The notes below the pieces were generated by a model. That model was not told the origin of the DNA, did no database searches, and was given only the letters and a program-made list of their open reading frames with translations. The position numbers and the translations under genes are program-made. 29,423 bases of DNA from a virus, in IMG/VR virus record IMGVR_UViG_3300046516_001015, positions 1 to 29,423 of that record; one strand, written 5' to 3'. Shown in pieces: positions 1 through 29,423 of this stretch (position 1 is its first letter; every line of letters begins with the position of its first letter).

Positions 1-1161
1 ATCGTGGTCTCGACCGCCCCGACCCAGACCCAGCTCGAGGAGGTCTTATGGAAAGAGGTCAGAACGGCCTGGAAACACTCGCTCATTCCATTGACGGGCC
101 GACTCCTGGCCGACCCCCAAAAAATCCTCCTCTCCGATACCCATTTTGCTATCGGTTACTCGACCACCAAGACCGAAAGAATCTCCGGGCATCATACCTA
201 TCACCTCCTGGCCCTCATCGACGAATTCAGCGGGATTGCCCCGGAGATCGTCGAGGCCATCGACTCGCTTGACGCGGGCCGCCTCCTGGCGATCGGGAAC
301 CCCCTCCGGCCCGACGGGCCCTTCTGTGAACGGTGCCGATCTTCGGAGGGGAACGCGCACGCCAACCTCTTGATTGTCCCATCGACGGATAGCCCGGACA
401 TAGACGAGGAACGCTCGACCCGCGGCCTCGCCAGCCGGACCTGGCTCGAGGCGTGTCGGAGCGATTACGGCGAGGGTAGCCTATGGTGGCGGACCCATAT
501 CCTCGCGGAGTTCCCCGACTCGGCCATCGAGGCCGTGATCCCGGGCGAATGGCTCGACCTGGCGGCCAAAGTTCGGCACAAGCCCGGCGGGTTCCCGCGG
601 ATCGCGATCGACCTGGCCGAGGGGGGCGGGGGCGACCGGACCGTGATCCTGTGTAGGGACGACAATGGCATCCTCGACCTCGAGCATAGTCGATCCTGGA
701 CCCTCGAGCGGACGGCCGGCCGGGTCGCGATGATCGCTCAGCGGCGGGGGGTCCCCGGCCATCGGGTCAGTTGGGACGCGGGCGGGATCGGGTCCGATTT
801 TTTGAACCGGCTCGAGGCGGTCGGCCTCCGGGCGTGCCGACCCTACCGCGGGGGGTCCGAGGGAAACGCCAAGTTCGCCAACCTCCGGGCCGCGGCGGCC
901 TGGGCCCTCAGAAAACGGCTCGACCCCAAGCGGCTGGTCCCGGCGACCCCCAACAGTACCGTCATGATTCCTCAGACCCCATTCTCGATCCCACCGGGGG
1001 CCGTCGCCTTGATGCGAAGGGAATTGCAAGCCTTGCAATACGGCCAGGACGACCACAACCGGATCGCCCTCGAGCCGAAAGAAAAGCTCGTGAAGCGGCT
1101 GAAACACTCGCCGGACTTCGCGGATTGCCTGGGTCAGTCATTCGCCTATCGTGACATGTGA
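1..1161 (+). CDS. Terminase large subunit (5' end cut by window)
   Basis: This is the packaging motor ATPase and nuclease that fills the prohead with DNA. The frame is open from base 1 with no convincing start, so the N-terminus with the Walker A loop lies outside the window. What is visible begins with VVSTAPTQTQLEEVLWKE, the typical strand after the adenine-binding region. A Walker B motif LLALIDEF has D74-E75 counted from base 1. The coupling motif AIGNP is at about residues 97-101. The RNase H-like nuclease follows, with acidic residues in AIDLAEGG (D204), WDAGGIGSDF (D259) and the C-terminal SPDFADC. All three metal-binding positions therefore look intact. The stop overlaps the next small ORF by four bases (GTGA). 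The fold assignment is firm; the exact subfamily is not. Confidence 0.9.
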   Translation: MVVSTAPTQTQLEEVLWKEVRTAWKHSLIPLTGRLLADPQKILLSDTHFAIGYSTTKTERISGHHTYHLLALIDEFSGIAPEIVEAIDSLDAGRLLAIGNPLRPDGPFCERCRSSEGNAHANLLIVPSTDSPDIDEERSTRGLASRTWLEACRSDYGEGSLWWRTHILAEFPDSAIEAVIPGEWLDLAAKVRHKPGGFPRIAIDLAEGGGGDRTVILCRDDNGILDLEHSRSWTLERTAGRVAMIAQRRGVPGHRVSWDAGGIGSDFLNRLEAVGLRACRPYRGGSEGNAKFANLRAAAAWALRKRLDPKRLVPATPNSTVMIPQTPFSIPPGAVALMRRELQALQYGQDDHNRIALEPKEKLVKRLKHSPDFADCLGQSFAYRDM

Positions 1162-1277
1162 GCGAACCTATGTTCGGCCTGGACCTGGTCCTCGCGTTCC
1201 TCGGGTTCCTGGGCATCTTGCTTGTCATGCGCGCGGCCATCGAGGTCCTGGTCGGCTACTTCAGCCGGGAACAGTAA
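1158..1277 (+). CDS. Small single-pass membrane protein, 39 aa
   Basis: A 39-residue ORF starts at a GTG that overlaps the terminase stop (GTGA). It consists mainly of one hydrophobic segment, LVLAFLGFLGILLVMRAAI (about residues 10-28), flanked by a short acidic N-terminus and a polar end (SREQ). Translational coupling to the terminase and the stop/start overlap with the next ORF (TAATG) support it as a real gene. One transmembrane helix of this size would suit a holin-like or accessory membrane peptide, but no family motif is recognisable, so the function is unknown. Confidence 0.5.
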   Translation: MSEPMFGLDLVLAFLGFLGILLVMRAAIEVLVGYFSREQ

Positions 1278-1381
1278 TGGCCGGTTTCTCGCGGTTCGCC
1301 GAGGTCCTCGAGGCCCTCGAGCCGTTCGATTCGCTGGTTCTCTGGGTTGCAATGGATATGCCGATCTTTGGATTGGATTGA
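1277..1381 (+). CDS. Hypothetical micro-protein, 34 aa
   Basis: A 34-residue ORF starts at the ATG sharing a base with the preceding TAA (TAATG). The sequence starts MAGFSRFAEVLEALEPFD and ends in a moderately hydrophobic segment. The frame is open upstream to 1151, but the overlap start is the better choice because it fits the chain of coupled genes here. No function can be assigned. It may be a coupling peptide or simply an open frame, so confidence is low. Confidence 0.35.
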   Translation: MAGFSRFAEVLEALEPFDSLVLWVAMDMPIFGLD

Positions 1382-1385
1382 TGTC

Positions 1386-1547
1386 ATGAGTAAGGGCGTG
1401 ATATTCTGGGTAGGAATGTTTATCTGGCTTGTGTTCGGCCTGTATGTCAACTGGTCGGCCGGCTATGCGATGGCCGGGTCCGTCCTCTTGTTCGTCCTCC
1501 TGGCCCTCCTCGGCTACAAATGTTTCGGGCCCCCGGTCAAAGAATGA
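1386..1547 (+). CDS. Small two-helix membrane protein, 53 aa
   Basis: This 53-residue protein has two predicted membrane segments, VIFWVGMFIWLVFGLYV (about residues 5-21) and AGSVLLFVLLALLGY (about 31-45), joined by a short NWSAGYAM turn. The tail is PPVKE. The ATG at 1386 was chosen over an upstream in-frame start because it begins exactly before the hydrophobic region. Its stop overlaps the methyltransferase start (ATGA at 1544-1547). The layout resembles class II holins or small phage membrane proteins, but there is no lysis enzyme next to it, so the role stays open. Confidence 0.6.
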   Translation: MSKGVIFWVGMFIWLVFGLYVNWSAGYAMAGSVLLFVLLALLGYKCFGPPVKE

Positions 1548-2497
1548 TCCAGCTTCACCTGGGCGATTGCCTCGACGTTCTCGGCACGATCCCCCCGGGG
1601 TCGGTCGATTGCTGCATCACGTCGCCCCCGTATTACGGCCTTCGGGATTATGGCATGGAGGGCCAGATCGGCCTCGAGCCGACACCTGAATTGTACGTGG
1701 CCCGGCTGGTCGAGGTCTTTCGGGCGGTCCGGCGGGTCCTCCGGGACGATGGTACGGCGTGGCTGAATCTTGGGGATAGCTATGCGACGATCGCGGGAAC
1801 GGGCCGGGCCGGCACGACTGGATTACTGATGGGCGGGGTGGACGGCTACAAACGCGAAGTCGCCAACAAGCAATCCGGTTGCCGCGAGGTCCCCCCCGGC
1901 CTCAAACCGAAAGACCTGATCGGCATTCCGTGGCGGGTCGCGTTTGCCTTGCAAGCGGACGGATGGTACTTGCGAAGCGATATCATATGGGCAAAACCTA
2001 ATCCGATGCCAGAATCGGTCACGGACCGGCCGACGAAGTCGCATGAATATGTGTTCCTGCTAGCGAAGCAAGAGCGGTACTATTACGATGCCGAGGCGAT
2101 CAAGGAAGGTATGAATGCGGCCCCGGACCGGCGGTTAAGGTCCTCGACGTTCAAGAAAGTTCAAGCGATAGGGCATGCTCTATCGTCGGCCGAGTATGTC
2201 GAAACCATCGGCCGCAACCGCCGCTCCGTCTGGACGATCCCGACCCGCCCCGAGAAGGCCGCCCATTTCGCGGTCATGCCCACCGCGCTGGTCAAGCCTT
2301 GCCTCCTCGCCGGCTGTCGCGAGGGGGGAACGGTCCTCGACCCGTTCGTCGGGGCCGGAACCGTGCCCCTGGTCGCGTATGAACACAACCGCGAGGCGAT
2401 CGGCATCGACCTGAACCCCAAGTACCTGGCGATCGCCCGCCGTCGCCTGGCCCGCCAGGCCGCCCGCTACGCTCTCTTTGAACCCGTGACTGGATAA
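1544..2497 (+). CDS. DNA methyltransferase, N6-adenine/N4-cytosine type, beta-like motif order
   Basis: This 317-residue protein is predicted to transfer a methyl group from S-adenosylmethionine to an exocyclic amino group in DNA. The catalytic motif IV is TSPPYYGL (S27-P-P-Y30). The AdoMet-binding motif LDPFVGAGT lies at about residues 265-273, near the C-terminus. The order catalytic then AdoMet-binding indicates the beta group. SPPY is common in N4-cytosine enzymes but also occurs in phage adenine enzymes, so base specificity is not settled. The start at 1544 overlaps the previous stop (ATGA). The first ~70 bases and the last ~25 bases are nearly identical to the second methyltransferase (4893-5756), while the centre differs. 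No restriction enzyme is nearby, which suggests self-protection or regulation of packaging. Confidence 0.88.
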   Translation: MIQLHLGDCLDVLGTIPPGSVDCCITSPPYYGLRDYGMEGQIGLEPTPELYVARLVEVFRAVRRVLRDDGTAWLNLGDSYATIAGTGRAGTTGLLMGGVDGYKREVANKQSGCREVPPGLKPKDLIGIPWRVAFALQADGWYLRSDIIWAKPNPMPESVTDRPTKSHEYVFLLAKQERYYYDAEAIKEGMNAAPDRRLRSSTFKKVQAIGHALSSAEYVETIGRNRRSVWTIPTRPEKAAHFAVMPTALVKPCLLAGCREGGTVLDPFVGAGTVPLVAYEHNREAIGIDLNPKYLAIARRRLARQAARYALFEPVTG

Positions 2498-2498
2498 C

Positions 2499-4136
2499 AT
2501 GCCAGCGCCAAACCTCGCCCCCGCCCTCGCCAACGGCCAGGCCGGGGCCCTCGTGCGCAATAGCGGCAACCCGGCCCCGCGGGGCGAGCTCGCCGGGCCG
2601 ACCCTGGCGAGGATCGAAAGCGAGCTCCGGGAGGGACTCCCCAACGAACGCGACCGGCTATCCCACGCGCTCACGAACCTCGAGTTTTACGAGGGGGACT
2701 TTTCCCGCCACCCCGTCAAACAATCGGGGGGGTCTTACGATTCCTACCGATTCCAGCGCCATACCCTCTTGATGCAACGGGTCGTCAAGACCCTGACCTC
2801 GAACCTGTACAAGGGCGGCCCGACCCGCAAGCTCCCGGATCACCCCGAGGCCGAGGAGTGGTTAGAAAACGTCTACCGTCGCCTCCTGGTCGACGCCTTA
2901 TGGCAACAAGCCGACCGGCTATCGATGGTCTCGGACGTGGCCGCGTTTCAGGTCGTCGGCTCGACCGACCCCGACTGTCCGGTCAAGATCCACTTATGGG
3001 ACGCCTCGACGTTTGCCGTGTGGGTCAATCCCGACGACCCCTGCCAGCCGGTCGCGGTCGCGACGATCGACCGCTATGACGAACAGACGAGAATGCGACT
3101 CTGGACCGCGGACCTGGTCCAGACGTGGTATAGCGAGAAGCTCGCGGCCGGTCAGACCGCGGGGGGCCGGGCGTTACGGTTCGCCGAGGAGGTCCCGAAC
3201 CCTTACGGGGTCATCCCGTTCGCGTTCGTCCATGTCGAGCTCCCGACCCGGCAATTCTGGACCGGGGGCTTTGGTACATTCCTCGCATCCGTGAATGATT
3301 ATGCCAACTTCTTTCTGACCGAACAGTCTGATTGTGTGCGCTACAACACGCGGCCCGTGATCGTCCTCAAAGGGGTCCGGCCCGGCTGGCGGCCCCCCTC
3401 GCCGATCCAGCCGGGGGACGTGTGGGACCTCCCGGCGGATTCGGGCGACGAGGCATCGAACCAGGCCCGGGACGCCTCGGCCGAATATCTCCAGGCCGAT
3501 ACCGGATTTATCCAGGCGGGTTGGGACGATTGCCAGCAATACCTCGACCACGTGTTGGAAATGGTCGGGGTCCCGCCCTCGACCATAAGGATGGAACAGC
3601 GGTCGGCCATGTCGGGCGTGGCGTTCGTGGCCGAACAAATTCCGCTCATCTTGTGGGCAATGGGCCGGCAACGGCCGTTCAGCCGTTACGAGGACGCGCT
3701 GGCGAAATTGACCCTGACCGTGGGGTCCAAGCATTTAGCCAATAACTACGTCTCCTCGAGCGTCCTCGAGGCCGCCGCGGCCGACCCCGGCCTCGTCTTA
3801 CGCTGGCCGGATATGTATCCCGATTTGCCGGGCCCCGACCGGGACAACGCGGACCAGTGGCTTTTAGATAACGGTATGACCTCGAGGACACAAATTCTCA
3901 TGCGTCGCGAACATCTTAGCCGCGAGGAGGCCGAGGCCCGGATCGTGGAAACCGCCGAGGACCTCAAGACCGAAAATGAGGTCCTCTCGGCGGCCGCCCC
4001 GGCCCCGGAGGCCCCGAAGAAAGCCAAGGAACAAGAGCTCGACGACGACGAGAACGACGACGAGGAAACGGACCTCGAGGACGACGACGACGAAACGGAC
4101 CCAGATCAGGCCGAGGACGACGACGACGAGGCTTGA
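2499..4136 (+). CDS. Portal protein
   Basis: This 545-residue protein lies directly downstream of the terminase block, the usual portal position. It forms the ring through which DNA enters the capsid. Early features are EFYEGDFSRHP (about residue 65 on) and an HTLLMQRVVKTLTSNLY helix, as in portals that begin with a basic alpha-helical region. The middle holds VNDYANFFLTEQSD and MEQRSAMSGVAFVAEQIPL. The C-terminus ends in an extreme acidic run of Asp/Glu residues (about 510-545), encoded by repeated GAC codons. Such acidic tails are seen in some portals and may contact the terminase or scaffold. The assignment rests on position, size and local motifs, not on a signature residue. It starts two bases after the methyltransferase stop. 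Confidence 0.78.
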   Translation: MPAPNLAPALANGQAGALVRNSGNPAPRGELAGPTLARIESELREGLPNERDRLSHALTNLEFYEGDFSRHPVKQSGGSYDSYRFQRHTLLMQRVVKTLTSNLYKGGPTRKLPDHPEAEEWLENVYRRLLVDALWQQADRLSMVSDVAAFQVVGSTDPDCPVKIHLWDASTFAVWVNPDDPCQPVAVATIDRYDEQTRMRLWTADLVQTWYSEKLAAGQTAGGRALRFAEEVPNPYGVIPFAFVHVELPTRQFWTGGFGTFLASVNDYANFFLTEQSDCVRYNTRPVIVLKGVRPGWRPPSPIQPGDVWDLPADSGDEASNQARDASAEYLQADTGFIQAGWDDCQQYLDHVLEMVGVPPSTIRMEQRSAMSGVAFVAEQIPLILWAMGRQRPFSRYEDALAKLTLTVGSKHLANNYVSSSVLEAAAADPGLVLRWPDMYPDLPGPDRDNADQWLLDNGMTSRTQILMRREHLSREEAEARIVETAEDLKTENEVLSAAAPAPEAPKKAKEQELDDDENDDEETDLEDDDDETDPDQAEDDDDEA

Positions 4137-4429
4137 CCCCGACCCTCGCGAAGATCGGCCCGGATTCGATTGATGCCCCAGGCGATCATCCGGGCAAGTT
4201 CCTCGGTCTCAAGAGGGTGGCCGCCAACTTCCTCATACCAGACCCCGAGCATCGTTGAGGCGCAGACCTCGCAAAGTGTCTTGGTTTCGTTCGACCGGAA
4301 TATCGGGAATTCCGCGGTCGGTACTGGCCCGTATCGGCACGCCTCGCATTGCCACCGAAGCCGGGTCGGTTTGAACCCGGGATCACCGAACTCGGCCAGG
4401 TATTCGGCGGTTACTTCGTTGTCGGCCAT
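4106..4429 (-). CDS. Antisense zinc-ribbon protein, 107 aa
   Basis: This is the only - strand gene inside the late block. It fills a 328-base gap that has no credible + strand gene. The ATG at 4429 (MADNEV) is preferred over an upstream in-frame start because a purine-rich GAGGGGGGGGG stretch sits just before it. The protein has two Cys pairs, C28-x2-C31 and C53-x2-C56, which make a probable zinc ribbon. The C-terminus is a serine run that comes from reading the portal's GAC repeat in antisense. Its last 31 bases overlap the portal gene tail to tail. The function is unknown. Transcription against the late operon could make it an early or lysogenic gene. Confidence 0.65.
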   Translation of the reverse strand: MADNEVTAEYLAEFGDPGFKPTRLRWQCEACRYGPVPTAEFPIFRSNETKTLCEVCASTMLGVWYEEVGGHPLETEELARMIAWGINRIRADLREGRGQASSSSSSA

Positions 4430-4464
4430 CGCAACCCCCCCCCTCTTGAGAAAGGACCGCAACA

Positions 4465-4896
4465 GTGTCCCACGGCAAGCACCGATCCGCGACCAGTCAG
4501 ACCACGACGACCCACGTGAGTTCCCACGGAGGAGGCAAGCCCCCCGGGGCCGACCTCATTCCCAAGCTGGCCGAGCTCAAAGGCAAGCTGCAAGAGCAGC
4601 TCGTCGAACGTGACAAGCTGCAAGCCCGGGCCGACAACGAACGGAAAGTGTTCGACCGCCGCAAAAAGAAGGCCCAGGAGGAACATGCCGAGGCCGGGGC
4701 CGTGTTCGTGGAAAGCGATTGGCTCGAGAACGAAAGAGCCCCTTACGAGGTCCCGGCCGATTTCCTCGAGGGGTTCCACGCGCTGCATTACGAGATCGCC
4801 TCGGTCGAAAGCGAGCTCTCGGCCATCGGCTACGGCGCGACCGTCCCGCCCGCTTCGTCCAGCTCCGGCTCGACGGCCCTCGAGGCTGAGGAATGA
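4465..4896 (+). CDS. Coiled-coil protein of unknown function, 143 aa
   Basis: The gene starts at a GTG with a good AAAGGA ribosome binding site eight bases upstream. After a Ser/Thr/His-rich N-terminus (SHGKHRSATSQTTTTHVSS) there is a long charged helix (about residues 30-85, KLAELKGKLQEQLVERDKL), likely coiled coil. A more globular part contains ADFLEGFHALHYEIASVES, and the tail is Ser-rich. It lies between portal and scaffold, so it may be a head-assembly or accessory virion protein, but nothing proves this. Its stop overlaps the next methyltransferase start (ATGA). Confidence 0.6.
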   Translation: MSHGKHRSATSQTTTTHVSSHGGGKPPGADLIPKLAELKGKLQEQLVERDKLQARADNERKVFDRRKKKAQEEHAEAGAVFVESDWLENERAPYEVPADFLEGFHALHYEIASVESELSAIGYGATVPPASSSSGSTALEAEE

Positions 4897-5756
4897 CCCA
4901 GCTTCACCTGGGCGATTGCCTCGAGGTTATGGCCACGATCCCCCCGGGGTCGGTCGATGCGGTTATCACTGACCCGCCCTATCCGGAAATCGACCGGCCT
5001 TATGGGCGCATGACCGAGGCGGAATGGTCGGCCATGATGCGTCAGGTCGTCGGCGAGTGCCGACGTATCCTGAAACCCTCGGGGTCGGCCGTGTTCGTGT
5101 TGCAACCGAATAGTCGCAAGGTCGGTTCGATGCGGGCGTGGCTATGGGAATTCATGGCATGGTGTTGCCGGGAGTGGAACATAGTCCAAGACGTTTATTG
5201 GTGGAACACAAGCGCCTTGCCCGTAGGCGGCGCGATCACAGCCGATCTCTTACGGGGCAGTTTAAAGGCTTGCGTATGGCTAGGCTCTCCCGACTGTTTT
5301 CGTCTTCAATCAGCGGTTTTGCGGTGTCCTTCCAGGCGATGCGTATCAGGTGCAAATCAATTCGAGCGGAATGGAAGTCCAGGGATTCTCACGAGTGCAT
5401 CGGGCCGCAGTGTTGACCCCCTGAAAGGATATACGGCCTGGAAGCGTAGGGGCGGGACAACGCCATTTAATGTTTTAGACATGGGTGTAGGCGCAGGCCA
5501 GAAACAAGCGGGCGCCTTTGGGCATCCCGCCGGAACGCCCTTCGCCTTGTGTGACTGGTGGGTCCGCTACATCAGCCCGATAGACGGGGTCGTGTGCGAT
5601 CCGTTCATGGGTTCCGGGACGGTCGGCGTGGCCGCCTATGCCCGCGACCGCTCATTCATCGGCATCGAACGCGACCCCGCTTACTTCGCCACGGCCCAGG
5701 CCCGGCTGGCCCGGCAAGAGGCCCGCTACGCTCTCTTTGAACGACCGACCGGATAA
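4893..5756 (+). CDS. Second DNA methyltransferase, DPPY type
   Basis: A 287-residue paralogue of the 1544-2497 enzyme. The catalytic motif IV is TDPPY (D27-P-P-Y30), the form typical of N6-adenine methyltransferases. The AdoMet site is CDPFMGSGT (about residues 235-243). A central WLGSPDC motif begins at W129. The centre (about 5265-5450) is visibly lower in GC and less biased in codon use than the flanks, so it may have been acquired separately. The ends match the first enzyme almost base for base, including identical 27-, 25- and 22-base blocks. It probably has a different target sequence. Coupled to the preceding gene by ATGA. Confidence 0.85.
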   Translation: MTQLHLGDCLEVMATIPPGSVDAVITDPPYPEIDRPYGRMTEAEWSAMMRQVVGECRRILKPSGSAVFVLQPNSRKVGSMRAWLWEFMAWCCREWNIVQDVYWWNTSALPVGGAITADLLRGSLKACVWLGSPDCFRLQSAVLRCPSRRCVSGANQFERNGSPGILTSASGRSVDPLKGYTAWKRRGGTTPFNVLDMGVGAGQKQAGAFGHPAGTPFALCDWWVRYISPIDGVVCDPFMGSGTVGVAAYARDRSFIGIERDPAYFATAQARLARQEARYALFERPTG

Positions 5757-5761
5757 TTGAC

Positions 5762-6421
5762 ATGGCCGAATCTGATACCCTGATAAACAGTCTGAACCAG
5801 CGGATCGCGACCCTCGAGCGGGACCTGGCCCAGACCCGGGCCGAGAGTCGCAACCGCAAGATCCAGGGACGGACCCAGGCCGAAACACTCGCCGGAGTCA
5901 CAAAGGAACGTGACGACCTGGCCGCCTCGGTCGTCGCCCTCACGACGGAACGCGACCAGGCCCGGGCGCAACTGACCGCCGCCCCCGGCGAGCTCCAATT
6001 GAAGATCACTGAGTTAACGGACCAGATCAGGACCCGCGACCACAAGGCCCGGTTTACCGTCCTCGCGAAAGAGGCCGGATGCGACCCCGAGGCGATCGAC
6101 GCGGCCTGGGACCTGGCCGGTTACAAGCCGGACGCGGACGAACCGGACGACGCACGAATCACCGAATCCATCACGCGGGTCCAGTCGCGACTCCCGATGG
6201 CATTCAGACCGGCCCAGACGGGCCAAGCCAACGGCGCAGCCGCGCCAAAGAAAGCCCCCCTGGCCGCCGGCCTGGGGAGTGACCGGGGGTCCCCCGGAAC
6301 CGCTTCAAACAAGCTGAGGGTCACGAAGTCCCAAATGCGTGACCATAGCTTCATGAAGGCTAACCAGAAAGCCATTTCCGAGGCCGCGGCCGCCGGGTCT
6401 TTCGAGATCATCGACGGCTAG
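5762..6421 (+). CDS. Probable scaffolding protein
   Basis: A 219-residue protein immediately upstream of the coat gene. Scaffolds hold coat subunits in place during prohead assembly and then leave. The N-terminal half is long coiled coil (INSLNQRIATLERDLAQTR onward, about residues 8-100). A middle part follows (KARFTVLAKEAGCDPEAID, about 100-125). A disordered Pro/Ala/Gly linker comes next, and the C-terminus is short and basic with MRDHSFMKANQKAISEAA. Charged helix plus a small basic C-terminus before the coat gene is the usual scaffold design. No prohead protease gene is visible, so it is probably released intact, as in P22-like assembly. Assignment is by architecture and position. Confidence 0.65.
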   Translation: MAESDTLINSLNQRIATLERDLAQTRAESRNRKIQGRTQAETLAGVTKERDDLAASVVALTTERDQARAQLTAAPGELQLKITELTDQIRTRDHKARFTVLAKEAGCDPEAIDAAWDLAGYKPDADEPDDARITESITRVQSRLPMAFRPAQTGQANGAAAPKKAPLAAGLGSDRGSPGTASNKLRVTKSQMRDHSFMKANQKAISEAAAAGSFEIIDG

Positions 6422-6450
6422 TCTAGCGGTAAGTCTGAAAGGCCATACCC

Positions 6451-7383
6451 GTGGCCAATAGCGTCAGTGCATTCTGGCAAACGTTGGTGGCGGCCGCGAC
6501 CGAGGCCAGCCAGCTCCTGGCCCCCAACTGGCGGGCCATCGAATCCATCTATATGGATTACTCGCCGATCCCCGCGACCATCGGGCAGACGCTCGATATC
6601 GCGATCCCCGGCGACCCGACGAGTTCCGTGAGTGATATCGGCGTGGGCGATGCGATCCTGACCGACTTTGCATTCACCAACGTTCCCATGACGTTCAATA
6701 ATCACCCCGAATACGGCGTGATTATCCGGGACTTCGAGCAGTACAACAGTCCGGACTCGATCCGGACCCGGATCACCGACCCGGCCCTGAAAGGGGTGAA
6801 GTCTTATATCAACAAACAGGTTTGCGCCCTCTTCACCACGGGCAATTTCGCGATCAACCCCGCGATTGCCACGACCGGCCATATCATCACGACGACCCAG
6901 GCCCTCGCGGGTTATGCGGTCCTCAGCGATAAATTCGTCCCGGTCCAGGACAATCCCCAGGATATGTCCTTGATGACCGGGTCGATCCCCTATGCGATGT
7001 TCCTCGGGGACGCCAACTGGACCAGCGCCCAGATCGCCGGGTATCGGACGACCGACGTTGTCCGGGAAACCGGTGTCATGCCGGTCGCCTATGGATTCCA
7101 GCTCAAGCTCGACCAGCAATGCCCGGTCTCCGGTACCGCCCCCTCGCGGACGTTCACGGGGGCCCTCTTTCACAAATGGGCGGTCGCGATGGCCACGCGG
7201 CCAATCGCGACCCCGGAAACCACGGTCGTCGAGGTCACCACCGTCGATTTTGCGGGCGTGCCCCTGCGCGTCATGCTCTCTTACAACCACCTCAAACTCG
7301 GCTGGATCGTGACCATCGACGCGGGTTACGCGCTGAAAGTCGTCCGGCCGGAAATGTGCCAGCTTTACACGATCGCCGAGTGA
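6451..7383 (+). CDS. Major capsid (coat) protein
   Basis: A 310-residue protein with a GTG start and an AAAGG ribosome binding site. It has the size and position of an HK97-fold coat protein of the P22-like/phage coat families. Visible features are the helical N-terminus (VSAFWQTLVAAATEASQLL), the segment ILTDFAFTNVPMTFNNH and the end LGWIVTIDAGYALKVVRPE, which resembles the closing strand of P22-type coats. It follows the scaffold and is followed by a strong hairpin with a short T tract, as expected for a very highly expressed gene. There is no cleaved delta domain or protease nearby. The family is inferred from motif style and context. Confidence 0.8.
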   Translation: MANSVSAFWQTLVAAATEASQLLAPNWRAIESIYMDYSPIPATIGQTLDIAIPGDPTSSVSDIGVGDAILTDFAFTNVPMTFNNHPEYGVIIRDFEQYNSPDSIRTRITDPALKGVKSYINKQVCALFTTGNFAINPAIATTGHIITTTQALAGYAVLSDKFVPVQDNPQDMSLMTGSIPYAMFLGDANWTSAQIAGYRTTDVVRETGVMPVAYGFQLKLDQQCPVSGTAPSRTFTGALFHKWAVAMATRPIATPETTVVEVTTVDFAGVPLRVMLSYNHLKLGWIVTIDAGYALKVVRPEMCQLYTIAE

Positions 7384-7409
7384 GTCGCTTTTACCGGGTT
7401 CGACCCCCG

Positions 7410-7463
7410 GGCCGCGGCGGTCCCGCCGACCCTCCCGGGTCAGTAGCCGCCGCGGCCACTTTT
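7410..7463 (+). terminator. GC-rich hairpin with T run after the coat gene
   Basis: An 11-base perfect inverted repeat GGCCGCGGCGG (7410-7420) / CCGCCGCGGCC (7447-7457) is followed by TTTT at 7460-7463. The loop is 26 bases, longer than usual for a terminator. It lies in the 99-base gap after the coat protein. It could partly terminate transcription, lowering expression of downstream virion genes relative to coat, or protect the 3' end of the coat mRNA. Confidence 0.5.
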
Positions 7464-7482
7464 CAACCCAGGACCCTCGAGC

Positions 7483-7914
7483 ATGCCCCCAGCCTTTATC
7501 AAGACCTGGCGACTCGAGATCGTGAACCAGACCGGCGCGGACCTCCCACCGGATGCCATCGTGGCCCGCCTCCTGCCCTATACCATCAACGCGGCGGGTC
7601 AGGTCATTTGCGGCCCGATGATCGAGGTCATTGCCCCGGGCGACGATTCCGACGCCTCCCGAGGGATCGAGGACGCGCACCACGGCGGTTCCAACGATAT
7701 CGATAACTCGGTCGACGGCTATACCGGCGGGGTCCTCTCGATCGATATCGACCTCTCGGGGGTCACGATTACCCGTGGGATCAAGATCCGCTGCTTTATC
7801 GAGAACTCGGCCAACGACGGGGACACCTGGCCCGAACACGGATCGGGCCAGCTCATCCGCGAGTTTACCACCGTCGCCAGTAACGGCCACGCCCACGATA
7901 CGCTCGTCTTGTAG
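7483..7914 (+). CDS. Virion-associated hypothetical protein, 143 aa
   Basis: The ATG start is chosen because it follows the inter-gene hairpin and a weak GGACC/GAG purine site. The protein looks all-beta. It begins PPAFIKTWRLEIVNQTGADL, has an acidic centre (GDDSDASRGIEDAHH) and ends NGHAHDTLVL. It starts the series of six small structural genes after the coat gene. Candidates are a capsid decoration protein or a head-fibre subunit, but no family is recognised. Confidence 0.65.
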   Translation: MPPAFIKTWRLEIVNQTGADLPPDAIVARLLPYTINAAGQVICGPMIEVIAPGDDSDASRGIEDAHHGGSNDIDNSVDGYTGGVLSIDIDLSGVTITRGIKIRCFIENSANDGDTWPEHGSGQLIREFTTVASNGHAHDTLVL

Positions 7915-7932
7915 CATTCCGGAGGCATACGA

Positions 7933-8355
7933 TTGGCTGCAACGAACTTTGGCCAATTCTGGCCCTCGGCCTGGACGACGGATAGCGTCATTACCGGCCT
8001 GTCGGTCACGTCCGGCGCGAACAGCCCGAACAGTGCGACGATCAAGAACTCGGCCGCCTCGCCGAACGAGGTCCTCGACACCGAGTGTGAGATCACGGTC
8101 ACCTATGGCGGCACGATCACCGGTGGCGGCGCAATCGTCTATATCTGCCGCGAGTGCAACGGGGGTTTTGAGTCACCCGCCAACGACGCACCTTACAGTT
8201 TCTTGCTCCCGGTCGTCGCCTCGGCCACATGCAAACGAGTCTTCACGGTCCCCGGTCGCGTTGGCGGTTTTCAGATCGTGGTCGGAAGTCCCTCCGGAAC
8301 CCCGCTCTCGGCCGTCACTCTCTATTCGCGGCAATCTCAGGGACAGTCCGGATGA
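7933..8355 (+). CDS. Virion-associated hypothetical protein, 140 aa
   Basis: TTG is the start: an ideal GGAGG lies at 7921-7925, seven bases before it, and no better ATG or GTG is available in frame. The sequence is rich in Ser, Thr, Gly and Val with alternating hydrophobics (TDSVITGLSVTSGANSPN, CEITVTYGGTITGGGAIVY), consistent with a beta-sandwich. The Cys residues at CRECNGGF may form a disulphide or bind metal. It overlaps the next gene by ATGA. Probably a decoration or fibre component; the function is not proven. Confidence 0.65.
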   Translation: MAATNFGQFWPSAWTTDSVITGLSVTSGANSPNSATIKNSAASPNEVLDTECEITVTYGGTITGGGAIVYICRECNGGFESPANDAPYSFLLPVVASATCKRVFTVPGRVGGFQIVVGSPSGTPLSAVTLYSRQSQGQSG

Positions 8356-9128
8356 ACGATAGTCCTATCGGCGAGGTCCTCAAACCGATCGAGCCGGAAT
8401 TCTCGCACGACCTGGAATTGCAGCGCGGGCCGGGCCCGGGCTCGGTCTGGCCGTTCTGGGATCGGGCGGGGACTCAGGTGACCAGTTTCTCCAACTCGCG
8501 GCAACCGCTCACGCTCACGGCGGCGACCTGGACGCGCGGCCTCTATGGGCCAGCGGTCGCGTTCAACGGAACGAGCTCGACCGGCTATGCGGCCGCCGCG
8601 GCCACCCCGGTAAACAATCAGACCTGGCTCTTACGGTTCATGCCCACGAATATCAATTCGACCTTTCAATGTCTCGCGTGTGTGGCGGACGCTGGCAACA
8701 CGAACCCCCTCAAACTCTATATCTGGCTCTCGAATCAACTGGCCCTTTATCAGTCGAGTCAGACCGTGGGCACGACCACGCTTGTTTCGGGGACCTGGTA
8801 TGTCGTGGCGATGACGCTTGACGGCACCACGGCCCGCCTTTACCTGAACGGATCGCTCGAGGTGACCAAAACGCTGACTGTTCCGCTCGTGGGTGTTTTT
8901 GAGATCGGGGCCTCCAGTACCGTGCAATTCCTCTTCGGCCTGATCGATTATTGCGAGCTCTTGCCCTATGCGTTGAGCGCGGACGACGTCGCAATCCGGT
9001 CCCTGGATATCGTCGCCGGGGTCCGACCGCGCCGGTCGCTGTTCGCGGCCAGTCCTGGCACGCCTCCCGGATTCTCGCCGGGCCGGATCGGAAGATCGAA
9101 CGTCGTCCTCGGCACGGGGGTTTATTAG
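8352..9128 (+). CDS. LamG/concanavalin-like lectin-fold virion protein
   Basis: The ATG at 8352 overlaps the previous stop (ATGA) and gives 258 residues. After a short N-terminal arm, residues about 30-225 look like a LamG-type jelly roll. The diagnostic strands are GTWYVVAMTLDGTTARLYLN and FLFGLIDYCELLPYALSADD, the usual 'calculate change / draw ornament' pattern of LamG_3 domains. Such domains bind sugars and are common on capsids and tail fibres. The C-terminal ~35 residues are Pro/Gly/Arg-rich and probably disordered. Position after the coat gene suggests a head-surface adhesin or decoration protein. The fold is fairly sure, the ligand unknown. Confidence 0.7.
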   Translation: MNDSPIGEVLKPIEPEFSHDLELQRGPGPGSVWPFWDRAGTQVTSFSNSRQPLTLTAATWTRGLYGPAVAFNGTSSTGYAAAAATPVNNQTWLLRFMPTNINSTFQCLACVADAGNTNPLKLYIWLSNQLALYQSSQTVGTTTLVSGTWYVVAMTLDGTTARLYLNGSLEVTKTLTVPLVGVFEIGASSTVQFLFGLIDYCELLPYALSADDVAIRSLDIVAGVRPRRSLFAASPGTPPGFSPGRIGRSNVVLGTGVY

Positions 9129-9129
9129 C

Positions 9130-9723
9130 GTGTTCCGACGTAACGTAGCGGGCCAGAACCTCGGCCTGGTCCTGGTCAACGCGTCGACCGGTGCGGCCCT
9201 GACCGGGGCGACCATCGCGGTCAAGCGGGTCGTCGACGGGGCCGCGCAAGCCTCGGCGACCGGTGTCGTGACCGAGGCGGGAGGCGGCCAGTACAATTTC
9301 GCCCCCTCGGCCGCCGACACCAACGGCAATAGTGTCTCGTTCCTGTTCACGGCCACGGGGGCGGTCCCGGTGGAAAAGACGGTCCTGTGTACGGCGTGCG
9401 ATCCGACCTCAGCGGCCAGCTTCGGAATCACGAACCTCGACGCGGCGGTCTCGACCCGCTCGACCTATGCGGGGGGTCCGGTCGCCAGTGTGGCCGCCCC
9501 CGTGGCGATCGCCGCGGCGGGCCTGGATAACGTGGTCGTCGAGGCCGGGATCAATGCGCGGCAAGCGCTGGCCGAGGTCCTCGCGGCCTCGGCGGGCGTG
9601 GTCGCCGGCATGGGGACCGGGACCGTCGTCATCAAGGGCGGGGGCGTGGCCGCGACCCGCATTTCCGCCACCACGGACGTCGATGGCAACCGGATCGCGG
9701 TCACCCTGACCCCGCCAGCCTAG
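9130..9723 (+). CDS. Hypothetical virion protein with Ig-like N-terminus
   Basis: A 197-residue protein with a GTG start one base after the preceding stop. Residues about 8-85 (VNASTGAALTGATIAVKRVV ... GGGQYNFAPSAADTNG) resemble a carboxypeptidase-regulatory/Ig-like beta sandwich. The C-terminal part (NARQALAEVLAASAG, VVIKGGGVAATRIS, DVDGNRIAVTL) resembles a short domain found at the end of many phage structural proteins, with a helix followed by strands. The sequence is Ala/Gly/Val-rich, suiting a repetitive virion surface protein. The exact role is not known. Confidence 0.6.
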   Translation: MFRRNVAGQNLGLVLVNASTGAALTGATIAVKRVVDGAAQASATGVVTEAGGGQYNFAPSAADTNGNSVSFLFTATGAVPVEKTVLCTACDPTSAASFGITNLDAAVSTRSTYAGGPVASVAAPVAIAAAGLDNVVVEAGINARQALAEVLAASAGVVAGMGTGTVVIKGGGVAATRISATTDVDGNRIAVTLTPPA

Positions 9724-9933
9724 CGCACCGAACCGCAACGAACCACCGGCCGACCGTCGCCCGGGCCCCCTGTTTTCGCTTCTGGTCGGGTGGACCGGGG
9801 CCAGCTCGGGGCGGCCGGCTGGCCCGGAACCGGCGGGCCGTCGCCCGCGGACCTCTCTGGTTCACCGAACCAGTGGCCGAGACAACCGCGGGGGCGGTCC
9901 GCCGGCCCGCTCACGAGCTCGAGGGATTCGACC
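9724..9933 (+). other. Intergenic region with a small perfect hairpin
   Basis: About 210 bases without a credible gene, unusual in this packed operon. It contains a perfect 7-bp stem with a 3-base loop, CTGGTTC-ACC-GAACCAG (9857-9873), with no T run after it. The rest is GC-rich with no clear promoter. A purine-rich GAGGGA (9920-9925) serves as ribosome binding site of the next gene. It may be a processing or regulatory element, or the remains of a lost gene. Confidence 0.4.
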
Positions 9934-10314
9934 ATGCCCACGTTCACGCGGACCGAGGCGGACGTTCTCGGGACGTTTGCGGCCCCCGTGGCGATTGCGG
10001 CCGGGGCGAGCTCGACGACCGGGCCCCTCGACCTGACCGGGGCGAACACGTCCGACGGGGTCTTGACGGTCGTCCTCATCATCGGCGGGACCGCCCCCTC
10101 GACCCCGCCGACCGTGACGTTCAACGAATCGCTCGACGGGACCAATTACGAGGGGGTCTTGACGGTCGTGTGTGCCAACGTCGCGAGCACGCGCTATAGC
10201 TACCCGTATACCCCGAGTCACCCGGCGGTCAAGAAAGTCACGGCCACCGTGACCAATGGCGCGACGACCGGCATAACCGCCTATGCCCAGACCTCGACCC
10301 GGGCGATCGCCTGA
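9934..10314 (+). CDS. Hypothetical virion protein, 126 aa
   Basis: The ATG at 9934 sits eight bases after a GAGGGA site, better than the upstream in-frame start. The protein is all-beta by pattern (VAIAAGASSTTGPLDLTGAN, GVLTVVLIIGGTAPS, VTFNESLDGTNYE) and ends AYAQTSTRAIA. The motif around NESLDGTNYEGVLTVVCANV is reminiscent of small phage proteins that act as decoration or head-tail accessory subunits. It is two bases from the next gene. Function unassigned. Confidence 0.6.
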   Translation: MPTFTRTEADVLGTFAAPVAIAAGASSTTGPLDLTGANTSDGVLTVVLIIGGTAPSTPPTVTFNESLDGTNYEGVLTVVCANVASTRYSYPYTPSHPAVKKVTATVTNGATTGITAYAQTSTRAIA

Positions 10315-10316
10315 CC

Positions 10317-12173
10317 ATGTCGATTCTCGCCCCTCCGGGGATTCAACCGCGGATCGTGCGGGGCCGGGGCGCGCCCACCAACTGGTATTACCTCGCCGGA
10401 GGCGGCCGGGCCGACCCCTCGGGGGCCTCGGGGTTCCGGGACGTGTTCGACCTGGTCGTCGGGGTCGCGGGCCGCCGGCAAAGCCTCGCGGGGCCTCCCG
10501 GGGCGACCTATATCGACGGGCCATACGGCAAGTGCCTGGACCTGACCGGGGCGGGGTGGTGTGACGTCACGACCCCGCCGATGAACAGCTCGGCGGCCTG
10601 GACGATCACGGCCACGGCGAGGACAAAACCCACGGTTGCCGGAGGGGTCCTCTATAACCTCGGCAGCGATGTCACGGGGTTCGGCCTCGGGGTCGGGGGC
10701 GGGACGTGGGACGATACGGCAAACAATATCGTCGTCTTCATTGCGAATGTCGCCTGGTTTGCGGCCCCCTCGGCCCCGATCGGTTCCGGCTGGTTCACGG
10801 CCTCGGTCACGTTCGACCGGGCCACACTTCAGACAATCATATACTTGAATGGTCGCCTGGTCAGGTCCGGGGCAATCCCCGGGATGCCGGCCGATCTGAG
10901 GCCCGGCGAGCGGGCCGGGATCGGGGGGTACTATAACGGCCGCCCGTTCGGCGGATTGCCTTACGAGGCGTTCACGGGTCAGGTCGCCGACGTCAAGTTT
11001 TACAACTATGCCCAGACCCCCGGCCAGGTCGCCCGCGACCATGCCGACCCGTTCTGGCGGTTGCGGCCCCCCCTGGCTGGCGGAACCACGGTCGAATGGC
11101 TGAGCGGGGCGGGCGTCCTGCCGGATATCGGCGGGGTTTCCTACAACGGGCCGCAATATTGGGGGCCCCGCTACTTCGGGACCGGCTATTACCTCACCGG
11201 CCCGGCCCCGATCATCACGCCCACGACCGGGGTTTACAACGGGCCGGAATACTGGGGCGTTCCTTACTTCGGAACCGGCTATTTCTTGACGGGCCCCGCC
11301 CCGATCATTCCGCCCTCGGATTTCCTCATCGGCGGCTGGTTCACGACCGAGGCCGAGCAATCGGCGGTCAACCCGTGGGGGGTCGATCCCGAGGAGACGA
11401 TCCTCTATGACCCGGGGCCGGGGCCCGTCTCACGGCCCGCCCCGCGGCCCGCCCCGACCGCGATCACGGTCCTCGGGGCGGATTGCTCGAGCATCCCGGG
11501 CCCGCCCGTGACCGATCCCCTCGACTCGACCGGGGCGGACCTCATTGTCCTCATGACGGTCAACGCGGGATTCCTGCCCGATATCGATATCGTTGACACG
11601 TATAGCAATATCTGGACCTTATGGGACGAACAGCTCAGTTTCGATACCTTGCCGACAAAGCTCTGGTATTGCTCCCGACCCGTGACCGGCCCGGGTCATA
11701 CGTTCGCGACGACGCAACCGATTTCCGCGATCGGGGTCATTCTCGCGGCGGGGTCGGACAACGAGCCGGAGGGGAATTGCGTGGGGGCCTCGAGCTCCGG
11801 GACCGACGACGTGACCAGCATCCGGCCCGGAGTGGTCCACCCGGCTTTTGACGGGGCCCTCCTGGTCGCCTGTCTCGCGAACATCTCGGACCGGGCCCAG
11901 GCGATCGATAGCGGTTACACGATCCTGACCGCCCGCGGGGACGGCTCGACCGCGTTTGCAATCGCCTGGCTGGCCCAGGGGTCGGCCGCCCCGGAGAACC
12001 CGACGTTTTCCTGGACCACCCCCGAGCAAGCGGGCGCGATGGGGGCGGCATTTTACCCCGCCGGCGCGACCCCGGCCCCGCTCGAGGCGGGGGACTGGTT
12101 CACGACCGTTGCCGAGCAATCGGCCCAGGACCCGTGGGGCGTCGACCCGGAATCCTCGACCTTGCTCAACTGA
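10317..12173 (+). CDS. Large LamG-domain virion protein with internal repeats
   Basis: A 618-residue modular protein. Residues about 55-245 form a LamG-like jelly roll, with WFTASVTFDRATLQTIIYLN as the diagnostic strands and AFTGQVADVKFYNYAQTPGQ as the closing one. Two tandem 31-residue repeats begin at Y276 and Y307 (YNGPxYWGxxYFGTGY then LTGPAPII). A second repeat pair, WFTTxAEQSAxxPWGVDPE, occurs at about 341-360 and again at the very C-terminus (594-613). It brackets a beta-rich domain (about 380-585) that starts AITVLGADCSSIPGPP. The design looks like a fibre or adhesin with anchor-like repeats around domains. It is the largest unknown in the head region and may be a head fibre; the receptor is unknown. 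Confidence 0.7.
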   Translation: MSILAPPGIQPRIVRGRGAPTNWYYLAGGGRADPSGASGFRDVFDLVVGVAGRRQSLAGPPGATYIDGPYGKCLDLTGAGWCDVTTPPMNSSAAWTITATARTKPTVAGGVLYNLGSDVTGFGLGVGGGTWDDTANNIVVFIANVAWFAAPSAPIGSGWFTASVTFDRATLQTIIYLNGRLVRSGAIPGMPADLRPGERAGIGGYYNGRPFGGLPYEAFTGQVADVKFYNYAQTPGQVARDHADPFWRLRPPLAGGTTVEWLSGAGVLPDIGGVSYNGPQYWGPRYFGTGYYLTGPAPIITPTTGVYNGPEYWGVPYFGTGYFLTGPAPIIPPSDFLIGGWFTTEAEQSAVNPWGVDPEETILYDPGPGPVSRPAPRPAPTAITVLGADCSSIPGPPVTDPLDSTGADLIVLMTVNAGFLPDIDIVDTYSNIWTLWDEQLSFDTLPTKLWYCSRPVTGPGHTFATTQPISAIGVILAAGSDNEPEGNCVGASSSGTDDVTSIRPGVVHPAFDGALLVACLANISDRAQAIDSGYTILTARGDGSTAFAIAWLAQGSAAPENPTFSWTTPEQAGAMGAAFYPAGATPAPLEAGDWFTTVAEQSAQDPWGVDPESSTLLN

Positions 12174-12198
12174 CCCGACCCGACCCGAGGCCCCGGCC

Positions 12199-13068
12199 AT
12201 GCCAGCGCTGTTGACGTTGCAAGTCGCCCAGGGGGCCGCGCGTGACTGGATCTTGCAGATTCATAACGCGACCCCGGACGGGCCTCCGTGGTCGGTCGAT
12301 AACCCCTCGCCGTTTCGACTGACCGACCTTATCACCACGACCTTATCGGCCGGCCAGGATCAAGCTCCGCTCCTGACGCTTACCCCGACCTGGCTCGACG
12401 TGGTCGCGGCCACGTATACGCTCTCGATCGATAACGCTCAGTCGGGCGCGATCGTCCCGAGCATGTATTACGCCACCACGGCGGTCGCCCGGGGCGGAAA
12501 ATCCGGCGAGGCCAGCCGGTTCCGGATCCAGATCCTTTCGTCGGCCGGGACGCGGTTGACGGGCCCGGTCTATTGCACCTTTCAACAGCTCGTGAACTAT
12601 GCGGCCTGGATCCAGGACCTGCAAGACACCAACGACATGGCCGGTTTCCTGGGCCAGCGGGTCCGGGCCCGGTCGTGGCTCGACGATGTTTTGGTGTCGC
12701 GGTACCGGCCGGGCGGGGGGTACCTCTTGCCGGGCGACCCGGGGTCCGGGGCCTATTACGTGGGGGCCGGATCGCTGAATACCTCGACGAAGTGGTTCCG
12801 GGATATCCTCGCGGCCAATACGGGGGTCGATGGCGGGACCGCCTTGATTTGCCACGATCAAGTTATCGAGATTGTGTGTTCTTATGCTATCTATCTGATC
12901 TGTCGCGACGAGGTCTCGAGGCGGGACGACAACCCCTATATCAAGCTGGGGAGCGGGTTTTACCGATCGGCGAGCAGCATGGTCAAAACTTTGATTGCCG
13001 AAGTGGATACGAACGCGGACGGGATTGGTGAGTATATGATTAACTGTGGGGCGACGTCCCTCCGATGA
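12199..13068 (+). CDS. Two-part virion protein with a connector-like C-terminus
   Basis: The ATG at 12199 follows a GAGG site, and the frame upstream of it is antisense-like arginine/proline-rich noise. The product is 289 residues. Residues 1-115 are a beta domain (LTLQVAQGAARDWILQIHN) similar in style to the N-terminal domains that start phage baseplate or fibre proteins. Residues about 130-289 are helical (FLGQRVRARSWLDDVLVSRY, HDQVIEIVCSYAIYLICRDE) and resemble small head-tail connector/adaptor proteins. Position, just before the tail terminator gene, fits a head-completion role. The fused N-terminal domain is odd for a connector. Overlaps the next gene by ATGA. Confidence 0.55.
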   Translation: MPALLTLQVAQGAARDWILQIHNATPDGPPWSVDNPSPFRLTDLITTTLSAGQDQAPLLTLTPTWLDVVAATYTLSIDNAQSGAIVPSMYYATTAVARGGKSGEASRFRIQILSSAGTRLTGPVYCTFQQLVNYAAWIQDLQDTNDMAGFLGQRVRARSWLDDVLVSRYRPGGGYLLPGDPGSGAYYVGAGSLNTSTKWFRDILAANTGVDGGTALICHDQVIEIVCSYAIYLICRDEVSRRDDNPYIKLGSGFYRSASSMVKTLIAEVDTNADGIGEYMINCGATSLR

Positions 13069-13292
13069 CCGAGGACGAACGAACCGAGGACGCACGGAGC
13101 GCGATCCTCGAGCTCCTCGAGCATGAAGGCCGCCCGCTCACGGCTGGCGAATTGCTGTGTTTCATGCGGGGCCGGCGGATCACACCGCTCTTTCGGAACC
13201 AGGTCCTCGCCGATCTGATAAAGGACGGATTGATTGAACAAGTGTCGCTTCCCGTGATCCGTATTCTGGTCGCTTACAAGATCGCCACATGA
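13065..13292 (+). CDS. Small winged-helix-like protein, 75 aa
   Basis: Coupled at both ends by ATGA overlaps. The sequence (EDARSAILELLEHEGRPLTAGELL ... VLADLIKDGLIEQ, both read in parts) has the helix-turn-helix then wing pattern of small DNA-binding winged-helix domains. A DNA-binding fold inside the head-tail junction genes is unexpected. It may instead be a structural helical adaptor. It resembles in design the winged-helix ORF at 27759-28058. Function open. Confidence 0.55.
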   Translation: MTEDERTEDARSAILELLEHEGRPLTAGELLCFMRGRRITPLFRNQVLADLIKDGLIEQVSLPVIRILVAYKIAT

Positions 13293-13792
13293 ACCCAGTC
13301 ACGTCGCCCCGCCTCAAGCTCCCGACCGCCCCCGAGACGGCGGTCTTTCGGGCGATCCTCGCCCAGCTCCAACGCGACCCGACCCTCTCGCGCGTGATCC
13401 CGCCGGACAACTGGCACACGTACAACGGCGATCCCCGATCGAAGCGGCCGCCGGCGCATGTCGGGCCCGAAATCTGGATATGGCCGACCGGCGGGCCCTC
13501 GGCCTGGTGGACGGAGGGGGCCCAGCTCACCCCGCTTTATCTGAACGTCGAGTACGTGATCCCCACCAATTGCGTCGACGACCCCGCCAACCTCTGGCAT
13601 GCCCTCCGCAAGGCCCTCTATTCGGGGGCCCCGGCCGAGGACATCCCGTTCTATCAAAAGCTGATCCAGGCCGGGGCGGTTACCGGCCTCACGTCGTTTT
13701 CTCTGGGCGGGTTCGACGCCAACCCCGAGGAGGCCGGGGAACTGTACCGGGCCAACGGGCAAATGCGGATCGACATACGTATCGACACATAA
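13289..13792 (+). CDS. Probable tail terminator / tail completion protein
   Basis: A 167-residue protein encoded between connector and tail tube genes, the standard place for the tail terminator that caps the growing tail. The pattern TAPETAVFRAILAQLQRDPT at the start (helix), a strand set PEIWIWPTGG and LYLNVEYVIPT, a helix NLWHALRKALYSG and final strands QMRIDIRID matches the alpha/beta fold of such proteins. Length is normal. Coupled by ATGA to the preceding gene and followed by a strong tail-tube ribosome binding site. Assigned by position and fold style. Confidence 0.6.
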   Translation: MNPVTSPRLKLPTAPETAVFRAILAQLQRDPTLSRVIPPDNWHTYNGDPRSKRPPAHVGPEIWIWPTGGPSAWWTEGAQLTPLYLNVEYVIPTNCVDDPANLWHALRKALYSGAPAEDIPFYQKLIQAGAVTGLTSFSLGGFDANPEEAGELYRANGQMRIDIRIDT

Positions 13793-13804
13793 GGAGTTAC
13801 CACG

Positions 13805-14773
13805 ATGGCGGTCCGCGAGTTCGTGTACATTGTCCAGGAATCGGCCTACATGGTCCCGGTCACGACCCCGGTCGTCGGGACCTCGGCCTTTTTCCTCCGG
13901 CTCGACGGCGGGAACGCATTCACCATGCGGCCCAAACCCCTGGTCGTGAAAGTGCCGAGGGGGGGCGGCCAGGCGACCCAGGCATACACGGTCTCGGGAA
14001 AGACCGAGGTCAAGGGGACCTTGAAGACGATCTTTTATGCGAGTCAAGCGTCGTTCATGCTCGGCTGGGCCGCGACCCCGCTCAACATAGGCTTGACCGC
14101 CCCGTGGACCTATGCGGGGACCGTGGGGGACCTCGCCTCATGCACGATTTACCACGGGATCGCCCGCTCGGACGGGACGGTCAAGCGGCGCGCCTATCTG
14201 GGATGCAAGATCACCGACTGGACCCTCGACCAGAGTTCCGACAACCAGCAGGGGAGCTTGTCGCTGGGGATTCAAGCCTCGACCCCGCAAGGGAACACGT
14301 TCGATTCCTCGATCGACCCCGACGCGACCATTGCCCCGGCCCCGCTCGATTCGCAATACCCGATCGATCCATACCTCTTTACTCACACAAAGGGGCACCT
14401 GACGATCGGGTCGGCGAGGACTCAATACGATTCATTGAGTATCAAGAGTACGAACAAGCTCGATCCGCGCTGGTTCGAGAATCGATTCTTGAGCGTCATC
14501 CCGTTCTTTGGCCGGGCGACAACGATCGAATCGTCGCTTTACTACAAACCGACCCCGGACGATCGCACGAGTTACGAGAACCTGACCGCGGCCACGGCCT
14601 CGATCAAGTGGGACAACGGGACGCATAGCGCGCTGTTCACGCTGGATGCGAACAACGTATTCAGTACCGTGGATGACGATTTGGGCCTCGATACGGTTTA
14701 CCTGCAAAAAGGGACGATCGAGAACCAGTGGGACCCATCGGCATCGAACGATTTTACGTGGGCGTTCACCTGA
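13805..14773 (+). CDS. Major tail (tube) protein
   Basis: A 322-residue protein with the strongest ribosome binding site in the late operon (AAGGAGTTACCACG before the ATG at 13805), expected for a protein made in hundreds of copies. The N-terminus AVREFVYIVQESAYMVPV and the segment KTEVKGTLKTIFYASQASFM are typical of tube proteins, in which a beta sandwich stacks into rings. The C-terminal half (about 200-322) has further strands ending SNDFTWAFT, perhaps an extra surface domain, since simple tubes are often 150-250 residues. Its presence with a tape measure indicates a long-tailed phage. Confidence 0.7.
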   Translation: MAVREFVYIVQESAYMVPVTTPVVGTSAFFLRLDGGNAFTMRPKPLVVKVPRGGGQATQAYTVSGKTEVKGTLKTIFYASQASFMLGWAATPLNIGLTAPWTYAGTVGDLASCTIYHGIARSDGTVKRRAYLGCKITDWTLDQSSDNQQGSLSLGIQASTPQGNTFDSSIDPDATIAPAPLDSQYPIDPYLFTHTKGHLTIGSARTQYDSLSIKSTNKLDPRWFENRFLSVIPFFGRATTIESSLYYKPTPDDRTSYENLTAATASIKWDNGTHSALFTLDANNVFSTVDDDLGLDTVYLQKGTIENQWDPSASNDFTWAFT

Positions 14774-14776
14774 CCG

Positions 14777-16645
14777 ATGGCCAGCCGATACGGGTTTGAA
14801 GTCGCCGGGATTGAACCCCTGGACCTCGACCATTACGGCGAGCATGCGCGGCGGGAATTCTGGCGGGCCGTGGTCGCGATCACGCTCGTCGAGAAGGATA
14901 GCGAGCTCGCCCGCGGTCAGGATATCTACGGGGACGCGCTTGTACCGATTTCCAAGTACACTCGCGAACACCGGAAATCCTGGACCGGCAAGGCGGACCC
15001 CAACGCCCCGCCGTTGACCCCCGCCTATCGCCGGTCGAGGACCCGGGTCCTCCTCGACGGTCGGGCCCTCCGGAACAAGGCCGAGTTTTTTTGGCGCGCG
15101 GACCCGGTGTCGGGCCGCCCCTGGGGCCGGGTCCTCGGGTACCATCGCGAGGGGGCCGGCTATCTGCCCGAACGCGACGTGATCGGCCTCTCGCCGAAGT
15201 CGCTGGCCCGGGTGAAGGCCCAGGCCCATAAGGCGTGGCTCAAGATCCGGGCGGGGGAAGCGGCCCCCAAGAAAAAAGAGGTCCTCGACCGCTTGAACCT
15301 GGTCAAGCCCGTGACGCCTCCGAAGCCGGTCAAGCCTCCGAAGCCGAAGCGGGAACCGCGGCCGCCGCGAATCATTTACGTGAAGCCGGGGGAAAAACTC
15401 TCGAGGACGGTGCGGGCGATCCAGGTTATCGAGGAACCCGGGCCGGCGCCGAAGCCGAAGCGGCCGCCGAGGCCGGAACCCCCACCGAAGCCGGAACCCC
15501 CACCGAAGCCGGTCAAGCCTCCGGCCCCGCCGAAGCCTCCGAAGCCGAAGCGGCCGCCGAAGCCGAAGCCGGTATACGAGGGGGCGACCCCGGAAATCCA
15601 GGCCGCGGCGAAGAAACAACAAAGCGCCAACCGTAAGGCGGCCCAGGCCGATCCCGCTTACGCGGCCTTGCAAGCCCGGTTCCCGAACCTGATCGCCCCG
15701 GGCCCGATCGACCAGCGGATCAAGGCATACGCGGTAGGCGATGCCAAGATTAAAGAGATCCTCGAGGTGGACGTCCGGGCCGCCGCGAAACGGCTCGACC
15801 TCATGAACCAGCGATCCGAGCTCCGGGCGAAACAACAACCTTTCCTCGATCGCATGGCCGCCCTCAAACAACCTTACCTTGACCAGGCCGCGCCGATCCC
15901 GCCGGAGGTCCAGGCCCAGATTCACGCCCTCGGTCTCGAGGTCACTGCGCTCGGCAACCAGGTCAACGCGCTGATCCAACAACAAGTCAAGCTCCGGGAC
16001 GTGGTCAAGGTCGAGGTTACCCAGCTCCTGGCCGTCAAGAATGGGGCAAAATTCACCCATACCGATACCCCGGCCGGGTTCCGGCATCGGCCCGCCGACC
16101 CGGTCCTGACCCCGATCCAGGGGCCGACGGTCGATAAGGTCAAGACCGCCCAGGAGTGGCTGGGTAAGGTCGTGGCCAAGGGGGACGTGGCTGAGATCAA
16201 GACCCGGATCGGCGAGGCCCCGACCGCCCGCGCCCATTGGTACGATTATGGTTCCACCGAACACATGCAAATCAAGGCCGACGAGGAGGCCAAGATCGTC
16301 GTCCATGAGTACGGCCACGGGATCGAGTACCGGATGAAAGTCGGCCAGGATACGGCCGTGAAGCGGTCGCAAGAGTTCCTCGCCCACCGGGTCGGGGCCG
16401 AGGTCCCGGTCGACATGAAGGCCAAATTTGGGGTCGGGGACCCCGGAGAAATGGGCCGCAAGGATCGATTTGACTCCGTGATGTCAGAAAAGGACGCGTA
16501 TTACACGGGCAAGGTCTATCCGGACGCTACCGAGGTCACGTCGATGGGGCTACAATTGCTCTATGACGATCCGGTGACGTTCGCTCAGAATGACCCGGAA
16601 TTCCTCAAGTACATTCTCGGCATCCTCGACGGGGCCTTACGGTAG
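14777..16645 (+). CDS. Tail-region fusion protein with zincin metallopeptidase motif
   Basis: A 622-residue modular protein. Residues about 1-155 form a globular N-terminal domain (DIYGDALVPISKYTREHRKS, RDVIGLSPKSLARVKAQAH) with the flavour of gp10/virion-morphogenesis proteins. Residues about 175-275 are a Pro/Lys-rich stalk (KPVKPPKPKREPRPP, PPPKPEPPPKPVKPP). Residues about 280-430 are mainly helical and likely coiled coil. The C-terminal domain carries HEYGH at 510-514, the HExxH zinc-binding/catalytic motif, followed about 70 residues later by EVTSMG (586-591), where the Glu would be the third zinc ligand of a gluzincin. A protease encoded between tail tube and tape measure could act in tail maturation, in wall or S-layer penetration, or as an injected effector. 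The function is inferred; the motif is seen. Confidence 0.7.
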   Translation: MASRYGFEVAGIEPLDLDHYGEHARREFWRAVVAITLVEKDSELARGQDIYGDALVPISKYTREHRKSWTGKADPNAPPLTPAYRRSRTRVLLDGRALRNKAEFFWRADPVSGRPWGRVLGYHREGAGYLPERDVIGLSPKSLARVKAQAHKAWLKIRAGEAAPKKKEVLDRLNLVKPVTPPKPVKPPKPKREPRPPRIIYVKPGEKLSRTVRAIQVIEEPGPAPKPKRPPRPEPPPKPEPPPKPVKPPAPPKPPKPKRPPKPKPVYEGATPEIQAAAKKQQSANRKAAQADPAYAALQARFPNLIAPGPIDQRIKAYAVGDAKIKEILEVDVRAAAKRLDLMNQRSELRAKQQPFLDRMAALKQPYLDQAAPIPPEVQAQIHALGLEVTALGNQVNALIQQQVKLRDVVKVEVTQLLAVKNGAKFTHTDTPAGFRHRPADPVLTPIQGPTVDKVKTAQEWLGKVVAKGDVAEIKTRIGEAPTARAHWYDYGSTEHMQIKADEEAKIVVHEYGHGIEYRMKVGQDTAVKRSQEFLAHRVGAEVPVDMKAKFGVGDPGEMGRKDRFDSVMSEKDAYYTGKVYPDATEVTSMGLQLLYDDPVTFAQNDPEFLKYILGILDGALR

Positions 16646-16647
16646 CG

Positions 16648-16926
16648 ATGCCAGAACCTATCCCGGAAAAACTGATCGGCTGGGCGGCCTCGCCCGGCGA
16701 GACGATCAAGGCCGAATTGCTCGGCCTCGATCGCTGGCGGGTCACCGTGGGGGGCGAGGAGAACCCGGCCCTCGCCTTCCTGCTCACGGCCCAGTACCGC
16801 GACGCCTATAACGGGCCCCAGGACGGTTATTACGGCCAGCTCATTCTCCGCGACCTGGCCGAGGTCCTGCGCGGAACCTACTGGTTCGACCAGCCCCCCC
16901 CGGGCGATCCCCGGGCGATCCCCTGA
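16648..16926 (+). CDS. Hypothetical tail-region protein, 92 aa
   Basis: Starts two bases after the metallopeptidase stop. Short alpha/beta protein: a strand-rich part (ETIKAELLGLDRWRVTVGG) is followed by a helix (GQLILRDLAEVLRGTYWFD) and a Pro-rich tail. It lies where siphoviruses often have tail assembly chaperones, but no slippery sequence or overlapping frame is visible to link it with the next gene. No family is recognised. Confidence 0.55.
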   Translation: MPEPIPEKLIGWAASPGETIKAELLGLDRWRVTVGGEENPALAFLLTAQYRDAYNGPQDGYYGQLILRDLAEVLRGTYWFDQPPPGDPRAIP

Positions 16927-16939
16927 CCCTCGCCAAATC

Positions 16940-17452
16940 ATGCCAATCAACGTGTATCGCCCCCCCAGCCCGGCCCTCTTGCGGCGGACCGAGGAGATTG
17001 CGGAATCGCTGAAACCGCGCTCGCGGGGGATGACCCGGTTCCGGGAGGACCTCCGATTAGTGGTCGTCGAGGACCACTATCATATGCTGTTGAATAACAA
17101 AGATAGATATGGGAAGACCCGGGCCCCCTTGGCGGCCTCGACCCTCGCGAACAAGAAACGGGGGCCGGGACCGTCGCTTATCCCGAACTATTACCGGTCG
17201 CGGTTCATCGCGAATTTCGTGGCCGAGTGGCGGGTCCTCGAGGGGTTACAGACGCTCGTCGCCTATTACCGCGACATCCTCTCGAAACAGGGTAAGCCGT
17301 TCGCGCAATACCACATGACCGGGGCCCGCAAGCCGGGGACTAACTGGGTCCTGCCCCGGCGCGATACCGGGGGGATCACCCCGGCGGGATGGGCGAAGGT
17401 CAAACAGCTTTTCGCGATCCTGCCCGAATACGTGCTACGCAAGAAAGGGTAG
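16940..17452 (+). CDS. HK97 gp10-like / virion-morphogenesis-type minor tail protein
   Basis: A 170-residue, strongly basic protein. Pattern: a helix (SPALLRRTEEIAESLKPR), then a long helix with VVVEDHYHMLLNNKDRYG, then KTRAPLAASTLANKKRGPGP and SRFIANFVAEWRVL. The 'G-K-x-R-x-P-L-A-x-S-T-L' stretch followed by a small beta region is characteristic of phage virion-morphogenesis/gp10-like proteins, which help form the head-tail joint or tail. The end TPAGWAKVKQLFAILPEYV is helical. Its place directly before the tape measure is slightly late for a joining protein. Assignment by motif style. Confidence 0.6.
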   Translation: MPINVYRPPSPALLRRTEEIAESLKPRSRGMTRFREDLRLVVVEDHYHMLLNNKDRYGKTRAPLAASTLANKKRGPGPSLIPNYYRSRFIANFVAEWRVLEGLQTLVAYYRDILSKQGKPFAQYHMTGARKPGTNWVLPRRDTGGITPAGWAKVKQLFAILPEYVLRKKG

Positions 17453-17459
17453 GCGACCG

Positions 17460-19193
17460 ATGGGAACGACCGAGGAATTCCTTCGCCTCCTGGTCGAGAT
17501 CAAGGGCGACCAGGCGATCAAGGACCTCAAGAAACAGCTTGCGGACCTCGACGTCGAATCGGCCAAGCTGAAAGCGCAGTTTGACGCGCAAACGATTTCC
17601 GAGGCCCAGCTCGAGGCGGAAACCCGCAAACTCGCGGCGACGTCGGCCCAGCTCAAGGCGACGCTCGGCGAATCGACGAATAAGATGGCCGGGTTCGGGC
17701 AATCGGCCTTACAGACGGGGCGGGTCGTCCAGGACTTCGCCCAGGGGGGCCTCGGCGGGATTTTGAATAATATTGAGGGTTTGACCCAGGCAATGGGCGG
17801 GGGGGCCGGCCTGGCCGGCACCCTGACCCTGGTCGGGGTCGGGTTCATGTTGCTCAAACCGCATATCGAGGAGATCGTCAAACAGCTCGGATTGTTCAAG
17901 CAACAAACGGACCTATCGAAAACCGCGACTGTGCAGCTTACCGAGAAGATCAAGGAACTCACGGAAAAGCCGATCACGCTCGCCTTCGACCTGAATACGC
18001 TGACCCAGGCGCGCAAGGAGCTCGACCAGCTCAAGAAAGAGAAAGCGGCCTTTGATGAGTTCATGGGTTTGAAGAGTAGCGCCCAGAAAGAAGCGGGCGG
18101 GCGGGTCACCGAGGCGATCGGCGAGACCGGCGAGGCCGGCAAGATCACAGCCGAGATCCAGGCGCAAATGGCCGCCGAGATCCGGGCCAACGACCCGATC
18201 ATGAAAAAGATCGCGGCCGATTCGGAAGCCTTGAAAAAACAACGGGCGGAGCTCGAGGCGGACACGAGCGCGCCGTTCCGGAAAACCCAGCTCGAAGAAA
18301 TCCGGGTAAAGCTCGCCGAGAACCTGGCCAAGACCCAGGCCCGAGATGCTCAGATCCTCGAGCCGACGGAGGGATTGGCTCATGATGCGGCCGCAAAGCT
18401 CCTCGAGCGGGCGAAATCCGGCGAGGATGACGAGGCGGTCGGGATGCTCGCGGACCGGCTTGCGGCGGGCGGTCGGGGCGGACTCGGGGAAAAAATCCGG
18501 GGGATCAGCCCGAAAGCGATCATCGCCGAACGACTCACGGAGACCGGCAAGGAAAACGCTGAGATCGCCCGCAAGGAACGCGAAAAGATCGCCGAGGATA
18601 ACCGCAAGGCGGCCGAGGAGGCGACCGAGTTCGAAGTCAAGCATGAAGACCACATGGCCCTCGAGCGTAAGAAACACGTCGACGCGGCGGGGAAGGCGGT
18701 CGAGGCGTACTCCGATAAAGAAAAGGAACGGGCTCTCGAGTTCGACGAGAAACAAGCCAAGCGGCGAGAAAAGGCCGTCGACGTCTTCACGAAAGAGGCC
18801 GAGAAGGGAACCATCGACGAGTTCGCGACCGCGAAGGCGGCCGAGCTCCGGGCCCAGGGGGGTTACATGAGCTCCCGGGGGCGGTTTATTCCGCTCGACG
18901 AGGGGGGCCAGCGGGCCGCCTTGCAAGGCGAGCTCGAGAAGCGGATCGGGGGCGAGTACGGCGGGGCGAGTAAAGGGGTCGCGGCCAACCTGACCCGCGG
19001 GGCGTTCGGGGACGTTGAGCGTCAGACGTCGGACCTGACCGCCGCGGGTTTCAGCCAGGCCGCGGCGAATCAACAAGTTATGGCCGCCTCGATCGAGGCC
19101 CTCCGTCAACAAGTCGCGAAGCTCGCCGGGGTCGGCCGCGAGATCGACCGCGGCCGGGACAAATCCCTCTCACGCCTCGGGATGACCCGATAA
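17460..19193 (+). CDS. Tape measure protein (short)
   Basis: A 577-residue, highly charged and mostly helical protein. N-terminal coiled coil (KGDQAIKDLKKQLADLDVES) is followed by GRVVQDFAQGGLGGILNNIE, a pattern often seen in tape measure proteins, and by a hydrophobic segment TLTLVGVGFMLLKP (about 121-134). Long Lys/Glu helices run from about 190 to 500. Tape measure proteins set tail length. At roughly 0.15 nm per residue this would give a tail of about 85 nm, which is short. The C-terminus is Arg/Asp-rich (EIDRGRDKSLSRLGMTR). The lack of a peptidase or lysozyme domain is notable given the protease motif in the 14777 gene. Confidence 0.75.
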   Translation: MGTTEEFLRLLVEIKGDQAIKDLKKQLADLDVESAKLKAQFDAQTISEAQLEAETRKLAATSAQLKATLGESTNKMAGFGQSALQTGRVVQDFAQGGLGGILNNIEGLTQAMGGGAGLAGTLTLVGVGFMLLKPHIEEIVKQLGLFKQQTDLSKTATVQLTEKIKELTEKPITLAFDLNTLTQARKELDQLKKEKAAFDEFMGLKSSAQKEAGGRVTEAIGETGEAGKITAEIQAQMAAEIRANDPIMKKIAADSEALKKQRAELEADTSAPFRKTQLEEIRVKLAENLAKTQARDAQILEPTEGLAHDAAAKLLERAKSGEDDEAVGMLADRLAAGGRGGLGEKIRGISPKAIIAERLTETGKENAEIARKEREKIAEDNRKAAEEATEFEVKHEDHMALERKKHVDAAGKAVEAYSDKEKERALEFDEKQAKRREKAVDVFTKEAEKGTIDEFATAKAAELRAQGGYMSSRGRFIPLDEGGQRAALQGELEKRIGGEYGGASKGVAANLTRGAFGDVERQTSDLTAAGFSQAAANQQVMAASIEALRQQVAKLAGVGREIDRGRDKSLSRLGMTR

Positions 19194-19212
19194 GAAAGAG
19201 AATCGGGGAATC

Positions 19213-19329
19213 TATCCGCAGATTACACAGATTGACACAGATAAATTGAATTGAATTAGATCAGTATTTGTAAATTCATTCCCTTCTCTTTCTTTTCTTA
19301 TCTGCGTTCCTCTGCGTCATCTGCGGATA
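19213..19329. repeat. AT-rich imperfect inverted repeat, MITE-like insertion
   Basis: The 146-base gap between tape measure and tail hub is strikingly AT-rich in a GC-rich genome. Two 32-base arms (19213-19244 and 19298-19329) are reverse complements at 26 of 32 positions. Each contains short repeated words (CCGCAGAT, ACACAGAT on the left arm; CTGCG words on the right), separated by 53 bases rich in T and A. Similar CTGCG/CAGAT-word repeats are dispersed in many bacterial chromosomes. It has no ORF and may be a small non-autonomous element or a bidirectional hairpin. The next gene's start is only 10 bases away. Confidence 0.75.
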
Positions 19330-19339
19330 AATTTCCCTC

Positions 19340-21466
19340 ATGCCCCCGATTACCACGGTCACGATCGGCGGATCGCCGGTCTCGATCCCCGATAAGATCA
19401 CCCTGGGCCGGCTCGTCGTCTATTGCCGCGGCGGGATCCCGACCCTGTCCTTTTCGGTCCGCGGCGGCCCCCTGGTCGGGATTCCCGACCCCTACATGGG
19501 CAAGCCGATCACGTTATCGATCAGCGGAACCCTCATGTTCTCGGGTGACGTGCTTCAATGCGAACCCCCCTACGAAACGAACCTCGGCTGGGTCCGCCAC
19601 TATCAATCGCTGGGCCTCCGGAACCGGGGGGACTGGTTCCCGCATACCGATTCCAATGATGGGGGGGACTCGAGCGCTTACAACCTCTCGGCGGATAACC
19701 AGGGGGCGGATTACCTCGCCTCGCGCGCGGGCCGGACGGTCGGTCAGATCTTTACCGACGTCCTCACGATGGCCACGAACGCGGCCAACCTGACCCTTTA
19801 TGGGTTCGTGTTCGGGTCGGCCACGACGGCGGACCTGGCGCTTTTGAACAAGGTCCCGGCGGCCCCCGTCTATTTCTCCGGCGAGAAGTTTTTGGCCGCG
19901 GTCGAAAGCCTCCTCTCGACCTGGGCCCCGAACGTGACGTTGTGGGTCCAGCCGGACGGGACCTTGCGATTCCTCGACCTCCGGTCGTTCACGGCCCAGA
20001 CCTTGACGATGGACAGCTCGCCCCCGACGATCTTGCCCTCGAGCCTCGCCAGGGATTGCACCAACAGTTTTTCCCGGGTAATGGTTCGGGGGGCCCAGAT
20101 TGCGGAACCGTTCTTGTTCGCCCTCTCGAACACGGCCGGCAACGGGTTGAGTGAATCCCCGTTCGCGTGGGGGGGCCATACGGTCGCCGCGGCGAAAGCG
20201 CTCTGGCGGCCCTCGGACTGGACCCAGCCGGGGGTCGCCGGCTCGACCGCCGGCACGGTCGGCTCGAACCTGCACGGGACCTGCACCTGCCCCGGCACGA
20301 CCTCGGTCACGATCACGAGCTCGGACCCGACGACGACGTTCCCCGCCAATTTTTGGGACCAGACGGCCAGCGGCCGCCACGGGGTCCTCATGCTCGAGTT
20401 CTCGAGCGGGACCCTCGTGACCTCCTATGCCTCGCGGCTGGTCGTGGCGAATACCGCGATGGCCGCGGGGGGGACCGCGACCCTGACCCTCGACCGGGCC
20501 TTGCCCAACCTCCTGTTCGACAAGTTCACCCTGACCGGGACGACAAAGGACGCCTCGGCCGTCTGGTGCGTCTATGCCTTGCCAGCCTGGGCGGGGCCGA
20601 AAGTGGCCAAGCAAACGACCTGGCCGTTCGCGTTCCATGCGGCCTCCGGCCTGGGCGTGACGATGACCAGCTCCCCCACCGGGGACCTCCTGTATTCCAG
20701 CAGCGGCGGCCCCCCGTTTCAGGAGTATGCGACCCCGATCACGGTCGACCCGGCCTCGGGGACCGTGCGGTTCGCTTATCCCACGTTCCTCACGGTCGGC
20801 GGCCAGCCCCCGACCGACGTCCGGGCGGTCGTGCCGATTTACACGGGCGTCAATGTGGCCTATGCCCCCTCGAGCTCGACCTATTCCGGGACGTCTTACA
20901 CGGTCGAGGGGGTCCAGAAAACCCTGGTCCTGACCGTCCCGGCGTGGCGGGACCCGTCGAACCAGGCCAACATGAATGCGTTCGCGGCCGATGTCCTCGA
21001 TAGTGTGAAAGACACGGTCATCGAAGGGACAGTCACGTACCTCGGCCTCTATACCGCGGCGCTCAGTATGGGGGTCGCCCTGAACATCGCCGGCAATGGG
21101 TACGTGACCGGCTGGGAGGCCGGGACGATCCCGGCAATCCCGGTCGTCGAGTGTCAAATCGAGTGGCCGCTCCAGTCGGATTTGAACCATATCACGACGA
21201 TGAAATGCTCGAGCCGGCGCGCTCACCTCGACGTGGGGGCGTTTTTGAGGCCCGATCGGACGGGGATCACCTGGGACTTCGGGTCGGTCGATTCCCGCGA
21301 GTACGGCCTGGGCGGGGTCGAATACTACTCGGCCCCGATCCAGCGGGCCCTGACCCCGGCCTCCGGCCTCGATTCGCCGATTGCGGCCCCGGCCGCGGGC
21401 CTGGCCCCGGCCTCCGGCCTGGCCCCGCCGGAGGAAATGGCCGGACCTAACAATAATTTCATATAA
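19340..21466 (+). CDS. Tail hub / distal tail protein
   Basis: A 708-residue protein in the position of the tail hub that plugs the tail below the tape measure. Starts with ITTVTIGGSPVSIPDKITLG. A domain with AGRTVGQIFTDVLTMATNAA and FLAAVESLLSTWAPNVTLWV (about residues 130-215) resembles the helix-plus-strand module of gp27/gpD-like hub proteins. PDGTLRFLDLRSFT follows. A large insertion at about 270-480 is Thr/Ser/Gly-rich and beta, possibly a receptor-binding or carbohydrate-binding domain. The C-terminal part (LNIAGNGYVTGWEAGTIPAI) resembles the closing hub domain. The last 50 residues carry ALTPASGLDSPIAAP-type Pro/Ala repeats, likely flexible. Function is inferred from context and pattern. 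Confidence 0.6.
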   Translation: MPPITTVTIGGSPVSIPDKITLGRLVVYCRGGIPTLSFSVRGGPLVGIPDPYMGKPITLSISGTLMFSGDVLQCEPPYETNLGWVRHYQSLGLRNRGDWFPHTDSNDGGDSSAYNLSADNQGADYLASRAGRTVGQIFTDVLTMATNAANLTLYGFVFGSATTADLALLNKVPAAPVYFSGEKFLAAVESLLSTWAPNVTLWVQPDGTLRFLDLRSFTAQTLTMDSSPPTILPSSLARDCTNSFSRVMVRGAQIAEPFLFALSNTAGNGLSESPFAWGGHTVAAAKALWRPSDWTQPGVAGSTAGTVGSNLHGTCTCPGTTSVTITSSDPTTTFPANFWDQTASGRHGVLMLEFSSGTLVTSYASRLVVANTAMAAGGTATLTLDRALPNLLFDKFTLTGTTKDASAVWCVYALPAWAGPKVAKQTTWPFAFHAASGLGVTMTSSPTGDLLYSSSGGPPFQEYATPITVDPASGTVRFAYPTFLTVGGQPPTDVRAVVPIYTGVNVAYAPSSSTYSGTSYTVEGVQKTLVLTVPAWRDPSNQANMNAFAADVLDSVKDTVIEGTVTYLGLYTAALSMGVALNIAGNGYVTGWEAGTIPAIPVVECQIEWPLQSDLNHITTMKCSSRRAHLDVGAFLRPDRTGITWDFGSVDSREYGLGGVEYYSAPIQRALTPASGLDSPIAAPAAGLAPASGLAPPEEMAGPNNNFI

Positions 21467-21831
21467 TGAATGATGCACGTATCGACGGCCTCGAACGGAC
21501 CGTCAGTATCCTCATGCTTCGGCTGGCCGCGGCCGAGGCCGAGGTTGCGCGGCTGGGTCAGGTCATGTGGCAGTTGGGCGCGACCGCGGGCGGTTCCTCG
21601 GGGGGTCAGGGTGTGCAGATCGCCACCGGGGGCGGGGTCCCGGCGAAAGCCGGCACGGTCCTCGGGTCGGCCTCATACACGTTGCAAACCCTCGACCCCT
21701 CGACGGGGCTACTCTCGGCGGGGCCGACGGCCACGGTCTGGAATAACGGCACCAACGCGGTTTCCAACCCGGTCGTGGTGGCGAAAGACCCCTCCGGCAA
21801 CTGGATCGTTATCACGGAATTCTGTCCTTGA
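21466..21831 (+). CDS. Distal tail protein with coiled-coil N-terminus, 121 aa
   Basis: The ATG shares a base with the hub stop (TAATG). Residues 3-38 are a probable trimeric coiled coil (ARIDGLERTVSILMLRLAAA). A Gly/Ser linker and a small beta domain follow (SASYTLQTLDPSTGLL, WIVITEFCP). The layout of a short coiled coil plus a beta head suits a small fibre or hub cap. The gene ends in a TTGA overlap with the next. Function unknown. Confidence 0.6.
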   Translation: MNDARIDGLERTVSILMLRLAAAEAEVARLGQVMWQLGATAGGSSGGQGVQIATGGGVPAKAGTVLGSASYTLQTLDPSTGLLSAGPTATVWNNGTNAVSNPVVVAKDPSGNWIVITEFCP

Positions 21832-22394
21832 GCGCGCTCAAGAATTCGCCGGGCGGGTGCCGGTGTTGCGCGGTCGCGTGCGGGACCGTCAGCCTCCCGG
21901 CCACATTGCATTTCACGATCAATAGCGTTACTTATACGTTGACCGGGCCGGGCGGGACCACGGGCCACTGGCAATCGGCGGGCCTGGGCAGCGGGCCGAC
22001 GTTCCCGGGGACGTCGACGCACGATCCGACACCATGTTCAACCTACCCTTACGTTCCCGGGATCGCGCAATTTGATTTGCTCGCCGCTCCGAACGCGCTC
22101 GGTCAGTGCTTCACGCTCACCTTATCCGCGATTGCTTCCCTTTGTGTCGGGACTTGCACCTATTCGTTCCGCGGCGACCCGGTCCTCGGGGGTAGCTTTT
22201 CCAGGACGCTCACGACGACCGCAATCCTCAACTCGTTCACCTGGTCGCCATTCTCGAGCGCGTGGACGTTCCCGACGACCTGGGATTTTACCCCCACCGT
22301 GGGCACCACGCTTCCGCAGCCGTGCGGGCCGCCGAATATCCCGATTGCCCTCACCCCGCCGTGGGCCGGGATGCTCGCCGGCCTCTCGCACTAG
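21828..22394 (+). CDS. Cysteine-rich distal tail protein, 188 aa
   Basis: TTG start overlapping the previous stop (TTGA). The N-terminus has a Cys cluster, NSPGGCRCCAVACGTVSLPA, followed by about seven more Cys spread along the chain (SLCVGTCTYSF among them). Otherwise it is Thr/Ser/Pro/Phe-rich and beta-like. Cys pairs suggest metal sites or disulphides stabilising an exposed tail-tip protein. No family is recognised. Confidence 0.6.
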   Translation: MSALKNSPGGCRCCAVACGTVSLPATLHFTINSVTYTLTGPGGTTGHWQSAGLGSGPTFPGTSTHDPTPCSTYPYVPGIAQFDLLAAPNALGQCFTLTLSAIASLCVGTCTYSFRGDPVLGGSFSRTLTTTAILNSFTWSPFSSAWTFPTTWDFTPTVGTTLPQPCGPPNIPIALTPPWAGMLAGLSH

Positions 22395-22405
22395 GGGTTA
22401 TCCCC

Positions 22406-22741
22406 GTGCCCGAACTCTCGCAACGGATCGAGATCCCCCAGGCGATCCAGGACCGGGCCGAGGCCCTTCGGCATGAGGACCCGCCCCAGCCGAGGACCCG
22501 GACCCTCCCCCCGCTCCTCGCTCGAGCGTTCGGGTTCGGCCGGGCGGTCGTGGCCCATGTCGCGGCCGGGATGCCGACCCTCGCCGACGACCAGGTCGAG
22601 GCCCGGCTGGCCGTGTGCCGGGCGTGCGACCAGTTCAACCCGGAGGCCGGGTCGTGCGCGATCTGTGGCTGCGCCATGGCGACGAAAGCGCGCTGGGCCG
22701 ACCAGGCATGCCCCCTCGGCAAGTGGCCGGCGCCGGGTTAG
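22406..22741 (+). CDS. Small zinc-ribbon protein at the end of the late operon, 111 aa
   Basis: GTG start with an AGGGG site; the longer in-frame upstream part overlaps the previous gene and is not needed. The C-terminal half has four or more paired cysteines: CRAC, then CAICGC, then CPLGKW at the end. This C-x2-C ... C-x2-C-x-C ... CPxxKW arrangement is found in small phage zinc-binding proteins of unknown function. The N-terminus is Pro/Arg-rich. It is the last + strand gene of the late region and overlaps tail to tail with a - strand membrane peptide. Confidence 0.7.
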   Translation: MPELSQRIEIPQAIQDRAEALRHEDPPQPRTRTLPPLLARAFGFGRAVVAHVAAGMPTLADDQVEARLAVCRACDQFNPEAGSCAICGCAMATKARWADQACPLGKWPAPG

Positions 22742-22836
22742 TCTCGCCGGGGCCCGACCCGGGCCAGCGCGGCGGCCAGGCTGACGACGACGACGACGCT
22801 CGCGAGGAACGCGGCGAGGATTATCAACTCAAGCAT
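22738..22836 (-). CDS. Single-helix membrane micro-protein, 32 aa
   Basis: The ATG at 22836 lies after a GGGGAAACAAC site on the - strand. Nearly the whole peptide is hydrophobic: LELIILAAFLASVVVVVSLA, then a basic end RVGPRRD. One transmembrane helix with a positive C-terminus. It could be a holin-like or accessory peptide of the - strand transcript. A longer reading frame from 22932 is less likely because its extra part crosses the hairpin region. Real gene status is plausible but not proven. Confidence 0.5.
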   Translation of the reverse strand: MLELIILAAFLASVVVVVSLAAALARVGPRRD

Positions 22837-22892
22837 GTTGTTTCCCCGCAACTCGCTTGACCACTGAGCGCGAACGGATGATCCTTGCGTTC

Positions 22893-22944
22893 CTCCCGGT
22901 CGCAAGGCCGGGAGCGGATTGAAACCGATCATTTTTTTTCGGTT
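22893..22944 (+). terminator. Hairpin pair and T run between convergent blocks
   Basis: Stem CTCCCGG (22893-22899) / CCGGGAG (22908-22914) has an 8-base loop. A second stem, AACCGA (22923-22928) / TCGGTT (22939-22944), encloses a run of eight T (22932-22939). They lie just after the end of the late + operon, so they could stop its transcripts. The T run is 17 bases after the first stem, so it is not a textbook terminator. Confidence 0.4.
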
Positions 22945-22950
22945 CGACTC

Positions 22951-23394
22951 CTAACGAATTAGTTTCAAGTCACACCGCACCAACACCGCCAACCCCGCGG
23001 CCAGCGCCCGGACGATCAGCGTGCCGGGCGTGGGTAGGTCCTCGGCCTGGCCCCGCTCGGGGAACAGCTCGAGCAATCGCTGGCGGTCCCCCTCCCCCAG
23101 CGGGCCGACCTCGAGCCTCGAGCGGTCGACGTCCTCGGTCACGGATAGGGTCAGGACCGGCCGACCCGGTCCCGGCGGTTCCGGGTCGATCCGGATCGCG
23201 TAACGCTGGTCGATCGCGCCCCTCATGAGGCAACCCCACTTGAAGGGACGGACCCGGGCCAGCTCCTGGATCAAACGCACGTCCCGGGCCGAGGCCCCGC
23301 GGAGGGCGCGGCCGTCGCCGTCGCCCTCGAGCTCGAGGCGGACGACCCGCCGGGGCCGCGGCGGGGTCGGGGTTGAGGTCGTCGTCGGGTTCAT
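22951..23394 (-). CDS. Hypothetical protein next to the C5-methyltransferase, 147 aa
   Basis: The ATG at 23394 overlaps the methyltransferase stop (ATGA on the - strand), so the two are translationally coupled. The longer open frame upstream to 23799 is antisense noise inside the methyltransferase gene. The N-terminus is Thr/Pro-rich (NPTTTSTPTPPRPRR). The rest is Arg/Asp/Leu-rich (ARDVRLIQELARVRPFKWG, RYAIRIDPEPPGPGRPVLTL) and ends in ALAAGLAVLVRCDLKLIR. Not recognised. The coupling suggests a partner or accessory of the methyltransferase. Confidence 0.6.
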   Translation of the reverse strand: MNPTTTSTPTPPRPRRVVRLELEGDGDGRALRGASARDVRLIQELARVRPFKWGCLMRGAIDQRYAIRIDPEPPGPGRPVLTLSVTEDVDRSRLEVGPLGEGDRQRLLELFPERGQAEDLPTPGTLIVRALAAGLAVLVRCDLKLIR

Positions 23395-24161
23395 GATGCG
23401 ACTCCAATCGTTTCGGTCGCGGTCGCCTCGAGAACGGCCCTCGCCATTGCTCGCGCCATTGGATAAGGAACCCCGTTTCCAACGGCCTTGCATTTCGCCG
23501 AGACCTTGAACCCAGGCAGATCGTAGTCGTCGGGTAACCCCTGGATCGCCTTGAGATGCTCGAAATCGGAGGCGGCCCGGTAGCCCAGGCGGGCCATTTG
23601 CCCCGGCGCGTGTTTCTTGATTTGCTCGCGGCCAATCCCGCCGATCCCGTGGGTTCCGCCGCAAGCGGCATACTCGATCTCGGGGTGTTCGAACACCGCC
23701 GTCTCGATCATGAGGACCCGGCGGCCCCCATGATGGCCGAACGACCAGCGCCGGAGGCGGTTCTGGCGGTCCGGCTCGCCGTCCTCGTCGAGACACCATC
23801 GGTTATTGATGAGGACGGCGAACACCCCGTAGCCGGGAACCTCCGGGACCGGCGCGGCCCGCACATTTTCCATGAGGAACCAGGCCGGTTCCGCCTCGGC
23901 CACAACCCGCTCAAATTCGGGGATGAGGTTCCCGAACGTGGGGGTATATCCGTTCTGGCGCACCATCGCGGCCAGCGGTGAGAATTCTTGACACGGAGGG
24001 CCGCCGATCACCCCGTCGAATTTGCCGGGCGGGGGGTGGAACCGGCGGATATCGCCCCCCCAGAGCGGATCGGGGCCGCGGACGACCGTGAACCCGACCT
24101 CCTCGAACGCACGGTCTAACAGGCCGATCCCGGGAAACAAGCTAAGGACCAGTTGACTCAC
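23391..24161 (-). CDS. C5-cytosine DNA methyltransferase (compact)
   Basis: A 256-residue enzyme predicted to methylate carbon 5 of cytosine in DNA. Motifs in order: AdoMet-binding LSLFPGIG (residues 6-13), catalytic GGPPCQ with Cys57, ENV (98-100) that positions the target base, QNR (133-135) corresponding to motif VIII, and GNGVPYP (228-234), motif X. All key residues are present. At 256 residues it is short for the family (usually 300 or more), with a small target-recognition region between motifs VIII and X. GTG start, with a GAGGAGG site ten bases upstream on the - strand. No partner endonuclease is visible; it is likely an anti-restriction or epigenetic enzyme. Confidence 0.9.
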   Translation of the reverse strand: MSQLVLSLFPGIGLLDRAFEEVGFTVVRGPDPLWGGDIRRFHPPPGKFDGVIGGPPCQEFSPLAAMVRQNGYTPTFGNLIPEFERVVAEAEPAWFLMENVRAAPVPEVPGYGVFAVLINNRWCLDEDGEPDRQNRLRRWSFGHHGGRRVLMIETAVFEHPEIEYAACGGTHGIGGIGREQIKKHAPGQMARLGYRAASDFEHLKAIQGLPDDYDLPGFKVSAKCKAVGNGVPYPMARAMARAVLEATATETIGVAS

Positions 24162-24226
24162 GGTGGAAAGCCTCCTCGGCCGATAGGATTGGCGGCGGGC
24201 CCGGAGCTCGCCGGGAGAAAACCGCG

Positions 24227-24478
24227 ATGCGAAAAAAACACGGACCGCCGAGGACCCGGCCGGCCGAGCTGGCCCAGCTCACAATCAAGGTCTCGCCGGG
24301 GTTCCGGCTGAAATTGAAGGCGTACATTGAAACCGCCGAGGAATCGGCGGGCGCGTACCTCGAGCGGATGGCGCGGCGGGACCTCGACGAGCGGGCCCGC
24401 AAGATCGCCTCGGCCTGGATCGGGGGGGCGGCCTCGGCCCCCGCCGACCAGGCCGAGGCTGAACCCGCCGCGGCGTGA
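24227..24478 (+). CDS. Ribbon-helix-helix-type DNA-binding protein, 83 aa
   Basis: ATG with a GGGAG site, diverging from the methyltransferase with a 65-base gap that should hold both promoters. The core LAQLTIKVSPGFRLKLKAYI and ESAGAYLERMARRDLDERAR gives a strand, helix, helix pattern like CopG/Arc repressors, with a basic N-terminus and an Ala/Pro-rich acidic tail. It sits alone on the + strand between - strand genes and is close to the integrase. It could be a repressor of the lysogeny region or a recombination directionality factor. The fold is likely, the role inferred. Confidence 0.65.
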   Translation: MRKKHGPPRTRPAELAQLTIKVSPGFRLKLKAYIETAEESAGAYLERMARRDLDERARKIASAWIGGAASAPADQAEAEPAAA

Positions 24479-24510
24479 TAGGGCAGGGGTCGAGAGGGCA
24501 GGGGGGCCCC

Positions 24511-25464
24511 CTACGCGGTCGCCTGGCCCCGAGCGGGCCCGTAGCGGATCTCCCGGCAAGCCAGCGCGATGGCCGCCGAGTCGTCGAGGTGAAGATAGCG
24601 CTGGGTCGTCCGGATGTCCCGGTGGCCCAGAACTTTCTGGACCACCCATATCGGGACGTCCCAGCGATCGAGGCAATGCGACGCATAGGCGTGCCGCAAG
24701 CTGTGCCAGGTAATGTGCGGGATGCCGACCCCCCGGGCGAACGCTTGCAACTGGTCGAGCGATCGGGCCCCGTAGCTCCCCCCGGTCCAGGGTCCGACCC
24801 GTTTCGTCCCGGGAAAGAGCCACGGCGAGTCGACGAGCTCGACCCAGGGTCTGAGGACCTCGACCAGGACCCCCGGCAACGGGACGGTCCGGCTCGAGCT
24901 CGCCGTCTTGAGTCGGTTCGCCCCCCTCGGCACGATCGCCAGTGAACCCGCGTTCAGGTCGAGGTCCCCCGGCAGCGCGTGCACAACCTCGCCGAGGCGG
25001 GCCCCCGTCAAGGCGAGGGTCCAGGCCAGCGCGCACAACCGATGGCCCGGCCACGTCGCCCGGGCCTCTAGCAGCCCCGCCAAGAGGCGTTCGAGTTCGG
25101 GGTAGGGTCGCGGGACGTTGACGCGCGCCGGGCTCTCCCTGGGCCGGATACGGCGAAAATTCGGGCCGTGGGTCAAATATCCCTCCTCGACGGCGATCGA
25201 GCAAATGGCCGAGGCCGTGCCGAGGAGGCCGTTGGTTGTGTTGGGGTTTGGAGTTACGTCGGGACCGGTCCGGGAGGCGATCCAGCGGGCTACTGTACGG
25301 GTGGTCAGGTCGGCGGTCGAGTGGACCCCCAGCGCGGGGGCCGCGAGCTCCCGGAGGACCTGCCGGACCCGCAAATAAGTCTTCCGGGCGTGCCGTCCGC
25401 TGGAATAAATTTGCAGAACCTGGGCGGAAAATTCCGGAAACGGGAGATGCGAGGGTGGCGACAT
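24511..25464 (-). CDS. int: Tyrosine-family integrase
   Basis: A 317-residue site-specific recombinase that would insert the phage into the host tRNA gene. The N-terminal part has an arm/core-binding helical domain. The catalytic set is complete, counted from the ATG at 25464: R156 in LTGARLGE, K186 in RLKTASSSR, H254 and R257 in HSLRHAY, H281 in LGHRD and Y290 in TQRYLHL. This start was chosen because GGGGA lies eight bases upstream on the - strand. An in-frame ATG 33 bases earlier has no ribosome binding site. It ends close to the ribbon-helix-helix gene and begins about 75 bases from the tRNA-derived attachment site, the usual int-attP arrangement. Confidence 0.93.
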   Translation of the reverse strand: MSPPSHLPFPEFSAQVLQIYSSGRHARKTYLRVRQVLRELAAPALGVHSTADLTTRTVARWIASRTGPDVTPNPNTTNGLLGTASAICSIAVEEGYLTHGPNFRRIRPRESPARVNVPRPYPELERLLAGLLEARATWPGHRLCALAWTLALTGARLGEVVHALPGDLDLNAGSLAIVPRGANRLKTASSSRTVPLPGVLVEVLRPWVELVDSPWLFPGTKRVGPWTGGSYGARSLDQLQAFARGVGIPHITWHSLRHAYASHCLDRWDVPIWVVQKVLGHRDIRTTQRYLHLDDSAAIALACREIRYGPARGQATA

Positions 25465-25537
25465 GACAGGGTCCCCAGTCGTAAGGGGGATCCCCATTAT
25501 AACTTATGGAAAATCCGGCGGGGTTCGAGGCGGCGGA

Positions 25538-25579
25538 TTCGCAATGCGAAGGTTGAGGGTTCGACCCCCTTCCGCTCCA
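25538..25579 (+). other. Probable attP: 3' half of a tRNA-Ala(CGC) gene
   Basis: 42 bases fit a tRNA from the anticodon loop to the discriminator base. They comprise loop TTCGCAA (25538-25544, anticodon CGC at 25540-25542), anticodon 3' strand, variable region, T stem GAGGG / CCCTT with loop TTCGACC, 3' acceptor strand CCGCTCC and A73. Position 70 is U, as in the G3-U70 pair that marks alanine tRNAs. CCA is not encoded. Bases before 25538 do not form a D arm or a 5' acceptor, so this is half a tRNA. A 13-base dyad TTCGCA-A-TGCGAA (25538-25550) would be the likely crossover core, next to the integrase gene. Confidence 0.8.
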
Positions 25580-25671
25580 ATCGTCCGGAACTGTGCGGTT
25601 CCGGACGGACGTGAGCCGGCTGGTATGGAAACCTTGGTTTCTGTACTTTGTGCGGCCCATGGGTACCTCAG

Positions 25672-25721
25672 AACCGGCCTCCTGGCGAGCGGGCTAATGC
25701 ACAACCAGGGGGCCGGTTTTT
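25672..25721 (+). terminator. Terminator-type hairpin, unit 1
   Basis: Stem 25672-25685 pairs with 25705-25718: 14 pairs including one G-U. The 19-base loop is CGAGCGGGCTAATGCACAA, followed by TTTTT (25717-25721). It is a strong rho-independent terminator shape for + strand transcription. The whole loop recurs exactly at 27546. Confidence 0.75.
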
Positions 25722-25761
25722 CCCTTTGAATCAAGCCTCGATCGGATAAACTCGCTTGCTC
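25722..25761 (+). promoter_or_regulatory. Promoter-like conserved spacer between units 1 and 2
   Basis: 40 bases that match 25821-25860 at 35 positions. CTTTGA and TAAACT are 17 bases apart, a possible -35/-10 pair that would start transcription near the GGGTATCTC of unit 2. The match to consensus is modest, so a promoter is only a possibility; the conservation itself is clear. Confidence 0.35.
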
Positions 25762-25771
25762 GGGTATCTCG

Positions 25772-25820
25772 AGCCGGCCCCCGTTCAGCCCGCTAAAGCA
25801 AGAGACGGGGGTCGGCTTTT
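25772..25820 (+). terminator. Terminator-type hairpin, unit 2
   Basis: A 13-pair stem (25772-25784 with 25805-25817, one G-U) with a 20-base loop containing CGCTAAAGCAAGAG, followed by TTTT (25817-25820). The stem bases differ from unit 1 while pairing is kept. Confidence 0.75.
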
Positions 25821-25860
25821 CCCTTTCAATCAAGCCTCGATCGAATAGAATCGCGTGCTC
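25821..25860 (+). promoter_or_regulatory. Promoter-like conserved spacer between units 2 and 3
   Basis: Second copy of the conserved spacer. CTTTCA and TAGAAT are separated by 17 bases; TAGAAT matches the -10 consensus at five of six positions. It would start transcription about where unit 3 begins. Confidence 0.4.
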
Positions 25861-25871
25861 GGGTATCTCAG

Positions 25872-25918
25872 AACCGGTCCCCGTTCCGCGGGCAAAGCAA
25901 GAGCGGGGGTCGGTTTTT
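25872..25918 (+). terminator. Terminator-type hairpin, unit 3
   Basis: A stem of about 12-13 pairs (25872-25883/4 with 25903/4-25915, with G-U pairs) and a loop containing GGGCAAAGCAAGAG, followed by TTTTT (25914-25918). It ends at the stop of the converging replication gene. Confidence 0.75.
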
Positions 25919-27319
25919 CTATGCGCTCGGGTCAGGGTCCGGGGACCGGTCCAGGCTTTCGAGGATCGCATCCAGCGCTTTCCGCCAGGCCGGCGCGAGC
26001 ATGTGATCGGGGTCCGCCTCGATCTGGGCCGCCAGCCGATCCCGTGACTCGACCAGGTTCGCCCGGTCATGCCCCCGGATCTGGTCGGCGGTTTGACCTC
26101 CTCGGCCACGGCGGACCCGGCCCAGGGTCGGGACCGGAACCGGAACCGGGGCGGGGCCGGGTTCCGGGGCCGGAGGCGGGGCGGTCACGGCCTCGGCCGG
26201 GACGGGGTCGAGGCCGTGATCCCGGAGGAATTGGGCCGCCAGCCGGCCGGCCGGATGTTTCGGCCCGAATTGCCGGATCACGTCCCGGGCCTCCTCGACC
26301 TGGTCCGGCGTGGCCAGCGGCTGGATCTCTGGGGGCGGAACCGACACCGGGGGCGGGGGCGGAACCGACACCGGGGGCGGGGCCTCGACCGGCGCGGCCG
26401 GGGCGACCACGACCGCCGCGGGTGGGGGGGCCTCGGCCCGGGGACCCACGGCGAGGCCGCGGGGCGGTCGACCCGCCTTGAAGTCGCGCACCGCCCCGAA
26501 GAATCGTTTGCCCCGGCATTCCGACCCCGGTCGCCGGGCCAGGCCGATCGCCTCCTCGACCTGGCCCTCGGCCAGCCGGCCAGCCTGGACGTCCCGGGCC
26601 ACCCCGCGGTACCGGGCCGCCCATTGGTTCCAGTCGGCCGCCGCGATCCCCGGGTCAAACCCGGCATACACCCGGCCTTGAAGCTCCCGGGCCAGATCCG
26701 CGACCGCCTCCTCGGCTCTGGTAAGCTCTATGGTTTGCGTCGTTTGCGGACTCTGGGCATTTTCTCCCTCGCGTGCGCACGCGAATTCGATCGATCGATC
26801 GTTAATTTCGTCCTTATTCAGACCTTCGTTCTTATTAGGGTGACGTTTTCGACACCCGAAACGCGTGACGTTTTCGTCACCCGGCGCGGGACGTTTCCGT
26901 CCATGGAAGGTCGCGGACTTCGCGAGCTTGAGACGGAGGATCGCCTCGGCTATCTCCTCCCGGGAGGCGACCGGAAGGTCAGGGTTCGCCCGCCGGAGGA
27001 GGAGGATCCCGATCCGGCCTGGCTGGCCGGGTGGGGCCTCGATCCGGAGAATCCATCCCTCAGCCTCGAGCTCGCCGAGGATCCGGATCGTCGCCCGCAC
27101 CGAGAGGCGTAAAGCCTGGGCGAGGTCCTCATTCCCGACCCAACAGGAACAGCGGGCCCGGCATCGACCCTCGAGAACGAGCAAGGCCCAGCCCAGCCGA
27201 TGGCCGAGTTCGGGCCGATCCAGAAACGAATTCGGGACCAGGTTTTTCCATTCCTGAAACCGGACCGCCGCGGGGGGCGGTTCGCTGGTCGTGACGGGGC
27301 GGGCCGATACGGGGGTCAT
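25919..27319 (-). CDS. Replication initiator-like protein with winged-helix N-terminus
   Basis: A 466-residue protein. Residues about 20-110 (WKNLVPNSFLDRPELGHRLG, NEDLAQALRLSVRATIRILG, LEAEGWILRIEA) make a winged helix like those of phage replication O/DnaD-type proteins. A basic, Asn-rich part follows (RKRP, DENVT, CRKRH, about 148-175), then a helical domain, then Pro/Ala linkers with PPPVSVPPPPPVSVPPPE. The helical C-terminus ends AWRKALDAILESLDRSP. The ATG overlaps the upstream stop (ATGA) and has AGGGGG before it. The gene's interior carries an iteron-like cluster (26838-26899). Role inferred from fold, place beside a Rad52-family gene and origin-like DNA. Codons in the middle are lower in GC than the flanks. 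Confidence 0.6.
   Translation of the reverse strand: MTPVSARPVTTSEPPPAAVRFQEWKNLVPNSFLDRPELGHRLGWALLVLEGRCRARCSCWVGNEDLAQALRLSVRATIRILGELEAEGWILRIEAPPGQPGRIGILLLRRANPDLPVASREEIAEAILRLKLAKSATFHGRKRPAPGDENVTRFGCRKRHPNKNEGLNKDEINDRSIEFACAREGENAQSPQTTQTIELTRAEEAVADLARELQGRVYAGFDPGIAAADWNQWAARYRGVARDVQAGRLAEGQVEEAIGLARRPGSECRGKRFFGAVRDFKAGRPPRGLAVGPRAEAPPPAAVVVAPAAPVEAPPPVSVPPPPPVSVPPPEIQPLATPDQVEEARDVIRQFGPKHPAGRLAAQFLRDHGLDPVPAEAVTAPPPAPEPGPAPVPVPVPTLGRVRRGRGGQTADQIRGHDRANLVESRDRLAAQIEADPDHMLAPAWRKALDAILESLDRSPDPDPSA
26838..26899. other. Candidate replication origin with three iteron-like repeats
   Basis: GTGACGTTTTCG occurs at 26840-26851 and 26865-26876, and a related GGGACGTTTCCG at 26888-26899, spaced 25 and 23 bases. 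Two form dyads, GGGTG...CACCC (26838-26857) and GTGACG-TTTT-CGTCAC (26865-26880). The bases before them (about 26785-26838) are AT-rich with a GATCGATCGATC run. The middle copy is in another codon phase than the outer two, so the likeness is in the DNA and not the protein. Confidence 0.55.
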
Positions 27320-27516
27320 GACCGACCCCCTTTCACGACGATGATTCCGTCGTCATCGACGGTCCAGGCGAATTGCTCGGGCCTCCGGAACGCCTCGAGT
27401 AGCGTCCGATCCCGAGAATCGGGCCGCGAATGGCTAGTTAGCGAATTTGCGCGGGTTTCCTGTCGCGTCCGGGCGTCGACGCGCGTACAATCACCACGTG
27501 GGGTGGCGCGACTCAT
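27316..27516 (-). CDS. Small hypothetical protein, 66 aa
   Basis: The ATG at 27516 follows GAGG with an eight-base spacing, better than the upstream in-frame start at 27564. The N-terminus is Arg/Thr-rich and basic (SRATPRGDCTRVDARTRQET), the C-terminus compact (FRRPEQFAWTVDDDGIIVVK). It overlaps the replication gene start by ATGA and so is coupled to it. The basic part may bind nucleic acid. No family is recognised. Confidence 0.6.
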   Translation of the reverse strand: MSRATPRGDCTRVDARTRQETRANSLTSHSRPDSRDRTLLEAFRRPEQFAWTVDDDGIIVVKGGRS

Positions 27517-27758
27517 GTCGGGTACCTCATAGGATGAATGCGGGTCGAGCGGGCTAATGCACAACCCTGCAAACGTCCAGTTAGTAAGGGGTCCGTGATC
27601 TACGCTCAGCCCCGGGCCCGCCGTGTGTCACGATGACATGCGACGGTCTCGGGGCTTTGTGCAATCCTCTCGTTTGAGAGTCTGGGCGAAATGTGAAGGA
27701 TCGGCGGATCCTACTTTCCCGGTTCCGAACCTATCGCGCCCTCCTGGGAACCGCAAGG
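27517..27758 (-). promoter_or_regulatory. Intergenic region with a cluster of perfect dyads
   Basis: About 240 bases without a gene, upstream of the replication genes on the - strand. Besides the hairpin-unit copy it contains several elements. A nested hairpin has AGCCCCG/CGGGGCT (27608-27614 with 27650-27656) enclosing CCGT/ACGG and TGTCA-CGA-TGACA. The others are CTCTC-GTTT-GAGAG (27667-27680), AGGATC-GGCG-GATCCT (27697-27712) and GGTTC-C-GAACC (27721-27731). Four different dyads in 124 bases suggest operators or structured RNA controlling the replication genes. No clear promoter hexamers are seen. Confidence 0.5.
27520..27571. repeat. Diverged fourth copy of the hairpin unit
   Basis: GGGTACCTCA (27520-27529) and the full 19-base loop CGAGCGGGCTAATGCACAA (27546-27564) of unit 1 recur here, spaced almost as in the array. 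The stem is different and shorter (TGC-GGG with CCC-GCA, one bulge), and there is no T run. It lies just upstream of the 66-aa gene, covering its ribosome binding site on the - strand. Confidence 0.7.
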
Positions 27759-28058
27759 TCAGGGTGAAAACTCCCGGCCCCTGGCCGTCAGGCAAAACCC
27801 CTCGCGGGGCGGCTCGAGATAGTTCCCGAGCTTATGAATCCGGTTCGTCACGATCGGCACCCGCTCGACCAGGCCGAGGCCGATCAGGCGGTCGAGGACC
27901 CGCTTTATCCCCAGTGCGTTCTCGAGCTGGCGGGGGACCCCAGCATAGGCGATCAGCTCGCCCCGGGTCCGGGGGCGGTCGGCCAGCGATCGGAGGATCG
28001 CCCGCTCGGCACGGGCGGTCCTCTCTTCTTCAATCTGGCGGGGGGTGAGTCGTCGCAT
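27759..28058 (-). CDS. Small winged-helix protein, 99 aa
   Basis: The ATG at 28058 overlaps the preceding stop (TGATG). The N-terminal helix RRLTPRQIEEERTARAERAI is followed by ILRSLADRPRTRGELIAYAG, a helix-turn-helix, and RVLDRLIGLGLVERVPIVTN, recognition helix plus wing. The end is GFCLTARGREFSP. This is the usual layout of MarR/ArsR-like or phage winged-helix regulators. It could control the early operon. Function inferred from fold only. Confidence 0.65.
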   Translation of the reverse strand: MRRLTPRQIEEERTARAERAILRSLADRPRTRGELIAYAGVPRQLENALGIKRVLDRLIGLGLVERVPIVTNRIHKLGNYLEPPREGFCLTARGREFSP

Positions 28059-28240
28059 CAAACCTCGATCGCCTCGCGATGCGCCCGTAACTCTTCATCC
28101 GGCCCTCGCAACTGCTCGATATGCCAGATCGCCAGCGAAAGCGCCACCCTCAAGGATTTGATTTGTGACTCGAGCGTCACAATCCGCTTTCGGTTTCGCG
28201 TAACTTCCGCGCTGATGTCTGCTACGTAACCTGCATCCAC
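28058..28240 (-). CDS. Small coiled-coil protein, 60 aa
   Basis: The GTG at 28240 is chosen because the repeated leader places GGAG nine bases before it. At the sister gene (28310-28561) the same leader precedes an ATG at the same point, which decides the start. A TTG at 28255 lies inside the ribosome binding site and is unlikely. The protein is one long helix (EVTRNRKRIVTLESQIKSLR) with a hydrophobic stretch VALSLAIWHIEQL and a charged end. Probably an oligomeric helper; unknown. Confidence 0.6.
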   Translation of the reverse strand: MDAGYVADISAEVTRNRKRIVTLESQIKSLRVALSLAIWHIEQLRGPDEELRAHREAIEV

Positions 28241-28242
28241 TT

Positions 28243-28310
28243 TTCGAAGCTCCAAAGCCCGGCCAGGGGTCGGAACCCCGGCCGGGCGAGTGGTGGGAAG
28301 GGTCAGGGGT
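28243..28310 (-). repeat. Repeated leader cassette, copy A (hairpin + ribosome binding site)
   Basis: 68 bases matching 28564-28631 at 65 positions. On the - strand it runs from the stop of the preceding gene through a strong hairpin (28257-28287, stem GCCCGGCC/GGCCGGGC with inner GGGGT/ACCCC), a TTT, and the GGAG that serves the next gene. It may act as an attenuator or mRNA processing site that sets the level of the gene after it. Confidence 0.8.
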
Positions 28311-28561
28311 CAGGCGAACCGCTTCGACTCATGCGATCGACCGCACGCGGGGCAAGTAAACGTGAGGACGTCGTGACCCTGGATATCTTCGTGGATGTCC
28401 AGGAACCCCACGGCCCCCTCGGGGACCCGCTCGCCATTGCACGCGAGGAGGACCGTGATCGGGACCGGGGGGGGTTCGGGTTCGGGTTCGTCCGGTTCGC
28501 CTCCGGCTCGAGCCTCCGGAGACAAAGCCGATTGAAACGAGGACCAGGATCCGGATTTCAT
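28310..28561 (-). CDS. Small protein with a zinc-knuckle-like C-terminus, 83 aa
   Basis: The ATG at 28561 has GGAG nine bases upstream within the repeated leader. The N-terminal half is low complexity (GEPDEPEPEPPPVPI). The C-terminal half is compact (EGAVGFLDIHEDIQGHDVLT) with CPACGRSH near the end, one Cys pair plus a His and an earlier Cys (LLACNGERVP) that could complete a zinc site. Likely a small accessory factor of the replication/recombination region. No family is recognised. Confidence 0.65.
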   Translation of the reverse strand: MKSGSWSSFQSALSPEARAGGEPDEPEPEPPPVPITVLLACNGERVPEGAVGFLDIHEDIQGHDVLTFTCPACGRSHESKRFA

Positions 28562-28563
28562 CG

Positions 28564-28631
28564 TTCGAAGCTCCAAAGCCCGGCCAGGGGTCGGGACCCC
28601 GGCCGGGCGCGTGATGGGAAGGGTCAGGGGT
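28564..28631 (-). repeat. Repeated leader cassette, copy B (hairpin + ribosome binding site)
   Basis: Second copy of the 68-base cassette, between the Rad52-like gene and the zinc-knuckle gene. The hairpin is at 28578-28608. The three differences from copy A do not break the outer stem; one lies in the loop. Confidence 0.8.
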
Positions 28632-28641
28632 TCGGGTCAGG

Positions 28642-29370
28642 TCACGACTTGCCATTGCGGCCGGGGCGAGGGTACGCCCCGTTGACGCGGGTCGGGGCGG
28701 GGATCGCGGTCGGCGGGATGTGACCCTCGGCGATCGCCTCGAGGATGTTACCGTAAGCCTCCTCGATCATCGCACGATCCCACGCCAGAATCCGGACCGG
28801 CATTTTGCGGGCCTCGGCCCATTTCGCCAGCCGGCCCATCAGGCCGGGATGATCGACCTCGCGGGACTTCACCCACATATAGAAGGCGCGAGCGCTGGTC
28901 GGGACCGCCGCGGCGGCCTCCGGGGTCGGGGTCGGGGTCGCCTCGGCCTCGACCGCCGGGACCTCGACCCGGGCCGCGGTCGGGGTCGTGACGAAGTTCG
29001 GGACCCCGTCGCGGTACAAATAACGAGCAACCCCGAGGAGGGTCGCGCACCGTTTGAGGCAATCGCTGGCGGCCGATTTGGCGTCGTCGTCGGCCGCGGC
29101 CATGTCGGCCCGGCCCCCCACGTTGCTCTTGCGAACCGTGGTCCCATCCGGGAGCCGGACGATCAGGGTCCCGATCAAGGCCCCCTCGCCCCAGGGGGCG
29201 AGCTCGAGGTCCCAGTTTTCGGGGCCGAGGACCTCGTCGAGGCGGTTGGCGACCGTCGTCGCGGTCACGTAATAGAGCTGGCGGCCCTGACCCCCGGGAC
29301 GGGTCTTGACCTCGTCGGGCGAGAACGGCGAGGCCAGCGCGGCGAACAGTTCGGCGAAAGCGGTTGGCAT
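28642..29370 (-). CDS. Rad52-family single-strand annealing protein
   Basis: A 242-residue protein. The N-terminal domain (about 1-125) matches the Rad52/Rad22 (Sak-like) pattern: VKTRPGGQGRQLYYVTATTV, then NRLDEVLGPENWDLEL, then GTLIVRLPDGT, and DDAKSAASDCLKRCATLLGV followed by ARYLY. Such proteins form rings and anneal complementary single strands in phage recombination. A Pro/Thr/Ala linker follows. The C-terminal ~80 residues (RAFYMWVKSREVDHPGLMGR, WDRAMIEEAYGNILEAIAEG) form a small helical domain. The ATG overlaps the preceding stop (TGATG). The family is well supported. No exonuclease partner is visible in the window. Confidence 0.85.
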   Translation of the reverse strand: MPTAFAELFAALASPFSPDEVKTRPGGQGRQLYYVTATTVANRLDEVLGPENWDLELAPWGEGALIGTLIVRLPDGTTVRKSNVGGRADMAAADDDAKSAASDCLKRCATLLGVARYLYRDGVPNFVTTPTAARVEVPAVEAEATPTPTPEAAAAVPTSARAFYMWVKSREVDHPGLMGRLAKWAEARKMPVRILAWDRAMIEEAYGNILEAIAEGHIPPTAIPAPTRVNGAYPRPGRNGKS

Positions 29371-29423
29371 CAAAGGGCCCCCCCGTATTCGTGGCCGAAG
29401 CTGTCCATGTCGCGGGCGAGGTA
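29370..29423 (-). CDS. 3' end of a further early gene (cut by window)
   Basis: The - strand frame ending at 29370 with TGA overlaps the Rad52-like start (TGATG). The last 17 residues are visible, ending FGHEYGGAL. The 5' part lies outside the window, so no function can be given. By position it is probably another replication/recombination gene of the same transcript. Confidence 0.6.
   Translation of the reverse strand, partial: YLARDMDSFGHEYGGAL

Follow-up and report, generated by a model that had tools for sequence, protein, structure and literature searches.

A terminator hairpin beside the attachment site of an environmental phage probably encodes a two-site antisense RNA against the phage's own replication leader

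Why a phage should carry a row of three terminator-like hairpins, with stems that differ and loops that resemble each other, between its integrase and its replication operon is the question raised by the locus described here. In the usual view, repressor proteins are what silences temperate phages, and RNA-based phage immunity is, to our knowledge, known mainly from P4 and P1/P7; among plasmids, replication of R1 is under antisense control by CopA. The locus lies in a 29,423-base IMG/VR phage contig (the window, that is, the whole stretch analysed), which encodes a terminase, methyltransferases, tail-type genes, a tyrosine integrase and a minus-strand operon. Between the integrase and this operon are the 3′ half of a tRNA and the three hairpin units, both on the plus strand (Table 1). 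Judged from the sequence, the hairpin device most likely serves as an RNA off-switch for the virus's own replication, and we put at roughly 85% the probability that unit 1 is a trans-encoded, two-site antisense RNA blocking translation of the replication genes.

Table 1 Positions of the hairpin units, their surroundings and the proposed target in the window
Feature	Position	Strand	Remarks
Tyrosine integrase	24511..25497	-	PF00589 E 1e-17; phrog_1 E 3e-45
tRNA 3′ half (T-arm + acceptor strand)	25538..25579	+	T-arm/acceptor match; reads towards unit 1; presumed attachment core
Putative antisense unit 1 (cognate)	25661..25721	+	Tail, terminator hairpin, T run to 25721
Unit 1 5′ tail	25661-25670	+	GGGTACCTCA
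Unit 1 terminator hairpin	25670-25720	+	Loop block CGAGCGGGCTAATGCACAACC at 25686-25706
Spacer preceding unit 2	25722..25761	+	Promoter-like TTGAAT-15-TAAACT, weak consensus match
Antisense-like unit 2 (orphan)	25762..25821	+	Tail GGGTATCTCG 25762-25771; hairpin 25770-25819; diverged loop CAGCCCGCTAAAGCAAGA
Spacer preceding unit 3	25821..25860	+	Promoter-like CTTTCA-17-TAGAAT
Antisense-like unit 3 (orphan)	25861..25920	+	Tail GGGTATCTCA 25861-25870; hairpin 25869-25918; loop CGCGGGCAAAGCAA
Replication-initiator-like winged-helix gene, 466 aa	25919..27319	-	Downstream (last) gene of the operon
Leader ORF (66 codons)	27316..27516	-	Ends ATGA; 4-nt overlap of its TGA with the ATG of the next gene
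Target site A	27520..27529	-	TGAGGTACCC; Shine-Dalgarno GAGGT; exact complement of the unit 1 5′ tail
Target site B	27546..27566	-	Loop of the leader hairpin; exactly complementary to the loop block of unit 1

The units occupy about 25661-25925 at a spacing of ~99 bp, each with a strong stem-loop followed by T's, which bears out an earlier note on this DNA that had described three tandem units of ~100 bp with T runs. The stems are, as that note also held, unlike in sequence yet paired in all three units, but they measure 16–18 bp, with G-U pairs and up to two mismatches counted, instead of the 12–14 bp given there. Fold energies range from −28.9 to −34.8 kcal/mol per unit, varying with the ends chosen, at z about −3.5 to −3.9 against dinucleotide shuffles. 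The loop core said to be shared, GCTAAWGCAMRA, is exact in units 1 and 2 and at a site near 27.5 kb, but unit 3 has GGCAAAGCAAGA, which is one base short of it. Rfam returned no family at the gathering threshold over the whole window, and at E ≤ 5 only a sub-threshold match to a Brucella sRNA, elsewhere than the units.

The site near 27.5 kb had been counted as a fourth copy, and thus as a fourth small RNA; it turns out to be the target, read on the other strand. At 27520-27566, two blocks (10 and 21 nt) are identical to blocks of unit 1 and stand in the same order, with unrelated sequence between them (gaps of 15 versus 16 nt); the site has no T run and nothing of the unit 1 stem. Because both blocks recur in the leader on the opposite strand, a unit 1 RNA would be a perfect two-block antisense to the replication leader. 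The minus strand at the target reads GGTTGTGCATTAGCCCGCTCG, 16 nt, TGAGGTACCC, GAC and ATG, with the Shine-Dalgarno GAGGT seven bases ahead of the ATG at 27516, and the leader block folds as a hairpin with the stretch complementary to unit 1 in its loop. Gene and target are ~1.8–2.2 kb apart on opposite strands, and unit 1 has its own terminator. In 200 shuffles of the window the block match to unit 1 reached at most 12 nt, as against 21 nt in the real sequence. The gene downstream of the leader ORF gave weak matches to phrog_270 ‘replication initiation protein’ (E 7e-4), to the O-like phrog_678 (E 4e-3) and to Pfam HTH_Crp_2 (E 1e-3), and its protein had no match in phage or plasmid collections.

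We infer that the RNA is produced and that it acts on translation, on the coupled replication gene and in lysogeny and immunity in the following way. Unit 1 would encode a trans-acting antisense RNA of about 60–65 nt, made of a 5′ tail and a terminator hairpin with a 19-nt loop. The terminator loop would kiss the loop of the leader hairpin and the tail would zip onto the Shine-Dalgarno region, so that ribosomes could not translate the short leader ORF and, via the 4-nt stop/start overlap, the replication-initiator gene would be shut off too. In a lysogen, this would keep prophage replication silent and confer immunity against phages with the same leader. The earlier proposal of a family of ~60–70-nt small RNAs with the loop as the active part is partly supported, for size, terminator and loop, but the tail would be a second active part, and only unit 1 has a cognate target in this contig.

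Our prediction, set beforehand, was that relatives would keep the complementarity while letting the letters change. Five relatives, fetched by terminase (G002, G009, G003) or integrase alignment (G012, G018) and not by the hairpin repeat, all have a hairpin beside int whose loop has an exact same-strand copy in the replication-operon leader. The loop blocks are 22 (G002), 20 (G009), 24 (G003), 15 (G012) and 19 nt (G018) long, and a second, tail block lies at the ribosome-binding region, with lengths of 8, 13, ~7–9 (with wobble), 10 and 7 nt in the same order; this tail complementarity is short in G002, G003 and G018, and the start codon is uncertain in G003 and G018. In G002 the hairpin lies between rep and int, and its loop block AAGCTCTCACACTTGGACCCGG has one further same-strand copy (6796-6817), which precedes a leader ORF by 36 nt. 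The G009 unit has the loop block GGGAACTTGACCGGGACCCG and the tail TCCTTTCTGGATT; both are found again at 37042-37087, where the 26-nt offset between them is preserved, and this tail is antisense to AATCCAGAAAGGA, which immediately precedes an ATG. In G012 the tail is likewise antisense to ACCACAAGGA, ahead of an ATG. The target site forms a local hairpin around the loop complement in six of six phages, putative antisense gene and target are at separate loci in all six, and the six loops are mutually unrelated in sequence, so that the same self-matching design is written each time in other letters. The order of int, tRNA fragment, antisense unit and a replication operon in the opposite direction is fixed. 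The stop of the leader ORF overlaps the next start by 4 nt in all five phages that have a leader ORF (window, G002, G003, G009 and G012), an arrangement that would be expected of translational coupling, and in G018 the first replication-like gene seems to be targeted directly, at its own start. Downstream, the genes encode O-like initiators (window, G002) or AAA_25 helicase/primase-like proteins (G009, G012); the control device is therefore more conserved than what it controls.

The pairing might be real and nevertheless act on the leader otherwise than by blocking ribosomes, through early termination of its transcription or cleavage by RNase III, as in P4 immunity, where the CI RNA works through transcription termination of its replication operon (PMC4825925). 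We consider this unlikely, though with a real chance of being right. In the window, G009 and G012 the tail block falls on the Shine-Dalgarno region, which favours a translational block as the best fit over the P4 mode without settling the matter.

Specificity was assessed across the six phages. Full-length antisense/leader duplexes gave −77 to −101 kcal/mol when both partners came from the same phage and −39 to −65 kcal/mol when they did not, and a loop-only duplex scan of the whole contig on both strands ranked the replication leader first in 6/6 (z −6.3 to −9.7). Scans with the whole RNA were blurred by the GC-rich stems, and placed the unit 1 leader second and the G018 leader outside the top six. 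Against 19 other phage contigs the longest exact match of the units was 12–14 nt, compared with 15–24 nt in the own contig (five cognate units scored, G018 left out). When IMG/VR was scanned for exact copies of the unit 1 core, six matches came up, all apparently coding; neither the tail block nor the hairpin accompanied any of them. In the earlier note, loops that drift at the pace of the stems had been named as an outcome that would count against an active loop. The drift is indeed complete, but each loop has changed together with the leader it matches, and this is better support than conserved loops alone would have been.

The match between loop and leader also bears on two explanations that need no RNA pairing. 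If the hairpins were merely terminators of the attachment-site tRNA that insulate the prophage edge, with the array a tandem duplication, one would expect what is seen in every relative examined, namely hairpins that follow the tRNA fragment in the same direction; the folds are moreover excellent intrinsic terminators, and units 2 and 3 have no target that we found. Termination, however, needs no particular loop, yet the loops match the leader over 15–24 nt in six diverged phages, and the second matching block lies outside the hairpin, so that we regard this explanation as quite improbable. In systems of this kind, direct repeats often occur at two places, near int and rep, and the shared blocks could accordingly be DNA sites (iterons or operators) for a regulatory or replication protein near attP and the rep promoter. 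Protein sites leave unpredicted the hairpin in whose loop one copy always lies, and the second block keeps a fixed spacing over an unrelated stem; the blocks also coincide with ribosome-binding regions, are non-palindromic and are wholly different in each phage. This makes protein sites very improbable. Integron attC sites, REP-like DNA elements and plain terminators were rejected because the loops have a cognate target.

Including the window, the pair is present in six of the ten phages with a comparable integrase and a readable flank. Three others (G014, G016 and G017) have a strong hairpin at the same place and no cognate replication leader in their contigs, which may be incomplete, and G011, likewise perhaps an incomplete contig, has no such hairpin. 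The best loop target in G014 lacks Shine-Dalgarno context and was not counted. In G017 (L106), the hairpin at 10237-10287 beside int has a loop of which 17 nt are complementary to a second recombinase gene (2996-3012); this match lies inside the coding sequence and was not counted either, and the hairpin is possibly an antisense RNA with another target, or the match is due to chance. G001, which has the terminase closest to that of the window (73%), carries nearly identical copies of a 38-nt hairpin (26459-26508 and 6414-6451; L079/L080) in the 5′ UTRs of two genes that are unrelated and separated by 20 kb, and we treat this 5′-UTR repeat ahead of two genes as a separate matter. Copies of a dispersed ~100-bp element with the hairpin CTCCCGATCGCACGGTCGGGAG were seen in G006 (L094) at 87-121, 3520-3718 and 5744-5833.

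Units 2 and 3 keep a strong terminator, compensated stems and a promoter-like spacer. Their tails (GGGTAYCTCR) can pair with the Shine-Dalgarno region through one or two G-U pairs, but their loops fit the own leader no better than background (−48.6 and −54.1 kcal/mol). Exact-match and loop-only scans gave no target for them elsewhere in the contig, and among the matches listed from two unspecific 14-mer scans of the collections none had a sensibly placed tail block. These units could be copies in decay, specificities kept in reserve, or RNAs directed at other phages. A bolder and rather doubtful reading is that the array is a store of antisense specificities, in which units 2 and 3 silence the replication leaders of other phages and unit 1 is perhaps switched on only after integration via the host tRNA promoter; if true, units 2 and 3 would give RNA-only heterotypic immunity.

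The earlier note gave each unit its own promoter and terminator. The terminators stand, and so does the identity of the spacers at exactly 35 of 40 positions (25722-25761 versus 25821-25860), but there are only two such spacers and none lies ahead of unit 1, for which comparison with shuffles showed no promoter-like pair above chance. The -35/-10 pairs, said to be 17 bases apart, are modestly better than shuffles: the unit 3 pair does have a spacing of 17 and is weak (equalled by 8% of shuffles), but that of unit 2 has a spacing of 15 (equalled by 18%). A generic sigma-70 scan found no promoter, and for unit 1, G009 and G018 any promoter is weak or missing. The tRNA fragment ends ~80 nt before unit 1, and once the phage has integrated, transcription of the reconstituted host tRNA gene would enter the unit at that distance; it is possible, as a guess from position, that unit 1 is expressed only in the integrated state.

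The window holds no complete tRNA. In every relative that could be read the tRNA fragment points towards the unit; G003 has a tRNA 5′ part without the T-arm, and G002 has an apparently nearly complete tRNA. Upstream of int in G014 (L103) and G017 (L106), a second T-arm/acceptor remnant stands directly before the hairpin, after the first fragment, which suggests accreted attachment sites. Two more perfect or near-perfect hairpins, GTCCGGAAC...GTTCCGGAC and GGTATGGAAACC...GGTTTCTGTACT, lie at 25581-25656 of the window between the tRNA 3′ fragment and unit 1, and are possible integrase, excisionase or repressor sites. Further along, a 68-bp direct repeat (28243-28310 and 28564-28631; 96% identical, 321 bp apart) lies around a small minus-strand ORF. 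A planctomycete host, as suggested in the earlier note, was not confirmed: a search of genome contigs with an integrase fragment returned no planctomycete. Single-sequence searches of viral contigs with the integrase and rep of the window gave no matches. The six phage contigs, which may be incomplete, contain no S24-type repressor, and HTH_3 was above the cut-off only in G012; as G012 thus has a protein of a phage-repressor class, the RNA need not be the sole control.

One hairpin with a tail beside attP would make a compact and apparently undescribed module, conserved among environmental phages whose replication genes are as unlike as O-like initiators and AAA helicases. As gene and target lie apart, every phage must change both together, and the system is therefore well suited to studying how a code for RNA-RNA recognition can be altered and still work. 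A rule for searches also emerges, namely a terminator-hairpin loop near int that repeats in the replication leader, and such loop/leader pairs could predict immunity groups from sequence.

We found no published description of such an arrangement among open-licence papers, and by the tests made the unit 1 system belongs to none of the known ones: it has no Rfam match, no antirepressor target and is not cis-encoded. The CI RNA of P4 (with seqA and seqC) is a small, element-encoded antisense RNA that represses the element's own replication operon via the leader and gives immunity (PMC4825925), and a leader of the own replication operon is likewise the predicted target here, by complementarity in six phages; P4's RNA, however, arises by processing of that operon's own leader transcript and makes transcription terminate, whereas here a separate terminator hairpin stands beside attP on the opposite strand, with a tail over the Shine-Dalgarno region. 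The c4 RNA of P1/P7 (RF01695) binds around a ribosome-binding site with loop-borne complementary blocks and gives phage-specific heteroimmunity (PMC12197685), features that recur here in the placing of the blocks, their position in a loop and their specificity for each phage; c4 targets the antirepressor (ant/icd) mRNA, in contrast to a leader ORF and a replication-initiator-like gene here, and the fold here is one terminator hairpin. In architecture there is a likeness to RNAII of pMV158, a single-stranded 5′ tail with one terminator hairpin that inhibits translation of the replication initiator (PMC4485353); RNAII is cis-encoded opposite its target, so that complementarity is automatic, and its 6-nt loop is minor, whereas here gene and target are separated by the ~1.8–2.2 kb noted above and a long loop carries most of the match. 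In plasmid R1, finally, replication is controlled by way of a leader peptide, the translation of which is coupled to the replication gene (tap-repA; summarised in PMC5304414), and the leader ORF adjoining rep, here with a 4-nt overlap, would be its counterpart; CopA/CopT is cis-encoded and controls plasmid copy number, whereas the RNA proposed here would be trans-encoded and serve an integrating phage.
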